A DNA stretch of 64,000 bases from Porphyrobacter sp. AAP82 (lineage in GTDB: Bacteria > Pseudomonadota > Alphaproteobacteria > Sphingomonadales > Sphingomonadaceae). Below are positions 1-64,000 of this stretch, piece after piece. The number at the start of each line of letters is the position of its first letter. Within the stretch, counting starts at the first letter, position 1. A program made the position numbers and the translations under genes. The stretch is from NCBI RefSeq assembly GCF_000331285.1, contig NZ_ANFX01000007.1:1-64000 (forward strand). Direction: 5' to 3'. Under the pieces are notes generated by a model, which saw nothing but the letters and a program-made list of their open reading frames with translations, was not told where the DNA came from and ran no database searches.

Positions 1-660
1 GGGCGGGAGGGGGACTGGAGCCCCCAGTCCGAGACCCGCGCGGTGGCCGGCTGGGCATTGGACCAGATCCTCGTCATGCTCCACCCCTTCATGCCCTTCA
101 TCACCGAGGAGCTGTGGCACAAGCTGGGCGCGCGCGATTACGAGCTGATCGTTGCCCAGTGGCCGAAGCCCGAAGCCGAGGTGAGCAAGGACGCGACCGA
201 CGCGATCGACTGGGTGATCGACCTCACCACCAGCACCCGCAGCGCGAAGAACGAGCTCGGCATCGCGCCCGGTGCGAAGCTGGCGGCGTGGCTGGCGAGC
301 CCCTCGGACGTCGCGGCGCGCACCATCGAGCGCTCCAGCGCCGCGATCGAACGCCTGGCGCGCCTCACGCCCGTGACCATCGGCGAGGCTCCGGCAGGCC
401 CCGCGATGCAGGTGACCGCGGGCGAGGACGTTTTCGTGATCCCCCTCGAAGGCATCGTCGACATCGCGGCCGAGAAAGCCCGGCTCGAAAAGGCGCTGGC
501 GACCAGCAGCAAGGAAGCCAAGAGCCTCGAAGGCCGCCTTGGCAACCCCGCCTTCGCCGAGAAGGCAGCTCCGCAAGCGGTCGAGAAAGCCCGCGCCGAT
601 CTCGCCCATCACACCGGCGAGGTCGCGCGGCTGACGGCGGCGCTCGCAAGGCTTGGTTAA
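1..660 (+). CDS. valS: Valine--tRNA ligase, C-terminal part (5' end outside window)
   Basis: The reading frame is open from the first base, so the gene begins upstream; 219 C-terminal residues are present. They cover the end of the anticodon-binding domain, with the class Ia ValRS signature HPFMPFITEELW, followed by the C-terminal coiled-coil arm (about the last 70 residues, rich in Glu, Lys, Ala and Leu heptads) that contacts tRNA-Val. ValRS charges tRNA-Val with valine in the cytoplasm. The catalytic HIGH and KMSKS motifs lie outside the window. The TAA stop is followed by about 80 bp before the next gene, with no obvious terminator. Identification is firm; only the fragment can be judged. 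Confidence 0.95.
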   Translation, partial: GREGDWSPQSETRAVAGWALDQILVMLHPFMPFITEELWHKLGARDYELIVAQWPKPEAEVSKDATDAIDWVIDLTTSTRSAKNELGIAPGAKLAAWLASPSDVAARTIERSSAAIERLARLTPVTIGEAPAGPAMQVTAGEDVFVIPLEGIVDIAAEKARLEKALATSSKEAKSLEGRLGNPAFAEKAAPQAVEKARADLAHHTGEVARLTAALARLG

Positions 661-742
661 CCGGGACTTAGCCATTTTGCCCTAGGGCTGGCTGGATGAT
701 CTGGCCGTTCCGCATGCAGCATCCCGCGCCAGCCGGAGCGGA

Positions 743-2407
743 TTGTTGGATCGGGCCACGTCATTGAGGCATCGCACAAGCGGGTTGAGATGCGCGGGCG
801 CCGCGATCGCGCTTGCGGCGATGCTGCCAGCCCCGGCGATCGGGCAGCTGCGCTCGCTCCGGAACCCCTCGTTCGAGGCCAACGACCCGCAGGGGCCCGG
901 CGCGCCCAACTGGCAGATCTTCACCGGCACCGCCGTGCCCGGCTGGTCGACCACCACCAACGAGATCGAACTGTGGGACAGCAATTACGAAGGTGTCCCG
1001 GCCTATGACGGCGTCATCTTTGCCGAGATGAACGCCAATGTGAACGGCACCTTCTACCAGAACATCTGCCTCATCAACGGCGAGCCTTTCGGCTGGACCT
1101 TCGCGCACCGCGCGCGCGCCGGCGGGGCGGCGACCCAGACGGTGCGCTTCCAGGTCGCAGGCAGCACCGGCACGCTGATCCAGACGCTGGCCACCCAGGC
1201 CTCGACCACCGCCAACCGGGTGTGGAACGTCAACACCGGCACCGCCACCTACACCGGCGCCTCGGGGCTGCAGCGGGTGCAGTTCACGACCAGCGACCCG
1301 GGTTCCTATGGCAACTTCCTCGATGCGATCCAGCTGACCTTGCGCCCCTTCGTGCAGTTCTCCGCCGCCTCGGGAACGGGGCCTGAGAGCATCGCGGGGA
1401 CCGCCGTGCCGACGCTGCTCGTCACCGGCCAGACCCGCACTGCCCTGCCGGTGACGATCACCATCACCGGCGGCACTGCGGTGCGCGGCACCGATTACAC
1501 CACGCCGGGCGGGGGCGCGTCGTTCACCGTCACCATTCCGGCGGGCACCTATTACAACACCGCCATCCCGCTGGGCATTGCGGTGGTCGATGATACCGCA
1601 CTCGAGGGCAGCGAGACGATCACCTACGCGATCGCCACCGGCACCAGCTACACCCCGGCGCACACCACCACCTGCGGCGCGGCGGCGCAGACGACCGGCA
1701 GCTACACCATCACCGATAACGATGCGCGCGTGACGCTGCGCAAGCAGTGGTTGAATGCGCTGCCCGGCGACGACGCCAACCTCGTGGTGGCGCGCGGCAC
1801 CACCGCGATCGAGACCTTCGCCTCGGATGCGGGCGCGGCGGGCGAGATTGACACCGATCCCACCCCGACCCCGGTGGTGATCGGCGAGACCGTGAGCCTT
1901 TCCGAGACCCTGCCTGCCACCAATGCAGGGGCCTACCAGCAGACCCTCGCCTGCACGGGCGCTGCCGACACGGTGCTCGTCGACGGGCTCACCATCGGCG
2001 CGGGCGAGACCGCGATCGTGTGCACCTTCACCAACACCCGGCTGGTGCCGGTGGTGGTGAGCAAGAGCTCGGTGGTGCTCGCCGACGGGACGGGCGGCGC
2101 CAATCCCAAGGCGATCCCCGGCGCGACGGTCCGCTATTGCATCGCGGTCAGCAACCCCGGCACCCTGCCCGCCACGCAGGTGAGCGTCGTCGACAACCTG
2201 CCGGCGGGCATCCTCTACATCCCCGGGACCAGCCGCACCGGCACCACCTGCACCGCCGCGACCACGATCGAGGACGACAATGCCAGCGGCACCGACGAGA
2301 GCGATCCCTACGGCACGGCGTTCAGCGGATCGACGCTGACCGGCTCGGCACCCAGCCTCGATCCCGGCGCGGGGTTTGCGATCACCTTCAGCGCCGGGAT
2401 CAACTAG
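743..2407 (+). CDS. Secreted DUF11/Calx-beta repeat protein
   Basis: A 554-residue protein with an N-terminal signal peptide (hydrophobic Ala-rich stretch ending near residue 34). The region after the signal (NPSFEANDPQGPGAPNW, later VPGWSTTT and IELWD) resembles DUF642/galactose-binding-like surface modules. Residues about 205-330 look like a Calx-beta domain (GTDYTTPGGGASFTVTIPAG). Residues about 330-430 form an Ig-like segment, and the last 120 residues match the DUF11 conserved repeat (NPGTLPATQVSVVDNLPAG). It is probably extracellular or outer-surface. No PEP-CTERM or other sorting tail is visible: the chain ends soon after the DUF11 repeat. The start is uncertain, with tandem TTG codons at 743 and 746 behind a GGAGCGG-like ribosome site and no ATG upstream in frame. 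Function unknown. Confidence 0.7.
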   Translation: MLDRATSLRHRTSGLRCAGAAIALAAMLPAPAIGQLRSLRNPSFEANDPQGPGAPNWQIFTGTAVPGWSTTTNEIELWDSNYEGVPAYDGVIFAEMNANVNGTFYQNICLINGEPFGWTFAHRARAGGAATQTVRFQVAGSTGTLIQTLATQASTTANRVWNVNTGTATYTGASGLQRVQFTTSDPGSYGNFLDAIQLTLRPFVQFSAASGTGPESIAGTAVPTLLVTGQTRTALPVTITITGGTAVRGTDYTTPGGGASFTVTIPAGTYYNTAIPLGIAVVDDTALEGSETITYAIATGTSYTPAHTTTCGAAAQTTGSYTITDNDARVTLRKQWLNALPGDDANLVVARGTTAIETFASDAGAAGEIDTDPTPTPVVIGETVSLSETLPATNAGAYQQTLACTGAADTVLVDGLTIGAGETAIVCTFTNTRLVPVVVSKSSVVLADGTGGANPKAIPGATVRYCIAVSNPGTLPATQVSVVDNLPAGILYIPGTSRTGTTCTAATTIEDDNASGTDESDPYGTAFSGSTLTGSAPSLDPGAGFAITFSAGIN

Positions 2408-2461
2408 CCCCCTTGCGCGGGGGAATTTCCCGAGGCGGCAATTCGTGCCATAGGCCGCGCC

Positions 2462-3196
2462 ATGAACCTGACCCTTGCCACCGACCAGCGCGGCGGGCCG
2501 GAAATCTTCGCCAGCCTCCAGGGCGAGGGGCCGAGCGCCGGAATGCCGGTCGCCTTCGTGCGCCTGTCGCGCTGCAACCTTGCCTGCACCTGGTGCGACA
2601 CGGCCTATACCTGGCGCTTTGAAGGCGACAACCGGCCCCACCGCGACGGGATCGCCTATGACCGCAAGGCCAATCAGGTGACGCTCTCCCCTGTCGAAAC
2701 GGCAGAGCGGATCGCGATGCTGGGCCAGAAGCGCCTCGTCATCACCGGGGGCGAGCCCTTGTTGCAGGCCCCGGCGCTGGCTGAAATGCTCGCGCACCTC
2801 CCGGACATCACCGTCGAGATCGAGTCCAACGGCACCGTCGCCCCGCCCGCCCGGCTGGATGTGCTGGTCGATCAGTACAATGTCAGCCCCAAGCTCGCGC
2901 ATAGCGGCAACCCGGCCGATCTCGCCCTGCTGCCCGAGCGGCTCGATGCCTGGGCGACCGATCCGCGCGCCTTCCTCAAGTTTGTGATCGCCGCGCCCGC
3001 CGACGTCGACGAGGTGCTCGCGCTGCAAGCCCGCTACCGCTTCCGCCCCGAACGCGTGTTCCTGATGGCCGAAGGCACCGACAGCGCGGCCCTGCGCGCG
3101 CGGCAGGCGTGGCTCAGCGAGCTATGCCTGAGGCACGGCTTCCGGATGAGCGACCGGCTGCATATTCACCTGTATGGGGATACGCGGGGGACGTAG
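2462..3196 (+). CDS. queE: 7-carboxy-7-deazaguanine synthase
   Basis: A 244-residue radical SAM enzyme that converts 6-carboxy-tetrahydropterin to 7-carboxy-7-deazaguanine in queuosine/preQ0 biosynthesis. The cluster-binding motif C38-x3-C42-x2-C45 is seen in RCNLACTWCDTAYTW, preceded by the QGEG motif of the family. The substrate-binding GGEPLL motif follows near residue 98. Length is normal for QueE. It starts 54 bp after the DUF11 gene and has no queC/queD neighbours here. The gene ends at a TAG directly followed by an intergenic repeat whose terminal hairpin may act as its terminator. Confidence 0.93.
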   Translation: MNLTLATDQRGGPEIFASLQGEGPSAGMPVAFVRLSRCNLACTWCDTAYTWRFEGDNRPHRDGIAYDRKANQVTLSPVETAERIAMLGQKRLVITGGEPLLQAPALAEMLAHLPDITVEIESNGTVAPPARLDVLVDQYNVSPKLAHSGNPADLALLPERLDAWATDPRAFLKFVIAAPADVDEVLALQARYRFRPERVFLMAEGTDSAALRARQAWLSELCLRHGFRMSDRLHIHLYGDTRGT

Positions 3197-3198
3197 CT

Positions 3199-3316
3199 TG
3201 TTTGCGAACCCGCCTCCGCGGGTTCGTCCTCGGTGCTGTTCCTCCGCTGCGCTCCGGGCACCTGCGGCTCGCGCGCGTGCGCTCGCGGTCGCTGACGCGA
3301 CCGAAATCAACGCTTG
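3199..3316 (-). repeat. Modular intergenic repeat, copy A
   Basis: Read on the minus strand this has three parts: a small 5' hairpin (GGTCGCGTCAGCGACC at 3287-3302), a conserved core of about 42 bases at 3226-3267 (including GCGGAGGAACAGCACCGAGG), and a 3' perfect 9-bp hairpin at 3205-3226 followed by GCAAACAAGC. The core is shared with copies D, E and F. It sits immediately after the queE stop, head-to-head with copy B. Confidence 0.75.
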
Positions 3317-3482
3317 CTGATCGGGTCGCGCCGGTTCGGTCCGCCGAAGGACGGGCCGCAAGCGCGAACGCGCGCCCGCAGCGTCGCGGGCTTCAGCCCG
3401 CATGAGCGAGGATTTCGCGCGCCGGATGGCGTGCGGAAAACAAGAACCTCCGCGCGGAGGCGGGCCCCGCACACAAACAAGC
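3317..3482 (+). repeat. Modular intergenic repeat, copy B
   Basis: A variant of the same family: the 5' module reads TGATCGGGTCGC, then ACGGGCCGCAAGCGCGAACG (shared with copies D and F). The middle differs from the A-type core. The 3' module has the hairpin GCGCGCCGGATGGCGTGC followed by GGAAAACAAG, as in copy C. A second GC hairpin and CACACAAACAAGC then abut the herA-like stop codon. Copies A and B together fill the whole convergent queE/herA gap. Confidence 0.65.
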
Positions 3483-5180
3483 CTACCCCTGACTTCTCCA
3501 CCGCATCACCACCCGCTCGACCAGTTCTTCCTCGCCGCCGTCGCGGTTCCACAGGTCGACAAAGCTCGGGTCTTCCGAGGCCGGGCGCTTGTGTTCCTCG
3601 AGGCTGTCGAAGGTCACGCGGATCGGGATCGCCACGCCCTCGCCGCAGATGATGCATTCGCGGTTCCTGAGTGCGGGGATCGAATCCAGGAACCCGCGCG
3701 CGCCTTCGGGCATGGCGGCCTTGACGAAGGCCTGGTCGCGGTCGTTGTTGAGGCGCATCGAGATGATCGTGCCGCACTGCGAGAGCACGCCTTCGGCAAG
3801 GTCCGAGGGGCGCTGGGTAATAAGGCCCAAGCTGATGCCGTATTTGCGGCCTTCCTTGGCGATGCGGCTCAAAATCTTGCCGACCGAAGACCCATCGGCG
3901 TTCTTCTCGTTGGGCACGTAGCGGTGCGCTTCCTCGCACACCAGCAGCACGGGACGGGTCTTCTCGTCGCGGCCCCAGATCGCGAAGTCGAACACGAGGC
4001 GGCTGAGCACGGCGACCACGGTCGAGGTGATGTCGGACGGCACGCCCGAGACGTCGATGATCGAAATCGGCTTGCCGCCGCCCGGCATGCGGAAGATCTT
4101 GGCGATGAATTCGACCATCGTATCGCCCACCAGCATGCCGGAGAACATGAACTGGTAGCGCGGATCGGCCTTGATCTCGTCGAGCTTCTGCTTGATCCGC
4201 ATATAGGGCGCGCTCGAGGTCGCCTTGTCGAGGCGGCCCATCTCGTTTTGCAGGATATTACTGAAATCGCTCAGGAGATAGGGGATCGGCGAATCCACCG
4301 TGATCTTGCCCATGACCTGCGCCAACCGGTTCTTGGTGCGCGCGGCGAGCAGCACCTTGGCGAGAATGTCGCTGTCGGTCTGGCGGTCGTTCCCGCTCGA
4401 GGACAGCAGCACCTCGCAGTGCTCCTCGAAGTTCATCAGCCAGTAGGGCATCTGGAGGTTCGAGACGTCGAGGATCTGCCCCGTCGTGCGGAACGCGGCG
4501 GCATATTCGCCGTGCGGGTCGATCATCACGATGTGACCCTTGGGCGCGGCCTCGCAGATGCGGTGCAGGATCAGCGCGGCGCTGGTCGACTTGCCGGTGC
4601 CGGTCGAGCCCAACAGCGCGAAGTGCTTGCCGAGCATTGCGTCGATATAAAGGCCGGCGCGGATGTCCTTGGTGGGGAACACCTTGCCGATGGTGATGGC
4701 CGCGCGCCCGTCGCTCGCGTAGATCTGTTCGAGGTCGCGGGTGGTGGCGGGATAGATCATCGCGCCCGGGATCGGGTAGCGGGTCACCCCGCGCCGGAAG
4801 CCGTGGATGTGGCCGGTCAGCCGTTCTTCCGAACCTTCGCCAACAAAGTCGATATGGGCGATGATCCCGCTATCGGTGCGGCGGTCCTTGCGCTGGTCGC
4901 GCACGCTGGCGAGCAGCCACGAATCCCCGACCCGGATCTTGACCTGGCTGCCGACCTGCCCGGCCAGCGCGACCGAGGGATCGGCATCCTCCATGCATTC
5001 GGTGATGCGCTGCAAGTCGAGCGCGATCTGCGAGCCCGAGCCGGAGATTTCGAGCACCACGCCGATCGGCAGGCGCGCATTGTCTTGGCTCCCGCGCGCA
5101 TAGGCGGCAGCGACTTCCTCGGCCCCCGCCGGATTGGGACCGGTGAAGCGTTCGAAATCCTGGTTGGCGTGATCCGTCAT
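3483..5180 (-). CDS. HerA-like ATP-binding protein (DUF87)
   Basis: A 565-residue hexameric-type ATPase of the HerA/FtsK superfamily. The N-terminal 180 residues resemble the HAS-barrel, and the DUF87 ATPase follows with Walker A GSTGTGKST at residues 191-199 and a Walker B-like MIDPHGEY soon after. A conserved arginine-rich segment (ILSRIAKEGRKYG, ITQRPSDL) in the C-terminal half fits the sensor/arginine-finger region. Archaeal HerA works with the NurA nuclease in DNA end resection, but no NurA or other nuclease gene is adjacent here, so a DNA-translocation role is inferred from family only. It is transcribed alone, convergent to queE. Confidence 0.8.
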   Translation of the reverse strand: MTDHANQDFERFTGPNPAGAEEVAAAYARGSQDNARLPIGVVLEISGSGSQIALDLQRITECMEDADPSVALAGQVGSQVKIRVGDSWLLASVRDQRKDRRTDSGIIAHIDFVGEGSEERLTGHIHGFRRGVTRYPIPGAMIYPATTRDLEQIYASDGRAAITIGKVFPTKDIRAGLYIDAMLGKHFALLGSTGTGKSTSAALILHRICEAAPKGHIVMIDPHGEYAAAFRTTGQILDVSNLQMPYWLMNFEEHCEVLLSSSGNDRQTDSDILAKVLLAARTKNRLAQVMGKITVDSPIPYLLSDFSNILQNEMGRLDKATSSAPYMRIKQKLDEIKADPRYQFMFSGMLVGDTMVEFIAKIFRMPGGGKPISIIDVSGVPSDITSTVVAVLSRLVFDFAIWGRDEKTRPVLLVCEEAHRYVPNEKNADGSSVGKILSRIAKEGRKYGISLGLITQRPSDLAEGVLSQCGTIISMRLNNDRDQAFVKAAMPEGARGFLDSIPALRNRECIICGEGVAIPIRVTFDSLEEHKRPASEDPSFVDLWNRDGGEEELVERVVMRWRSQG

Positions 5181-5287
5181 CGGCGCCTTTTCCTCGCGCA
5201 GCCTAGAAAATACCCGCAGGAACTAGCCGTATCGGAGTTAAGATCGCGTCAACAACGGGCCCTGCGGGGGCGCCCCTTGCGCGCCCG

Positions 5288-6052
5288 TCAGGTGCGGGCG
5301 AACAGGCGTCCGGCAAGCCAGCCCATCCCCAGCGACAGGAAAATCGCGCCGAGGCCGTAGAAGAACGACCAGCGCTGCGCGGCGCTCACCACCTGCCCTT
5401 CGAGCCCGGCCTTGACCACTTCGATCCGCGCGGTCGCGCTCGCCACCACCCGCCCGCGGCTGATCGCGAAGGTTTCGGCGGTGTAGCGGCCGGTGGTGAC
5501 GGTGGAGGGCAGGTCGATGCGCGCCTGGTAGAGCACCTTTTCGGCGATGCTCACCCCGCCCGGGTTCTCCTGGTAGAGCCCCTGCCGGCGGCGCAGCTCG
5601 ACCAGACCGCGGGCATAGCGCGATTGTTCTTCCGGATCGATCTGGCCCGAGGGGGAGAGCTGGATGAACTGCGTTCCCAGCTCGTAGATGGCGGCGGTGC
5701 GTTCATCGACGATCTTTTCCACCGGCCGCGAGGAAGCGACCGCGAAGAATGATGGCACCGAGCGGAAATCGGAAGACCCCGCATTGGCCCAGATGCCGAG
5801 GATGCGCTCCTTCTCGCGGATCCGCACCGGGGCGGTCGGGCCCTTGAGCACCACGACGATGTCGTAATCGCCCGCGCGCCCGCCGCTGTCGGGATCGACG
5901 ACCGCGCCGTAGAGCAGCAGCCGCGCGCCGGTGAAGCCCTGCCGGACCTCGATCAGCGACTGGCTGACGGCGGGCACCAGCACCGGCTCGCGCTGGGCGG
6001 TCAGCGCGCCCCAAGCGGCGGCCAGCAGGACAAGCCGCGCCGCCAGTCTCAT
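5288..6052 (-). CDS. TIGR02186 family protein (Alph_Pro_TM)
   Basis: A 254-residue membrane-anchored protein: an N-terminal signal sequence (residues 1-20), a large periplasmic segment, and one C-terminal transmembrane helix (WSFFYGLGAIFLSLGMGWLA) followed by a short Arg-containing tail. It matches the alphaproteobacterial family TIGR02186, which is habitually encoded next to a TauE/SafE exporter, as here: the exporter gene ends 10 bp upstream and is co-directional. The motif LLYGAVVDPDSG lies in the conserved N-terminal part. It is probably an accessory subunit of the exporter; biochemical function is not established. Confidence 0.82.
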   Translation of the reverse strand: MRLAARLVLLAAAWGALTAQREPVLVPAVSQSLIEVRQGFTGARLLLYGAVVDPDSGGRAGDYDIVVVLKGPTAPVRIREKERILGIWANAGSSDFRSVPSFFAVASSRPVEKIVDERTAAIYELGTQFIQLSPSGQIDPEEQSRYARGLVELRRRQGLYQENPGGVSIAEKVLYQARIDLPSTVTTGRYTAETFAISRGRVVASATARIEVVKAGLEGQVVSAAQRWSFFYGLGAIFLSLGMGWLAGRLFART

Positions 6053-6062
6053 GGGGCAGCTC

Positions 6063-6980
6063 TCACAGCGGCACCACGGTGTAGATCTCGTCGGGCTGGA
6101 CGCCGAGGCCGTAGAGCATCCTCAAGGCGATCAGCAGCACCAGCGCGGCGAGCGCCAGGCGCAGCACCTCGGGCCGCGCCTGCGATGCAATCTGCGTTCC
6201 GAACTGCGCGCCGAGCACCGATCCCAGCAGCAGCAGCGCGGCCAGCACAAGGTCGACCGCCTTGGTGGTGAGCGCGTGGGTCATGGTGGTGACCATCGTC
6301 ACGAACAGGATCTGGAACAGCGACGTGCCGACCACGACATTGCCGCTCATGCCCAGGATGTAGAGCATCGCGGGCACCAGCAGAAAGCCGCCGCCCACCC
6401 CCATCAGCATGGTCAGGATGCCGACCAGCATGCCGAGGATCAGCGGGGCGAGCGGCGAGATGTAGAGGCCCGAGGCGTAGAACCGCCAGCGATAGGGCAG
6501 CGATGCGACCAGCGGGTGGTGGCGGCGCTTGCGCACCTGCGGGCCGCTCTTGCCCAGCAGGCCGGGGCGCAGCGCGCCGACCGCCTCGCGCATCATCAGC
6601 GAGCCGATCGAGCCCAGCAGCAGGACGTAGAGGATCGAGATGACGACATCGATCTGGCCGAGCGCCTGCATCACGCTGAACAGCCCCGCCCCGATCAGCG
6701 CGCCGAGCATCCCGCCTGCGACCAGCACCGCGCCCATCCGGTAATCGACGCCCTTGCGGCGCGAATGGGCGAGCACGCCCGACACGCTCGCGCCGGTGAC
6801 CTGCGTGGCGGCCGAGGCGGCGGCGACCGTGGGGGGGATCCCGTAGAAGATCAGCAGCGGCGTCGTCAGGAACCCGCCGCCGACCCCGAACAGGCCCGAC
6901 AGGATGCCCGTCAGCCCGCCCAGCAGGACGATGTAGAGCCCGTTGACCGAGAGATTCGCGATGGGCAGGTAGACGTCCAT
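6063..6980 (-). CDS. TauE/SafE family sulfite or anion exporter
   Basis: A 305-residue inner-membrane protein with about eight hydrophobic segments arranged as two repeats. Each repeat carries the family's glycine-rich motif (GILSGLFGVGGGFLTTPLL near residue 25; LTMLMGVGGGFLLVPAML near residue 190). TauE/SafE proteins export sulfite, sulfoacetate or related organosulfur anions; the substrate here cannot be read from sequence. It is the first gene of a two-gene operon with the TIGR02186 protein, 10 bp apart. The ATG at 6980 gives the expected cytoplasmic/periplasmic start before the first helix. Confidence 0.88.
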   Translation of the reverse strand: MDVYLPIANLSVNGLYIVLLGGLTGILSGLFGVGGGFLTTPLLIFYGIPPTVAAASAATQVTGASVSGVLAHSRRKGVDYRMGAVLVAGGMLGALIGAGLFSVMQALGQIDVVISILYVLLLGSIGSLMMREAVGALRPGLLGKSGPQVRKRRHHPLVASLPYRWRFYASGLYISPLAPLILGMLVGILTMLMGVGGGFLLVPAMLYILGMSGNVVVGTSLFQILFVTMVTTMTHALTTKAVDLVLAALLLLGSVLGAQFGTQIASQARPEVLRLALAALVLLIALRMLYGLGVQPDEIYTVVPL

Positions 6981-7086
6981 GCAGCGGACGCTAGCCGAGG
7001 CGGCGGGGGCTTGGAAGGCGTGGGACGCGCCTATCCTCGGGGATTTTGCGAGGATGCAGCCCCGCCCCGCTGCGCCGGACCCGCGA

Positions 7087-8289
7087 TCAGAACCCCGCCG
7101 CCACCGTCACCGCCACGCCCGATCCCGGAGCGGCGTCGCCTGCCACCCGCATCCGCCAGTCGACGGCGATGCGCGCCGGGACCTTGCCGATGCGTGTGTC
7201 GAAGCGCAGCGTCGGACCGAGGTCGAGGCGCTGCGCGTCCTTCTGCGCCCCGCCCCATGCCCCCGCCCCCAGGCGCAGGCGCAGCCGGTCGTCGGTGAAA
7301 CGCGCGGCCCAGGGCAGCTCGCGGGTGATGCTCGCCTGCGCGTCGGCGAAGGGCGTCTTGCCCCGCCCGCCGACCCAGCCGCCTTGCGCGTAGAGCTCGG
7401 CCTCGGCGCCCAGCGGCAGGGCCAGCGGCGGGATTTCGGTGACGGCGTAGGCGGCGGGACGGAAGCTGTTGAAGAAGGCGGCGTCGGTGTAGCGCACTTC
7501 GCCCGCAAGGCGCACCGGCACGCGGGCGAGCGGGCGCAGCGAGGCGCCGAGCGCGGCCTCGTTCTCGCCGCGGGTCACCAGCGCGCGGTAGGCGCGCAGG
7601 TAGAGGCGCGGGTCGTGGCCGCTCGCCGGAGCAATCCGGTATTGCAGCACCGCGCCCGCCTGGCTCGCGCCATAGACCGGCACGCGGCCCTGGCTGACCG
7701 GTGCGGCAGACGAGCCCTGGCGCCAGAACGCCCAGCTGTCGAGCGACCAGCGCCCCGGCCGTGCGGCCACCGGCACGGGCAGCGCGGGCGGCAGATAGGG
7801 GGCTGCGGGGCCGGCGGGCGGGCTCTCCGGCGCGCGCCCCACGCGCACCGTGCCCGGTGTGCCGGGGGTCAGGCGCCATTGCGGGCTGCCGGCAAGCGCG
7901 GGCAGCACCGCGGCAGCGGCGGCCAAGGGGCGCGCGGCAACGGGAACGGAGCGGGACAGGCCGGGGCGCATGGCGAGGGCCACGAAGTAGGGCGATCCCT
8001 CGGGCACACCTTGAGGATAGGCGGCCGCCTCGGCGATCATCTGTTCCTCCCACGCCGCCACGACCCGCGCACGCGCCACGTCGATCGGCGCGGCGCCCCA
8101 GACAAGTGCGGGGGCGCGATAGGGCGGGACGGGGATTGCCGGAGCCTGCGCGGCGGCGGCAGGACCGGGCGCGAGCGGGTCCTCCCACCACATCACCCGC
8201 GCCCCGCACCACCCGCCGATCAGCAGCGCCAGCATCACCAGCGGACCACCTTTCGGTGCGGTCCGGGTGCGGCTGGCGGGAGCGGTCAC
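7087..8289 (-). CDS. NfrA-like outer-membrane beta-barrel protein
   Basis: A 400-residue protein. The start chosen is the GTG at 8289, whose codon overlaps the stop of the upstream glycosyltransferase (GTGA), indicating translational coupling. An N-terminal hydrophobic anchor (VMLALLIGGWCGARVMWW) is followed by a Pro/Ala-rich linker. The C-terminal 200 residues have alternating barrel strands ending in a terminal Phe (VAVTVAAGF), typical of an outer-membrane barrel. Segments such as WRQGSSAAPVSQGRVPVYGASQ-, read as short motifs (SQAGAVLQYR, LYLRAYRAL), recall the C-terminal domain of phage N4 adsorption protein A. E. coli NfrA is far longer and has TPRs that are absent here. Role inferred: export of a surface glycan made by its partner. 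Confidence 0.6.
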   Translation of the reverse strand: MTAPASRTRTAPKGGPLVMLALLIGGWCGARVMWWEDPLAPGPAAAAQAPAIPVPPYRAPALVWGAAPIDVARARVVAAWEEQMIAEAAAYPQGVPEGSPYFVALAMRPGLSRSVPVAARPLAAAAAVLPALAGSPQWRLTPGTPGTVRVGRAPESPPAGPAAPYLPPALPVPVAARPGRWSLDSWAFWRQGSSAAPVSQGRVPVYGASQAGAVLQYRIAPASGHDPRLYLRAYRALVTRGENEAALGASLRPLARVPVRLAGEVRYTDAAFFNSFRPAAYAVTEIPPLALPLGAEAELYAQGGWVGGRGKTPFADAQASITRELPWAARFTDDRLRLRLGAGAWGGAQKDAQRLDLGPTLRFDTRIGKVPARIAVDWRMRVAGDAAPGSGVAVTVAAGF

Positions 8290-9733
8290 GGTCTTGCAGG
8301 GCCGAACCGCTCCGCTGCTGTGGGATGCGCGTCGTGATCGGTCTTGTCCCACGCCGCCGCGCTGCCGCGCAGGGTCCGGGCATAGGCGAACACCGCGCGG
8401 CGCCCGGCGATGATGGCGATGACATTGGCAAGTGGCAGGCGCAGCACCGCCCAGACGCCCTCGACAAGGCCATATTCGCGCGCGGTGAAGGCAAAGCGCA
8501 TCGCGATCCGCCACGCGAATGCCGCGCCATTGGCACCCAGCACCACCGCCAGCAGCGGCGTGATCTGTGGCGGCTCGGCAAGGCCCAAAGCGATCATCAG
8601 GCCCATCAGTCCGGTCAGCATCACCAGCGTGTAGCCGGCCATCAGCACCAGCGCGGTGAGCGGTCCGCGCCGGTCGCGGAAACGCATCCAGTATTCGCTG
8701 AGCCCCCTGCCCAGCCGACCCGGTCCCAGCCGAGCAGCGAGATCCCGAGCACCCAGCGCGCCTTCTGGCGGACCACGGTGTCGAAGCGGTGGGGGAAGAA
8801 GGCGCGGGTGGCGATCAGCCGGCCATCCTCGCCGCGCGCGCGCACGAAGCGGCAGCGCCCGCCGGCTGCGGCGATGGCAAGGCCGAGCTCGTAATCCTCG
8901 GTGAGGGAATCGCTGGCGAAGGGCAGCGCCGGTCCGCCCGGTGCGATCCCGTTTTCGGCGCGCTGGCGCAGCACCAGCCAGTCGAGCGCGCGGCGCGATG
9001 CCGCGCAGCCCACACCCGCGCCCGGCAGCCCCGCGCCCAGCGCATCGCGCACCACCAGCGCCTTGCCGTGCGCCTCGGCGAATTCCTCGCAGTAATGCGC
9101 GCCGATGTGCCGCGCGAGCCACGCGCGCTGGCGCGGCACCAGCGGCTCGACCGGCAGCTGCACGAAGTCCGCGCCGCCGTCGATGATCTCGTCGAGCAGA
9201 CCGAGCGCGCCCGGATCGACCATGTCCTCGGCATCGTGGAACACCAGCATGGCAAAGCGCTGCTGGGCGCGCTCCTCGTCGAGGGTCAGGGCGGCGAACA
9301 GGCGGTTGAGGCAATCGGCCTTGGTGGTCGGACCCTCGCGCCCGTGGATGACCAGCCGGAAGCGCGGATCACCTTGCGCGGCGGCGATCGCGGCGCCGAT
9401 CGTGGCGGGATCGTTGCGGTAGCAGCCGACATAGAGGCGCAAGGCCCCTTGCGGCCAGGTATCGAGCAGGTGGCGGATCGTCTGCCCGATCACTGCCGCC
9501 TCCTGCCAGGCCGGGATCAGCACCGCGACGGGCCCGGCAAGATTGCGATGCCTGAGGATCGCCCGCTGGCGCCTCTGGGTCGCCGCGCGCCCGCGAAGCT
9601 TGAGCCACAGCCACGCCGCATCGACTGCAAGATCGTCGAGCGCGCCGACAAGGAAGAACACCCCCGCGAACAGCAGTAATTCGTGCTGCAACAGGGCGAG
9701 CCCCTGCCACAGACCAGGCTCAACAAAGGACAA
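8286..9733 (-). pseudogene. NfrB-like GT2 glycosyltransferase, frameshifted
   Basis: Two frames together make one family-2 glycosyltransferase of about 480 residues. The N-terminal part (9733 to about 8700) has a membrane segment, the GT-A motif VAVLIPAWQEAAVIGQTI, an acidic metal-site motif FHDAEDMV, EDYELG and the processive-type QKARWVLGI. The reading then shifts: the continuation SEYWMRFRDRRGPLT plus three or four transmembrane helices lies in another frame down to 8286. The break maps to the homopolymer CCCCC at 8703-8707 (one base missing would restore SANT to LSEYW). It is either a real null allele or a sequencing error. It starts at TTG 9733 behind GGGGAGGGGG. It resembles the catalytic half of NfrB, without the GSPII_E-type C-terminal domain. 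Confidence 0.75.
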
Positions 9734-9760
9734 GGCGACCCCCTCCCCGATTAAGGTGTG

Positions 9761-9789
9761 AATCTACCTTGACAGGGTAACTATTGCAA
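9761..9789 (-). promoter_or_regulatory. Candidate sigma-70-type promoter for the nfr-like pair
   Basis: On the minus strand TTGCAA (9784-9789) is followed by a 17-base spacer and TAGATT (9761-9766), 28 bases before the TTG start at 9733. The surrounding stretch 9760-9850 is clearly AT-richer than its neighbours. Pattern match only. Confidence 0.4.
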
Positions 9790-9854
9790 CAGGGGGAAGC
9801 TATTTTGTTGGTTTAAAGCGATTTAAAATCCGCCACTTGTACAAAATCGTCAGC

Positions 9855-10292
9855 TTACCAGCTGCCGGTGTTAGCCATGCTCGCCCAGGGTTCGGCAGGC
9901 GGCAGATGGCCGTCTTGCAGCAGTTCCACCGATATGCCGTCGGGCGATTTGACGAAGGCCATGTGCCCATCGCGCGGGGGGCGGTGGATGGTGTGCCCGG
10001 CCTCGGCGAGCTTGCGGCAGGTCTCGTAGATGTTCTCGACCCGGTAGGCGAGGTGCCCGAAATTGCGCCCGCCGGCATATTCCTCGGGGGCAGTGCCGTC
10101 CTCGGGCGGCCAGTTGTAGGTCAGTTCGACCTCGGCCAGCCCCGCCTGCCCCGGGGCGGCGAGGAAAATCAGCGTGAAGCGCCCGGCCTCGCTGTCGAAG
10201 CGGCGCACTTCCTCGAGCCCGATCAGCTTGAAGAAGGCGACCGTCGCTTCCGGGTCGGCGACGCGGATCATGCTGTGGAGATACTTCACCAT
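9855..10292 (-). CDS. Glyoxalase I family protein (lactoylglutathione lyase-like)
   Basis: A 145-residue vicinal oxygen chelate protein with two beta-alpha-beta-beta-beta modules. The expected metal ligands are visible: His6 in YLHSMIRV, Glu in AEVELTYN, His in FGHLAYRV and Glu in SVELLQDG, the pattern of glyoxalase I. Glyoxalase I isomerises the methylglyoxal-glutathione hemithioacetal to S-lactoylglutathione in the cytosol. Start ATG at 10292 is preceded by AAGGA at good spacing. The frame stays open further upstream, but only through an intergenic repeat, so the longer start is unlikely. Single-gene unit, divergent from the SIMPL gene. Confidence 0.85.
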   Translation of the reverse strand: MVKYLHSMIRVADPEATVAFFKLIGLEEVRRFDSEAGRFTLIFLAAPGQAGLAEVELTYNWPPEDGTAPEEYAGGRNFGHLAYRVENIYETCRKLAEAGHTIHRPPRDGHMAFVKSPDGISVELLQDGHLPPAEPWASMANTGSW

Positions 10293-10315
10293 AAGAAAAT
10301 CCTTTCGCATCGCGA

Positions 10316-10430
10316 GATAATCGGTCGCACAGCGACCGCAAGCCCGAACGGGCGGGCGCAGCGGGCGCAGCTTTGCTGCGCGTCTCGCGCGGACCGCACG
10401 CCGGAGGGCGTGCGGAAAACTAGACCGCGC
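10316..10430 (+). repeat. Modular intergenic repeat, copy C
   Basis: It begins with ATCGGTCGCACAGCGACCGC (5' hairpin module, nearly identical to the start of copy E). A variable GC-rich middle follows, then the 3' hairpin GCACGCCGGAGGGCGTGC at 10397-10414 with GGAAAACTAG. It lies between the divergent glyoxalase and SIMPL genes. The core found in A, D, E and F is not recognisable here. Confidence 0.65.
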
Positions 10431-10540
10431 GGCGATAAAAGGCGGAGGTGGAGAAATGTGTCCCCTCCCCTGCCATTCAAACTCCATTCATCGACGATGA
10501 TGCACAACTCGTCGTACCAACTCTTACGGGGGACAATGCG

Positions 10541-11296
10541 ATGAGCGGTGACGACATACAACCTGCAAACACGACCAGAGGTGTTCTGACAGAGCCCGAA
10601 GCCCTGCGCTGGTTCGGCACGGCGGCGATCCTGGCGACGGGCCTTGTCGCGGGCGGATATCTGCTGGGTGACGGCCTGCTGCGCGCCAAGGATGCCGAGC
10701 GCGCGGTCACCGTGCGCGGCCTTGCCGAGCGCGATGTGACCGCCGATCTTGCCACCTGGACGATCTCCTACTCGGCCTCCTCGACCAGCCTTGCCGAAGC
10801 CCAGGACAAGGTGCGCCGCGACACGCAGAGCATCGAGGCCTTCTTCAAGGAGCTCGGCTTTCCCGCCGAGGCGCTCCAGCCGACCGGCGCCAACGTCAAC
10901 AGCTCGACCGACATGAGCGGCACCACCACCTACACCGTGCGCCAGCGGCTCGCGCTGCGCACCACCGACATCGCCCGCGCGCAGAAGGCGGTCGCCCGCC
11001 AGTTCGACCTTGTCGGGCGCGGGGTGTTTCTCGAGGAAGGCTCGGGGATGGCCTACACCTTCACCAGATTGAACGACATCAAGCCCGAAATGGTCGCCGC
11101 CGCGACCAAGGACGCGCGCTCGGCCGCCCAGCAATTCGCCAAGGATTCCAATTCGGGCGTCGGCAAGATCAGGGACGCGACGCAGGGCTATTTCGAGATC
11201 GAGGCGCGCGACGGCGATTCCGGCGGATGGGGATCGGCCGACAGCCCCTACAAGAAGGTGCGAGTGGTCACGACAGTCAGTTTCACGCTCGATTAG
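10541..11296 (+). CDS. SIMPL domain-containing protein (DUF541)
   Basis: A 251-residue protein with a short cytoplasmic N-terminus, one transmembrane or signal-anchor helix (about residues 27-48, ILATGLVAGGYLL), and a periplasmic SIMPL domain starting at AVTVRGLAERDVTADLATW. SIMPL (DUF541) proteins include BP26/Omp28 and YggE, oligomeric periplasmic proteins linked to stress; the molecular role is unsettled. Start ATG 10541 is preceded by ACGGGGG; an open frame reaches back to 10448 but lacks family similarity. Monocistronic. Confidence 0.8.
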   Translation: MSGDDIQPANTTRGVLTEPEALRWFGTAAILATGLVAGGYLLGDGLLRAKDAERAVTVRGLAERDVTADLATWTISYSASSTSLAEAQDKVRRDTQSIEAFFKELGFPAEALQPTGANVNSSTDMSGTTTYTVRQRLALRTTDIARAQKAVARQFDLVGRGVFLEEGSGMAYTFTRLNDIKPEMVAAATKDARSAAQQFAKDSNSGVGKIRDATQGYFEIEARDGDSGGWGSADSPYKKVRVVTTVSFTLD

Positions 11297-11477
11297 TGAT
11301 CGGCTGGTTACCGCCTGCCGACAAATTCGCACCTTTGGTCGCGGGCCGCAGAGGGTCTGTTGCGCCGCCACGTTAAGCAGGTTATCGCGCCCTCCGATAA
11401 CAAAGGGGGGCGTGGTCATTCCTGCCTGACCTTGAGGCTTTTGGCCGGGTCGCATCAACCGGAACACCACACGGGCC

Positions 11478-12284
11478 ATGTTACAGCGTCTTCGCGAATT
11501 GTTTACACCGCCGCCGCCGCCCAAGCTGGCCGCCGTGCCCGATGGCCGGCGCTACTATGCGATCGGCGACATTCACGGTCGGCTTGACCTCTACGAGGCG
11601 CTGATCGGCGCGATCGAGGAGGAGATCGCCGTCACGCCGCAGGTCGATCACCGGATCATCGTGCTCGGCGACCTTGTCGACCGCGGCCCCGACAGTGCGG
11701 GCGTGGTCGAGCGCACGCGCGCCTGGCAGCAGGCCCGCAATGTCCGCGTGCTGGCAGGCAATCACGAGGAGATGTTCCTCTCCGCCTTCACCAAGCCCGA
11801 GGCGCTGCGCCATTTCATGAAACATGGCGGTTACGAGACGCTGCTGAGCTACGGCTTTTCCCCGCGCCAGCTCGGCGACCTCCCGCTCGAGGAGCTGTTC
11901 GAGGCACTGCCGCAGGTGGTCAGCCAGCAGACCCGCGACTACATCGCCGGCTTCGAGACGATGATCCGCGCGGGCGACTATGTCTTCGTCCATGCCGGCA
12001 TCGATCCGGCCCGCCCGCTCGGCGAGCAGACCCGCGGCGACCTGCTGTGGATCCGCGAGCGTTTCCTGCGCCACGAAGGCCCGCTCGAGAAGGTCGTGGT
12101 CCACGGCCACACGATCTTCGAGCATGTGATGGATTGCGGCAACCGGATCGGAATTGACACTGGCGCTTTCCGTTCGGGTGTGCTTACAGCGCTCGTGCTC
12201 GAGGGCGACCAGCGGCGCATTCTGCAGGCCCGGACCGGGGAAGACGGGGCGGCGCAGGTGTTCCACGGCGACCGGGCGCATTGA
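11478..12284 (+). CDS. Metallophosphoesterase (serine/threonine phosphatase-like)
   Basis: A 268-residue calcineurin-type phosphoesterase. The dinuclear metal-site motifs are in order: GDIHGR (residues about 32-37), GDLVDRGPDS (about 63-72), GNHEE (about 95-99), and later HAGIDP and VVHGHT. This layout matches PrpA/PrpB-like protein phosphatases and diadenosine-tetraphosphatase relatives; substrate cannot be assigned. Cytosolic, no signal peptide. It sits 181 bp after the SIMPL gene and 67 bp before ugd, so co-transcription with ugd is possible. Confidence 0.85.
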   Translation: MLQRLRELFTPPPPPKLAAVPDGRRYYAIGDIHGRLDLYEALIGAIEEEIAVTPQVDHRIIVLGDLVDRGPDSAGVVERTRAWQQARNVRVLAGNHEEMFLSAFTKPEALRHFMKHGGYETLLSYGFSPRQLGDLPLEELFEALPQVVSQQTRDYIAGFETMIRAGDYVFVHAGIDPARPLGEQTRGDLLWIRERFLRHEGPLEKVVVHGHTIFEHVMDCGNRIGIDTGAFRSGVLTALVLEGDQRRILQARTGEDGAAQVFHGDRAH

Positions 12285-12351
12285 GGACAAAGGTCGCCAA
12301 CCAGCATCCCGCGCGCCGGCAGGCGCCGAATTCTCTTGAGGGCCGAGTTTC

Positions 12352-13662
12352 ATGAAGATTGCGATGGTGGGATCGGGCTATGTCGGGCTCGTGTCGGGGG
12401 CGTGCTTTGCCGATTTCGGCCATGATGTGGTCTGCATCGACAAGGACCAGGGCAAGATCGACCGCCTCCACGCCGGGATCATGCCGATTTACGAGCCGGG
12501 CCTTGATGCATTGGTCGAAAGCAATGTGAAGGCCGGCCGCCTCAGCTTTACCACCTCGCTGGGCGAAGGGATCGCCGGGGCCGATGCGATCTTCATCGCG
12601 GTCGGCACGCCGAGCCGCCGCGGCGATGGCCACGCCGACCTCACCTTCGTCTACGAAGTCGCACGCGAAGTGGGCGAGAAGCTCGCCAATGACGCGGTGG
12701 TCGTCACCAAGTCGACCGTCCCCGTCGGCACCGGCGACGAGGTCGAGCGGATCATCGCCGAGACCGGCACCGCACATGAGGTGTCGGTTGTCTCCAACCC
12801 CGAATTCCTGCGCGAAGGCGCCGCGATCGGCGATTTCAAGCGCCCCGACCGCATCGTCATCGGCGCCGAGGACGATTTCGGCCGCGAGGTGATGCGCGAG
12901 GTGTACCGCCCGCTGTTCCTCAATGAATCGCCGATCCTGTTCACTTCGCGCCGCACCAGCGAGCTGATCAAATATGCCGCCAACGCCTTCCTTGCGACCA
13001 AGATTACCTTCATCAACGAAATGGCCGATCTGTGCGAGAAGGTCGGCGCGAACGTGCAGGACGTGAGCCGCGGGATCGGCATGGACAACCGCATCGGCGC
13101 GAAGTTCCTCCACGCCGGCCCCGGCTATGGCGGCAGCTGCTTCCCCAAGGACACGCTCGCGCTGCTCAAGACCGCCGAGGACTATGACAGCCCGACGCGG
13201 ATCGTCGAGGCCGTGGTCAAGGTCAACGACAGCCGCAAGCGCGCGATGGGCCGCAAGGTGGTCGATGCGCTGGGCGGCATGGAGGCGGCGCGCGGCAAGA
13301 AGGCGGCGCTGCTCGGCCTCACCTTCAAGCCCAACACCGACGACATGCGCGACAGCCCGGCGATCGCGGTCGCCCAGACGCTGATGGATGCCGGCGTCGC
13401 GGTCGCCGCCTATGACCCCGAAGGCATGGAGCAGGCCCGCCCGCTGCTGCCCGAAGTGACCATGTGCGACAATGCCTACGAGGCGATCACCGGCGCCGAT
13501 GTGGTGGTGATCGTGACCGAATGGGACGCCTTCCGCGCGCTCGATCTGCGCCGCGTCAAGGAACTCGCCAACGCGCCGGTGATGGTCGACCTCAGGAACG
13601 TCTACAAGCCCGAGGACATGCGCGCGGCGGGGTTTGCTTACACGAGCGTGGGTAGAAGCTGA
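12352..13662 (+). CDS. ugd: UDP-glucose 6-dehydrogenase
   Basis: A 436-residue enzyme that oxidises UDP-glucose twice with NAD+ to UDP-glucuronate, a precursor for exopolysaccharide and lipopolysaccharide sugars. The NAD-binding motif is GSGYVGLVSG at residues 7-16. The catalytic cysteine is Cys263 in GYGGSCFPKD. The conserved FLREG and GLTFKPNTDDMRDSP motifs are present. Length is typical. No polysaccharide cluster surrounds it; the nearest glycan-related genes are the nfr-like pair at 7-9.7 kb. It converges on the pentapeptide-repeat gene across repeat copy D. Confidence 0.95.
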   Translation: MKIAMVGSGYVGLVSGACFADFGHDVVCIDKDQGKIDRLHAGIMPIYEPGLDALVESNVKAGRLSFTTSLGEGIAGADAIFIAVGTPSRRGDGHADLTFVYEVAREVGEKLANDAVVVTKSTVPVGTGDEVERIIAETGTAHEVSVVSNPEFLREGAAIGDFKRPDRIVIGAEDDFGREVMREVYRPLFLNESPILFTSRRTSELIKYAANAFLATKITFINEMADLCEKVGANVQDVSRGIGMDNRIGAKFLHAGPGYGGSCFPKDTLALLKTAEDYDSPTRIVEAVVKVNDSRKRAMGRKVVDALGGMEAARGKKAALLGLTFKPNTDDMRDSPAIAVAQTLMDAGVAVAAYDPEGMEQARPLLPEVTMCDNAYEAITGADVVVIVTEWDAFRALDLRRVKELANAPVMVDLRNVYKPEDMRAAGFAYTSVGRS

Positions 13663-13665
13663 TAG

Positions 13666-13797
13666 TTTGCCTGCCCGTGGAGGCGGGCACGTCCTCGGTG
13701 CTGTTCCTCCGCTTCGCTACGGGCACCTGCGGGCGGGCGTTCGCCCTTGCGGCCCGTCTGTTGGCGGGCCGGGCCAGCGCTCTCGGGCGGGGTCAGG
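13666..13797 (-). repeat. Modular intergenic repeat, copy D
   Basis: On the minus strand: ACGGGCCGCAAGGGCGAACG (5' module shared with B and F), then the core at 13691-13732, which differs from copy A at only a few bases. A degenerate 3' hairpin of GCCCGC / GCGGGC type follows, then GCAAACTATC. It fills the convergent gap between ugd and the pentapeptide-repeat gene. Confidence 0.75.
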
Positions 13798-15345
13798 TCA
13801 GCGCGGCGTCAGGTCGGTCGCGTCAACGAAATAGGCCCGCGCGCCGCAACTGATGAAGTTCTTCGCCTCGTCAGGCGTGTCGCCCATGTTTCCGCTGTAG
13901 CGCGGGATGATCCGCCGTCCTTCGATGCGGAACAAGGGTACGGTCTTGCCCGTCTCCGGGTCGCGCGCGCTCCACCAGCCCGTGGCGGGATCGAAGCGCG
14001 CCTTCTCCACCGTGAGGTCGCACAAGTGGGCGTTCGACCCGATCGCGGAGCCCTCGGCCGCGACGCTGCCGTCGGGATTGCCGGTGAGGGTGATCTGCTC
14101 TTCACTCGCCGACATGAGCACCGGCAGAATGCGTTCGTAAAGTTCGCCCGTCCGCATTGCATCGGGCAGCGGCAGGCTGTCGTAATAATAGGTGACCTCC
14201 TCGCCCGGCTTCAGCGTGAGGCCGGGGCTGAGCGCGCCGCGCAGCACCGCGATGCGCGCCTGATAGAGATCGGCGAGGCAGATTCGGTCATCGCCGCATT
14301 TGTTGCGGGAGGCGAGCCAGCGGCGCTGTGCGGCAAGGTCGCCCTTCCCCGCCGCCCGCGCCGCCGCCCATGTTTCGGCAAGCGCACGGTCGAGGCTGCG
14401 CAGCGCGCTCTCGTATTCGCCGCAGAGCGTCTTTTCGATCGGGGCGGCGGCCTTGGCGCAATCGAAGCTCGGGCGGTCCTCGGCCTCGGCCAGCGAGCGG
14501 GTGGCGGCGATCAGCGTGCGCGCTTCGTCGGCGCTGATGGTGACAAGGGTGGGGACGTAGGGCGGAAAGTCATCGCCGAGATCGTCCTCCAAGGGGACGG
14601 TGGTGAAGGTGTCCGCCAGCCGCACCGGGCCTTCGATCCGCGCGGCGACGAGAGCGGCGAGCGCTTCCGGCGCGACAATCGTCCCGTCGATCCGCGCGCC
14701 AGCGATCCTCTCCTCCCACGCGCCGAGGCTGCTGAGATCGGTACCGGTGAGGTCCGCGCCGGAGAAGTCGCCCGGCGCGTTGATGCACCACGATGGGTAG
14801 ACATCGACACACGCGAAGGTCGCATCCTTGAGGTTCGCCGCGCGGAAGGAAACGCCCTCGAAATCTGCGCCCTGACGCGCAGAAACGAAGCGCATTCCGG
14901 AAAGGTCGGCACCGGTGAAGTCGGAACCCTGGGGGTTGACCCCGTGGGTCGAAAGCCCCGGCCAGCGGGCGCGAGCGGCCTTCGCGCCGACAAGATCGAT
15001 ATGCACCAGCCGCAGGTTCGGGATGGCGGTCCCCTCCCAGTTGGTGCCCTCCAGTTCGGTTTCGGCCAGACAAGCCCCCGTCAGCAGCGGCGCGACCTTG
15101 CGCATGTCGGCGTCCTTGAAGCTGCCGCCGCGCACCACGGCGCGCTTGCCCGCGGGCACCAACCTGAGCGCGTCGGCGAGGTCCGAGGGGTTGTCCATCT
15201 CGCGCGCGTCGATGATCGTCCACGTGGCGCCGGCAGAAGCCGCATCCTCGCCCGGCATGGCGCACAGGTTGGTGACGGGCGGGTCTTCCCGGCGCGTCCC
15301 GGGCTCCGGCGCGGCCAAGGCGAGCGCGGCGGCGAGCGTGAACAT
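13798..15345 (-). CDS. Pentapeptide-repeat protein with LprI-like domain
   Basis: A 515-residue protein with a weak N-terminal signal sequence (FTLAAALALAAPE). Residues about 70-200 contain degenerate pentapeptide repeats of A(D/N)LxG type (FTGADLSGM, FRAANLKDA, FSGADLTGT), which fold as a right-handed beta-helix. Residues about 280-360 carry a DUF1311/LprI-like helical domain with conserved Cys (FDCAKAAAPIEKTLC, CGDDRICLADLY) as in lysozyme-inhibitor LprI proteins. The C-terminal 130 residues are unassigned. The combination suggests a periplasmic protein; a lysozyme-inhibitor role is only a family-based guess. Confidence 0.7.
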   Translation of the reverse strand: MFTLAAALALAAPEPGTRREDPPVTNLCAMPGEDAASAGATWTIIDAREMDNPSDLADALRLVPAGKRAVVRGGSFKDADMRKVAPLLTGACLAETELEGTNWEGTAIPNLRLVHIDLVGAKAARARWPGLSTHGVNPQGSDFTGADLSGMRFVSARQGADFEGVSFRAANLKDATFACVDVYPSWCINAPGDFSGADLTGTDLSSLGAWEERIAGARIDGTIVAPEALAALVAARIEGPVRLADTFTTVPLEDDLGDDFPPYVPTLVTISADEARTLIAATRSLAEAEDRPSFDCAKAAAPIEKTLCGEYESALRSLDRALAETWAAARAAGKGDLAAQRRWLASRNKCGDDRICLADLYQARIAVLRGALSPGLTLKPGEEVTYYYDSLPLPDAMRTGELYERILPVLMSASEEQITLTGNPDGSVAAEGSAIGSNAHLCDLTVEKARFDPATGWWSARDPETGKTVPLFRIEGRRIIPRYSGNMGDTPDEAKNFISCGARAYFVDATDLTPR

Positions 15346-15465
15346 TGGCGGCGTTTCCTTCCGGCGCCGAGGTTACGCGAAGGCGGGGCGCGCACCAACC
15401 CCGTTGGCGGGGGGAGCGAGCGCGGATCCCTACCTGCGCGGGGATGACAGGATGTCCGAAGGGAG

Positions 15466-15590
15466 CGCTGGATCGGTCGCACAGCGAACGCGAGGCGACG
15501 CGGCCGAGCCGCAGGTGCTCCGGCGCGCGACGGCGGAAACAGCACCGAGGACGCTCGCCCGGAGGGGCGAGCGCAACACAACCTCGCCCT
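15466..15590 (+). repeat. Modular intergenic repeat, copy E
   Basis: 5' module GGATCGGTCGCACAGCG, core at 15509-15552 (diverged in the middle but ending GGAAACAGCACCGAGGAC), then the 3' hairpin GCTCGCCCGGAGGGGCGAGC at 15554-15573 followed by GCAACACAACC. It lies in the 280-bp gap between the pentapeptide gene start and rnpB. Confidence 0.72.
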
Positions 15591-15624
15591 CAAGCAGCGA
15601 AGCGGTAGGGCAACAAAAACAACA

Positions 15625-16045
15625 TCAGGGGGCCATCATAAGCCGGGTTCTGTCTCCCCGGACGGTATCCTTGCGGACCAGCGCCGGGGTGGCAGCCATT
15701 CATCTGGGCGGGGGATTGCTCCCGCGCTCTAGCAGCCAACCCGGGTCTCTCGGCGCGAAACACGCCTGCCCCTCTTGCGAGCGGCGCGAGACCCCTATTC
15801 GGCCTTGCTCCGGGTGGGGTTTGCCATGCGGTTGCCGTTGCCGGCCCCCCGGTGCGCTCTTGCCGCACCCTTTCACCCTTGCCTGTGCTTACGAAGAAGC
15901 CATCGGCGGTTTGCTCTCTGTGGCACTTTCCCTTGACCCGCGCCCGAAAGCGCGCGCCCGGCGGGCGTTACCCGCCACCCTTGTTTCGTGGAGCCCGGAC
16001 TTTCCTCGCGTCCCGAAAGACACGCGGCTGCCTCAGGCCCCCTGA
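15625..16045 (-). ncRNA. rnpB: RNase P RNA (type A)
   Basis: The catalytic RNA of RNase P, about 421 nt, which removes tRNA 5' leaders. Conserved landmarks on the minus strand are GAGGAAAGTCCGGGCTCC near the 5' end (CR I) and ACAGAACCCGGCTTAT near the 3' end. The ends were set by the P1 helix: TCAGGGGGCC at the 5' end pairs with GGCCCCCTGA at the 3' end, a perfect 10-bp stem. A T-rich stretch (TTGTTTTTGTTG) follows P1 and may terminate transcription. Confidence 0.93.
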
Positions 16046-16084
16046 CCGGGCGGCCTATAGGCACAGACCCGACATATTGCAAAA

Positions 16085-16798
16085 TTACCGCGTTCGCCCC
16101 TGATCGCGGTCCAGCAGCAATTGCCACAGGATCGCCGCCACCTCGCCATCGGGGATGCCGGTGATGCGTTCGGGCCGCCAGCGGCGCTCGAAAGCCTCGA
16201 CCGCTTTGGCCTGATCGGTGATGTCGTAGCCGAAGCGCTCCAGGGCGAGGAAGAAGCTGCCCTCGTTGTGGAACGGGTTGCCCGCCGCCAGGCATTCGGG
16301 GCGCGGCAGGCACAGCTTGAATTGCGCAAGGCGGTCCCACGGAAACAGCTCGCCCGGATCGACCTTGCGCATCGGCGCGACATCGGAGTGACCCACGACA
16401 TTGGCGCGCGGGATGTCATACTGCTTCACGATCCGCGCGAGCAGCGGGATCAGCGCGTCGATCTGCGCATCGGCAAAGCCGCGATAGCCAAGGCCGTGGC
16501 CGGGGTGGTCAAGCTCGATCCCGATGCTCGCCGAATTGACGTCGGGAATGCCGCGCCAGAAGCTTGCGCCCGCGTGCCATGCGCGCTTGTCCTCGGGCAC
16601 GAGGCGGATCACACCGCCCTCTTCGGTGACGAGATAATGCGCGCTGACTTTGGCGGCGGGATCGGTGAGCCGCTCGATCGCGGTGCCGACCGGCTTCATC
16701 TCGGTGTAGTGCAGGACCACCATGGTGATGGGCAGGCTGCGCTGGTCGAAATTGGGCGAGAGGCGTTCCTCGTGAACCAGCTCGTCCTCCCCCTCCAT
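16085..16798 (-). CDS. N-acetylmuramoyl-L-alanine amidase (AmiD/AmpD-like, Amidase_2)
   Basis: A 237-residue zinc amidase that cleaves the bond between N-acetylmuramic acid and L-alanine in peptidoglycan or its fragments. Zinc ligands of the family appear as VVLHYTE (His near residue 30) and GHSDVAPMRKVDPG (His and Asp). The SAHYLV and WHAGAS motifs are also typical. No clear signal peptide is visible, which favours a cytosolic recycling role (AmpD), while the C-terminal extension of about 60 residues is more like AmiD. Start ATG 16798 fits AAGGGGG; a GTG lies one codon upstream. Confidence 0.85.
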   Translation of the reverse strand: MEGEDELVHEERLSPNFDQRSLPITMVVLHYTEMKPVGTAIERLTDPAAKVSAHYLVTEEGGVIRLVPEDKRAWHAGASFWRGIPDVNSASIGIELDHPGHGLGYRGFADAQIDALIPLLARIVKQYDIPRANVVGHSDVAPMRKVDPGELFPWDRLAQFKLCLPRPECLAAGNPFHNEGSFFLALERFGYDITDQAKAVEAFERRWRPERITGIPDGEVAAILWQLLLDRDQGRTR

Positions 16799-16814
16799 CA
16801 CGCCCCCTTGGCTC

Positions 16815-17468
16815 TCAGCCGATCATGCCTTCGGGCTCGGGCAGCACCGCGCCCAAGACCTGCGCACCATCCCCCAGCTTGTACTGGAGGCCGCCTTCCA
16901 TCTCCTCGGCGAGCACCGCGATCATGTGCGCGGCGGCCGTGCGGCTGGTGATTTCGCCGTCATCGAGATCGCCCTGAAGCGCGCGGCCGATGGTCTCGTC
17001 GAAGGCGATGCGTTCGGCCCGCGCGCGGGCGACGATCTCGATCGCGCCCTCGCGCCGCTCGGCCCCGATGTCGAGCGTGCCGCCGCGCACCAGCGAATCG
17101 AGCGCGATCTGCGCGAGGTTGAGCAGCACCTTGACCGCAGGTTTGGGCAGGCTCGGCTCGGCAATCGCCCAGTGAACCTCGACCTTCTTGGCATCGCCCG
17201 CCAGCGCATCGATCACCGCCTTGGCCTCGTCGACCGGGATCGCCTCGCCGAAGCCGCCGGCCGCGCCGAAAGCGAGGCGGAAGAACTTCAATTTGTCGGT
17301 GCTGATCCTGGCCGACTGTTCGAGCAGTTCGACGACCTGCGCGCGCATCTGCGGGTCCTTCTCGTCCGCGAGCAGCTCCAGACCGTTGGCGAGCGCGCCG
17401 ACCGGCGAGAGCATGTCGTGGCACAGGCGCGAGCACAGCATCGCGGCAAGATCGGTCTGGGAGATCAT
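16815..17468 (-). CDS. chpT: Histidine phosphotransferase ChpT-like
   Basis: A 217-residue protein of the ChpT family, which relays phosphate from the hybrid kinase CckA to CtrA and CpdR in the alphaproteobacterial cell cycle. The phospho-acceptor is His17 in LCSRLCHDMLSP, in the first helix of the dimeric four-helix bundle; GALANGLELL follows as in the family. The C-terminal part is the degenerate ATPase-like fold. Length matches ChpT. An alternative start six codons upstream (ATG, MARTAG) is possible. Gap to the amidase is about 16 bp, so the two may be co-transcribed. Confidence 0.82.
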   Translation of the reverse strand: MISQTDLAAMLCSRLCHDMLSPVGALANGLELLADEKDPQMRAQVVELLEQSARISTDKLKFFRLAFGAAGGFGEAIPVDEAKAVIDALAGDAKKVEVHWAIAEPSLPKPAVKVLLNLAQIALDSLVRGGTLDIGAERREGAIEIVARARAERIAFDETIGRALQGDLDDGEITSRTAAAHMIAVLAEEMEGGLQYKLGDGAQVLGAVLPEPEGMIG

Positions 17469-17478
17469 GCCTGCTGTC

Positions 17479-17874
17479 CTAGCCATCGCCGATGGTAAAT
17501 GGAAGTGCGACAAACCCTTGTTTGCCGTCCTGCCAGAACCTTGCATCGTCCTTGCCGATGATCGCCCAGATGCGGCCATCGCCGCTCGCGCAGGCGCGGT
17601 CGGTGGGGGAAGGTTCGGCGGGGCCCTGCGGGTGCGAGTGATAGTAGCCGATGACAGCCGGGCCCCCGGCGCGTGCGGCGCGGTGGGCGTCGATCAGCGC
17701 CTGCGGGTCGATCTCGAAATGGGTGTGCGGCGAGGGATGGACGTTGGCGGCAGCGCGGGCTTGGGTGATGCGCGCGCCCTCCCCCAGCAGCATCCCGCAG
17801 GCTTCCAACGGGAAGGCGGCAGCGGCATGGGCGCGCATCGCCCCGAGGGCTTCGCTTGTCACTTCGCAGCGCAT
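17479..17874 (-). CDS. Mov34/MPN/PAD-1 (JAMM) family metalloprotease
   Basis: A 131-residue stand-alone JAMM domain. The zinc motif HSHPQGPAEPSPTD (HxHP...S...D) is intact, and Glu is in FPLEACGMLLGE, so it should be catalytic. Bacterial members cleave isopeptide or peptide bonds, including release of cysteine from sulfur-carrier proteins in the Mec+ system, but no ThiS/MoaD-like partner is nearby. Start ATG 17874 leaves only 16 bp to the divergent rluD start, so the two genes share a very compact promoter region or have promoters inside each other. Confidence 0.8.
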   Translation of the reverse strand: MRCEVTSEALGAMRAHAAAAFPLEACGMLLGEGARITQARAAANVHPSPHTHFEIDPQALIDAHRAARAGGPAVIGYYHSHPQGPAEPSPTDRACASGDGRIWAIIGKDDARFWQDGKQGFVALPFTIGDG

Positions 17875-17890
17875 CGCGCATGGCCATAGC

Positions 17891-18844
17891 ATGTCCGACA
17901 GCGAAATCATCACCGGCACGATCGCGCTCGCAGGCCGCCTCGACAAGGCGCTCGCCGAGGCGACCGGCCTCAGCCGTGCGCGGGTGCAGGGGCTGATCGA
18001 GGAAGGCCGCGTCGATATCGCGGGGATGACCGCCGCCTCGGCTTCGATGAAGGTCCAGGGCGGCGCGCCGTTCCGGATCATCGTCTCGGCTGCCATGCCC
18101 GCCGCCGCGCAACCGGAGGACATCCCGCTGGTCGTCGCCTTCGAGGACCGGCACCTCGTCGTCGTCGACAAGCCGGCCGGGATGGTCGTCCACCCGGCGG
18201 TGGGGAACATCACCGGCACGCTGGTCAACGCGCTGCTCCACCATTGCCGGGGGCAGCTTTCAGGCATCAACGGCGTCGCGCGCCCCGGCATCGTCCACCG
18301 CATCGACAAGGACACATCGGGGCTGCTGGTGGTCGCCAAGTCCGACGCCGCGCACGAGGGGCTGGCCGCGCAGTTCGCCGCGCACTCTGTCCACCGCCGC
18401 TATATCGCGGTCTGCGCCGGGCACCCCAGCCCCTCCGAGGGCACGGTCGACGCGCGCATCGGCCGTTCGGACGCGGACCGAAAGAAAATGACGGTGCTCC
18501 CCAACAATTCCTCGCGCGGGAAATCGGCCGTGACCCATTACAAGATGATGGAGCGACTCGATGGCGCCGCCGTGATCGAATGCCGGCTGGAGACCGGGCG
18601 CACCCACCAGGTCCGCGTTCACTGTGCGTCAATCGGCCATCCGCTATTGGGAGACCCTGCCTATGGCCGCACCCCGAAACAGCTTCGCCCGCTGCTGGAG
18701 CGACTCGGCTTTGCCCGTCAGGCCCTTCACGCGGCAGAGCTCGGCTTCCAGCACCCCGTTACCGGGGAAATGGTGCAATTCCGGAGCAATCTGCCGCAAG
18801 ACATGGCGGAACTGATCGACGAACTGAGCCGTAGTGATCGATGA
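17891..18844 (+). CDS. rluD: Ribosomal large subunit pseudouridine synthase D-like
   Basis: A 317-residue RluA-family enzyme. The N-terminal S4 RNA-binding domain (residues about 15-75) is followed by the catalytic domain with the HRIDKDTSGLLVVAK motif, whose Asp is the nucleophile (RIDKDTSG). RluD makes pseudouridines in helix 69 of 23S rRNA; within the family the exact specificity is inferred from length and S4 domain. Start ATG 17891 gives the standard N-terminus. Followed after 115 bp by rpoH. Confidence 0.9.
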   Translation: MSDSEIITGTIALAGRLDKALAEATGLSRARVQGLIEEGRVDIAGMTAASASMKVQGGAPFRIIVSAAMPAAAQPEDIPLVVAFEDRHLVVVDKPAGMVVHPAVGNITGTLVNALLHHCRGQLSGINGVARPGIVHRIDKDTSGLLVVAKSDAAHEGLAAQFAAHSVHRRYIAVCAGHPSPSEGTVDARIGRSDADRKKMTVLPNNSSRGKSAVTHYKMMERLDGAAVIECRLETGRTHQVRVHCASIGHPLLGDPAYGRTPKQLRPLLERLGFARQALHAAELGFQHPVTGEMVQFRSNLPQDMAELIDELSRSDR

Positions 18845-18959
18845 AACGCGCATACATCGGGCAGATTTTCGCGTATATCCGTAACCCGTGGCCCAAGCGC
18901 GACGGATGCCCATCAGGGGTCCTTGCCCAGCGGTCGACGCCAGAAAGGTTAGGTAACCA

Positions 18960-19865
18960 GTGTCCAAAGTGAAGACCAATTCGGTCCCGGCCCTTAGTGG
19001 TGAGCAGAGCCTCAACCGCTATCTCGCCGAAATCCGCAAGTTCCCGGTGCTGACCGCCGAGCAGGAATACATGCTCGCCAAGCGCTATCAGGAACACGAG
19101 GATCCCGAAGCCGCCGCCCAGCTCGTCTCCAGCCACCTCAGGCTCGTCGCGAAGATCGCGATGGGTTACCGCGGCTATGGCCTGCCCGTCTCCGACCTGA
19201 TTTCGGAAGGCAATGTCGGCCTGATGCAGGGCGTCAAGAAGTTCGAACCCGATCGCGGCTTCCGCCTCGCGACCTACGCGATGTGGTGGATCAAGGCGAG
19301 CATCCAGGAGTTCATCCTGCGCTCGTGGAGCCTCGTGAAGATGGGCACCACCGCGGCCCAGAAGAAGCTGTTCTTCAACCTTCGCCGGATGAAGAAGCAG
19401 CTCGAAGCCTACGAGGACAGCGACCTCAGCCCCGAAGACGTGACCAAGATCGCCACCGACCTCGGCGTGCCCGAGGCCGAAGTGATCAACATGAACCGGC
19501 GCATGATGATGGGCGGCGATGCCTCGCTCAACGTCAGCTTGCGCGGGGCCGAGGAAGGCTCGGGCGAATGGCAGGACTGGCTGGCAGATGACCGCCCCTT
19601 GCAGGACGAAACCGTCGCCGAGGCCGAGGAATCGCAGCTGCGCATGGCGATGCTCAGCGAGGCGATGGAAAGCCTCAACGAGCGCGAGCGCCACATCCTC
19701 ACCGAACGCCGCCTGACCGAGAAGCCGCAGACGCTCGAAGAATTGAGCCAGGAATACGACGTCAGCCGCGAACGCATCCGCCAGATCGAAGTGCGCGCCT
19801 TCGAGAAGCTCCAGAAGGCGATGCAGCGGATCGCGGGCGAACGGCTGCTGCCGGGGATGGCGTAA
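18960..19865 (+). CDS. rpoH: RNA polymerase sigma factor sigma-32
   Basis: A 301-residue heat-shock sigma factor. Region 2 (DLISEGNVGLMQGVKKFEP, TYAMWWIKASIQEFIL) and region 4 (LEELSQEYDVSRERIRQIE) are intact, and the RpoH box QKKLFFNLR, specific to sigma-32, is present near residue 137. It directs RNA polymerase to heat-shock promoters such as those of clp and chaperone genes. The start is GTG at 18960 with GAAAGG upstream. A strong bidirectional terminator follows the stop. Confidence 0.96.
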   Translation: MSKVKTNSVPALSGEQSLNRYLAEIRKFPVLTAEQEYMLAKRYQEHEDPEAAAQLVSSHLRLVAKIAMGYRGYGLPVSDLISEGNVGLMQGVKKFEPDRGFRLATYAMWWIKASIQEFILRSWSLVKMGTTAAQKKLFFNLRRMKKQLEAYEDSDLSPEDVTKIATDLGVPEAEVINMNRRMMMGGDASLNVSLRGAEEGSGEWQDWLADDRPLQDETVAEAEESQLRMAMLSEAMESLNERERHILTERRLTEKPQTLEELSQEYDVSRERIRQIEVRAFEKLQKAMQRIAGERLLPGMA

Positions 19866-19898
19866 GGCTCAGGCCTCAACCGCCCCGCCGGGATATGC

Positions 19899-19934
19899 AA
19901 AGGGGCGCCGCGAACAGATCGCGGCGCCCCTTTT
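19899..19934. terminator. Bidirectional Rho-independent terminator
   Basis: A perfect 13-bp GC stem (AGGGGCGCCGCGA / TCGCGGCGCCCCT), loop ACAGA, flanked by A's on the left and TTTT on the right, so it works for rpoH on the plus strand and the convergent M20 gene on the minus strand. Confidence 0.9.
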
Positions 19935-19945
19935 GCTTGTCCGGC

Positions 19946-21274
19946 CTACTTCTTCCCGGCCAGATCCTGCACCGCCGCGACCATCGCCCGCGCGCCCAGC
20001 GTGATGCTCTCCCGGGGCGCAACCTGGAACAGCGGGGAGTGGTGTCCGGCAATCGCCGGCCCGCCCGCCTTGGCCGCCGCGATCCGCTCAGGGCTCGTCC
20101 CGCCGACCGCGAAGTAGTAGCCCGGAACGCCCAGCCCGGGCGCGACGAAATAGGTGAAGTCCTCCGCGCCCATGTTCTGCTGTTCGTAGGGCACCACCGC
20201 GCCCTCGCCCAGTGCGCGCTTCATCGTCGCGTTGAGGCGGCGGGCGAGCGCGGGGTCGTTGATGGTGGTGGGCGTGCCCGAGAAATGCTTGACCGTCACC
20301 GGCATATTATCGGGCAGGCCGTGCGCCTTGCCGATATTGACCGCGATCCGTTCAACCAGCGCGATCACCTTGGCGCGCGTCTCCTCGTCATTGGCGCGCA
20401 CGGTGAGCTTGAGGTTCGCCTCGTCCGGGATGATGTTGTAGGTCGTGCCGGCGTGGATCGAGCCGACCGTCACCACCACCGGCTTGAGCGGAGAAATCTC
20501 TCGCGAATCAATGGATTGCAGCGCGGTGACGATCTGCGCGGCGATATAGACCGGGTCCTTGCCGAGGTGCGGCGAGGCGCCGTGGGTGCCGATCCCGGGC
20601 ACGCGCACGTCGAGCGTGTCGGAGCTCGAATACTGGATGCCCTCGGCAGCCGAGACCTTGCCGGTCTCGAGTTCGGCGGCGACATGGAAGGCGAGCGCAT
20701 AGTCGGGCTTGCCGAAGCGCTGGTAGAGCCCGTCCGCCATCATCCGCTTGGCCCCGCGCACCCCTTCCTCGGCAGGCTGGACGACGAACATCAGCGTGCC
20801 GCTCCACTGGCTCCGGGTGGCCATCAGCCGCCGCGCGGTGGCGATCATCGCGGTGATGTGGGTGTCATGCCCGCAGGCATGCATCACGCTGTATTCCTTG
20901 CCGTCCTCGCCCACCTGCTTCGCTTTCGATGCATAGGCGAGGCCCGATTTCTCCTCGACCGGCAGCCCGTCCATGTCGGCGCGGATCAGGATCGTCGGGC
21001 CCTTGCCGTTCCTGAGGATGCCGACCACTCCGGTGCCGCCCACGCCGGTCGTCACCTCGAGCCCGGCCGCCTTGAGCTCCGCCGCCATCTTGGCCGCGGT
21101 GCGGTTTTCGAGGAAGCCGAGTTCGGGGTTCTGGTGGAAATCGAGGAACAGCGGGGCAAGGTAGCTGTCATATTCCGCCTCGATCGCCTTCCTGGTCGCT
21201 TCGTCCTCGGCCAGAGCGGGCTGGGCAGCGGCGGCAAGCGCGAGCGCGCTCGCGGCGAGGTGGCACAGGCGCAT
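19946..21274 (-). CDS. Exported M20 family amidohydrolase (hippurate hydrolase-like)
   Basis: A 442-residue zinc amidohydrolase with a cleavable signal peptide (residues 1-22, ending QPALAED). M20D motifs are present: RADMDGLPVEE, MHACGHDTHITAMI (Cys/His/Asp metal site), VQPAEEGVRGA (catalytic and metal Glu) and a metal His in the C-terminal half. Family members hydrolyse N-acyl or indole-acetyl amino acids; the substrate is unknown. The signal peptide points to the periplasm, which many sphingomonad homologues share. Start ATG 21274 is preceded by GGGGAGA. Monocistronic. Confidence 0.87.
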   Translation of the reverse strand: MRLCHLAASALALAAAAQPALAEDEATRKAIEAEYDSYLAPLFLDFHQNPELGFLENRTAAKMAAELKAAGLEVTTGVGGTGVVGILRNGKGPTILIRADMDGLPVEEKSGLAYASKAKQVGEDGKEYSVMHACGHDTHITAMIATARRLMATRSQWSGTLMFVVQPAEEGVRGAKRMMADGLYQRFGKPDYALAFHVAAELETGKVSAAEGIQYSSSDTLDVRVPGIGTHGASPHLGKDPVYIAAQIVTALQSIDSREISPLKPVVVTVGSIHAGTTYNIIPDEANLKLTVRANDEETRAKVIALVERIAVNIGKAHGLPDNMPVTVKHFSGTPTTINDPALARRLNATMKRALGEGAVVPYEQQNMGAEDFTYFVAPGLGVPGYYFAVGGTSPERIAAAKAGGPAIAGHHSPLFQVAPRESITLGARAMVAAVQDLAGKK

Positions 21275-21379
21275 CGGACAATCTCCCCTTGGAACGTTTG
21301 GCGGCACGCTAGCCGCGCGAAGCCCCGCCCCGCAAGCGGGATGCTTCCCACGTCCCCCGCTTGGCGCTAGAGCTTGGGG

Positions 21380-22051
21380 ATGATCTCCCTCGCCCTGCGC
21401 TATCTCGCCCGTGCCATCGCCGCCTTCATCGCGCTGACACTGGTGCTGGTGGTGGCCTTCAAGTGGCTGCCCGTCCCTGTCACCGCGACCATGATCATGG
21501 ACGGCAACGGCATCACCAAGGACTGGGAGAGCCTGGACAATATCGACCGCAATCTGGTCTCCGCGGTGATCGCTTCGGAAGACCAGCGCTTCTGCTCGCA
21601 TTCGGGCTTCGACACCGAGGCGATCGAACAGGCGATGCGCGCGAACATGGAGGGCGGCAAGATCCGCGGCGGATCCTCGATCAGCCAGCAGACCGCCAAG
21701 AACGTCTTCCTGTGGCAGGGCGGCGGCTATTTCCGCAAGGGCATGGAGGCGTGGTTCACCTTCTGGATCGAACTGGTGTGGGGCAAGCGGCGGATCATGG
21801 AGGTCTATCTCAATGTCGCCGAGACCGGGATCGGGACCTACGGCGCCGAGGCCGGAGCGCAGCGCTATTTCGGCCATTCCGCCGCGCGCCTCAGCCGCGA
21901 CGAGGCGAGCCGCATGGCCGCCGCGCTGCCCAGCCCCAAGAAGCGCTCGGTAAAGGGGCCGGGCGGCTGGCTGGCGCGCCACGGCAACCGGATCGAGCGC
22001 CGCATCGGCGTGGTGCGCCGCGACGGGCTCGACGCCTGCGTCTATCATTGA
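21380..22051 (+). CDS. mtgA: Monofunctional biosynthetic peptidoglycan transglycosylase
   Basis: A 223-residue GT51 enzyme that polymerises lipid II into glycan strands at the outer face of the inner membrane. One N-terminal transmembrane helix (residues about 9-28) anchors the GT51 domain with ASEDQRFCSHSGFD (catalytic Glu) and RGGSSISQQTAKN. There is no transpeptidase domain and the length is typical of MtgA. Start ATG 21380; a TTG two codons upstream is a less likely alternative. Confidence 0.93.
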   Translation: MISLALRYLARAIAAFIALTLVLVVAFKWLPVPVTATMIMDGNGITKDWESLDNIDRNLVSAVIASEDQRFCSHSGFDTEAIEQAMRANMEGGKIRGGSSISQQTAKNVFLWQGGGYFRKGMEAWFTFWIELVWGKRRIMEVYLNVAETGIGTYGAEAGAQRYFGHSAARLSRDEASRMAAALPSPKKRSVKGPGGWLARHGNRIERRIGVVRRDGLDACVYH

Positions 22052-22133
22052 GGCGACGGCTTTCGCGTGCAATCACAGCGGGATCATCGTCGCGCGTGAC
22101 GCGGGGCGAGCTTGCCGCTACAAGCGCCTGACG

Positions 22134-23105
22134 ATGGCCCACGCGCACGCCCATAACCACCACGATCATGGCCATGGACACCACGGGCATGACCATGGGC
22201 ACCACGGGCACGGGCATGGTGGCCACGCCCACGCACCTGCCGATTTCGGCCGCGCATTTCTGGTCGGCATCGTGCTCAACACCGGCTTCGTGCTGCTCGA
22301 GGCGGCGGCCGGGCTGATCTACGGCTCGATGGCGCTGATCGCCGATGCGGGCCACAACCTGTCCGATGTGCTCGCCCTCGCGCTCGCGTGGATCGCCAGC
22401 ATCGCCGCCAGGCAGCCCGCATCGGGACGCTTCACCTACGGCTACAAGAGCTCGACGATCCTCGCCGCCCTCGCCAACGCCTTGCTGCTGGCAGTGGCGA
22501 TCGGCGCGATCCTGTTCGAGACGCTGCACCGGATCATGAACCCCGCCCAGCCCGAAGGCCTCGCCATGGCGATGGTGGCGGGCGTTGGGATCGCGATCAA
22601 CGCCTTCACCGCCTTCCTGTTCATGAAGGGTCAGGCCGACCTCAACATCCGCGGCGCCTATCTCCACATGGCGGCCGATGCGCTGGTGTCGCTGGGCGTG
22701 GCGGCGGCGGGGCTTGCGATCCTCCTCACCGGCTGGGCGTGGGTCGATCCGGCGGTGAGCATCGCGATCCTCGGCTTCATCGCGTGGAGCACCTGGGGCC
22801 TGGCGCGCGATTCCGTGGCGATGGGGCTGCTCGCGGCACCGGCAGGGATCGCGCTTGACGAGGTGAAGCGCCACCTTGCCAGCTTCGAGGGCGTTACCGC
22901 GGTCCACGATCTCCACGTCTGGCCGATGTCGACCACCGAAGTCGCGCTGACCGCGCACTTGGTCATGCCCGCGCGCCCTGCCGCCGACAGCTTCCTGCGC
23001 GAGGTCGCCGCCAGTCTCGAAGCGCGCTTCGGGGTCCACCACGCAACGCTTCAGATCGAAAGCGGCGAGGACCCTTGCGCCCACCCCTGCGGAGCCGAGT
23101 GCTGA
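22134..23105 (+). CDS. Cation diffusion facilitator, Co/Zn/Cd efflux
   Basis: A 323-residue CDF transporter that exports divalent metals from the cytosol in exchange for protons. The first 40 residues are exceptionally His-rich (alternating His, Gly, Asp), a metal-sensing tail. Six transmembrane helices follow with the HxxxD metal site in ADAGHNLSDVLAL (helix 2) and HMAADALVSLG (helix 5), then a cytoplasmic C-terminal domain (HDLHVWPMS). The type resembles CzcD/ZitB/DmeF. Its stop codon overlaps the start of the ECF sigma gene by one base (TGATG), so the three genes are probably one transcript. Confidence 0.9.
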   Translation: MAHAHAHNHHDHGHGHHGHDHGHHGHGHGGHAHAPADFGRAFLVGIVLNTGFVLLEAAAGLIYGSMALIADAGHNLSDVLALALAWIASIAARQPASGRFTYGYKSSTILAALANALLLAVAIGAILFETLHRIMNPAQPEGLAMAMVAGVGIAINAFTAFLFMKGQADLNIRGAYLHMAADALVSLGVAAAGLAILLTGWAWVDPAVSIAILGFIAWSTWGLARDSVAMGLLAAPAGIALDEVKRHLASFEGVTAVHDLHVWPMSTTEVALTAHLVMPARPAADSFLREVAASLEARFGVHHATLQIESGEDPCAHPCGAEC

Positions 23106-23692
23106 TGGCCGCCCGCCCCCGCCCCTCGACCGACGAAGCGCGCGAGGCGCTGCGCGAGGCGATGGCGCGGCTGGCGGCAGGCGATCAGGCGGCGCTGGAA
23201 GAGATCTATCGCGCCACCCGGGTGAAGCTGTTCGGCATATGCCTGCGTATCTTGGGTGACCGAAAGGAAGCCGAGGACGCCTTGCAGGACGTCTATGTCA
23301 ATCTCTGGCAGCGGGCCGACCGCTATGATCCGTCCCGCGCGAGCCCGATCGCGTGGCTGGCGGCGTTCGCGCGCAACCGCGCGATCGACCGGTTGCGCAC
23401 GGGCAAGGTGCGCGGCGGCGCCGTGCCGGTCGAGGAAGCCGCACCGCTCGCCGACGAGAGTCCGCTTGCCGATGCGCTGCTGGTCGATGCCGAACAGACC
23501 GCCCAGATCCACAAGTGCCTGGGCACACTCGACGCCCGCACGCAGGGCCACATCCGCGCGGCCTTCTTCGAGGGCAAGACCTATGCCCAGCTGGCCGATG
23601 CCGCGAATGTCCCGCTCGGCACGATGAAGAGCTGGATCCGGCGCGGGCTGCAACGCCTGCGCGCCTGTCTCGAAGCGAGCGAGGCGGCATGA
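23105..23692 (+). CDS. ECF RNA polymerase sigma factor (SigK-like)
   Basis: A 195-residue extracytoplasmic-function sigma factor. Region 2 (LFGICLRILGDRKEAEDALQDVYVNLW, read as LGDRKEAEDALQDVYVNLW) and region 4 (GKTYAQLADAANVPLGTMKSWIRRG) are complete. The group is the one paired with RskA-type anti-sigma factors. Start ATG 23105 overlaps the CDF stop by one base, and its own stop overlaps the anti-sigma start (ATGA). Confidence 0.88.
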   Translation: MAARPRPSTDEAREALREAMARLAAGDQAALEEIYRATRVKLFGICLRILGDRKEAEDALQDVYVNLWQRADRYDPSRASPIAWLAAFARNRAIDRLRTGKVRGGAVPVEEAAPLADESPLADALLVDAEQTAQIHKCLGTLDARTQGHIRAAFFEGKTYAQLADAANVPLGTMKSWIRRGLQRLRACLEASEAA

Positions 23693-24471
23693 GCGCGCCT
23701 GACGATACCGGCCCCGAGGTGCAGCGCGACGATCCGATGATCGCGGCCGAATGGGCGCTTGGCCTGCTCGAAGGCGAGGAACTGCTCGCCGCGCGCGGCA
23801 AATACGCGACCGACCCGGCCTTCGCGTGGCGCAAGGAATGGTGGGACGACTGGTTCGCCCCGCTCTCCGACGCCATGCCCGGTGCCGAGCCGGGCGATCA
23901 CGTGTGGGACGGCATCGCCGCGCGGGTCGCCGCGCAGCAGGCCGCAGCAGAGGCTCCCACCGCTGACGGTGCGGCGGGCGCGAATGTCGTGGCGCTCGAG
24001 GCGCGGGTGCGGTTGTGGCAGCGGGTGGCGGGGCTTTCGTCCATTGCCGCGGCGGCCTTGCTGGCGTGGATGGCGCTGGCGCCCTCGCAGACGCCCGTCA
24101 CGCCGGAGCCAGCCGAACTGCTGGCCGTTACCGAACCGATGGTCGCCATTGTCCCGATCGGCGATTCCGGTCTCAGACTCGATGTCACCTATATCCCCGG
24201 CAGCGATCGCCTGGTGGTCGCTGCGCTCGGCCTCACCGCCGACGGGGTGCACGATCACGAATTGTGGCTGACGCCCAAGGATGACGGACCGCGGCAATCG
24301 CTGGGCGTGGTCAAGCCGGGCGAGGTGCGCAGCATGGTCCTTCCGGCCACCGTCACCGCCCAGCTGGGCAGAGGCGCCGGACTGGTCCTGACCCGCGAGC
24401 CGATCGGCGGCAAACCCGAAGGCAAGGAAGCCGGTCCGGTGGTCGCGAGCGGCTCGTTCAAGGAAGTCTGA
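23689..24471 (+). CDS. Anti-sigma-K factor RskA-like membrane protein
   Basis: A 260-residue anti-sigma factor. The N-terminal cytoplasmic domain (AAEWALGLLEGEELLAAR, the anti-sigma fold) should bind the adjacent sigma factor. A single transmembrane helix (about residues 110-128) leads to a periplasmic RskA domain (HELWLTPKDDG, LGVVKPGEV). By analogy with RskA, release of the sigma factor would follow regulated proteolysis. It is translationally coupled to the sigma gene by a 4-base ATGA overlap. Confidence 0.87.
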   Translation: MSAPDDTGPEVQRDDPMIAAEWALGLLEGEELLAARGKYATDPAFAWRKEWWDDWFAPLSDAMPGAEPGDHVWDGIAARVAAQQAAAEAPTADGAAGANVVALEARVRLWQRVAGLSSIAAAALLAWMALAPSQTPVTPEPAELLAVTEPMVAIVPIGDSGLRLDVTYIPGSDRLVVAALGLTADGVHDHELWLTPKDDGPRQSLGVVKPGEVRSMVLPATVTAQLGRGAGLVLTREPIGGKPEGKEAGPVVASGSFKEV

Positions 24472-24488
24472 GGCGACTTCGCTTCACC

Positions 24489-24529
24489 GCGCAAAATGCG
24501 CTATTCATCCGCAATAGCATTTTCCGCGC
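24489..24529 (+). other. Imperfect hairpin downstream of anti-sigma gene
   Basis: GCGC-AAAAT-(GC bulge)-G-CTATT pairs with AATAG-C-ATTTT-(CC bulge)-GCGC around a 7-base loop. It begins 18 bases after the anti-sigma stop. It lacks a T-run, so it could be a weak terminator, RNA-stability element or an attenuation site before the fasciclin gene. Confidence 0.4.
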
Positions 24530-24616
24530 ATCCGCAATCCCGAGGATTCCGTAACGTCTTATGCAGGCCGGAGGGGCTTGCACTCGTGACGTAACCCCCA
24601 ACGGAGATCCCCCCTT

Positions 24617-25174
24617 ATGACTCCCAAGACCACTCTCACCGCGCTTGCCGCGGCGGCTCTGGCTGCGACTGCCGGCTTCGCCGCGCTCCCCGCCGCCGCG
24701 CACCAGCACAAGGCTGCCGCGACCGCTTCGCCCAACATCGTCCAGGTCGCGATGAGCACCGGCGTCCACAACACGCTGGTCGCCGCGGTCAAGGCTGCTG
24801 GGCTGGTCGACACCCTTTCGAGCCCCGGCCCCTTCACCGTCTTCGCCCCCACCGACACCGCCTTCGCCAAGCTGCCCGACGGCACCGTGGCCACGCTGGT
24901 GAAGCCCGAGAACAAGGGCACGCTGACCAAGATCCTCACCTATCACGCGGTCGCGGGCAAGGTGACGAGCGCCGATCTCGTCGCGCTGATCCTGAAGCAC
25001 AATGGCACTGCTACGATCACCACCATCGCGGGCGAGAAGCTGACCGCGCGGCTTTCGGGCGACAAGATCGTGATCACCGACACCATGGGCCGCGCCACCG
25101 CTGTGACGCAGACCGACGTCGTGACCTCGAACGGCGTGGTCCACGTCACCGACGGCGTGTTCCTGCCCGCCTGA
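24617..25174 (+). CDS. Fasciclin (FAS1) domain secreted protein
   Basis: A 185-residue exported protein: signal peptide of about 28 residues (ending PAAAHQ), then one FAS1 domain with the H1/H2-like motifs FTVFAPTDTAFAKLP and ILTYHAVAGKV, and the terminal GVVHVTDGVFLP. FAS1 proteins are adhesion or surface proteins (MPT70/MPB83 type). It sits 145 bp after an RskA-like anti-sigma gene, as MPT70/MPT83 do near the SigK regulon in mycobacteria, so control by the adjacent sigma factor is likely. The stretch CCGTAAC...GTGACGTAACC at 24550-24597 could hold an ECF promoter, unproven. Confidence 0.88.
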   Translation: MTPKTTLTALAAAALAATAGFAALPAAAHQHKAAATASPNIVQVAMSTGVHNTLVAAVKAAGLVDTLSSPGPFTVFAPTDTAFAKLPDGTVATLVKPENKGTLTKILTYHAVAGKVTSADLVALILKHNGTATITTIAGEKLTARLSGDKIVITDTMGRATAVTQTDVVTSNGVVHVTDGVFLPA

Positions 25175-25242
25175 GCCTTCTCCGGCTGGCGCTGCCCCCC
25201 GGCTTCCCCATCCCCCACCCGAGGGGGGTAGCGCTTCTCCCG

Positions 25243-25281
25243 ACCCCGTCCGGCCATCCTCCAGGGCCGGGCGGGGTTTTT
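25243..25281 (+). terminator. Rho-independent terminator after fasciclin gene
   Basis: A 12-bp GC stem (CCCCGTCCGGCC / GGCCGGGCGGGG, one G-U pair) with a loop of about 9 bases and TTTTT after it. Confidence 0.85.
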
Positions 25282-25317
25282 CACCTGTGCGCGCAAGGCC
25301 GGCCCGCGCCGGCCCGC

Positions 25318-26202
25318 TCAATAGCCGATGAGAACCAGCCGGTAGCCGCGGAACACCAGACCGATGGGCCGCGGTTCGGGGCTCGCCGAAAGGTCGAACT
25401 GTAGCGCGCCGTCAGCGGCAATGGCCTTAAGCGTGATCCGCGCCCCGTAAAAGTCCAGCGTTTGCAGCCCGCTTGAGACCGGAACCAGCGCATAGCTGCT
25501 CGACATGATCTGGGTGCCGGTGAAGTTGTCGCCATCGGTGATGAGGAGCTCGACCAGCGGCGGCTGGCCGGGGCGTGCCTTGTTTGACGGGCTGTCAGCC
25601 CACAACAGGCCGATACGGGCCTCGGCAAGATTGCCTGCCGGGGCAACGGCATAGGCGACCTTCTGTGCGAGCGGGTAACGCTTCTTGAGCTTGCCCCCGC
25701 GCACCTTGCCCTTGTCGGTGATGAACACCCGGTCCGCGCTCGCCGAGTTGAAATCGAAGCGGACAGCCTCGTCGAACAGACCGTCGCGATCAATGTCGTT
25801 GAGGCATGCGGCAGATGATCCAAGCCCGCGATTGCGCATGAGGTCGCAATAGAGGCCGGGGCTTTCCCGGGTACCGAACAGGACACGGCCCGGGGCGAAG
25901 GCAAAGCCCGGCGTGACCGCGGCCAGCTTGGCCGTGGCGGCATCGAGCGTGCCCTGGAGAACCACTGCCGAGGTGGGACGGATGATCACATCCGCAAGGC
26001 TCTTTCCACGCGACGCAAGCCCGCTTTGAGTGATGCCCGTTGGCTGAACCAGCGCGTCATAGCCGATCGGGACAGGGCCGCTGGGCAAGGCCGGTGACGG
26101 CGGGGGAGCGGGAGGCGGTGCGGGCTGTGCTCCGGCAAGGCTTGCCGCGGCCGCCAGAGAAAGCCCGGCCGCCATCATGCCGCCAAACCGGAGCCCTCGC
26201 AT
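25318..26202 (-). CDS. Exported hypothetical protein
   Basis: A 294-residue protein with a clear signal peptide (residues 1-25, ending SLAGAQ) and a Pro/Ala-rich spacer ([10 protein letters not shown]). The remainder is a compact domain with [11 protein letters not shown], which looks like a single calcium-binding-style Asp loop, and many beta-strand-like segments. I do not recognise the family. It is encoded 24 bp downstream of clpX on the same strand and may be read through from it; the two have no evident functional link. Confidence 0.65.
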
Positions 26203-26226
26203 CCGCTCAACCGTCCCGCGCGGGCC

Positions 26227-27495
26227 TTATGCCGCCTCTTCCTTCTTCGCCACGTCACCGCCGTGGACGCGGATCGGGTCCTTCTTGCCGGCGACCACAT
26301 CGGCATCGATCACGATTTCGGTGACGCCTTCCATGTCGGGCAGGTCGAACATCGTGTCGAGCAGCAGGCCTTCGACGATCGAGCGCAGGCCGCGCGCGCC
26401 GGTCTTGCGCTTGATCGCGCGCTCGGCGATCGCCTGGAGGGCATCGTCGGTGAAGGTCAGTTCCACATCCTCGAGCTCGAACAGCTTGCGGTACTGCTTG
26501 ACCAGAGCGTTCTTGGGCTCCTTGAGGATCGTCACCAGCGCGGGCACATCGAGATCGTGCAGCGTGGCGATCACCGGCAGGCGGCCGACGAATTCAGGGA
26601 TCAGGCCGAACTTGAGGAGATCCTCGGGCTCGGACTTCTCGAGCAATTCGCCCACGCGGCGCTTGTCGGGATCGGCGACGTGCGCGCCGAAGCCGATCGA
26701 GCGCTTCTGCAAGCGGTCGGCGATGATCTTGTCGAGCCCCGCAAAAGCCCCGCCGCAGATGAACAGGATATTCGTCGTATCCACTTGCAGGAACTCCTGC
26801 TGCGGATGCTTGCGCCCGCCCTGCGGCGGCACGCTCGCGGTGGTGCCTTCCATCAGCTTGAGCAGCGCCTGCTGCACGCCCTCGCCCGAAACGTCGCGGG
26901 TGATCGAAGGGTTTTCAGCCTTGCGGGTGATCTTGTCGATCTCGTCGATATAGACGATCCCGTGCTGGGCCTTCTCGACATTGTAGTCGGAGGCCTGGAG
27001 CAGCTTCAAGATGATGTTCTCGACATCCTCGCCCACGTAGCCCGCTTCGGTCAGCGTGGTGGCGTCGGCCATGGTGAAGGGCACATCGAAGGTGCGCGCC
27101 AGGGTCTGGGCGAGCAGGGTCTTGCCCGAACCGGTCGGGCCGACGAGCAGGATGTTCGACTTGGCCAGCTCGACGTCGCCCGCCTTGCCCGAATGCTTCA
27201 ACCGCTTGTAGTGGTTGTGCACCGCGACCGAGAGCACGCGCTTCGCTCGGTCCTGACCGATGACGTAATCGTTCAGGGTGGTGAAGATGTCCATCGGCGT
27301 GGGGATCTCGCCATCCTTCTTGCCGGCGATCCCTGCCTTGGTTTCCTCGCGGATGATGTCGTTGCACAGCTCGACGCATTCATCGCAGATGAACACCGTG
27401 GGGCCGGCGATGAGCTTGCGCACCTCGTGCTGCGACTTCCCGCAGAAGCTGCAATAGAGGGTGCTCTTGCTGTCGGATCCGCTCAATTTGGTCAT
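26227..27495 (-). CDS. clpX: ATP-dependent Clp protease ATP-binding subunit ClpX
   Basis: A 422-residue AAA+ unfoldase that feeds substrates to ClpP. The N-terminal zinc finger has Cys15, Cys18, Cys37 and Cys40. Walker A is GPTGSGKT, Walker B is [10 protein letters not shown], and the IGF loop for ClpP docking is present (SIGFGA). In Caulobacter-type alphaproteobacteria ClpXP degrades CtrA. Start ATG 27495 gives the standard N-terminus [10 protein letters not shown]. clpP lies 197 bp upstream on the same strand. Confidence 0.97.
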
Positions 27496-27692
27496 TCCTG
27501 TGTCCTCGAATCCGCGTGCGCGCATGCCGGAGCACCCCGGGCGGATTCGTCAAGTGTATCGCTTGGCACCCATGAATCAACACATGGTGCGCGATTTCGT
27601 GGTGTTACCATAATGCCCGCCCTCGCCAGAGCGCGGAAAAACCACGCTTTGCAGCAGACTGTCCCGCAGCGGCGCAGGTTTGGCGCAGCGCC

Positions 27693-28397
27693 TTATTCAG
27701 GCGCGCCGCCCGAACCGTCCTCGGCGCCGGTTTCCTCATTGTCGGGACGAGTCTCGAACACCTTGTCGACAAGGCCGAAGGCGCGCGCTTCCTCGGCTTC
27801 GAGAAAGGTGTCGCGGTCCATCGCCTTTTCGATTTCCTCAAGGCTGCGCCCGGTAAACTTGACGTAGAGATCGTTCATGCGGCTGCGGATGCGCAGGATC
27901 TCGCGCGCCTGGATCTCGATGTCCGACGCCATCCCGCGCGCACCGCCCGAAGGCTGGTGGATCATGATCCGCGCATTGGGGAGCGCGATGCGCATGCCCG
28001 GCTCGCCCGCGGCGAGGAGGAAGCTGCCCATGCTGGCGGCCTGCCCGATGCACACGGTCGACACGCGCGGCTTGATGTATTGCATGGTGTCGAAGATCGC
28101 GAGGCCCGCGGTCACCACGCCGCCCGGCGAGTTGATATACATGCTGATCGGCTTCGACGGGTTCTCGCTTTCGAGGAACAAGAGCTGGGCGACGATCAGC
28201 GAAGCCATGCCGTCTTCGACCTGACCGGTGACGAAGACGATGCGTTCGCGCAGCAGGCGGCTGAAGATGTCGAAGCTGCGTTCGCCGCGGCTGGTCTGCT
28301 CGACCACCACGGGCACCAGCGCGCCGGTCAGGGGATCGCGGGTGAATTGCCCCTGCGTGCCGTAGGTTTCGCCTGCGTTGCCGAACAGATCGATCAT
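27693..28397 (-). CDS. clpP: ATP-dependent Clp protease proteolytic subunit
   Basis: A 234-residue serine protease forming the tetradecameric ClpP chamber. Catalytic Ser122 is in GQAASMGS and His147 in MIHQPSGG; the Asp follows in the [16 protein letters not shown] region. A C-terminal acidic Gly-rich tail of about 20 residues extends the usual length slightly. Start ATG 28397; the frame is open upstream but without family match. Together with clpX, tig and rpoH it forms the proteostasis part of this window. Confidence 0.96.
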
Positions 28398-28540
28398 GTG
28401 GTGCCTTTGCCCTTGCTGCTTCACGAGCTGGCTATGTCGGAGTGTCAGGGGCAATTTCAAGAGCGTTTACCTTGTTCATGTGAATTGGCTGATGGAGCCG
28501 CCGCGGGGCCGGGGCCATTTTGCCCCTTGAGCCTTGGCGG

Positions 28541-29479
28541 ATGCATGGCAAACCATGGGGGATAACCCTCAGGAACCTCGCCCGTCCGGCCCTCGCCCTG
28601 CTTCTGTCCACCACTGCCCTGCCCGCGCTGGCGCAAGACGCCGCGCCGGCCGGTGACACGATCGCGATCAAGGAAACGCCCTCCACCGCCGTCACCGATA
28701 TCGTCATGCAGATCGAGCGCATCAGGATGCTCGACGATGCCGGGCCAGTGCTCAATGCGGTCATCGCCTACAACCGCGATGCTGCCGCCGTGGCGGTCGC
28801 CCAGACCGAAAAGCTGCTCGGCGGGCGCACGGTGCTGGTGAAGGACAATGTCGAGACTGCCGAGTGGCCGACCACCGCGGGCAGCCTTGCGCTGGCCGAC
28901 AATGCCACGGGCCGCGATGCGCCGATGATCGCGCTGCTGCGGGCGGCGGGCGGCGTGGTGCTCGGCAAGACCAACCTCAGCGAGTGGGCCAACATCCGTT
29001 CCAACAACTCCACCAGCGGGTGGAGCGGGGTCGGCGGCCTGACGCGCAATCCCTATGCGACGGACCGCAACACCTGCGGATCGTCTTCGGGGAGCGGGGC
29101 GGCGATCGCGGCGGGCTTTGCCTGGGGCGCGATCGGGACCGAGACCAACGGCTCGATCACCTGCCCCGCCTCGATCAACGGCCTTGTCGGCTTCAAGCCC
29201 AGCGTCGGGATCGTCAGCCGCACCCATGTGGTGCCGATCTCAAGCACACAGGACACCGCAGGGCCGATGACGAAGACGGTCTACCTCGCCGCGATCGCCG
29301 GCTATCCGCATATCACCGTGCCGATGGGCGGTGTCGAGGGGCTGCCGATCGGGTTCAGCATCATGGGCGGCCAGTGGCAGGACCACGCGGTGCTGAAGGC
29401 AGGCGCGGTCTACGAAAAGGCGCGGACAGCCAAGCTGCCCGCGCCGACTTTCGCTCCGTGGCAACCGGCGGGGGATTAG
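28541..29479 (+). CDS. Amidase family protein with an internal in-frame loss
   Basis: About 312 residues, against roughly 500 for related secreted amidases. A signal peptide (ending ALAQD) is followed by the amidase-signature core: Lys in TVLVKDNVET, the Ser-rich loop CGSSSGSGAAIA and nucleophile Ser in TETNGSITCPAS, so the Ser-Ser-Lys triad is complete. At STQDTAGPMTKTV the chain jumps straight to YLAAIAGYPHITVPMGG, which in full-length homologues is separated by a long middle segment. The junction is near 29277-29283 and the frame is kept. Probably inactive or altered; it may be a decaying gene. Start ATG 28541, with an upstream TTG at 28520 possible. Confidence 0.75.
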   Translation: MHGKPWGITLRNLARPALALLLSTTALPALAQDAAPAGDTIAIKETPSTAVTDIVMQIERIRMLDDAGPVLNAVIAYNRDAAAVAVAQTEKLLGGRTVLVKDNVETAEWPTTAGSLALADNATGRDAPMIALLRAAGGVVLGKTNLSEWANIRSNNSTSGWSGVGGLTRNPYATDRNTCGSSSGSGAAIAAGFAWGAIGTETNGSITCPASINGLVGFKPSVGIVSRTHVVPISSTQDTAGPMTKTVYLAAIAGYPHITVPMGGVEGLPIGFSIMGGQWQDHAVLKAGAVYEKARTAKLPAPTFAPWQPAGD

Positions 29480-29497
29480 GCCCCCCGCCACGCCGGA

Positions 29498-31054
29498 TTA
29501 CTTCTTCGCCGCAGCCTTCTTGGCCGGAGCCTTCTTGGCGGGCTTGGCTTCGGATTCCTCTGCCGGGGCAGCCGCTTCCTTCTTGGCAGCCGGCTTCTTG
29601 GCGGCGGCCTTCTTGGCGGGCTTTTCCTCTGCGGCGGGGGCTTCTTCAGCCGCTGCTTCCTGCTTGGCCGGAGCCTTCTTCTTCGCCGGGGCCTTCTTCG
29701 CCGGAGCCGGAGCCGCTTCCGCGCCCTCTTCGGCTTCGATCGCGGCCTGGAGTTCCTCGACGGTCACCTCGCGCTCCGTGACCTCGGCCTTGTCGAACAG
29801 GAAGTCGACGACCTTGTCCTCATAGAGCGGGGCGCGCAGCTGGGCGGCGGCCATCGGTTCGGACTGGATGTACTGCACGAAACGCTCGCGGTCTTCGGCG
29901 CGGTACTGCATCGCGGCCTGCTGGATCAGCATGCCCATTTCTTGGCTGGTCACTTCCACGCCGTTGGCCTGGCCGATTTCCGAGAGCAGCAGGCCCAGAC
30001 GCACGCGGCGCTCGGCGATCGCGCGATATTCGTCCTTCTCGTCCTCGATCTGCTTCAAGGCCTCGGCCGGGTTCTCGTCGCGCGCGGCTTCCTGCTGGAG
30101 CTGGGACCAGATCTGCTGGAATTCGGCTTCCACCATGGTGCCGGGCACTTCGAAGCTGTGGCCCGCGGCAAGCTGATCGAGCAGCGCGCGCTTCATCTGC
30201 GTGCGGGTGAGGCCGGCGGTCTGCTGTTCGAGCTGCGCCTTCATGATCTCGCGCAGCTTCTCGAGGCTGTCGAGCCCGAGGCTCTTGGCGAAGTCCTCGT
30301 CCAGCGTGGTTTCGCTTTCGATCTTCACCGCCTTGACGGTGATGTCGAAGGTCGCTTCCTTGCCCGCGAGGTGTTCGGCCTGATACTCGGCCGGGAAAGT
30401 GACGGTGATGGTCTTTTCCTGACCCGTCTTCACGCCGACCAGCTGATCTTCGAAGCCGGGGATGAAGGTGTTCGAACCAAGCACCAGCGCGGCGTCTTCA
30501 GCCTTGCCGCCGTCGAACTCGACGCCATCGAGCTTGCCGACGAAGTCGATGATCAGCTGGTCGCCTTCCGCCGCCTTCTTCGTCTTGGGCGCGTCCTTGT
30601 AGCTCTTGTTCTGCGAGGCAATGCCCGCCAGCGCCTCGTCGATCTGTTCGTCCGTCACCGGCACGACCAGCTTTTCAAGCTTGAGCCCGTCGATGCTCGG
30701 CGCCTCGATGGTGGGCAGCACTTCGAGCGCGACGGTGATCGCGGCGTCCTTGCCTTCCTCATAGTCCTCGTTGAGGCCGATTTCGGGCTGCATCGCCGGA
30801 CGCAGCGCCTCGTTGCGCAGCAGCGTGTCGACCGATTCGCGGATCGTGTCGTTCACCACCTGGCCGTGCAGCGCCTCGCCGTGCATCTTGCGCACGAGGT
30901 TGGCGGGCACCTTGCCCGGACGGAAGCCGGGCATGCGCACCTGCGGAGCGACCTTCTTGATCTCGGCATCGATCTTCGCGGCGATTTCGCCTGCGGTGAT
31001 CGTGATCAGATAGGCGCGCTTGAGGCCTTCGTTGACGGTCTGCTGGGTCTGCAT
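29498..31054 (-). CDS. tig: Trigger factor with Lys/Ala-rich C-terminal tail
   Basis: A 518-residue ribosome-associated chaperone and peptidyl-prolyl isomerase. The N-terminal ribosome-binding domain has the GFRPGKVP signature; the FKBP-type PPIase domain (GDQLIIDFVGKLDG) and C-terminal chaperone arms follow. Typical length is about 430-450 residues; here an extra tail of about 75 residues consists of PAKKAPAKK-type repeats resembling eukaryotic histone H1 tails. Start ATG 31054 is chosen because the longer open frame runs through the tRNA-Leu gene. It is convergent with the shortened amidase. Confidence 0.93.
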   Translation of the reverse strand: MQTQQTVNEGLKRAYLITITAGEIAAKIDAEIKKVAPQVRMPGFRPGKVPANLVRKMHGEALHGQVVNDTIRESVDTLLRNEALRPAMQPEIGLNEDYEEGKDAAITVALEVLPTIEAPSIDGLKLEKLVVPVTDEQIDEALAGIASQNKSYKDAPKTKKAAEGDQLIIDFVGKLDGVEFDGGKAEDAALVLGSNTFIPGFEDQLVGVKTGQEKTITVTFPAEYQAEHLAGKEATFDITVKAVKIESETTLDEDFAKSLGLDSLEKLREIMKAQLEQQTAGLTRTQMKRALLDQLAAGHSFEVPGTMVEAEFQQIWSQLQQEAARDENPAEALKQIEDEKDEYRAIAERRVRLGLLLSEIGQANGVEVTSQEMGMLIQQAAMQYRAEDRERFVQYIQSEPMAAAQLRAPLYEDKVVDFLFDKAEVTEREVTVEELQAAIEAEEGAEAAPAPAKKAPAKKKAPAKQEAAAEEAPAAEEKPAKKAAAKKPAAKKEAAAPAEESEAKPAKKAPAKKAAAKK

Positions 31055-31118
31055 GGGAACTGGTCTGATGCCTTCTAAGCTAGAATTCCGTAAGGCCGGG
31101 CTGTGCCGAGCAGCGAAC

Positions 31119-31203
31119 TGGTGCGGGCGAAGGGACTCGAACCCCCACATCTTGCGATGCCAGAACCTAAATCTGGTGCGTCTACCAATTTCGCCACGCC
31201 CGC
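31119..31203 (-). tRNA. tRNA-Leu (anticodon UAG)
   Basis: An 85-nt type II tRNA on the minus strand: acceptor GCGGGCG pairs with CGCCCGC, CCA is encoded, the anticodon stem CCAGA/TCTGG encloses loop TTTAGGT (anticodon TAG), a long variable arm follows, and the T arm has GGTTCGAGTCC. It lies 64 bp upstream of the tig start. Confidence 0.95.
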
Positions 31204-31333
31204 ATGCCCGAACGAAGCCGCGCGGGAAGCATGGCCCCCCGCGCGTATCAGCGTGGGCCCTTATCCCCCTTGCGCCCAAAGGGCAAGCGCAACACGCTTG
31301 AAGCCTTGCGGAATGGCGGATAAGGGCGCGGCC

Positions 31334-31642
31334 ATGACCGAAGAGCCCCCCGCAACCGCCCCCGCCACTTCCGGCGCCGACGTGCCGCCCGATCACCTGT
31401 CGGTCAATCCGCGCAGCCCCTTCTTCGATGCCGAGAAGCTCCAGCGCGGGGTCGGCATCCGCTTCAAGGACCGGGTGCGCACCGATATCGAGGAATATTC
31501 GATCTCCGAAGGCTGGGTCAGGGTGCAGGCGGGCAAGGCGGTCGACCGCAAGGGCCAGCCGCTGACGATCAAACTGACCGGCCCGGTCGAAGCCTGGTAC
31601 GAGGACCTCGGCGAAAACCCGCCGGTCGCCAAGAAGGGCTGA
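31334..31642 (+). CDS. DUF3297 family protein
   Basis: A 102-residue small cytosolic protein with an unstructured Pro/Ala-rich N-terminus, then the DUF3297 core (HLSVNPRSPFFDAEKLQRGV, GIRFKDRVR, VEEYSISEGWVRV-like). The family is widespread in proteobacteria and has no known function. An ATG at 31313 would add seven residues; 31334 is preferred since AAGGGCG lies upstream. It is followed 51 bp later by der on the same strand. Confidence 0.8.
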   Translation: MTEEPPATAPATSGADVPPDHLSVNPRSPFFDAEKLQRGVGIRFKDRVRTDIEEYSISEGWVRVQAGKAVDRKGQPLTIKLTGPVEAWYEDLGENPPVAKKG

Positions 31643-31693
31643 TTGGCCTCATAGCTTGCCAAAAGGGCTGTTTGCGCCCACTTGGCGCGGGTT

Positions 31694-33106
31694 ATGTCCC
31701 CCGTCAGAAAACCCGAAGTCGTCATCATCGGCCGGCCCAATGTCGGCAAGTCCACGCTGTTCAACCGGCTGGTGGGCAAGAAACTCGCGCTGGTCGACGA
31801 TCAGCCCGGGGTGACGCGCGACCGCCGGATGGGCGACGCCAATATCGCGGGGCTGCACTTCACGATCGTCGACACCGCCGGGTGGGAGGACGAGGACGCA
31901 CTTTCGCTCCCGGGGCGGATGCGCAAGCAGACCGAGGCTTCGCTGGCAGGCGCGGACGCGGCGCTGTTCGTGGTCGATGCGCGCGCGGGGCTCACGCCAT
32001 TGGACGAGGAAATCGCCCGCTACCTGCGCGAGCAGGAAGTGCCGGTGGTGGTGGTCGCCAACAAGGCCGAAGGCAACGCCGCCGAGGCGGGGATCATGGA
32101 AGCCTATGCGCTGGGCCTGGGCGAACCGCTCGGCGTCTCGGCCGAACATGGCGAGGGCGTGGCCGATCTGTTCGGCGGGCTGTGGCCGATCATCGGTGCA
32201 AGGTCCGAGGAGTGGGAAGAGGCCAATGACGCGACACGCGCGGCTTACCGCGAAATGGACGAGGATGATCGCCCCTCCGGTCCGCTGAAACTCGCCATCG
32301 TCGGCCGGCCCAATGCCGGCAAGTCCACCCTCATCAACCGCCTCTTGGGCGAAGACCGCCTGCTGACCGGGCCCGAGGCCGGGATCACCCGCGATTCGAT
32401 CGCGATCGACTGGAACTGGACCGATCCCAAGTCGGGCGAGACCCGCGAGATCCGCCTCATCGACACGGCGGGCATGCGCAAGAAGAAGAACGTCACCGAG
32501 AAGCTGGAGAAGCTGTCTGTTGCCGATGCGCGCCGGGCGGTGGACTTTGCCGAGGTGGTGGTGCTGCTGCTCGACGCGACGCAGGGCCTTGAACATCAGG
32601 ATCTGAAGATCGCCAGCCTCGTCCTCGAAGAAGGCCGCGCGCTGATGATCGCGATCAACAAGTGGGACGTGGCCGAAGACGCGAGCAAGCTGTTCAACGG
32701 CATCCGCGCGGCGCTTGACGATGGCCTTGCGCAGGTGCGCGGCCTGCCGCTGTTCGCGGTCAGCGCCAAGACCGGCAAGGGGCTGGACCAGATGCTCGCC
32801 GGGGCCTTCGAAATCCGCGAGGCGTGGTCGAAGCGCGTCAGCACCTCGGCCTTGAACCGCTGGTTCGATGACGCGATGAAAGCCAATCCGCCCCCGGCCC
32901 CGGGCGGCAAGCGGATCAAGCTGCGCTATATCACGCAGGCCGGCACCCGCCCGCCGCGCTTCGTGATCTTCGGCACCCGGTTGGACCTGCTCCCCAAGAG
33001 CTACGAACGCTACCTCGTCAACGGCATCCGCGCCAAGCTGGGCTTCGATGCGGTGCCGGTGCGCGTGACGCTCAAGGCCAACAAGAACCCCTACGCCAAG
33101 GAGTAG
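31694..33106 (+). CDS. der: Ribosome-associated GTPase Der (EngA)
   Basis: A 470-residue protein with two tandem GTPase domains and a KH-like C-terminal domain, required for 50S subunit maturation. G1 motifs are GRPNVGKST (near residue 13) and GRPNAGKST (near residue 208). The second domain also shows DTAGMRKK and NKWD. Length is normal. Start ATG 31694; an upstream GTG in frame is possible. The DUF2721 gene begins 7 bp after its stop, so they are likely co-transcribed. Confidence 0.96.
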   Translation: MSPVRKPEVVIIGRPNVGKSTLFNRLVGKKLALVDDQPGVTRDRRMGDANIAGLHFTIVDTAGWEDEDALSLPGRMRKQTEASLAGADAALFVVDARAGLTPLDEEIARYLREQEVPVVVVANKAEGNAAEAGIMEAYALGLGEPLGVSAEHGEGVADLFGGLWPIIGARSEEWEEANDATRAAYREMDEDDRPSGPLKLAIVGRPNAGKSTLINRLLGEDRLLTGPEAGITRDSIAIDWNWTDPKSGETREIRLIDTAGMRKKKNVTEKLEKLSVADARRAVDFAEVVVLLLDATQGLEHQDLKIASLVLEEGRALMIAINKWDVAEDASKLFNGIRAALDDGLAQVRGLPLFAVSAKTGKGLDQMLAGAFEIREAWSKRVSTSALNRWFDDAMKANPPPAPGGKRIKLRYITQAGTRPPRFVIFGTRLDLLPKSYERYLVNGIRAKLGFDAVPVRVTLKANKNPYAKE

Positions 33107-33112
33107 TCCGTA

Positions 33113-33598
33113 ATGCTGCTCGAAACCCTTGCAGCGGCTGCCCAGCAGGCACCCTTCGCGCTCGAGATCCTCGAGCGCACCGCCTCAACCCCGCGCGTCC
33201 AGCAGGTGGTGCAGCTCAGCCTTGCCCCCGCCTTCCTGCTCTCCGGCATCGGGGCGGTCATGAATGTCATCATGAGCCGGATGATCTGGATCGCCAAGCG
33301 GATCGAGACCATCGAGGACAAGATGGATGACAGCCGCACCGCCAGGCAGGCGCGCGAATATGGCTGGCTGATGCGGCGGCGACGGCTGATGCAGGGCGCG
33401 ATCATGTTCTCGACCGCATCGGCAGTGATGATCAGCGCGGTGATCATGCTGCTGTTCGTCTCGGCCTATATCACCTCGCAGATCGGCACGCTGATTGCCG
33501 CAATGTGGGTGCTGACAATGGTGCTGCTGGTGACGGGCCTCGGCTTCTTCCTGTTCGAAACGCGGCTGGCCGCGATCGGTGCGCAAGTGAAAGATTGA
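33113..33598 (+). CDS. DUF2721 family membrane protein
   Basis: A 161-residue membrane protein with three predicted transmembrane helices (about 35-55, 95-120 and 125-150) and a basic cytoplasmic loop (REYGWLMRRRRLMQG) between helices 1 and 2. The layout and QLSLAPAFLLSGIGAVMNV motif match DUF2721, a family of unknown function often encoded near der in this group. It is 7 bp after der. Confidence 0.82.
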   Translation: MLLETLAAAAQQAPFALEILERTASTPRVQQVVQLSLAPAFLLSGIGAVMNVIMSRMIWIAKRIETIEDKMDDSRTARQAREYGWLMRRRRLMQGAIMFSTASAVMISAVIMLLFVSAYITSQIGTLIAAMWVLTMVLLVTGLGFFLFETRLAAIGAQVKD

Positions 33599-33625
33599 AC
33601 CCGCGACCCGCTTGCACCGGCAGGC

Positions 33626-33782
33626 GGGGACGCCTGATCGGCCTGCCAGAGGACGGGCCGCAAGGGCGCCAGAGGGTTCAGGTGGCCGCCCGCAGACGCC
33701 CGGAGCGCAGCGGAGGAACAGCGTCGAGGACTGCACGCCGGACGGCGGGCGGCACACAAAAACGCTCTGCCCTATTTCTGTG
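33626..33782 (+). repeat. Modular intergenic repeat, copy F
   Basis: 5' module CTGATCGGCCTGCCAGAGG then ACGGGCCGCAAGGGCG, an insertion-like segment, the core at 33690-33731 (CGGAGCGCAGCGGAGGAACA is exact to copy A), and the 3' hairpin GCACGCCGGACGGCGGGC followed by CACACAAAAAC. It lies between the convergent DUF2721 and bfr genes. Confidence 0.75.
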
Positions 33783-33800
33783 CAGCCCTGCGGCCGACCC

Positions 33801-34283
33801 TTAGCTCTCGCCCGCAGCCTGGCTTTGCAGCTGGCAGTAATTATGCAGCCCCATGCGCTCGATCAGCTCGAACTGGGTTTCGAGGAAGTCGACATGCTCT
33901 TCTTCGTTCTTGAGGATGTAGGCGAACAGGTCGCGACTGACATAGTCGCGCACGCTTTCGCAATGCTCGATCGCATCGCGCAGCAGGGGAATCGCCTCGT
34001 GTTCGAGCGCGAGGTCGGCCTTGAGCACTTCCTCGACATTCTCGCCGACCTTCAGCTTGTGGATTGCCTGGAAATTGGGCAGCGCTTCCAGAAACAGGAT
34101 ACGCTCGGCCAGCTTGTCGGCGTGCTCCATCTCCTCGATGCTTTCGTGGCGCTCATAGGCGGCGAGCTTCTTGAGGCCCCAGTTGTCGAGCACGCGGTAA
34201 TGCAGCCAATACTGGTTGATCGCGGTCAGCTCGTTGGTGAGCGCCTGGTTGAGATAGTCGATGACCTTGGGGTCGCCCTTCAT
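33801..34283 (-). CDS. bfr: Bacterioferritin
   Basis: A 160-residue haem-containing ferritin that forms a 24-mer iron store. The four-helix ferroxidase ligands are visible (Glu18, Glu51, His54, then EHEAIPL and EEEHVDFLE) and haem ligand Met52 sits in SIEEMEHAD. Start ATG 34283 follows an AAAAGGA-type ribosome site. It is downstream of and co-directional with bfd across about 140 bp; a Fur-like half-site precedes it. Confidence 0.96.
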   Translation of the reverse strand: MKGDPKVIDYLNQALTNELTAINQYWLHYRVLDNWGLKKLAAYERHESIEEMEHADKLAERILFLEALPNFQAIHKLKVGENVEEVLKADLALEHEAIPLLRDAIEHCESVRDYVSRDLFAYILKNEEEHVDFLETQFELIERMGLHNYCQLQSQAAGES

Positions 34284-34367
34284 GGGGAGTGTCCTTTTGC
34301 GAAAAGTCAAAGCCGGGTTGCGGCATTGCGTCCATTCTAGACGCTGCCGGGCCTGTCCGCAAGGGGG

Positions 34368-34389
34368 ATGATTCTCAAAATTCGTTATT
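34368..34389 (-). promoter_or_regulatory. Fur-like half-site upstream of bfr
   Basis: GATGATTCTCA is followed by an AT-rich stretch, sharing the ATTCTCA half with the bfd box. It lies about 85 bp upstream of the bfr start in an AT-rich island. One arm matches well, the other is poor. Confidence 0.35.
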
Positions 34390-34423
34390 AATCAGCATCT
34401 TGCGAGGATTTCGCAATCGCGGG

Positions 34424-34624
34424 TCAGGCCGCCTCTACTGCGAGGAAATCGCAACGCGCCGCCGCGCGTTCGGCGTCAATGATTTCCTGCGCCTCTTCAA
34501 GGCACTGGCCGCAATTGGGGCGCTTGCCAAGGCAGGCATAGGTCGCCTCGGCATCGCCATCGCAGGCGAGCGCGGCTTTGCGCAAATCATTCTCACGGAT
34601 GGCATTGCAGATGCAGATGTACAT
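34424..34624 (-). CDS. bfd: Bacterioferritin-associated ferredoxin
   Basis: A 66-residue [2Fe-2S] protein that reduces and releases iron from bacterioferritin. The four ligands are Cys4, Cys6, Cys38 and Cys41 (CxC...CxxC), with extra Cys21 and Cys31. Start ATG 34624 fits the family N-terminus MYICICNAI. It lies directly upstream of bfr on the same strand, and a near-perfect Fur box sits 46 bp before its start, so iron starvation should derepress it. Confidence 0.95.
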   Translation of the reverse strand: MYICICNAIRENDLRKAALACDGDAEATYACLGKRPNCGQCLEEAQEIIDAERAAARCDFLAVEAA

Positions 34625-34669
34625 GGCCGCTCGAATCACTCCTGCGAAGCGTTTGCACAAGGCAATCTA

Positions 34670-34684
34670 TGCGAATTATTCTCA
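34670..34684 (-). promoter_or_regulatory. Fur box upstream of bfd
   Basis: TGCGAATTATTCTCA matches the 7-1-7 Fur inverted repeat TGAGAAT-n-ATTCTCA at 14 of 15 positions, located 46-60 bp upstream of the bfd start. Confidence 0.6.
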
Positions 34685-34699
34685 ATAACAAGGGGGGTG

Positions 34700-36001
34700 C
34701 TACTTTCTGAGCGGAAAGGCCCGCCCATAGGTCAGGCAGCGCCACAACCATTCGAGAGGGCCGTAATTGTAGCGGTCGAGCCACGGCTTCGACCACGCCA
34801 GCATCACTGCCCAGGAAAGCGCCACTACCACGTAAAGCTGCGGACGGTTGAGCGCGCCGAACAGCCCCAACGCCCAGCCGTGAAACACGAACATCATCAG
34901 GACGGAGGTGCCGAGGTAATTGGTGAAGGCAGCGCGGCCGGCAGCACGGATGCGGTCGCCCAGCCAGCCTGTCGCGGACGGGGCATAGACCACCATCAGC
35001 GCGGCAAGGCCGAGCAGCATCGGCAGGCGCGGCAGCGGGCTCCAGGCGATGAACCCGGCAAGCGTTCCGTAGAAGGTGAAGCCCCCCGCCTTGACGGCGA
35101 GCCCGATCGCCAGGTGCGCCAGAGCACCTGCGATCACCCCCGCCCAGCCCCAGGCGATCATCTTGCTGCGGGTAAAGGTGCCGGAGAAGAACCCCATCCG
35201 GTAAAGCGCCATGCCGATCAGCATCAGCGGGATCGATTCAAAGCAGAAGAACAGCACGTTGCTGAGCGGCTCGCTCCACTGCTCGGCGAAGCGGTGGGCA
35301 ACAAGCGCTCCGTAATCCCCGGCGGCGATCGCATCGGACGGGACCGCGCCGTGGGCGAGTGTCTTGTCGATGTCGGCAATCAGGCCGGCGCGCATCTCGA
35401 CGACTTCGGGGCCGCCTTGGGTGCCGAAGGATGTATCGACCACCGCCCAGGGCAGGCTGATGAAGATCGCGTAGAACAGCACGCCGAACATGTAACCGAC
35501 GAGCCCGGTCCAAAGCTGCGCCTTGGCCGACCAGCCGATGCAGGCGAGCACCACGAAGCCGAACACCGCATAGAAGAACAGGATGTCGCCCGGCCAGATG
35601 AAGAAGAAGTGGAACAGCCCGAAGGCCGCGAGGATGGCGAGCCGCCACGCCTGGAGGCGCCATGTCGCGCCGCGCGCCCAGGCTTTTTCCATGAACAGGT
35701 ACATCCCCGCCCCGAACAGCATGGTGAACAGCCCGCGCATCTTGCCGTCGATCGCCACGAACTGCGCGATCCACAGCCACCCGCCCGGATCGCCCGGATC
35801 GGTGCGGAAGGCGGCCGGGTACATGTAGGCCTCGAAGGGCTGGCCGAAGGCGACGATATTGGCCCACAGGATACCCATCACCGCGATGCCGCGGATGAAG
35901 TCGAGCGTGTCGATGCGCTGCGCCGCGGCGACCGGCGCGATGGACGCTTGCCCGTCACCGAAAACATCATCGGCCGCGGAAGGTGAAAGCGTGTCGTTCA
36001 T
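34700..36001 (-). CDS. DUF418 family membrane protein
   Basis: A 433-residue polytopic inner-membrane protein with about ten hydrophobic segments. The N-terminal RIDTLDFIRGIAVMGILWAN motif is the hallmark of DUF418 proteins, related to acyltransferase-3/heparan-alpha-glucosaminide acetyltransferase-like folds. The C-terminal half has GPLEWLWRCLTYG, the DUF418 end signature. Function unknown. Monocistronic; its end lies just upstream of the bfd promoter. Confidence 0.87.
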   Translation of the reverse strand: MNDTLSPSAADDVFGDGQASIAPVAAAQRIDTLDFIRGIAVMGILWANIVAFGQPFEAYMYPAAFRTDPGDPGGWLWIAQFVAIDGKMRGLFTMLFGAGMYLFMEKAWARGATWRLQAWRLAILAAFGLFHFFFIWPGDILFFYAVFGFVVLACIGWSAKAQLWTGLVGYMFGVLFYAIFISLPWAVVDTSFGTQGGPEVVEMRAGLIADIDKTLAHGAVPSDAIAAGDYGALVAHRFAEQWSEPLSNVLFFCFESIPLMLIGMALYRMGFFSGTFTRSKMIAWGWAGVIAGALAHLAIGLAVKAGGFTFYGTLAGFIAWSPLPRLPMLLGLAALMVVYAPSATGWLGDRIRAAGRAAFTNYLGTSVLMMFVFHGWALGLFGALNRPQLYVVVALSWAVMLAWSKPWLDRYNYGPLEWLWRCLTYGRAFPLRK

Positions 36002-36097
36002 GGCTGATCCCCCGAGCCCATGGTCCGGGCCGGGAGATTAGCGATTTGCAGGAGCTTGGAAAGAGCCGCCGGTCGATTCCCGGCGGCGCTTGGTGGG

Positions 36098-37177
36098 TCA
36101 GCCCTGCCCGGCGACGACGCAGGCCTTGCCTTCGCGCTTCAGCGCGGCGCAGGCGCGGCCGGCTTCGGCCTCGCTCGAAAAGCCGGTGGCGAGCAAGCGG
36201 GTGAGGCTGCCCGACGGCAAGAGCGCCTTGCGGGTGCCCGCGAGTGCGGCATGGCTGCCGATCTGGCTCCACAGCTTGTCGGCATTGCCCGCCACGCCGA
36301 AAGCGCCAAGCTGCACGCGCCAGCTGCCCTGCTTGCGCGGGGCGAGCGCGGCCGGAACGGGCGTCACGGTCGAGCCCTTGCCGGCCGAGGCAAGCGTGAG
36401 CTGCGCAGGCGCCGGGGCCGGAGCGAGCGGCTTGGGTGCGGGCGGCAGGCCCATCGGCTTGGGCGCGGCGGCAGCGACAGTTACCACCGGCGGCTTGGGC
36501 GCGGGCGCAGTTGCGACCGCGAGCACCGCTGCGGCGGCCGGGCGGCTGCCGAGCTCGGCGGCGGCGAGTTCGGTCTGGCGCTGGGCCCTGGCACCGGCAT
36601 CAAGCTCGCGGGCGAGCGACTGCGCCTGGGCACGCTGGGCCTGCGGAATATAGGTGTCCATCTGCGCCAGCGCCTCGCGCGCCTGCGGCAGGCCGGCGCC
36701 GTTCGCCAGCGTCATCAGCGCATAGGCGCGCGTCCAGTCGCGCGGAGCATAGTCGGCGTTGAAGTGCGACAGGCCCAGCACATATTGCGCGCGAGGATCG
36801 CCGCGGTCGGCAGCAGCCTGGATCAGCGGCATGGCCTTCTGCTGTTCGCCTTCCTGGAACAGCATCAGCCCGAAATTGTCGGCGGCCTTCACATGGCCGA
36901 GCGCCGCGGCCTGCTCGTAGAGCTGGCGCGCGCGGGCATTGTCGATCTCGACCCCGCGCCCGAGACGGTAGGCCTGGGCAAGGTTGAACAGCGCATCGGC
37001 ATCGCCGGCAGCGGCCGGGCCCTGCCATTCGACCACCGCGCGGGCATAGTCGCCCGCACTCCACGCATCGACGCCGGCCTTCACGTCCGCGAGCGCGGGC
37101 GCCGCAGCCGCAAGCAGCGCAAGCCCTGCGCCGGCCATCGTCATCGTCCTCGAACCTGCCATAATGAAGCGTGCCAT
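36098..37177 (-). CDS. Sel1/TPR repeat protein with C-terminal SPOR domain
   Basis: A 359-residue exported protein: signal peptide (residues about 1-31, ending PALADV), Sel1-like repeats over about residues 32-160 (ALFNLAQAYRLGRGVEID, AQYVLGLSHFNADYAPRDW), a Pro/Ala-rich linker, and a SPOR domain in the last 75 residues (GSWRVQLGAFGVAGNADKLW...). SPOR domains bind denuded glycan at the septum. It is divergently transcribed from the ParA gene with a 265-bp shared promoter region and its architecture mirrors that of the SPOR protein on the other side of ParA. Confidence 0.82.
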   Translation of the reverse strand: MARFIMAGSRTMTMAGAGLALLAAAAPALADVKAGVDAWSAGDYARAVVEWQGPAAAGDADALFNLAQAYRLGRGVEIDNARARQLYEQAAALGHVKAADNFGLMLFQEGEQQKAMPLIQAAADRGDPRAQYVLGLSHFNADYAPRDWTRAYALMTLANGAGLPQAREALAQMDTYIPQAQRAQAQSLARELDAGARAQRQTELAAAELGSRPAAAAVLAVATAPAPKPPVVTVAAAAPKPMGLPPAPKPLAPAPAPAQLTLASAGKGSTVTPVPAALAPRKQGSWRVQLGAFGVAGNADKLWSQIGSHAALAGTRKALLPSGSLTRLLATGFSSEAEAGRACAALKREGKACVVAGQG

Positions 37178-37337
37178 CGATCGTCTCTCGCCTGTTGGTG
37201 CTGGGCCCAGCAGAAGGGGTGGTGGAGCGATCCATAGGGCAACACGGTTATCAAATGGTTGCACGTGGTCTAGGCCCGGTCGCGCGCGGCGAGGCCGGGC
37301 CGGGGCCGCATCAGCCATTCCCCGCACGTCCGGCATG

Positions 37338-37354
37338 TTAACCCTAAATTAGGG
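37338..37354. promoter_or_regulatory. CtrA-like box / palindrome in the SPOR-ParA divergent region
   Basis: TTAA at 37338 plus 7 bases plus TTAG at 37349 matches the CtrA site TTAA-N7-TTAA at 7 of 8 positions. It also forms the palindrome CCCTAA-A-TTAGGG (37342-37354). It lies about 90 bp before the ParA start and 160 bp before the SPOR gene start. The divergent region holds no gene. Confidence 0.45.
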
Positions 37355-37442
37355 GTATCCTGCGATCCCGTGTCCATCCAGCCGTTGTCAGGCGTTGCAA
37401 TAGGGCAGCACGCAGCGGTTCAATCCATGGGGGACCCAGGCG

Positions 37443-38165
37443 TTGCGTGTACTCGCTTTGGCATCGCAAAAAGGTGGATCGGGCAAGACCACCCTGTCCG
37501 GACATCTCGCCGTCCAGGCCCAGCGCGCTGGCGCCGGGCCGGTCGTGCTGATCGACATCGACCCGCAAGGCAGCCTTGCCGACTGGTGGAACGAGCGCGA
37601 GGCAGAGTATCCCGCCTTCGCCCAGACCACGGTCGCGCGTCTCGCCAATGACCTTGCAGTGCTGCGCCAGCAGGGCTTCAAGCTCGCGGTGATCGACACC
37701 CCGCCGGCCATCACCATGGCGATCCAGTCGGTCATCAGCGTGGCCGAACTGATCGTCGTGCCGACCCGCCCCTCCCCGCACGATCTGCGCGCCGTGGGTG
37801 CCACGGTCGACCTGTGCGAGCGCGCGGGCAAGCCACTGGTGTTTGTCGTCAACGCGGCCACACCCAAGGCCAAGATCACCTCGGAGGCCGCGGTCGCGCT
37901 CTCGCAGCACGGCACCGTCGCCCCGATCACGCTCCACCACCGCACCGATTTCGCCGCCTCGATGATCGACGGCCGCACGGTGATGGAGGTCGATCCCGAA
38001 AGCCGCTCGGCTGCGGAAATCGCCGCGCTGTGGCGCTATATCGCCGATCGTCTGGAAAAGAACTTCCGCCGCACCGTGTTTGCGCCCGCGCCCAATGGCT
38101 CCGGCCAGCACATGGGCGGCGTGCCGCGTCCCGCGGGCGGCTTCGGCCGCCGGGTGGCGCAGTAA
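37443..38165 (+). CDS. Orphan ParA/MinD-type ATPase
   Basis: A 240-residue ParA-family ATPase with deviant Walker A KGGSGKTT (Lys10 and Lys15), Walker A' IDIDPQGSLADWW and Walker B VIDTPP. It has no N-terminal helix-turn-helix, so it is of the small ParA class that partners ribbon-helix-helix or other adaptor proteins. The start is TTG at 37443 with no in-frame ATG nearby. The gene for a RHH-domain protein begins 18 bp downstream; no parB or parS is visible. It is likely a positioning ATPase for a cargo rather than the main chromosome ParA. Confidence 0.87.
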   Translation: MRVLALASQKGGSGKTTLSGHLAVQAQRAGAGPVVLIDIDPQGSLADWWNEREAEYPAFAQTTVARLANDLAVLRQQGFKLAVIDTPPAITMAIQSVISVAELIVVPTRPSPHDLRAVGATVDLCERAGKPLVFVVNAATPKAKITSEAAVALSQHGTVAPITLHHRTDFAASMIDGRTVMEVDPESRSAAEIAALWRYIADRLEKNFRRTVFAPAPNGSGQHMGGVPRPAGGFGRRVAQ

Positions 38166-38183
38166 GCGAAGGCGCACAGGGCC

Positions 38184-38882
38184 ATGTCGGATTCCGGTTT
38201 CGCCTCGCTCGGACCTTCGCTGCTCGCCCGCAAGGGCGGCGCCAAGCCCGCGATGCGTCCGCAGGTCGCACCGCTGGTCGCCGAGGAAGCGGCCGTGGTG
38301 CCCGAGGAGGCGCTCGAGGATCTCGGCTGGAACGATATGGGCGATTCGGATGGCGAGGGCGGCGCGCAGATCGTGCCGATCAGCGCCGACCTCAACGCCA
38401 GCCCCGCCACCGCCGGCCCCGGCCCGATCGTCCGTCGCCAACAGCGCCGCCTCGAAGAGCGCGTGCTCGCCGATGCGGCGATGACCGGCCCGGAAGACCG
38501 CGAGCCCGAATATGACGAGGACGGGGCCGAGGACGAGGACGAGGAGGCGCCCTACGGCGAAGTCTTCGATTCCGCCGATTACGACGCGGACGAAGAGGAC
38601 GAGGACGCAGACACCGCGATCTATTCGCCGCTCGTCCCGCAGGTGTCCCACGTGCCGCAGGCTGCGCCGGCTCCGGCACCAGTGCCCCGCGTTGCCGCCG
38701 CTCCGTCCGCGCGCCGCGCCGCCTTCACGCTGCGGCTCGATGCCGACCGCCACCTCAAGCTGCGCCTTGCCGCGACCATGCAGGGCGTCAGCGCCCAGGT
38801 GCTCGTGACCGAGGCTCTCGACCGCCTGCTCGCCGAATATGACGAGCTCGATGTCATCGCCAATCACCTCAAGCGCCACTGA
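38184..38882 (+). CDS. Acidic protein with C-terminal ribbon-helix-helix-like domain
   Basis: A 232-residue protein with three parts: an N-terminal region of about 100 residues with low complexity, a strongly acidic disordered stretch (about residues 108-150, mostly Asp and Glu), and a C-terminal RHH-like segment (RRAAFTLRLDADRHLKLRL then two helices ending LDRLLAEYDELD). RHH proteins are DNA-binding and serve as centromere adaptors for small ParA ATPases (ParG type). Here it is 18 bp after ParA, so a ParA-partner role is inferred. No transmembrane segment. The family is not one I can name. Confidence 0.7.
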   Translation: MSDSGFASLGPSLLARKGGAKPAMRPQVAPLVAEEAAVVPEEALEDLGWNDMGDSDGEGGAQIVPISADLNASPATAGPGPIVRRQQRRLEERVLADAAMTGPEDREPEYDEDGAEDEDEEAPYGEVFDSADYDADEEDEDADTAIYSPLVPQVSHVPQAAPAPAPVPRVAAAPSARRAAFTLRLDADRHLKLRLAATMQGVSAQVLVTEALDRLLAEYDELDVIANHLKRH

Positions 38883-38944
38883 GCGCCCGCCACCACAACC
38901 GCCACGACAACGTGAACCATCAGGATCTACGGGGGACTTTGACC

Positions 38945-40393
38945 ATGGACCGCAGCATCACAACCGGCCGGAAGACATCGCCGCGTCTCGCGCTCGCCGT
39001 CACCACCGCGATCGCGGGACTGGCCTTCGCCGGAGCGCCCGCTTCGGCCGCACCGCGTGCCGAGACGTCCTTCGGGAACGCGCAGGAAGCGCTCGCCAAG
39101 GGCAAGGTCGAAAAGGCCATCAAGCATGGCGAGGAGGCCGTGCTCGCCGATGGCCGCAACCCCTCCTATCGCGCGCTGCTGGGTGCGGCCTATCTCGAGG
39201 CGGGCCGCTTCGAATCCGCGGCTGCCACCTTCGGCGATGCTCTGGAGCTGGGCGACAACAACCCCCGCACGGTGCTCAGCTTCGCGCTCGCCAAGATCGC
39301 GATCGGCGATCCCAAGGCGGCGGTGCTGGTGCTCGATGACTATTCGGCTGCGATCGACCCTGCCGATCTCGGCCTTGCGCTGGCCCTTGCCGGGCAGCCG
39401 GAACGCGGCGTGGCTGTGCTGGTGAACGGCGTTCGCAGCGCCGAGGTCGCCACCCCCAAACTGCGCCAGAACCTTGCCTATGCCTATGCGCTGGCCGGCA
39501 ACTGGCGCGCTGCCCGCGTGATGGCCGCCGAAGACGTGCCCGCCGACCAGATCGAAGCGCGCCTTGCCCAGTGGGCCCAGACGAGCGCACCCGAAATGGC
39601 CGCGCAGCGCGTTGCCGCATTGCTGGATGTCACCCCGCGCGCCGATGCCGGCCAGCCGATGCACCTCGCGCTCGCCGGCTTCCCGGCGCAGGACATGAGG
39701 GTCGCCGCGTTCGACGCCGGTGTCGACGCTGACGTCGCGCTGGCCGCAGCCGAACCCGCCGCGGTCGCCGATCCCGCCGCCTCGGCCAGCTTCGCCGCCG
39801 CCTTCGCCGCGCCTGCACCCGCTGCCGAAGCGGCCCCCGCACCGGCGCCCCAACAGCCCCTCGTCACCTTCGCCGCAGCACAGCCCAAAGCGCCGGGGAT
39901 CCGCTATGTCTCGAACCCGATGGTCCAGCAGCTGCCCGCAGCTTCGGCCGCCACGCCCACGCCGGCGGCGGTTCGCGCTCCTGCCGCGCCCGCCGCGCCG
40001 CGTGTCGCCCAGGCCGCCTCGCAGCGCCGCATGGCCGCGACCACAGCTGCCGGCGCACCCGCCCCTGCCGCCGCCGCCGCCGCCGACAGGGGTCCGGCCA
40101 CCCACCTCGTCCAGCTCGGCTCCTACGGCAGCAAGGCCGAAGCCCAGCGCGGCTGGAGCACGCTGCTGGCCAAGTTCCCGCAACTGAAGGACCGCAAGCC
40201 GGTGATCACCGAAGCGCTGGTGGGTGGCCGCACCTTCTGGCGCGTCGCCGCCGACGGCTTCACCTCGCAGGGCGCCCGCGCCATGTGCGGCACCGTGAAG
40301 TCGGCAGGCCGCGGGTGCTTCGCCTACGCCGCCTCGACCCCGCCCGCTGGCGTCGTCAAACGCGACGTGCAGGTTGCCTCGCGCAGCCGCTGA
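38945..40393 (+). CDS. TPR protein with C-terminal SPOR domain
   Basis: A 482-residue exported protein: signal peptide (residues about 1-36, ending PASAAPR), TPR repeats over about 37-190 (ALAKGKVEKAIKHGEEAVL, YRALLGAAYLEAGRFESA), a long Ala/Pro-rich linker and a SPOR domain in the last 80 residues (THLVQLGSYGSKAEAQRGW). It begins 63 bp after the RHH gene, in the ParA operon direction, and ends in a strong terminator. SPOR proteins act at the division septum, so this operon plausibly links a ParA system to cell-wall or septal events. Start ATG 38945 has GGGGGA upstream. Confidence 0.82.
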   Translation: MDRSITTGRKTSPRLALAVTTAIAGLAFAGAPASAAPRAETSFGNAQEALAKGKVEKAIKHGEEAVLADGRNPSYRALLGAAYLEAGRFESAAATFGDALELGDNNPRTVLSFALAKIAIGDPKAAVLVLDDYSAAIDPADLGLALALAGQPERGVAVLVNGVRSAEVATPKLRQNLAYAYALAGNWRAARVMAAEDVPADQIEARLAQWAQTSAPEMAAQRVAALLDVTPRADAGQPMHLALAGFPAQDMRVAAFDAGVDADVALAAAEPAAVADPAASASFAAAFAAPAPAAEAAPAPAPQQPLVTFAAAQPKAPGIRYVSNPMVQQLPAASAATPTPAAVRAPAAPAAPRVAQAASQRRMAATTAAGAPAPAAAAAADRGPATHLVQLGSYGSKAEAQRGWSTLLAKFPQLKDRKPVITEALVGGRTFWRVAADGFTSQGARAMCGTVKSAGRGCFAYAASTPPAGVVKRDVQVASRSR

Positions 40394-40428
40394 GGCGCCT
40401 CGTCGTCATTCACGCTGAGCAAGCCTTG

Positions 40429-40460
40429 CTCCCGGTCAGCCGCCGCTGGCCGGGAGTTTT
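40429..40460 (+). terminator. Rho-independent terminator after SPOR gene
   Basis: A 12-bp stem (CTCCCGGTCAGC / GCTGGCCGGGAG, one G-U pair), loop CGCC, then TTTTC. It closes the ParA-RHH-SPOR transcript. Confidence 0.85.
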
Positions 40461-40465
40461 CTTTG

Positions 40466-41266
40466 TCACGGGTGCAGCAAGGGCCCGGCAAGGGCCTGCC
40501 AGCCGGGCGTGTCCCACAGCCACATGACCACAAGGCTGCCCGACAGGGTGACCGCGAGGAATATCCAGTAGGCGGGGTGCACGAGGCGCTGGCGGTAGAG
40601 GTCCCACGCGATCATCGGGATCACGCAGACCGCCGGCCAGGCCAGCGTCGAGAGAGGCGATTGAGGCTGCGAATTGTAGAGGAACGGCATCCGCGCGAAA
40701 GCCGCTCCGATCGGCGAGATGGTCGCGAGGATCATCATCCGCTTGTGCATTCCGGCATCGAACCGCCGCGCGGCCAGCGCGATGGCGACCAGCAGCGCGA
40801 AGCTGATGCCGCTGCGCAGCTGGAGCAGCGCGGTGTTGGTCATTGCCCGCGCCATGTCGGCAACCTCGGCAGGATCGCCGGCCTCGGCAAAGGCGATCCG
40901 CGCGGCGAACTGCGCGGGGACCAGCATCACACCGCCGATCACCATCAGCGGGGCAAGCACCATGCCGAAAAGCCCCAACTGCATGTGCCACCGGTTGCGG
41001 CCCGTCGCCATCAACACTGTCTGGGTGAGCAGCAGCCCCATCCATGCCGCCATGGTCAGCGCATGGAAATGCGCCTGCCAGAGGAACCCGGGTCGGCCAC
41101 CGGCCGCGATGTCACCGGCCCGCAGGAAGGAATCCGGCACGAAGCCGATCAGGATCACGGCGATCAGGAACAGCGCCATCCCGACATAGAACCAGCGGTC
41201 GAGGAACTCCACCAGCGTTCCCGAGCCGCCCCTCTTGCCCTTCAAGCCTTGCGCATGTGTTGCCAT
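40466..41266 (-). CDS. Polytopic membrane protein of unknown function
   Basis: A 266-residue inner-membrane protein with about seven hydrophobic segments. Conserved-looking features are a histidine in the second helix (QAHFHALTMAAWMG) and NRWHMQLGLFG, spaced like haem- or metal-site histidines, but I cannot name the family. It is encoded 65 bp downstream of the dihydroorotase-like gene on the same strand, so it may be the last gene of that operon. Confidence 0.6.
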   Translation of the reverse strand: MATHAQGLKGKRGGSGTLVEFLDRWFYVGMALFLIAVILIGFVPDSFLRAGDIAAGGRPGFLWQAHFHALTMAAWMGLLLTQTVLMATGRNRWHMQLGLFGMVLAPLMVIGGVMLVPAQFAARIAFAEAGDPAEVADMARAMTNTALLQLRSGISFALLVAIALAARRFDAGMHKRMMILATISPIGAAFARMPFLYNSQPQSPLSTLAWPAVCVIPMIAWDLYRQRLVHPAYWIFLAVTLSGSLVVMWLWDTPGWQALAGPLLHP

Positions 41267-41331
41267 TGCCCCGCCCCCTTGGCCAACCCCGCGGGCAGAC
41301 TACGCCTCCGGCACCGCAATGCAAGCATGCG

Positions 41332-42567
41332 TCAGTGGCCGAGGGCAACCCCGCCCTTCCACAGCCCCAGCACGCGCCCTTGCGCGCCCTGGCGGTCGAA
41401 GGGGGTGTTGTCGGCAGTCGCCTCCATCTTGCGGCGGTCGATGATCCAGGGCTGGTCGGGGTCGACAAGCGCGAGGTCCGCCTCGAGCCCGACCGCCAGA
41501 GCGCCAGCGGGCACGCCGAGCAGCTGTGCCGGATTGGCGGCGAGCAACCGGAAGGCGCGGGGGGTGTCGATCACGCCGTCCCGCACCAGCCCGAGCACCA
41601 TGGCGAGCAGCGTTTCGGCCCCCGCCATGCCCGGCGCGGCGTCAGCGAAGGGCAGGCGCTTGTCCTCGGGCCCGCGCGGATCATGGCCGCTGGCGATGAC
41701 ATCCACCGTGCCGTCAGCGATCGCGGCCAGCGCCGCCTGCCGATCGGCCTCGCCTCGCAAGGGGGGCGAGAGGCGGGTGAAGGTGCGGAAATCGGCGGTC
41801 GCGAGGTCCGAGAGCATGAAGTGCGCAGGCGTGATCCCGCAAGTGACCGGCAGCCCCCGCGCCTTTGCCTCGCGCATCAGTTCGAACCCTCGCGCTGTGG
41901 TGACCTGGCGGATATGCAGCCGCGCGCCCGCCAGTTCGGCGAGCGCGATGTCGCGGGCAATGGCCAGCGCCTCGGCCTCGGCGGGGGCGGCGGGCAGGCC
42001 GAGGCGGGTGGCGATCTCGCCTGCGGTCGCGGCGGCCTCTCCGGCAAGCCCGCCATCCTCGGCGTGGGTCACGACCGCAAGGTCGAGCATCGCGGCATAT
42101 TGCAGCAGGCGCAGCATCACGCCGCTATCGGCGATCCAGCGCCGCCCGGTGGCGATCCCCCTCGCGCCCGCATCCTGCATCAGCGCGAGTTCGGCAAGCT
42201 CGCGCCCCTCGAGCCTGCGGGTGGCGGCGGCGAGCGGGTGGACCCACAGATCGGGCTTGCCGCTCTTGGCGATGAAGCCGACCCGGCTCGGCAGATCGAG
42301 CGGGGGCGACTGGTCGGGCATCAGCGCGGCGCGGGTGATCCCGCCGAAATGGAACGCGGGCTTGTCGACCGCGAACACGCCGAGGTCGACGATGCCGGGA
42401 GCGAGGAGCTTGCCGCGCGCATCGACGACATCGTCGCCCGCCATCGCCTCGACTCCGGCGCCCACGGCGGCAATCACGCCTTCGGCGCAGCGCAGCCCCC
42501 CCTGCACCACGCCCCCGGGCGTCACCAGCTGGGCATTGACGATGACGAGCGGATGCATCTGTCTCAT
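41332..42567 (-). CDS. Non-catalytic dihydroorotase-like protein
   Basis: A 411-residue amidohydrolase-fold protein of the dihydroorotase family. The metal-binding motif that normally reads DxHxH after the GxVD strand is replaced ([13 protein letters not shown]), so the first two metal histidines are missing. The C-terminal motif [11 protein letters not shown] keeps the Asp region, and HAEDG is present. In Pseudomonas-type aspartate transcarbamoylases an inactive PyrC homologue is needed for PyrB dodecamer assembly. Its start overlaps the pyrB stop by four bases (ATGA), supporting co-assembly. Confidence 0.83.
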
Positions 42568-43580
42568 GCCCAGCCCTCCACGCCGCGCGCTTCGCGGGTG
42601 AGGACGTCAAGGCACGCCATGCGGATCGCCACACCCATCTCGACCTGCCGGGTGATCAGCGATCGGCCCGCAAGGTCGGCGACCTCGCTGTCGATCTCGA
42701 TCCCGCGGTTCATCGGCCCCGGGTGCATCACCAGGGCGCCAGGCCGGGCGAGCGCGAGCCGCTTGGTCGTCAGGCCGTAGAGATGCCGATATTCGCGCGG
42801 GGACGGGATGAACTGGCCCGTCATCCGCTCAGATTGCAGGCGCAGCATCATCACCACCTCGGCGCCGTCCAGCGCGGCATCGAAATTGTGGAACACCTCC
42901 ACCCCCATTGCCTCCACCCCTTGCGGCATCAGCGCGGGCGGCGCGCAGACGCGCACCCGCGCGCCCAGCGCGGTGAGGCACAGGATGTTCGAGCGCGCGA
43001 CGCGGCTGTGGAGGATGTCGCCGCAGATCGTCACTGTCAGGCCGGTGAAATCCTCTGCGCCCTCCCCCCGCTCGGCCAGGGCATGGCGCAGTGTCAGCGC
43101 ATCGAGCAAGCCTTGCGTCGGGTGTTCATGCTGGCCATCGCCCGCATTCAGGACCGGACAATCGACCTTGTTCGCGATCAGCCCGGTCGCGCCCGAAGAC
43201 CCGTGGCGGATCACGATCGCATCGGCGCGCATCGCGTTCAGCGTGATCGCGGTGTCGATCAGCGTCTCGCCCTTCTTCACGCTGCTGGTCGCAGCGTGCA
43301 TGTTGACCACATCGGCCCCCAGCCGCTTGCCCGCGATCTCGAAGGACAAGAGCGTGCGGGTCGAATTCTCGAAGAAGGCGTTGATGATGGTCAGCCCGCC
43401 GAGCAGGTCGGTGTGCTTGGCGCTCTGGCGGTTGAGCGCAACCCATTGCTGCGCCTCGCTCAGCAGATAGAGGATTTCGTGCCGTGCGAGCTTGCCGATG
43501 CCGGTGAGATCGCGGTGCGGGAAAGCGAGCCTTCCGGGCGGAAAGCGGCCCGAGAGGGCGGTAAGATTGGTGCTGGCCAT
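42564..43580 (-). CDS. pyrB: Aspartate carbamoyltransferase catalytic subunit
   Basis: A 338-residue enzyme making N-carbamoyl-L-aspartate from carbamoyl phosphate and aspartate, the committed step of pyrimidine synthesis. Carbamoyl-phosphate site FFENSTRT (about residue 68) and HPTQGLLD are intact, as is the LQSER segment of the 240s loop. The length includes an N-terminal extension of about 20 residues, as in the PyrB type that pairs with an inactive dihydroorotase. Start ATG 43580. A near-palindrome TTAA-N10-TTAA covers 43580-43597 at its start. Confidence 0.95.
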
Positions 43581-43699
43581 TAAAGCGATGCGCTTAATCG
43601 AAGCGCGTCTGTCACTCAACCCGCGCCGTAAGGTTTCCGATAGAACTGCAAGGGCAAAGATCCTACATCGCGGTCGGGGCAGATCATAAGGGACATGCA

Positions 43700-45607
43700 A
43701 TGAGCTTCGTGGGCAAGGTTTGGAAGATCCTCGTCGGGATCAAGGACGGGCTTGTCCTGCTGTTCTTGCTGCTGTTCTTTGTCGCGCTGTTCGGCGTGCT
43801 CTCGGCGCGGCCCAATCCCGGGCAGGTGCGTGACGGGGCGCTGCTGATCGACCTTGCGGGCGTGGTGGTCGAGGAAAAGAGCGCGCTCGATCCGATCGAG
43901 GCGCTGCTCTCGCGCGAGGCGCCGGTCGAGGAAATCCGCGCCCGCGACGTGGTGCGCGCGATCGATGCGGCCGCAACCGATGACCGCGTCAAGGCGGTGG
44001 TGCTCGACATGACCACCTTTCTCGGCGGCGGTCAGGTGCACCTGAAAGAGATCGCCGAGGCGATGGACCGATTGCGCAAGGCCAAGAAGCCGGCGCTGAC
44101 CTTTGCCATGGCCTATGCCGACGATCACATGCTGCTCGCCGCACATGCCAGCGAGGTGTGGCTCGACCCTCAAGGGATGGCGGTGATCGCGGGGCCGGGC
44201 GGCAGCAATCTCTATTATGCCGGCCTGCTCGAAAAGCTCAGCGTCAACGCGCGGGTGTACCGCGTGGGCGAGTTCAAGTCGGCGGTCGAACCCTATACCC
44301 GCTCCGGCATGTCCGAGGAGGCGCGCGCCAATATCGGCGGACTCTACGGAGCGCTGTGGGAGGAATACAAGGCAAACGTCACCCGCGCCCGGCCCAAGCT
44401 GCAACTGGCGCGGATCACCGGCGATCCGGCGGCGTGGGTGGCAAGCTCGGGCGGCGACATGGCAAAGGCCGCGCTCGATGCAGGCATGGTCGACAAGCTC
44501 GGCGACAAGGCCGCCTTCGGTGCGCGGGTGGCCGAACTTGCGGGCGAGGACCCGTGGAGCACGCTTCCCGGCGCCTATGCCTCGAGCGACCTTTCCGCCT
44601 ACCTCGCCGACCTCGGCCAGCTGCGCAAGGGCAAGGCGATCGGGGTCGTCACCATCGCCGGCGAGATTGTCGATGGCGATGCGGGGCCGGGCATCGCCGG
44701 GGGCACGCGCATCGCCGACCTGCTCGACGAGGCATTGGACGATGATCTGGCCGCACTGGTGATGCGAGTGGATTCGCCGGGCGGCTCGGTCACCGCGTCC
44801 GAGGAAATCCGCCGCGCAATCCAGCGTTTCCGCGCGCGCAAGATTCCGGTCGCGGTGTCGATGGGCAACCTTGCGGCAAGCGGCGGCTACTGGGTCACCA
44901 CGCCGGGCGAGCGCATCTTCGCCGAGCCCGAGACGATCACCGGCTCGATCGGGGTCTATGCGGTTGTTCCGACCTTCGAGAACGCCGCCGCGCGGCTCGG
45001 GGTGACGGCCGACGGCTACCGGACCACCGAGCTTTCGGGCCAGCCCGATTTCGTCGGCGGCTTCTCGCCGGCGATGGATGCGCTGCTCCAGACCTCGATC
45101 GGGGGGACCTATCAGGACTTCCTCAAGCTGGTTTCGGGCGCGCGTCGCCTGCCGGTCAGCCGCGTCGACCAGATCGCCCAAGGGCAGGTATGGGACGGCG
45201 GCACGGCGCGCCAGATCGGCCTGGTCGATGAATTCGGCGGGCTGTCCGACGCGCTCGAATGGGCGGCGGCCAAGGCGGGCGCGAAGCAGGGCGAATGGCA
45301 CGCGGTCTATCTCGGCGAGAAGGATGCGAATTACGATTCGCTGATCCGCCAGCTCGTCGCCGGCGAGGCGGCCAAGGCGCGCACCGCGCCGGCGGGCGAT
45401 TTCTTCGCGCTGACCGCGACGCGATCGCAGGCGATGGGCACGCGCATCGCCCGCGATGCCGAGCGGCTGCTGGGCACGCGCGGGGTCCAGGCCTATTGCC
45501 TAGCCTGCCCCGCCCCCCTCGATGCCTCCGCCGCAGCCCCGCCCAAGGCCGCCGCCGTGCGGCCCGAGGGGTTGCTCGCGCTCCTCGCATGGCTCGCCGG
45601 CAGTTAA
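43700..45607 (+). CDS. sppA: Signal peptide peptidase SppA (67K type)
   Basis: A 635-residue protease with two tandem ClpP/crotonase-like domains, which digests cleaved signal peptides at the inner membrane. An N-terminal transmembrane helix (residues about 16-36) precedes the domains. The catalytic Lys lies in [13 protein letters not shown] of the first domain and the Ser in [12 protein letters not shown] of the second, the Ser/Lys dyad of long SppA. Length matches E. coli SppA. Divergent from pyrB with 119 bp between. Confidence 0.93.
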
Positions 45608-45694
45608 ATCGCACCGGCCACGCAGCAGGTGCTTGCCAATTGCCCGCGACCCCAGTAATGGCGCCCCCCTGTCCGGGCCTCAGGCCATAGGGAC

Positions 45695-45769
45695 GGGCGC
45701 GTAGCTCAGCGGTAGAGCACACCCTTCACACGGGTGGGGTCACAGGTTCAATCCCTGTCGCGCCCACCA
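45695..45769 (+). tRNA. tRNA-Val (anticodon CAC)
   Basis: A 75-nt tRNA: acceptor GGGCGCG pairs with CGCGCCC, CCA encoded, D arm GTAGCTCAGCGGTAGAGC, anticodon stem CACCC/GGGTG with loop TTCACAC (anticodon CAC), T arm GGTTCAATCC. Confidence 0.95.
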
Positions 45770-45870
45770 TCTTTTCAAAGACTTGGAAGAGATGGTGGCG
45801 ATGCACGCCATGGGGGGGCGCCAAGGGGCGGGCGGCTTTCTTCGGACATCGCGAGACGATCTGCGCGGCG

Positions 45871-46935
45871 CTATCCCTGCCCGGCGAGCAGCTGCGCCAG
45901 CGCTTCGGGGCCGGCGGCGATGCCCGCTTCGGTGATGTAGGCGGTGACGAGGCTTGCGGGCGTGATGTCGAAGGCCGGGTTGCGGACCGGCGAGCGGGTG
46001 ACGCGGACCTTGTGCCCGCCCTCGCCCGCAACGAAGGCGACTTCCTTGCCGCTGCGTTCCTCGATCGGCACATCCGCCCCGGTCGCGGTCGCGGGATCAT
46101 AGGTCGCGGAAGGCAGCGCGACATAGAAAGGCACGCCGTGCGCCCTGGCCGCGAGCGCCTTCAGATAGGTGCCGATCTTGTTGCAGACATCGCCGTTGGC
46201 GGTGACCCGGTCGGTGCCGACGATCACCATGTCGACTGCACCCTGCTGCATCAGCAGGCCGCCGGCATTGTCGACGATGTAGCTGTGCGGCACGCCGTGC
46301 CCGGCCAGTTCGAAGGCGGTCAGCGCGCCCTGGTTGCGCGGGCGGGTCTCGTCGACCCAGACGTGGAGCGCGATCCCCTCGTCATGCGCAAGGTAGAGCG
46401 GCGCGGTGGCGGTGCCCCAGTCGACGGTGGCGAGCCAGCCGGCGTTGCAATGGGTGAGCACATTGACCGGCGCGCCCGCCTTCCTGGCGGCGATCGCGCG
46501 GATCAGCCCGAGCCCGCCTTCACCGATCGCGCGGTTCATGGCAACGTCCTCGTCGCAGATGCGGCCCGCCTCGGCATGGGCGGCTGCGGCGCGCGCGGCG
46601 GGCGGCAGGGGCGCAACCACGCGGCGCACCCGTTCGAGCGCCCACAGCAGGTTGACCGCGGTCGGCCGGGTGACGCGCAGCTGCTCGCAGCTGGCAGCGA
46701 GGCCTTCATCGGACGGGTCGGCCTTGAGCCCGAAGGCAAGACCATAGGCCGCGACCGCCCCGATCATCGGCGCGCCGCGGGTCGCCATGTCGGCAATGGC
46801 GACGGCGGCCCCACCGATCTCGCGAAGCACCATGCGTTCGACCTGCCAGGGCAGCAGGCGCTGGTCGAAAATGCCCACGGCCCAGCCATCGGGCTCCACC
46901 CAGATCGAACGGGTCACAGCGCCTTCGATCCTCAT
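45871..46935 (-). CDS. mtnA: S-methyl-5-thioribose-1-phosphate isomerase
   Basis: A 354-residue enzyme that isomerises methylthioribose-1-phosphate to methylthioribulose-1-phosphate in the methionine salvage pathway. Family motifs: TRGAPMIGAVAAYGL, THCNAGWLAT (catalytic Cys) and VGTDRVTANGDVCNKIGTY (catalytic Asp). Length is normal. It is the last gene of a five-gene operon; its start overlaps the mtnC stop by four bases (ATGA). Confidence 0.95.
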   Translation of the reverse strand: MRIEGAVTRSIWVEPDGWAVGIFDQRLLPWQVERMVLREIGGAAVAIADMATRGAPMIGAVAAYGLAFGLKADPSDEGLAASCEQLRVTRPTAVNLLWALERVRRVVAPLPPAARAAAAHAEAGRICDEDVAMNRAIGEGGLGLIRAIAARKAGAPVNVLTHCNAGWLATVDWGTATAPLYLAHDEGIALHVWVDETRPRNQGALTAFELAGHGVPHSYIVDNAGGLLMQQGAVDMVIVGTDRVTANGDVCNKIGTYLKALAARAHGVPFYVALPSATYDPATATGADVPIEERSGKEVAFVAGEGGHKVRVTRSPVRNPAFDITPASLVTAYITEAGIAAGPEALAQLLAGQG

Positions 46936-47624
46936 GCCGATACCCCTTCGGGCAGGATCGTGCGGAAGTCTTCGGCGACCGGATAGGGCGATGCCGCGGG
47001 CGCGCCGTCACGCGCCAGCAGGGTCACCATCAGCCCGGCCGAGGCCGCCGCTGTCAGTTCCGCCTCGACATCGGAAAGGAACAGGATGCTGCCCGGCGAA
47101 ACCCCGATCGCGGCGGCGATGGACGTGTAGGAGGCAGCTTCCTTCTTGCCTCCCATGGCGGTGTCGAAGAAGCACGCAAACAGCGGCGTCAGGTCGCCGT
47201 AGGCGGTGTGGCCGAAGATCAGCTTCTGCGCCGCGACCGAGCCCGAGGAATAGACGTAAAGCGGAATACCGCGCCCGTGCCAGCGCTTGAGGCCCTCGGC
47301 CGCATCGGCATAGATATGGCCTTGCAGTGCGCCATCGGCATAGCCGCTCGCCCAGATCAGGCCTTGCAGCGCCTTGAGCGGCGCGACCTTGCGGTCGGCA
47401 TCGTGCCATTCGGCAAGCAGCGCGATGCAGCCGTCGGTGTCCAGCCCCGGCTCTGCCGCCTCGGCGCGCACCGCAGCGAGGATCGCGGCCACTTCGGGCT
47501 CGCCGGCGTGCGCCGCGACATAATCCTCAAGCCGCACCCGGCTGTAAGGAAACAGCACCTCATGGACGAAGGCGATGCTCGACGTCGTGCCTTCGATATC
47601 GGTGAGGATCGCGGCTGGCGTCAC
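46932..47624 (-). CDS. mtnC: Enolase-phosphatase E1
   Basis: A 230-residue HAD-superfamily enzyme that enolises and dephosphorylates 2,3-diketo-5-methylthiopentyl-1-phosphate. Nucleophile Asp9 is in ILTDIEGTTSS; motif II is YVYSSGS, and motif III/IV LFLSDVEAE is present. The start is GTG at 47624, overlapping the mtnD stop by four bases (GTGA), which supports that start over longer options. Confidence 0.94.
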   Translation of the reverse strand: MTPAAILTDIEGTTSSIAFVHEVLFPYSRVRLEDYVAAHAGEPEVAAILAAVRAEAAEPGLDTDGCIALLAEWHDADRKVAPLKALQGLIWASGYADGALQGHIYADAAEGLKRWHGRGIPLYVYSSGSVAAQKLIFGHTAYGDLTPLFACFFDTAMGGKKEAASYTSIAAAIGVSPGSILFLSDVEAELTAAASAGLMVTLLARDGAPAASPYPVAEDFRTILPEGVSA

Positions 47625-48175
47625 GCGGCGATGCCATCGTATTTGGGAATGGCGTCGGCGATCGGGTCTCCGGTGAAGCGCGCCACCCAGCCATCGGGGG
47701 TGGTGAACAGGCGGATGACGGTGAAGCTCGGCCGCTCGCCGGTGTCGAACCAGTGCTGCGTGCCCGCAGGCACGGCGATGAGATCGCCGGCCGTGCATTC
47801 GAGCGCGTGGACCATGCCGCCTGCGTGGATGTAGAACAGCCCCGCACCCTCGACGAAGAAGCGCACCTCGTCATCGTCATGGATGTGTTCGGCGAGGAAC
47901 TTGGCGCGCAGCTCGGCGCGCTGGGGATGGTCGGGGGAAAGCCGCAGCACATCGCAGCTCCGGTAGCCGCCGCGCGCCTTGAGCTTGTCGATATCGCCCG
48001 CATAGGCGGCAAGGATCGCCGCGTCGTCGGCATCGGCCGAGAGCGGCGCTTCGGCCGCCCAACGTTCGAGCACGATCCCGTGCGGTGCCAGCGCGGCGGC
48101 GATCGCGGGGTGATCGGACAGGTGCTGGCGCACGGCATGGGGGGCGGCGTCGTCATACTGGGTGAGGCTGGTCAT
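47621..48175 (-). CDS. mtnD: Acireductone dioxygenase
   Basis: A 184-residue cupin that oxidises acireductone to the 2-keto acid of methionine (Fe form) or off-pathway products (Ni form). Metal ligands fit HxHxxxxE-type order in AEHIHDDDEVRFFVEG, with a fourth His in a later strand (TQHWFDTG). Its start overlaps the mtnB stop by four bases. Confidence 0.95.
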   Translation of the reverse strand: MTSLTQYDDAAPHAVRQHLSDHPAIAAALAPHGIVLERWAAEAPLSADADDAAILAAYAGDIDKLKARGGYRSCDVLRLSPDHPQRAELRAKFLAEHIHDDDEVRFFVEGAGLFYIHAGGMVHALECTAGDLIAVPAGTQHWFDTGERPSFTVIRLFTTPDGWVARFTGDPIADAIPKYDGIAA

Positions 48176-48789
48176 CGGCGGGCTCCTTCGCGTTTCAGTT
48201 CCTCCCAGGCGCAGGCGATGAGGAACTCGACAGCTTCGATCATGTTTTCGGCAGCGTCCATCGTCGGGCCCCAGCCGTAGAGTCCGTGGCCGCGGATGTA
48301 GAAGGCAGGGATGATCGGCTGCTGCGCGGCGATCAGGGGCCGCAGCTCGTCGGCGAGCGCCGCCATGTCCTGGCTGTTGTCGACCAGCGGAATGGCGATG
48401 CTGGTGTCGTGGGTGTCGTTTCCGGGGAAGATCTTGAGCAGCTCGTAACCGGTCAGCATGATCGTCTCGCCCAGCGCGCGGCTCAGCACCGTGCCGGCGA
48501 CCGAGTGGGTGTGGAGCACCGCGCCCGCGCCCTCGTCGAGGTCATAGACGAGACAATGGAGCAGCGTTTCGGCCGAGGGACGCTTGGCATCGAGCGGCAC
48601 GCCGGCCGCATCGACCCGCATCACGCCATCGGCCGTCAGCCGCCCCTTGTGCTGGCCCGAGACGGTGACCGCGATGCTGCCATCGGCCAGCCGGACCGAG
48701 TAATTCCCCGAGGTCGCCGGAGCGAGCCCGCGCGCGTCGAGGCGGCGGCCGGTGGCGACAATCAGATCGGCAGCGGCAGCAAAGTCCAT
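48172..48789 (-). CDS. mtnB: Methylthioribulose-1-phosphate dehydratase
   Basis: A 205-residue class II aldolase-type zinc enzyme that dehydrates methylthioribulose-1-phosphate. Typical elements are ATSGNYSVRL, the metal motif LHTHSV and a later His in FYIRGHGLYGWG. Start ATG 48789 overlaps the upstream aminotransferase stop by one base (TGATG). Confidence 0.93.
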   Translation of the reverse strand: MDFAAAADLIVATGRRLDARGLAPATSGNYSVRLADGSIAVTVSGQHKGRLTADGVMRVDAAGVPLDAKRPSAETLLHCLVYDLDEGAGAVLHTHSVAGTVLSRALGETIMLTGYELLKIFPGNDTHDTSIAIPLVDNSQDMAALADELRPLIAAQQPIIPAFYIRGHGLYGWGPTMDAAENMIEAVEFLIACAWEELKREGARR

Positions 48790-49949
48790 CACAGCAGGCT
48801 CCTGCGGAACCGGGCGAGGCGACGGACGGCTTCGTCCAGCGTGTCGTCCCCCTTGGCGAAACACAGGCGGATATAACCCGTCAGCGGGTTTTCGGCATAG
48901 AAGGCACTGATCGGGATGGCCGCAACGCCGGCTTCGGGGATCAGCCGCTCGCACAGGGCCGCGTCAGCCACGTCGATCCCCGATGCGGCCAGATCGATGG
49001 TGACGAACCATGTCGCGGCATTGGGAAGCACGGCAAAGCCCGCATCCGCCAGCCCCGCAACCAGCCGCGCCCGGCCCGCCTGATAGCGCGCCCGGTGCGC
49101 CGCGTGCCAATCGGCAGGCAGTGCCAGCCCCTCGGCCACGGCCCATTGCAGCATCGGCGGGGTGGTGAAGGTCAGGAACTGGTGGCTCGCCGCGATGGTC
49201 TCGACCAGCGGCAAGGCCGCGCACGCCCAGCCGACCTTCCAGCCGGTAAGCGAGAAAATCTTTCCCGCCGAACCGATCTTGACCGTGCGGCCGCGCAAGG
49301 CGGAAATGGCGAGCGGCGAGACATGCCCGGCGCTCTCGAAAAGCATCGCCTCCCAGACCTCGTCACACAGGATGATCACGTCATGCCGCTGGGCGAGGGT
49401 GCCGATCGCTTCGAGGGTCGCCCGGTCGATCAGGCTGCCTGCGGGATTGTTGGGCGTGTTGAGGATCAGCAGCCGCGTGGCATCGCTCATCGCCGCTTCG
49501 AGCGCGTCCAGCGGCAGGGTCCAGCCGGGCGGGACGAGGTTGACGAACCGCGCGATGCCCCCGGCGCGCCGGACCAGCGGCAGATAGGCGTCATAGAGCG
49601 GCTGGACAAGGATCACCTCGTCGCCGGGGCGCACCAGCGAAAGGATCGTGGCGGCCAGCGCCTCGGTCGCGCCGGAGGTGACCAGCACTTCGCGCTCGTC
49701 GAGGTCCAGCCCCTGTTCGCGGGCATAGTAGGCGGCGATCGCGCGGCGCAGTTCGGCCAGCCCGCGCATCGGGGGATACTGGTTGCTGCGGCCCGCCACC
49801 GCCGCGCCGGCCGCGGCGATCAGTTCGGGCGGCTCGGGCAGATCGGGAAAGCCCTGCCCGAGGTTGATCGCCCCGCTCGCCGCAGCGGCGCGGGACATGC
49901 GTTCGAAGATGGTCGTCGCGGGAGGAGCGAGACCGTCGATCACCGTCAT
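48789..49949 (-). CDS. Aminotransferase class I/II, methionine salvage (YbdL/MtnE-like)
   Basis: A 386-residue PLP-dependent aminotransferase. PLP motifs: NTPNNPAGS, CDEVWEAML and the Schiff-base Lys in SAGKIFSLTGWKVGW. As the first gene of an overlapping mtnB-mtnD-mtnC-mtnA run it should convert 2-keto-4-methylthiobutyrate to methionine, the last step of salvage. The sequence resembles kynurenine/methionine aminotransferases of the YbdL subgroup. Start ATG 49949. No mtnK, mtnN or mtnP lies here, so MTA cleavage is encoded elsewhere. Confidence 0.85.
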   Translation of the reverse strand: MTVIDGLAPPATTIFERMSRAAAASGAINLGQGFPDLPEPPELIAAAGAAVAGRSNQYPPMRGLAELRRAIAAYYAREQGLDLDEREVLVTSGATEALAATILSLVRPGDEVILVQPLYDAYLPLVRRAGGIARFVNLVPPGWTLPLDALEAAMSDATRLLILNTPNNPAGSLIDRATLEAIGTLAQRHDVIILCDEVWEAMLFESAGHVSPLAISALRGRTVKIGSAGKIFSLTGWKVGWACAALPLVETIAASHQFLTFTTPPMLQWAVAEGLALPADWHAAHRARYQAGRARLVAGLADAGFAVLPNAATWFVTIDLAASGIDVADAALCERLIPEAGVAAIPISAFYAENPLTGYIRLCFAKGDDTLDEAVRRLARFRRSLL

Positions 49950-50142
49950 ATGCCAATCACATCCTTGCCGCGTCCGGGTGTCTATGGCGGGGCATTCCGC
50001 GGCGCGCAACCGCCTCGCGCATCGGCGACCGCGCGCCCGGCGGGGGCAGGCCTTCGTCATTCGCCCCTCTCCGCTTGACCATGCAGGGGTTGTCGCGGCA
50101 AGTCCGTCAATCTTGCTGCTTGCGGCCGAACAGGGACAGACG

Positions 50143-52764
50143 ATGCGTGACATGATCCGGGGTTGGAGCCTCATTCTCCTTGCCATCTTCGCCTCGGCCT
50201 CGCCCGCAGGTGCGCAATCCTTTGCCGAAGGGCAGTTCGATCCCGCAATCCCGACGCTCACCGCCACCGCCGGCCATGCGCCGGGCAGCCGGATCACCTC
50301 GCCCGACCAGGCCTATGCCTATTTGAAGGCGCTCGCCGCCGCCGCGCCCGATCGGGCGCGGCTGGTGCAGTATGCGACGAGCTGGGAGGGGCGGCCGCTC
50401 TACTATCTGGTGCTCTCGGCACCCGCCAATATGGCGCGGCTCGATGCGATTCGCGCCGACATGGCGAACATCGCTGCGGGCCGCGCAGGCAATGGCAGCG
50501 CGCTGCCGGTGACCTGGCTGCAATATGGCGTCCACGGCAACGAGATCTCCTCGACCGATGCCGCGCTGATGACCGCCTATCACCTGCTCGCCGCGAAGGG
50601 CGACGCGCGGGCCGACAAGATCATGGCCGGCACCATCGTGGTGATCGACCCGATGCAGAACCCCGACGGGCGCGCGCGCTTCGTCAACAACTTCCTCGCC
50701 GCGACCGGCATTGCCGCCGACGCCGACCGGCAGGCGGCCGAGCATGACGAGCCCTGGCCGAGCGGGCGGGTCAACCACTACATGTTCGATTTGAACCGCG
50801 ACTGGTTCACGCTCTCGCAGCCCGAAACCCGCGGCAAGGTCGCCGCGATCCGCCAGTGGAACCCGGTGGTGGTGGTCGACCTCCACGAGATGGGCGGGGA
50901 CGAGACCTATTTCTTCACGCCGGCCGCCCAGCCCTACAGCCCCAACCTCACCCCCGCCCAGATCCGCGCCTATGAACTGATCGGCCGCTACAACGCCGCC
51001 GCCTTCGATGCGCGCGGCGAGCCTTTTTTCACCCGCGAGGTCTATGACCTGTTCTACCCCGGCTATGGCGACACCTGGAACGCGCATCAGGGGGCGGTCG
51101 GGAGCACCTACGAACAGGGGTCGGCGCGCGGGCTCGTGTTCAAGCGCCGCGACGGGACCGAACTGACCTATGCCGATGGCATCGCCAACCACTTTTCGGC
51201 AAGCCTCGCAACGGCGAGCGCGGTGGCGGACAATGCGCAGCGTTTCCTCGCCGATTTCGCCGCCTACCGCGCGGGCAATGCGAGCGGCGCGGCGGGCAAA
51301 GGCACCTATGTGATCGACCTCGGCAAGCGCCGCTGGAATGCCGAACGGCTCGGACGGCGCCTTGCTGCGCAGGGCATCACCGTGCTGCGCCGCGAGGGCG
51401 GAGCCAGCGCTTGCGGCAAGTCCTATCCCGCCGGCTACCTCGCCGTGCCGCAGGCCCAGCCGGCCGCACGGCTGGTGCGCAGCCTGCTCGACCGCGACAC
51501 GCCGCTGCCGCCCGATTTCCTCGCCGAACAGGAGCGCCGCCGCTCGGTCGATCTGCCGCACGAGCTTTACGACGTGACCGCCTGGGCGGTGGGGCCGATG
51601 GCGGGGGTCGACGTGGCGCTGTGCAATATTGCCAGCGGCGGCGACACGGTCAGCGCCGACGCGCCGATCACGCCTAGGGCCGAAGGCAGCGGGGCCTTCG
51701 CCATTGCCGTGCCATGGACCGACAGCGGGCAGGCGCGCCTCGTTACCCTTGCCCTTCGCGAAGGGATCGAGGGCCGCGTCACCGACAAGGCCTTCGTTGC
51801 AGGCGGGCGGACGTTCCCGCGCGGCACGGTGGTGTTCCCCGCCGGTTCCAACACGCCCGGGAAGATGGCGCGCCTTGCCGCGCTGGCGGGCGAGATCGGC
51901 GCGGCCACGGTCGCGCTCGACAATGGCTGGGTCGAGAACGGGCCCAATCTCGGCAGCGAGCATTTCGTGCGCCTCACCGTGCCGCGCGTGGCCGTGGCGT
52001 GGGACGACGGGATCGACCAGCTTTCGGCAGGCGCGCTGCGCTATGTGCTCGAACAGCGCATCGGCTTGCCCGTGACCCCGATCCGCACCTCTCGCTTGGC
52101 CCGCGCGGACCTCTCCGACTATGACGTGGTGCTGGTGCCCGAGGGCAACCCTTCCGCCCAGTTCGGCGATGCCGGCCAGCGGGCCCTGCGCGCCTTCGTC
52201 CAGCGCGGCGGGGTGCTGGTGGCGATTGGCGACAGTCTCGAGACGTTCAGTTCAGGCGACAATCCGCTGCTTGCGGTCAAGCGCGAGGCGGCGCTGGGCC
52301 GCGATCCCGGCGAGACCAGCGGCGACAAGAGCGATCTGGCCGAAGCCGCCGAAATCGCCAGCGATGCCGCCTACCGCGAGGCGATCAAGGACCCGGCCGC
52401 GCTCCCGGACACGCTGCCCGGCGCGCTGCTCAACGTGGTGGGCGAGCCCGACCACTTCCTCTCGGCCGGCTATGACGATGGTGCAGTGGTGCTGGCGACA
52501 GGGACGCAGATCTTCACGCCCTTGGGGCGCGACAAGGGCGTCAACGCAGTGCGCTTTGCGGCGCCCGGCAACCTCGTCGCCAGCGGCTATGTGTGGGACG
52601 AGAACCGGCGGCAGATGGCCTACAAGCCCTACCTGATGGCCCAGCCGACCGGTCGCGGGCTGGTGATCGGCTTTGTCCATGACCCTTCGACCCGCGCCTT
52701 CCTCGACGGGCTCGACCTGATGATCGCCAACGCGGTGCTGGTCGCGCCCTCGCGGGTGCGCTGA
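50143..52764 (+). CDS. Exported M14 family zinc carboxypeptidase
   Basis: An 873-residue secreted peptidase. Signal peptide of about 24 residues (ending SPAGAQ), then an M14 catalytic domain with zinc motif HGNEISSTD (HxxE near residue 127). NPDGRARF and NRDWFTLSQPE follow, and DLHEMGGDETYFF carries the third ligand. The C-terminal 450 residues include a second alpha/beta domain resembling class I amidotransferase-like folds, often present in large bacterial M14 proteins. Substrate unknown. Start ATG 50143, divergent from the methionine-salvage operon with 193 bp between. Confidence 0.85.
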   Translation: MRDMIRGWSLILLAIFASASPAGAQSFAEGQFDPAIPTLTATAGHAPGSRITSPDQAYAYLKALAAAAPDRARLVQYATSWEGRPLYYLVLSAPANMARLDAIRADMANIAAGRAGNGSALPVTWLQYGVHGNEISSTDAALMTAYHLLAAKGDARADKIMAGTIVVIDPMQNPDGRARFVNNFLAATGIAADADRQAAEHDEPWPSGRVNHYMFDLNRDWFTLSQPETRGKVAAIRQWNPVVVVDLHEMGGDETYFFTPAAQPYSPNLTPAQIRAYELIGRYNAAAFDARGEPFFTREVYDLFYPGYGDTWNAHQGAVGSTYEQGSARGLVFKRRDGTELTYADGIANHFSASLATASAVADNAQRFLADFAAYRAGNASGAAGKGTYVIDLGKRRWNAERLGRRLAAQGITVLRREGGASACGKSYPAGYLAVPQAQPAARLVRSLLDRDTPLPPDFLAEQERRRSVDLPHELYDVTAWAVGPMAGVDVALCNIASGGDTVSADAPITPRAEGSGAFAIAVPWTDSGQARLVTLALREGIEGRVTDKAFVAGGRTFPRGTVVFPAGSNTPGKMARLAALAGEIGAATVALDNGWVENGPNLGSEHFVRLTVPRVAVAWDDGIDQLSAGALRYVLEQRIGLPVTPIRTSRLARADLSDYDVVLVPEGNPSAQFGDAGQRALRAFVQRGGVLVAIGDSLETFSSGDNPLLAVKREAALGRDPGETSGDKSDLAEAAEIASDAAYREAIKDPAALPDTLPGALLNVVGEPDHFLSAGYDDGAVVLATGTQIFTPLGRDKGVNAVRFAAPGNLVASGYVWDENRRQMAYKPYLMAQPTGRGLVIGFVHDPSTRAFLDGLDLMIANAVLVAPSRVR

Positions 52765-52789
52765 GCCGAACGCCAGAGTGTCCTAGCGG

Positions 52790-53554
52790 ATGGACACGGT
52801 TTGTGTCATGCTGGCCGGCATGACGCTGTTTCACGCGCTTGTCGTGTTCCATGTCGCCACCGGCGCGGTGGGGCTGATCGCGTTCTGGGGACCGATCGTC
52901 ACGAGGAAGGGCGCAGCAGCGCACCGCAAGTGGGGCCGCGCAGCGTGCTACGGCTTCCTTGGCGCAGGGACGCTCGCCATCGCGATGGCCTTCCTGTCGC
53001 TCTACGGCCCCGAACACCGCCACCCCGAGGTCACCGACCGCAGGCTGTTCGACGGGCTGTTCGGGTGGATGATGCTCTATCTCGGCATGCTCACCATCGG
53101 CTTTGTCGACTATGGCCTTGGGGTGGTGAGGCACAGCCGCAACCGCCGCGCCTTGCGCTCGGCCCGCTATCAGGCGGTCATCGCTGCGGTGGTACTGACC
53201 GGCGCGTGGTGCGGCTGGTTCGGCTGGCAGGTGGGCCATCCGCTGATGATGCTCGTCGCCTTCATCGGCATCGCCGCGATGCTGATCCAGCAGCGTTATA
53301 TCTGGCGCGAGAGCGATCCGCCGCGCGGGACCCACATTGGCGAGCATTTCCGCGCCCTCATCGGCATGGGCATTTCGGCCTATACGGCGTTCCTGTCGGT
53401 GGGGCTGATCCGGCTGGTGCCCGAACATGTCTTCAACCCCGCGATCTGGGCGGGGCCGAGCGTCATCGGGGTGAGCCTGATCGTGTGGTTCACCGTAAAG
53501 GGCAAACGCGCCGCCGCGCCGAAGCGGTCAGACCCGCGCCCACATCCGCAATAG
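52790..53554 (+). CDS. Membrane protein, DUF2306-like
   Basis: A 254-residue polytopic protein with about seven hydrophobic segments. The N-terminal motif FHVATGAVGLIAFWGPIV, followed by a basic loop (HRKWGRA), resembles DUF2306 proteins (H...G..G...KG..HR..GR). The start may instead be ATG 52820. Its 3' end overlaps the convergent PKHD gene by 27 bases. Function unknown. Confidence 0.6.
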   Translation: MDTVCVMLAGMTLFHALVVFHVATGAVGLIAFWGPIVTRKGAAAHRKWGRAACYGFLGAGTLAIAMAFLSLYGPEHRHPEVTDRRLFDGLFGWMMLYLGMLTIGFVDYGLGVVRHSRNRRALRSARYQAVIAAVVLTGAWCGWFGWQVGHPLMMLVAFIGIAAMLIQQRYIWRESDPPRGTHIGEHFRALIGMGISAYTAFLSVGLIRLVPEHVFNPAIWAGPSVIGVSLIVWFTVKGKRAAAPKRSDPRPHPQ

Positions 53555-54205
53555 ATTGGCGATGGTCTTGTCGAGCGTCAGCAGCTCGGCGGACTGTGCG
53601 GGCAGCTGCGCGCGCAAGGAAGCGCGCAGATTTTCCAGATCGAACAGCAATTCGCGCCGGGCAGCGTCGGCGATCATGCTCTCGATCCATCCCACGCACA
53701 CGATCCGCTGTCCCCGCGTCACCGGCCGCACCTCGTGGATCGAGCCCGAGGGGTAGAGCACCAGATGCCCCGGCTCGCCCTTTACCGACTGGGTCGCCCC
53801 GGCGGCGTGAATGACAAGCTCGCCGCCGTCGTATGCCTCGGGCGGGGTCAGGAACAGCGTGAAGGACAGGTCGGTGCGCACCCGCCGGTCGCCCTTCCCC
53901 ATCAGGGCATTGTCGACATGCGCGCCATAGCCCCCGCCCTCGCCCGTCCGGCTGACCAGCAGGTGCGAGAAGCGGCGCGGCTGCGCGGCGGCGCGGATCA
54001 CCGGGTGGCTTTGCAGGAGGCCCGTGATCTCCTCGGCGAGGCTGCGGCCCGCGGTGGAATCCATCACCGCCTGCGCGTTGCGCTTGACCTCGCGCGCGAC
54101 CGCCCCTGCCGTCTCGCGCCCGTCCCGCCATTCGAGCAGGGCAATGCGGTCATGGATGGCGGCGAGGCGATCGGCCTCGGGGATAGCGTCGACAGCGAGG
54201 ATCAT
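53528..54205 (-). CDS. Fe2+-dependent PKHD-type dioxygenase (YbiX/PiuC-like)
   Basis: A 225-residue 2-oxoglutarate/Fe(II) dioxygenase. The iron ligands HxD...H are in GAHVDNALM and SGSIHEVRPV, with the 2-oxoglutarate Arg following in TRGQRIVCV. Family members are often encoded beside TonB-dependent siderophore receptors and are iron-regulated; here a TonB-dependent receptor lies 776 bp away on the other strand. The ORF starts at ATG 54205. Confidence 0.88.
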   Translation of the reverse strand: MILAVDAIPEADRLAAIHDRIALLEWRDGRETAGAVAREVKRNAQAVMDSTAGRSLAEEITGLLQSHPVIRAAAQPRRFSHLLVSRTGEGGGYGAHVDNALMGKGDRRVRTDLSFTLFLTPPEAYDGGELVIHAAGATQSVKGEPGHLVLYPSGSIHEVRPVTRGQRIVCVGWIESMIADAARRELLFDLENLRASLRAQLPAQSAELLTLDKTIANLLRMWARV

Positions 54206-54216
54206 CGCCGCAAGCC

Positions 54217-54858
54217 TTAGCGGCGCAGCAGGCCTTCCGCCAGCAAGCGATTGACCCCGTCGGCGACCTCTTCGGGGGACTTGTCATTCCGGCCCCACAC
54301 CGCAAAGCGCAGGCCCGCAAACACGTTCATGCCCATCATCGCCCAGGCCTCGATCTCGCCCAGCCCGTCGCGGAACTCGCCCCGTGCCGCGCCAGCCTGC
54401 AAGCGCTCGACAAAGCGCGCGGCGATCGTCTCGTAATGTTCGCGGTAACTTGCCGGATCGACGAACTCGGCCTCGTCGATGATGCGGTAGACTTCCTTGT
54501 GCTCGGCCGCGAAGTTGAGGAAGGCGAGGAGCCCTGCGCGCTCGATCTCGAGCGCCCCCATGCCCTCGCTGATCGCCGACCTCGCGCTGCTTTTCACCTG
54601 CTCGCTCATGTCCGCGACCAGCGCGCGGAACAGCGCGTCCTTGCTGTCGAAATAGGTATAGAAGCTGCCCAGCGCCATGCCGGCGCGGCGGGTGATCGAG
54701 CTGACCGAAGCCTCGTGGAAGCCCTTTTCGCCGAACTCCTCGGCCGCCGCGTCGAGCAGCTTGCGCAAGGTGCGCCGCCCGCGTTCGGTGCGCGGCGTCT
54801 TGGCGTCAGGCGACGCATCATCGGCGACCGGCGCCGCAGCTTCCCGAGTGTTGCCCAT
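54217..54858 (-). CDS. TetR/AcrR family transcriptional regulator
   Basis: A 213-residue repressor-type regulator. An N-terminal unstructured stretch precedes the TetR helix-turn-helix (RRTLRKLLDAAAEEFGEKGF then VSSITRRAGMALGSFYTYF). The ligand-binding C-terminal domain is unassigned. It is divergent from the TonB-dependent receptor gene and an inverted repeat lies in the shared promoter region, so it probably represses the receptor and itself. Start ATG 54858; a TTG further upstream is less likely. Confidence 0.9.
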   Translation of the reverse strand: MGNTREAAAPVADDASPDAKTPRTERGRRTLRKLLDAAAEEFGEKGFHEASVSSITRRAGMALGSFYTYFDSKDALFRALVADMSEQVKSSARSAISEGMGALEIERAGLLAFLNFAAEHKEVYRIIDEAEFVDPASYREHYETIAARFVERLQAGAARGEFRDGLGEIEAWAMMGMNVFAGLRFAVWGRNDKSPEEVADGVNRLLAEGLLRR

Positions 54859-54915
54859 CTGCCTCTCCCTCGGCGCTTTCGGTAGGCCGCGCAACGGGCC
54901 CGCACAAGTCTAAAC

Positions 54916-54938
54916 TTGAAAGGTGGTTCAACTTTCAA
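54916..54938. promoter_or_regulatory. Candidate TetR operator (inverted repeat)
   Basis: Arms TTGAAAG (54916-54922) and CTTTCAA (54932-54938) are perfectly complementary with a 9-base spacer. The site lies 58 bp upstream of the TetR start and 43 bp upstream of the receptor start, within an AT-richer patch. Confidence 0.6.
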
Positions 54939-54980
54939 TACGAGTGATGGCCATAAGAGGGCCAGGAGAGGAACCAACCC

Positions 54981-57302
54981 ATGAAAACGATGCTTTGCAC
55001 CCGCGCACTGCTGCTTGCCGGCGCCGCCGGACTTGCCGTCTATGCCGCCCCCGCCGCCGCGCAGGACGCCGCCGACGAAGCCGCCGCCGCTGCCGCTGCC
55101 GAGGAAGACGGCGTCATCTACGTCACCGCCCGTCGCCGCGAGGAAAAGCTGCTTGACGTGCCATTGTCGGTCACCGCGATCTCGGGCGAGGCGCTTGCCA
55201 AGCAGGGCGTGCAGGATATCACCCAGGTCGCCCAGCAGGTGCCCAACATCACGCTCGAAGTGAGCCGCGGCACCAACACCACGCTCACCGCCTTCATCCG
55301 CGGCGTCGGCCAACAGGATCCGGTCGCCGGCTTCGAAGCGGGCGTCGGCCTCTACGTCGACGATGTCTACCTCAACCGCCCGCAGGCCGCGGTGCTCGAT
55401 GTCTATGATGTCGAGCGCATCGAAGTGCTGCGCGGGCCGCAGGGCACGCTCTACGGGCGCAACACCATCGGCGGCGCGATCAAGTATGTCACCGCCGACC
55501 TGCCCGACGATCTGAGCCTCAAGGCGCGCGCGACCTACGGCTCATACGACCAGGCCGACCTGATCGTCACCGCCTCGACCCCGATCGGCGACAGCTTCAA
55601 GATCGGCGCGAGCGGCGCGCGGCTGTCGCGCGGCGGCTTCGGGGAAAACCTGACGCTCGGGACCGAGAACTACAACAAGGACGTCTGGGCCGCGCGGGCC
55701 ACGGTCGAATTCGAGAGCGGCCCGGTCAAGGCGCGGCTTTCGGGCGACTACGTCAAGGACAACTCCGAAGCCCGCCAGGGGCACCGCTTCATCCCCGGTC
55801 TGCGCAGCGGCGCGCCGGTGCTGGGTGACGTGTTCGACACCCGCGCCGGGCTCAACATCGTGGACCAGGAGGTCGAGGCCTATGGGGCTGCACTCAACAT
55901 CGCGATCGAACTCTCCGACACGCTGACCTTCAAGTCGATCACCGGCTACCGCGAGGACAGCTCGACCACCCCGATCGACTTCGACAGCCTTCCCGCGATC
56001 GATCTCGACGTGCCGGCGATCTACGAGAACAACCAGTTCAGCCAGGAACTCCAGCTGCTCTACGAGGGCGACAAGCTGTCGGGCGTGCTCGGCGTCTACT
56101 ACCTCGACGCCAATGCCTTCACCGCCTTCGACGTGGCGCTGTTCACCACCGTCAACGGCCTGACCGCGCAGACCCTGGGCGATGTCGATACCGAAACCTG
56201 GTCGGTGTTCGGCGACTTCACCTACGATCTCACCGACACGCTCAGCGTCTCGGTCGGCGGGCGCTACACCAACGACAAGCGCACCAGTCTGGTGCTGCGG
56301 CGGACCTTCCTCGGCGGGTTCTCGAACCTGTTCGGCGGGACCGGTGCGGTGATCGCCACCACCAGCAACTTCACCGGCAGCGCCACCTTCGAAGACTTCA
56401 ACCCGCGCGCCTCGATCAGCTGGCAGCCGACGCCCGACCACAACCTCTATTTCACCTATTCGCAAGGGTTCAAGGGCGGCGGCTTCGACCCGCGCGGCCA
56501 GACCACCGCATGCCGCAACCCGACCGGCGGGGCCTGCACGCCCGAACAGGTCTACGACTTCCTCGCCTTCGACCCCGAAACGGTCGACAGCTACGAGGCG
56601 GGCTGGAAGGCCTCGCTGCTCGACAACCGGCTCAACATCAGCCTCGCGGGGTTCCTCGGCAAGTACAAGGACGTCCAGATCCCCGGCTCGGTCGGCTTCG
56701 ATGCCAATGGCGACGGGGTGAACGAGAGCTTCATCGGCATCACCTCCAACGCCGCAAGCGCCGATGTCAACGGGATCGAATTCGAAGGCAACGCGCTGGT
56801 CGGCCGCGACTTTGCCGGTGACGGCAGCCGCTTCACCGTCAACTGGTCGCTCGGCGTGATCGACGCCAAGTTCAACACCTTCATCGACGCCTTCGGCCGC
56901 GATGTGGCGAGCCAGCGGGTCTTCCAGAACACCCCCGACATCACCGCCCACATGGGCTTCGACCTGGGCCTGCCGCTGGCCGGCGGGATCGTCGATTTCA
57001 TCGGCACGGCCGCGCTGCGCTCGGATGCGAGCCAGTTCGAAGTGCCCAACCCGTTCCTCGATCAGGACAGCTTCGTGCTGGTTGACGCGAGCATCGTCTA
57101 CACCTCGGACGACGGGCGCTATTCGCTCGGCCTCCATGGCAAGAACCTGTTCGACAAGGAATACATCGTTGCCGGCTACAACTTCGTCGCTGGCGGCGTG
57201 GGCGGGGCGCCGTTCGTGCCCACGCTCGGGCGCGAAGGCACGCTGACCGGCTTCTACGGCGATCCGCGCCGCGTGTTCGTCACCGCACAGGTCAACTTCT
57301 AG
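54981..57302 (+). CDS. TonB-dependent receptor
   Basis: A 773-residue outer-membrane receptor: signal peptide (residues about 1-23), a TonB-box-like [15 protein letters not shown], a plug domain ([38 protein letters not shown]) and a 22-strand barrel ending VFVTAQVNF with the C-terminal Phe. The GAIKYVTA and RNTIGG motifs are typical of the expanded sphingomonad receptor families. The substrate is not deducible; iron chelates or plant-derived compounds are possible. Confidence 0.9.
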
Positions 57303-57318
57303 AAACCCTTTCCCCAAC

Positions 57319-57352
57319 GGGGCGGCGGCCTCTGGCTATCCACCGCCGCCCC
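57319..57352. terminator. GC-rich hairpin between convergent genes
   Basis: A perfect 10-bp stem (GGGGCGGCGG / CCGCCGCCCC) with a 14-base loop, 17 bp after the receptor stop and before the convergent small gene. No clear T-run, so termination strength is uncertain. Confidence 0.5.
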
Positions 57353-57360
57353 GCTTCGGG

Positions 57361-57651
57361 TCAGGGCAGATCGTAGGTCTGGACCGGCGTGGGTACGGTC
57401 GGGGGAAGGCTCGGGAGCACCGGCGCGGGCAGCGCGGCGGCAGGCGGCGTGCCTGTCTGCTGCGGCTGCCCGCCCAGCCAGCGCCTGGCGAGATAGCCGC
57501 CCACCCCCAGCACCACCATCGTCGGCAGGCTGATGCGCGACAGCACGAAGGGCACCGCCGCGCCCAGCGCCGCGCCGGCCGCGCCGCCCACGGCGGGCGA
57601 GTTCTTGGCAAGCTTGGCACCGATCGCGGCGCCGATGATCTTCTTGAGCAT
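57361..57651 (-). CDS. Small Gly/Ala-rich membrane-associated protein
   Basis: A 96-residue protein with a glycine-rich hydrophobic N-terminal half ([31 protein letters not shown]) that could form one or two membrane segments, and a Pro-rich C-terminal tail. No family recognised. It is convergent with the TonB-dependent receptor and divergent from serS (136 bp apart). Confidence 0.55.
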
Positions 57652-57786
57652 GATGCTGTTCTCCTTGGCCTGACGTACCGGTGCAGGGCCGCGAGGGTTC
57701 CGCCGCAGGTCGCAGCCACGGCGCGGCCTGCCGACCCCGCCCTTCCCTCTTTCCTTGGGAAGCCCGAGCGGGCATATGCGCGCACC

Positions 57787-59067
57787 ATGCACGATATCCG
57801 CCTGATCCGAGAGAATCCGACCGGCTTCGATGCCGGCCTCGCCCGCCGCGGCTTGCCCGGGCAGGCTGCGTCCCTGATCGCACTGGACGAGGAACGCCGC
57901 GCGGCGGTGACCGAAGTGCAGGTCGCGCAGAGCCGCCGCAACGAGGCGAGCAAGCTGATCGGCGCGGCGATGGCCAAGGGCGACAAGGACGGCGCCGAAG
58001 CGATCAAGGCCGAGGTCGCCGCATTGAAGGACGCGATGCCCGCGATGGAGACCCGCGCCGAGGAACTGGCGGGAAAGCTGAAAGCGGCGCTCGAGATCAT
58101 CCCCAACCTGCCGGCTGCGGATGTGCCCGACGGCGCGGGCGAGGAAGACAATGTCGAAGTCAGCCGCTGGGGCAACCTGCGCGAATTCGACTTCACCCCC
58201 CGCGAACACGCCGACATCGCGCCTGCCCTCGGCATGGATTTCGAGACCGGCGCAAGGCTCTCGGGCGCGCGCTTCACTTTCCTGCGTGGGCCGATGGCAA
58301 GGCTCCACCGCGCGCTCGGCCAGTTCATGCTCGACGTGCAGACGGGCGAGCACGGCTATGCCGAATGCAATCCGCCGGTGCTGGTGGGCGATGATGCCAT
58401 GTATGGCACCGACAAGTTGCCCAAGTTCGCCGAAGATAGTTTCTGCACCACCAACGGGCGCTGGCTCATCCCCACCTCGGAAGTCTCCCTCACCGCCAGC
58501 GTCATGGGCGAACTGCTCGACGAAGCCGTGCTCCCCATGCGCCTCACCGCGCTCACCTTGTGCTTCCGTTCCGAGGCCGGGGCGGCGGGGCGCGATACGC
58601 GCGGGTTCATCCGCCAGCACCAGTTCGAGAAGTGCGAGCTGGTCAGCATCGTGCGCCCAGAGGATTCCGAAGCCGAACACCAGCGCATGACCCGCGCCGC
58701 CGAGACCATCCTCGAACGCTTACGGCTGCCCTACCGCAAGCTGCTGCTGTGCACCGGCGACATGGGCTTCGGCGCGCGCAAGACCTATGACCTCGAAGTC
58801 TGGCTCCCGGGACAAGGCGCCTACCGCGAGATCAGCTCGTGCTCCAACACCGGCGACTTCCAGGCGCGGCGGATGAACACCCGCTACCGGGTGGCAGGCG
58901 AAAAGCGCACCGAGTTCGTCCACACCCTCAACGGCTCCGGCCTCGCGGTCGGGCGCACGCTGGTCGCGGTGATCGAGAACTACCAGAACGCGGATGGCTC
59001 GGTCACCGTGCCCGATGCCCTGCTGCCCTACATGGGCGGTATCACCCGATTGGAACCCGCCCAGTAA
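57787..59067 (+). CDS. serS: Serine--tRNA ligase
   Basis: A 426-residue class II synthetase. An N-terminal coiled-coil arm (about residues 30-100) contacts tRNA-Ser, followed by the catalytic core with motif 2 [21 protein letters not shown] (shown in part) and motif 3 [15 protein letters not shown]. Length is standard. Its stop overlaps the surE start by one base (TAATG), making serS-surE-channel a coupled transcript. Confidence 0.96.
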
Positions 59068-59831
59068 TGCGCATCCTCCTCACCAATGACGACGGCATCA
59101 ACGCCCCCGGCCTCAAGGTGCTGGAAGAGATCGCGCGCCAGTTCTCCGACGACATCTGGATCTGCGCCCCCAGCGAGGAGCAATCGGGGGCGGGGCATTC
59201 GCTGACCCTGACCCGCCCCGTGCGCCTGCACAAGCATGGCGATCGGCGCTTTGCGGTGAGCGGCACGCCCACCGACAGCGTGATGATGGCGCTGCGCGAA
59301 GTCATGCTGGACGCGCCCGACATCATCCTCTCAGGGGTCAACCGCGGCGCCAACCTCGCCGACGACATCACCTATTCGGGCACGGTCTCGGCCGCGATCG
59401 AGGGCGCGCTCGCGGGCATCCGCTCGGTCGCCTTCAGCCAGGTCTATGCCCGCGAAGGGATGGGCGACGAGGTGCCCTTCGGCGCGGCGCTCGAATGGGG
59501 GCCGAAGGTGCTCGCGAAGCTGATCGACGCGCCGATGGCCGACCGCACGCTCATCAACGTCAACTTCCCCGCGCGTCCCGCCGAGGACGTCAAGGGCATC
59601 CGCGTGGTGCGTCAGGGCTTCCACGACTATTCGCGCGGCACCATCGTCGAGGGCCGCGACCCGCGCGGCTACCGCTATTTCTGGTTCGGGCTCGACCAGA
59701 TCGAGCATACTCTCGACCACGGCACCGACCTTGAAGCGATCGAGGAAGGCTTCGTCGCGGTGACCCCGCTCCAGCTCGATCTCACTCACTATTCGACCAT
59801 CGGCATCCTTGCCGAGCGGTTCGCCGACTGA
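59067..59831 (+). CDS. surE: 5'/3'-nucleotidase SurE
   Basis: A 254-residue metal-dependent nucleotidase of the SurE family acting on nucleoside monophosphates. The motif LLTNDDGINAPGL (Asp8, Asp9) and GxNxGxNLADDITYSGTVSAA-type segment (SGVNRGANLADD) are intact. Start ATG 59067 overlaps serS. Stop overlaps the channel gene start by one base (TGATG). Confidence 0.95.
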   Translation: MRILLTNDDGINAPGLKVLEEIARQFSDDIWICAPSEEQSGAGHSLTLTRPVRLHKHGDRRFAVSGTPTDSVMMALREVMLDAPDIILSGVNRGANLADDITYSGTVSAAIEGALAGIRSVAFSQVYAREGMGDEVPFGAALEWGPKVLAKLIDAPMADRTLINVNFPARPAEDVKGIRVVRQGFHDYSRGTIVEGRDPRGYRYFWFGLDQIEHTLDHGTDLEAIEEGFVAVTPLQLDLTHYSTIGILAERFAD

Positions 59832-60913
59832 TGGCACCCCCGGCGCGCCGCAACCCGTTCAGGCGGCGCGCGCTTCTGGCCGACCAGTTCCGTCCGCTCC
59901 GGCGCGAGGTGAAGCTCCCCGTGTGGGGCGACCTCGGCCTCAGGCTCGGCCTCGCCTTCCTGCTGATCGCGCTGGTGGTGGCGATCCACTGGCTCGACCG
60001 CGACGGCCTGAAGGACACGCACGACGGCGCCATCAGCTTTCTCGACGTCGTCTATTTCACGATGATCTCGATCACCACGACCGGCTTCGGCGACATCGCC
60101 CCGATTTCGGACCGCGCGCGGCTGATCGAGGCGGTGATCGTCACCCCGGTGCGCATCGCCGTCCTGTTCATCTTCGTGGGCGCGGCCTACGATTTCGTCA
60201 TCAAGCGCAGCTGGGAGAAGTTTCGCATGGCCCGCATCGAGGAACAGCTCACCGGCCATGTGGTCGTGCTCGGCTACGGCACCTCCAACAGCCAGAGCGT
60301 GGCTGAACTGATCGAGCGCGGCGTGGACCCGCGCTGCATCGTGGTGATCGACCCCAGCGAGGATCGCCTCGCGGCAGCCGAGAAGCTCGGGGTCAACGTG
60401 ATGGCCGCCGACGCCACCCGCGACGAGACGCTGAAGGCGGTGCGGATCGCCGAGGCGCAGAGCGTGCTGGTGAGTGCGGGTCGCGACGACACCTCGATTC
60501 TAATCGTGCTGACCGTCCGCCACCTCGCCCCCAAGGTGCCGATCAGCGTGGTGGTGCGCGCCGACGACAACGAACTGCTGGCGCGGCAGGCGGGGGCGAA
60601 CAACGTCATCAACCCGGTGCGCTTCACCGGGCTGCTGCTGGCCGGCAGCGTCAAGGGCGCACACATCGCCGATTACCTCGCCGACCTCGCCAGCGTCAGC
60701 GGCCGGGTGCAGCTGGTCGAGCGGGTGGTGAGCGAAGCGGAATGCGGCAAGTCGATCGCCGAGCTCGAGAGCGGCGGCAAGGGCCTGAGGGTATACCGCA
60801 ATGGCCGCCCGATCGGCTTCTGGGAGGACGAATGCCAGATGCTCCAGCCCGGGGACGTGGTGGTCGAGATCGTGCCGACCGCGGCGCGCGAGAGCGCCGC
60901 GTCTAGCTCCTGA
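59831..60913 (+). CDS. Potassium channel with TrkA-N/RCK domain
   Basis: A 360-residue channel of the single-pore type: two transmembrane helices flank the selectivity filter TTTGFGD (residues about 80-86), then a cytoplasmic RCK/TrkA-N domain (VVVLGYGTSNSQSVAELIE) with a Rossmann-like fold, then TrkA-C-like residues in the last 60. RCK domains bind nucleotides or Ca2+ to gate the pore. The filter reads GFGD rather than the most common GYGD, a known variant. Coupled to surE by a one-base overlap. Confidence 0.88.
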   Translation: MAPPARRNPFRRRALLADQFRPLRREVKLPVWGDLGLRLGLAFLLIALVVAIHWLDRDGLKDTHDGAISFLDVVYFTMISITTTGFGDIAPISDRARLIEAVIVTPVRIAVLFIFVGAAYDFVIKRSWEKFRMARIEEQLTGHVVVLGYGTSNSQSVAELIERGVDPRCIVVIDPSEDRLAAAEKLGVNVMAADATRDETLKAVRIAEAQSVLVSAGRDDTSILIVLTVRHLAPKVPISVVVRADDNELLARQAGANNVINPVRFTGLLLAGSVKGAHIADYLADLASVSGRVQLVERVVSEAECGKSIAELESGGKGLRVYRNGRPIGFWEDECQMLQPGDVVVEIVPTAARESAASSS

Positions 60914-61304
60914 ACCACACGAACACCCCGCCCATCGCCGCCATGCCGGTGATGAAGTGCCCGGCGTCGATCAGGAACAGCGCGAGCGGCTTCCTCAGGT
61001 AGAGGTAATTGATCCCGATCGCCGGGATCATCACGCCGACCGCGAAGCCCACCGCCATCATCATCACCACGTGCGGCGGCGGATCGGTGCGGGCGAGGAG
61101 GTGCCACAGCACCATCGCGATCAGCATCTCGAAGGCCAGCGTCAGGCCGAAGATCACGGCCATGTTGCCCTCGCGCAGCTGGGTGTTCGACAGGCCCGCC
61201 GCGCGCTGCCACGGCTTGCTGAACAGGACGCCATACCACAGCGCGCCGACCGCGAAGAAGGCGGCGGCGCCCGCCAGCACCGGCCACAGGGCAAAGTCGT
61301 TCAT
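60903..61304 (-). CDS. DUF1761 family membrane protein
   Basis: A 133-residue membrane protein with four hydrophobic segments and the N-terminal signature VGALWYGVLFSKPWQRA, characteristic of DUF1761. Function unknown. Its 3' end overlaps the convergent channel gene by 11 bases and its start overlaps the upstream gene's stop (ATGA), so the two are translationally coupled. Confidence 0.82.
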   Translation of the reverse strand: MNDFALWPVLAGAAAFFAVGALWYGVLFSKPWQRAAGLSNTQLREGNMAVIFGLTLAFEMLIAMVLWHLLARTDPPPHVVMMMAVGFAVGVMIPAIGINYLYLRKPLALFLIDAGHFITGMAAMGGVFVWFRS

Positions 61305-61822
61305 TTGCGGGTCTCCAGATGAGCTGGCCAGTCGAGGGTGAGCGCTTCGCCCGCGGCGAGCGCGCTCCATGCGGCGAGGAAGGGGTCGAGGCCAGCGCGG
61401 ATCGCACCCAGCCTGCCGGGCACGCCCTCGGGCGGGGGCACGTGGCCTGCGGCCCACCCGGGCTCGGCCATTGCCATGATGCTGTCGTCGTCCGCCCCGC
61501 CGCTCCAGCTCGCCGCCTCGAAGCATTCGACGAGGCGTTCGGCCTGGATCAGCTGGACCAGCCCCGCGTCCGGCACCCCCGCCCGCTTGGCGCTGGCATG
61601 GCCGCCCGCGAGCGCGAGCGCCTGCACATCGTCAGGCGCTATCCCGCCCGCGACCAGCCCCCAGAACCCCGCCGCCATGCCGAGCTCGCGCTCGACGAAG
61701 AAGTGGTAGGCATCGTGCGGATAGGGGCCCTTCCTGGGGAAGCCGAACGCCGCGCGCGAGCCGTCGGCGCGTTCGAGCGCGATCCTGTCGGCGCTGGTGC
61801 CCTTGGTGATGGTAATCCGCAT
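61301..61822 (-). CDS. Hypothetical cytosolic protein
   Basis: A 173-residue protein with no signal peptide or membrane segment. It begins MRITITKG and carries a conserved-looking GFPRKGPYPHDAYHFFVERELG stretch (shown in part as PHDAYHFFVERELG). I do not recognise the family. The 3' end is coupled to the DUF1761 gene by a four-base overlap. ATG 61834 would add four residues. Confidence 0.65.
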   Translation of the reverse strand: MRITITKGTSADRIALERADGSRAAFGFPRKGPYPHDAYHFFVERELGMAAGFWGLVAGGIAPDDVQALALAGGHASAKRAGVPDAGLVQLIQAERLVECFEAASWSGGADDDSIMAMAEPGWAAGHVPPPEGVPGRLGAIRAGLDPFLAAWSALAAGEALTLDWPAHLETRK

Positions 61823-61880
61823 GCCCGGCTCCATACTCCAAGCGGCGCGGGCAGGACAGAGCGCGCCTCAGATGGCGCCC

Positions 61881-62120
61881 TCAGATGACGTAGGCGAACT
61901 CCTCCTCGCCTGGCGCCGGCTTGCGGCCGCGCATCTCGGCGTCGAGCTGGACCACGGTGCGGCTCGCGGTCTTGAAGAAGAGGCCGGGCACCACCGCATG
62001 GACCATGCAGGCGAGGCCCCCCAGCGTCATCCGCCAGCCGAAGCTGAAGGCGGTGCGGGCGTGCTGGCCATAGGTCTCGCCGAGGCTGCGCGGGTGGTCG
62101 GTGAAGAGCTTGGCGATCAT
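61881..62120 (-). CDS. DUF6356 family protein
   Basis: A 79-residue small protein with one hydrophobic central segment (GGLACMVHAVVPGLFF). The N-terminal HPRSLGETYGQHARTAFSFG and following residues match the DUF6356 pattern common in sphingomonads. Function unknown. It is divergent from rimO (80 bp) and follows the direction of the two small genes downstream. Confidence 0.75.
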   Translation of the reverse strand: MIAKLFTDHPRSLGETYGQHARTAFSFGWRMTLGGLACMVHAVVPGLFFKTASRTVVQLDAEMRGRKPAPGEEEFAYVI

Positions 62121-62199
62121 GGCTCTCCCGATGCCATCGCGGGGGCAGCGCGGTCAAGCCTAGCGCGAGCGGCGCACACGGTGTAGGGGCCGCGCCGAC

Positions 62200-63573
62200 A
62201 TGACCACCGCTCCCACCACCCTCCCCGACCAGAAGCGCATCGGCATGGTCAGCCTCGGCTGCCCCAAGGCGCTGGTCGATTCCGAGCGCATCCTCACCCG
62301 CCTGCGCGCCGATGGCTATGCCTTCGCCGAGGACTACGCCGGCGCCGACGTGGTGCTCGTCAACACCTGCGGCTTCCTCGACAGCGCCAAGGAGGAGAGC
62401 CTTGCCGCGATCGGCGAGGCGATCGCCGAGAACGGCCGCGTCATCGTCACCGGCTGCATGGGCGAGGAGGCCGAGGCGATCCGCGCCGCGCATCCCAGCG
62501 TGCTCGCGGTGACCGGCGCGCACCAGTACGAGCAGGTGGTCGAGGCGGTGCACCTCCATGCCCCGCCCTCGCAGGGGCCCTTCGTCGACCTCATACCCCA
62601 ACCCGATATCAAGCTCACCCCGCGCCACTACTCCTACCTCAAGATCAGCGAGGGGTGTAACCACTCCTGCGCCTTCTGCATCATCCCCTCGCTGCGCGGG
62701 AAGCTCGCCAGCCGGCGCATCGACGCTGTCCTGCGCGAGGCCGAGAAGCTGGTCGCGGCCGGCACGCGCGAGTTGCCCGTCATCAGCCAGGACACCAGCG
62801 CCTACGGGGTCGACATCCGCCACGAGAGCCGCGACTGGAAGGGGAGCCCCGTCCGCGCCCACATGACCGACCTCGCCCGCGAGCTTGGCCGCCTTCGCAC
62901 CCCCGAAGGCCAGTCGCCGTGGGTCCGCCTCCACTACGTCTACCCCTACCCGCATGTCGACCAGGTCATCCCTCTGATGGCCGAGGGGCTGCTCACCCCC
63001 TATCTCGACATCCCCTTCCAGCACGCCAGCCCCAAGGTGCTGAAGCTGATGCGCCGCCCCGCCAACGAGGCCAAGGTGCTCGAACGCTTGCACAGCTGGC
63101 GCGCGATCTGCCCCGACATCGCGATCCGTTCCTCCTTCGTGGTCGGCTTCCCGGGCGAGACCGAGGACGACTTCCGCTACCTGCTCGACTGGCTCGAGGA
63201 AGCGCAATTGGACCGCGTCGGCGCCTTCCGCTTCGAACCCGTCGAAGGCGCGGCGGCCAACGCCCTGCCCGATCCTGTGCCCGAAGAGGTCAAGGAGGAG
63301 CGCTACGCCCGCATCATGGCGGTGACCGAGCGCATCTCCGCCGCCAGGCTCGCCGCCAAGGTCGGCCGCAGCCTCCCCGTCATCATCGACGAGGTCGGCG
63401 AGCCCGACGAGGACGGCGACATCGGCGCCACCGGGCGTTCCCAAGCCGACGCGCCCGAGATCGACGGCGCGGTCTACCTGCGGGGCGCCAGCGCCACCCT
63501 CAAGCCGGGTGCCATCGTCACCGCCCTCATCGAGGACGCCGACGCCCACGACCTGTTCGGGGTGGTCGCGTAA
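62200..63573 (+). CDS. rimO: Ribosomal protein S12 methylthiotransferase
   Basis: A 457-residue radical SAM methylthiotransferase modifying Asp88 of ribosomal protein S12. The N-terminal UPF0004 domain has Cys21 in [12 protein letters not shown] and two further Cys; the radical SAM motif is Cys153-x3-Cys157-x2-Cys160 (CNHSCAFC). A C-terminal TRAM-like domain completes the usual length. The gap downstream (63574-63959) holds no recognised gene. Confidence 0.95.
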
Positions 63574-63959
63574 GGCACCCCCGAGTCGTCGTCGCTCCGG
63601 GGCAGGTTCAGCGCCTCACGGGCCTCTCAGGCCGCGTGTAGGAGACAATGAGACACTGTCCAGCGCCAAAACTCTTTCCGCCCGCAAGACGGTGCGGGGC
63701 GCGGTCGCGCGAGGGGTCGACGATGGCAAAGAGCAAGCCTTGCCGGCCTAGCAAAGTCCGGGTCTGTAGGAAAATGGTACTCCCCGCCTTGTCAAAGGAG
63801 GGGGGAGGGGGTGGGGGCTCGGCCCTTCCCCGAGGGGACGGGAGAAGATGGTCCAAGCCCCCCGGCACCCGTTAACCCCTCGCCCCCGCCCGTCCCCGCA
63901 AGGGACAAAGCGCGGTTAGGCGCTGGAAACTGACAGGCCCACGCGGCATATTCGTTCTC
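63574..63959. other. Gene-free interval after rimO
   Basis: 386 bp with low-complexity G-runs near 63790-63815 and no convincing ORF, tRNA or terminator. None of the repeat modules found elsewhere is recognisable. It presumably contains the promoter of the gene that starts at the window edge. Confidence 0.5.
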
Positions 63960-64000
63960 ATGGTCCGGATCATTGCCTTTCTTCTTGCGGTCATCGCGCT
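63960..64000 (+). CDS. Start of a gene with hydrophobic N-terminus (3' end outside window)
   Basis: ATG at 63960 opens MVRIIAFLLAVIA up to the window end, like a signal peptide or signal anchor. Only 13 residues are seen, so no product can be assigned; a cytochrome c1-type N-terminus would look similar, which is only a guess. Confidence 0.35.
   Translation, partial: MVRIIAFLLAVIA

Follow-up and report, generated by a model that had tools for sequence, protein, structure and literature searches.

A chromosomal ParF/ParG-like ParA-RHH pair between SPOR-domain genes in Porphyrobacter sp. AAP82, with SPOR-bearing ParA partners in other lineages

Introduction

What might a small ParA ATPase do when its gene is followed by one for a ribbon-helix-helix (RHH) protein and the two are flanked by genes for SPOR-domain proteins? 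The question is raised by a locus in a 64,000-nucleotide stretch of the Porphyrobacter sp. AAP82 genome (contig NZ_ANFX01000007.1, positions 1 to 64,000; 'the window'), which a preliminary description took for an undescribed four-gene positioning system. ParA partners are described as so diverse that many ParAs have been called orphans (PMC10241942). Here we compare the locus with its relatives on chromosomes and plasmids. Counts are based on tblastn, blastp and profile searches; gene callers, which lost many ParA genes, were used for neighbour lists only.

Results

A ParF-like ATPase on the chromosome

The four ORFs of the preliminary description were recovered, as were the 18 bp between parA and the RHH gene (Table 1). 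The TTG start of parA is preceded by GGGGGA. Its product is a ParA of the small Walker type without an N-terminal HTH, which matches AAA_31, CbiA, MipZ and other Pfam models, all above the curated cut-off, and aligns from residue 1 to ParF chains; the closest solved chains are 5u1g (named ParA) and 4dzz (ParF), at E ~2e-15. Orthologues, partial ones included, occur in 35/37 genus genomes and 18/24 other genomes of the order, and at 57-67% identity in 34 of 285 genomes from other families of the class; such wide retention indicates that the gene is under selection. In G003, G012, G021, G022, G026 and G031 parA lies on a single contig of 3.0-3.3 Mb, and we therefore describe the pair as a chromosomal branch that works like a plasmid system rather than as one. 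This branch is separate from the ParABS and MipZ of the same genome. No plasmid genes were seen among the scanned neighbours, as first described.

Table 1. Features of the locus (window coordinates).
Feature	Position	Strand	Description and basis
Sel1-repeat protein, C-terminal SPOR	36098-37177	-	Divergent; 37177 is the most plausible start; Pfam (SPOR, Sel1); signal-peptide-like N-terminus, by eye
CtrA-box-like site TTAACCCTAAATTAG	37338-37352	+	~100 bp upstream of parA
parA	37443-38165	+	ParF-like ParA ATPase, 240 aa, TTG start; ORF list, Pfam, solved-chain search
RHH adaptor protein	38184-38882	+	232 aa: N-terminal motif, acidic linker, C-terminal RHH
N-terminal motif ASLGPSLLARKGGAKPAMR	38202-38258	+	Conserved; proposed ParA-docking tail
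Second linear motif EDLGWNDMG	38316-38342	+	In linker; conserved in partner alignment
RHH domain with T-x-R strand	38715-38837	+	Strand pattern, profile matches
TPR protein, C-terminal SPOR	38945-40393	+	Pfam (SPOR, TPR_19); signal-peptide-like N-terminus, by eye
Terminator-like stem-loop, T tail	40428-40457	+	Stem prediction

A ParG-like partner with a conserved N-terminal motif

Judged by its sequence, the downstream protein is a ParG-like partner of ParA whose RHH is related to omega and ParG, which agrees with the earlier comparison of the locus with ParA/ParG plasmid systems. Pfam matches to the C-terminal domain are sub-threshold (Antitox_RHH 2.4e-4, HicB 3.9e-3), and a profile of 17 relatives matches the solved RHH proteins omega (1.2e-4, 2.8e-4), ORF E73 (7e-4), ParG (1.5e-3) and PutA (2.2e-3), bearing out the RHH-like fold first proposed. 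At the strand, T or S occupies its position in 112/125 distinct RHH sequences, and R likewise in 112/125. An AlphaFold2 monomer (mean pLDDT 63; 88-94 over residues 191-230) has RHH-like helices but no formed strand, and the chains matched in a structure search with its RHH part are for the most part RHH proteins, with moderate Z scores (best 6.2, rmsd 5.8, 54 aligned). Outside this part the model has largely low confidence. Tail and linker together span ~177 aa; the linker is variable and acidic, and its EDLGWNDMG motif recurs in 58/139 non-SPOR chromosomal partner rows. Two Novosphingobium loci keep parA with no recognisable RHH.

Because the RHH protein is a likely ParB analogue, the earlier statement that ParB is absent holds for the HTH type only. 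No centromere array was recognised near the genes; the only repeats found upstream of parA were short and in two copies.

The partners share an N-terminal motif with the consensus L-x3-LL-A-R-K-G-x-A-x-P, common to plasmid, chromosomal RHH and SPOR-bearing partners. Across 80 named loci its strict form occurs in 57/77 partner ORFs as against 1/3899 other ORFs, the sole exception being a partner of L200 that had been overlooked; when both groups are searched over residues 1-110 of the stop-to-stop ORF alone, the figures are 40/77 and 1/3899. In a second set, the partner table (ParA at least 57% identical, plasmids excluded; 63 loci, two of them at contig ends), the motif is present with at most two mismatches in 58/61 loci (34 exact, 19 with one, five with two) and missed in L117, L133 and L137; L048-L050 duplicate genus genomes, and L136 (ParA 52%) was excluded as spurious. 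Percentages from the partner rows behind the 58/139 count are conditional, the search pattern itself having admitted only a limited choice of residues at the K, G, A and P of the motif. Profile-based partner scoring took the wrong stretch as the motif in L191 and L212. L189 has a shortened motif, by eye, and L109 (ParA 49%) matches poorly. Behind ParAs of 37-42% identity the motif is absent in 5/5 loci (L110-L113, L118). In L113 and L118 the short ORFs after ParA look RHH-like by eye, and RHH partners may therefore be older than the motif. ParG residues 8-22 are described as helical and as lying next to ParF alpha5, with stimulation of ParF by the tail (PMC7308502); the motif is conserved at the place that matches this tail, and we propose that it docks on ParA.

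ParA partners that end in SPOR

The gene that follows parA encodes, in Parvibaculaceae and a number of other lineages, the same N-terminal motif and then a C-terminal SPOR domain, usually with one transmembrane segment ahead of it (L173 has no clear one; hydropathy 1.37). Such partners account for seven loci of the partner table, with SPOR above the Pfam cut-off in 6/6 tested, and for 17/80 named loci by a profile built for SPOR, at least three of which duplicate partner-table loci. The latter count leaves out L185 and L207, where TPR-SPOR genes follow parA, and places the truncated L154 among the others. Searches of these SPOR-bearing partners turned up no RHH, and the motif is absent from 15 further SPOR proteins of G000, G031, G049, G040 and G069.

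FtsN-like SPOR proteins resemble these partners in having a cytoplasmic N-terminal part, usually one transmembrane segment and a C-terminal SPOR domain; the partners differ in lying next to parA and in carrying the ParA-partner motif. The FtsN model NF050813, which is Caulobacter-like and was reached by no gene in 12 genomes, gives 26 and 39 of 300 bits for two of five SPOR-bearing partners and no listed match for the other three, and in G069 a better FtsN candidate lies elsewhere in the genome. A ParA-SPOR link, first suggested by the window's gene order, finds support from outside the window in the partners that combine the motif with SPOR.

The flanking SPOR genes are frequent but separable neighbours

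Both flanking proteins have SPOR domains above the Pfam cut-off, as originally noted, and the TPR protein does begin with what looks like a signal peptide. Since both read as exported, direct contact with ParA is not expected. A TPR-SPOR homologue lies downstream of the pair in 30/30 genus loci, with a downstream SPOR missing in one of the 30; the Sel1-SPOR gene is present in 23 and missing in seven. The four-gene order is largely syntenic within Sphingomonadales, beyond Erythrobacteraceae too. The genome has five SPOR genes, two of which flank parA-RHH, and each of three genus genomes has 4-5, again with two here. What does not hold is the idea of an obligate four-gene unit: in other orders ParA-RHH is present without SPOR neighbours of the window's type, and 3/6 genomes of the order that lack parA keep the two SPOR genes as a head-to-head pair with no parA-RHH. 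The terminator reported after the four genes corresponds to a terminator-like stem with a T tail, but one such stem against a shuffle mean of 1.6 is not significant alone.

Discussion

We consider it about an even call that this is a chromosomal ParF/ParG-like pair in which docking of the motif moves the partner and its cargo, in a manner tied to the division zone. ParA-ATP would coat the nucleoid, the partner's conserved N-terminal tail would dock on it and trigger ATP hydrolysis, and partner and cargo would then travel along the ParA gradient. Because the partner ends in an RHH that presumably binds DNA, the likeliest cargo would be a site on the chromosome or a nucleoprotein complex formed by the RHH. 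A tie to the division zone is likely in view of the SPOR genes on both sides and of the SPOR-bearing partners that replace RHH elsewhere. Against a tight coupling speak the parA-less genomes that keep the SPOR pair, the two Novosphingobium loci with no recognisable RHH, and the exported look of the window's SPOR proteins. The same idea, a ParA that moves cargo through a dedicated partner, is described for McdA-McdB and PpfA/ParC (PMC10241942), whose partners differ from the window's. An McdA chain matches ParA at E 4.7e-5 and an McdB chain matches the RHH model weakly (Z 3.4, rmsd 3.4, 42 aligned); a scan of the seven proteins encoded at 34.7-42.6 kb found no carboxysome, chemotaxis or McdB genes.

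The strongest competitor, which we regard as rather unlikely, is a partition module of plasmid origin, domesticated or left over, that continues to segregate or silence DNA, its SPOR neighbours hitchhiking by shared descent. Plasmid relatives do share the architecture. Ten plasmid ParAs of various proteobacteria are 57-67% identical to the window's; nine of the ten partners carry the motif (four with one or two mismatches), the tenth (L128) by eye, and four of the ten pairs lie beside rep genes. In pZM22-2 (Comamonas resistens), unnamed2 (Deefgea piscis) and p2018-05-2CC_3 (E. coli), with ParAs 58-67% identical, gene order, N-terminal motif (one mismatch in E. coli) and, by eye, C-terminal RHH are as in the window; partners of such small-plasmid modules are just 80-114 aa, and in these three a replication gene lies within ~1 kb. 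ParF-ParG of plasmid TP228 likewise pairs a small ParA with a downstream RHH partner that has an N-terminal tail, whereas the window's pair is chromosomal, with SPOR neighbours, a far longer tail and linker and no recognised centromere repeats. Omega, which the RHH profile matches best among solved proteins, belongs to the delta/omega system of pSM19035, a plasmid of Gram-positives. That plasmid has a contiguous heptad parS array (PMC9499535), the like of which was not recognised here. The separability of the SPOR pair from ParA-RHH, and the other orders that have ParA-RHH without such neighbours, also favour this reading. Against it stand the wide retention of ParA, the placing here of two of just 4-5 SPOR genes in each of three genus genomes, and the SPOR-bearing partners of other lineages.

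It is distinctly improbable that the RHH protein acts chiefly as a transcription factor modulated by ParA, the two together regulating the flanking SPOR genes and their own. ParG is reported also to repress its own genes (PMC7308502), and an element upstream of parA is conserved: TTAA-N7-TTA[AG] is found there in 28/30 genus loci as against 0.01 expected from mononucleotide shuffles. This form fits the CtrA consensus given as TTAA-N7-TTAA(C) (PMC7200025, PMC9437464), which tells against the regulator reading, as do its rarity outside Sphingomonadales (5/51 loci), where RHH nevertheless occurs, and the lack of RHH in SPOR-bearing partners. Also against it, the conserved 20-base element has one genome copy at up to three mismatches and was rejected as a multi-copy site. 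The exact pattern TTAACC-N5-TTAR occurs twice in the genome, which gives no hint of an extensive regulon of this type. CtrA-box-like sites are frequent at parA in Sphingomonadales. At nine loci of other orders a c-di-GMP-I riboswitch lies at parA; none was found in the window, in 13 further loci (nine of the window's order, four of others), in the 17 SPOR-type loci or in 18 other named loci.

A MinD/MipZ-like division-site selector, for which the SPOR neighbours and a weak MipZ-family score might speak, is very improbable. MipZ is, like the window's ParA, an alphaproteobacterial member of the ParA superfamily, but it has its own gene in this genome (contig C19), scoring 359.4 bits against 20.9 for the window's ParA, which reaches 24.0 bits against a MinD cut-off of 212.9; identity with either is ruled out by these scores. 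Scarcely credible is a second origin-segregating ParABS, compatible with family membership and with parB nearby in G040 (4.3% of the genome), its canonical form being ruled out by the absence of an HTH ParB beside ParA (the genome's only TIGR00180 match is on contig C5) and by the distance from parB, taken as origin marker, of 17.6-22.6% of the genome in 6/6 single-contig genus genomes. The SPOR-type locus of G069 lies 4.9% of the genome from its parB.

Returning to the ParF/ParG-like pair, a more specific version is tentative, and we doubt it more than we credit it: a nucleoid ParA with interchangeable adaptors, RHH or membrane SPOR on one docking motif, would anchor a DNA site to the septum as it closes, or shift it with respect to that septum, SPOR recognising denuded septal peptidoglycan and control passing to CtrA or c-di-GMP by lineage.

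The ParA-RHH pair itself is of a kind known on plasmids, so that 'undescribed' applies to its chromosomal, SPOR-linked branch; searches of the open-licence PMC literature showed no report of SPOR partners for a chromosomal ParA. The short motif, occurring across plasmid RHH, chromosomal RHH and SPOR partners, offers a handle for finding ParA partners. The SPOR-bearing partners suggest, though they do not prove, that the chromosome is connected with the dividing cell wall. Nucleoid occlusion and links between terminus and divisome are already known; if the SPOR link is functional, there would also be a ParA route between the nucleoid and septal peptidoglycan.

Results

The four open reading frames of the preliminary description were recovered at the same positions when the window was read. 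ParA starts with TTG at 37443, preceded by GGGGGA, and TTG or GTG stands at this position across the aligned genus loci; gaps of 18 and 62 bp separate the parA stop from the RHH start and the RHH stop from the start of the TPR-SPOR gene, respectively. A Pfam scan confirmed the ParA-type ATPase, SPOR (in two proteins), TPR and Sel1, with the RHH domain under the cut-off. The best solved-chain matches of ParA were 5u1g (named ParA; E 2.3e-15) and 4dzz (ParF; E 2.7e-15), and the nearest NCBIfam model was 'ParA family partition ATPase' (165 bits; cut-off 180).

Features of the window considered in this analysis
Feature	Positions	Strand	Remark
Bacterial RNase P RNA, class A	15621-16045	-	
Sel1-SPOR gene	36098-37177	-	
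CtrA-box-like site, TTAACCCTAAATTAG			about 100 bp upstream of parA; matches TTAA-N7-TTAA(C) save for the last A
parA	37443-38165	+	
RHH partner gene	38184-38882	+	
(D/E)DLGWNDMG linear motif	38316-38342	+	in the RHH partner linker; conserved in the window's genus and named Sphingomonadaceae
TPR-SPOR gene	38945-40393	+	

Six genus genomes have parA on one contig of 3.0-3.3 Mb, at a distance from parB of 17.6-22.6% of the genome (4.3 to 49.5% in eight other genomes). Canonical ParB is present in all 15 genomes searched, and the true MipZ of the window's genome is on a different contig from ParA. The window ParA is therefore a chromosomal, additional ParA. Orthologs, partial ones included, were found in 35 of 37 genus genomes (missing from G010 and G023, of completeness 86 and 72). 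Of 24 further genomes from the order, judged by its named relatives to be Sphingomonadales, 18 have one (missing from G037, G041, G044, G047, G048 and G055), as do, at 57% identity or above, 34 of 285 class-sample genomes outside the window's family.

The gene right after parA encodes a partner with a conserved N-terminal motif at 58 of the 61 readable chromosomal loci whose ParA has at least 57% identity (34 exact matches; 24 have one or two mismatches), versus none of five behind ParAs of 37-42% identity. Given the looseness of this first pattern, 80 loci with organism labels (named loci) were searched with L-x3-LL-[AV]-x-KG-x-A-x-P, its strict form, which matched 57/77 partner ORFs against 1/3899 other ORFs, the single match being the overlooked partner of L200. 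In ParG of plasmid TP228, according to PMC7308502, the RHH domain binds DNA, tail residues 8-22 form a helix beside alpha5 of ParF, and the tail stimulates ATP hydrolysis. Since its position corresponds to that of the ParG tail, we propose that the motif is a ParA-docking tail. Two loci with more distant ParAs (37-41% identity; L113, L118) have, behind parA, short RHH-like ORFs without the motif. Partners in L090 (4351-4860, minus strand), L178 and L201 carry it (poorly in L201), with no RHH or SPOR found by the profiles, and are possibly more adaptor types.

A 17-row RHH profile matched, among solved chains, omega of pSM19035 (E 1.2e-4 and 2.8e-4) and ParG (E 1.5e-3). The AlphaFold2 model of the RHH protein (mean pLDDT 63, pTM 0.28) has C-terminal helices at 187-200, 204-218 and 221-231, with residues 191-230 at pLDDT 88-94; this monomer shows no formed ribbon strand. 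The structures aligned to its C-terminal part are mostly RHH chains: the best has Z 6.2 (rmsd 5.8 over 54 aligned residues), omega Z 4.4 (rmsd 3.1 over 47) and ParG Z 3.5 (rmsd 9.4 over 67), Z values that are on their own no proof of fold. Side chains of T/S and R in the RHH strand face DNA in RHH proteins; here T or S, and likewise R, occur in 112 of 125 distinct sequences; 140 of 176 partner rows match the RHH profile. The linker between motif and RHH is variable and mostly disordered, as judged from alignment and model, and its GWND motif, present in 58 of 139 partner rows, may bind a further partner. Of the 76 distinct non-SPOR chromosomal partners that do not belong to the GWND group, 48 (e.g. 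L040, L041, L079, L101) have a C-x-C motif within the last 35 residues, perhaps with a metal or redox role; it occurs in 0/55 GWND/genus-group partners and in 0/9 plasmid partners.

A tblastn search of plasmids with ParA returned 3488 records, at 56-67% identity among the matches listed. In ten plasmid loci (from beta-, gamma- and alphaproteobacteria and one uncultured source) the motif was found by script in nine partners, with one or two mismatches in L121, L122, L123 and L127, and by eye in the tenth, PLAsvaD (L128). The preliminary description was thus right to liken the pair to ParA/ParG plasmid systems. Replication genes adjoin the pair on four plasmids (Comamonas pZM22-2, Deefgea, E. 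coli p2018-05-2CC_3 and PLAsvaD). As plasmid partners have only 80-114 aa, chromosomal ones differ mostly by a longer linker. In a tree of 78 ParAs, made by a quick method and with several long branches, the plasmid rows require at least three changes.

The four-gene order noted in the preliminary description is largely kept in Sphingomonadales. Across 30 genus loci, window included, a TPR homolog lies downstream in 30, SPOR downstream in 29 and Sel1-SPOR upstream in 23. SPOR flanks the pair on both sides in both family loci, in 10 of 17 order loci (downstream 16, upstream 11) and in 24 of 28 named Sphingomonadales loci (downstream 27, upstream 25), sets that overlap in L214 and L035 at least. 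Part of the misses are artefactual: flanks are short in L032, L206 and L207, and the upstream SPOR gene of L210 was excluded by the distance rule used. SPOR genes are few: two of the five in the window's genome flank the pair, as do 2/4 in G031, 2/5 in G003, 2/5 in G049 and 1/4 in G040; in G069 one of five is at the pair, as the partner itself. Two Novosphingobium loci (L185, L207) have ParA followed by TPR-SPOR, with no recognisable RHH gene.

Such loci count against tight coupling of ParA-RHH with the SPOR genes, as do the following observations. Homologs of TPR-SPOR and Sel1-SPOR are arranged head to head, with no parA-RHH, in G037, G041 and G044, three of the six parA-less order genomes; the stretches that were read from the remaining three showed no such pair. 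The SPOR pair can thus do without ParA-RHH. This arrangement is seen in L299, L300 and L303, where the Sel1-SPOR frame of L300 looks broken. Both window SPOR proteins have, by eye, an N-terminus resembling a signal peptide, and direct contact with cytoplasmic ParA is therefore not expected.

Outside the window's order, seven loci from four families (L088, L098, L099, L102, L103, L108, L132) have a partner that itself combines the motif with a C-terminal SPOR domain, SPOR being above the Pfam cut-off in 6/6 tested; each of these partners has a single, strongly hydrophobic stretch (hydropathy 1.96-2.71 over 19 residues). With our own SPOR profile this type was found in 17/80 named loci, which is not a natural frequency since the first query row is itself SPOR-type; L146, L151 and L159 duplicate L102, L103 and L132. 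Eight of these 17 loci carry the label Parvibaculaceae or Rhodobiaceae, including Parvibaculum sedimenti and Tepidicaulis marinus; in L173, from a Kiloniellaceae MAG, the SPOR-bearing partner lacks a clear TM segment. The motif was absent from all 15 further SPOR proteins of five genomes, which also counts against tight coupling. Both partner kinds, each with its own ParA, coexist in G069, G183, G203, G267 and G286. The ParAs of SPOR-bearing partners sit among chromosomal RHH-type ParAs in the tree, so the C-terminal part of the partner seems to have been exchanged.

PMC7200025 and PMC9437464 give the CtrA consensus as TTAA-N7-TTAA(C). Of the 30 genus loci, 28 have the form TTAA-N7-TTA[AG] at -150 to -50 of parA, where mononucleotide shuffles, used for all expected values here, give 0.01. 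It also occurs in 13 of 28 named Sphingomonadales loci (0.04 expected) and in 5 of 51 other named loci (0.56), but just one of the 19 family and order loci has it (0.38), and ten of these 19 have a looser form (0.87). A c-di-GMP-I riboswitch (RF01051 or RF03167) lies directly 5' of parA, over the Rfam cut-off, in nine loci of other alphaproteobacterial orders, from five families (L079, L080, L081, L082, L085, L090, L101, L116, L117), out of 39 loci scanned; the window and 35 additional loci that were scanned had none. L090 has a second one farther upstream. In several loci (L080, L085, L116) a protein of about 360-395 aa, by eye presumably DUF2336-like, precedes parA and riboswitch.

Discussion

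The ParA-RHH pair is of an already known kind; we found no description of the chromosomal branch with SPOR-bearing partners in the open-licence PMC literature searched. In the mechanism that we consider most likely, ParA would sit on the nucleoid, the adaptor would dock on it through its N-terminal tail, and the adaptor's C-terminal part would determine the cargo. Since the window's adaptor is an RHH protein, a DNA site would be its most likely cargo; none was identified among repeats near parA or copies of the upstream element across the genome. A link of the pair to the septal wall is plausible. Plasmid partition modules would, we infer, hardly need regulation by elements like those upstream of chromosomal parA, and the chromosomal pair therefore seems to be tied to the cell cycle or lifestyle.
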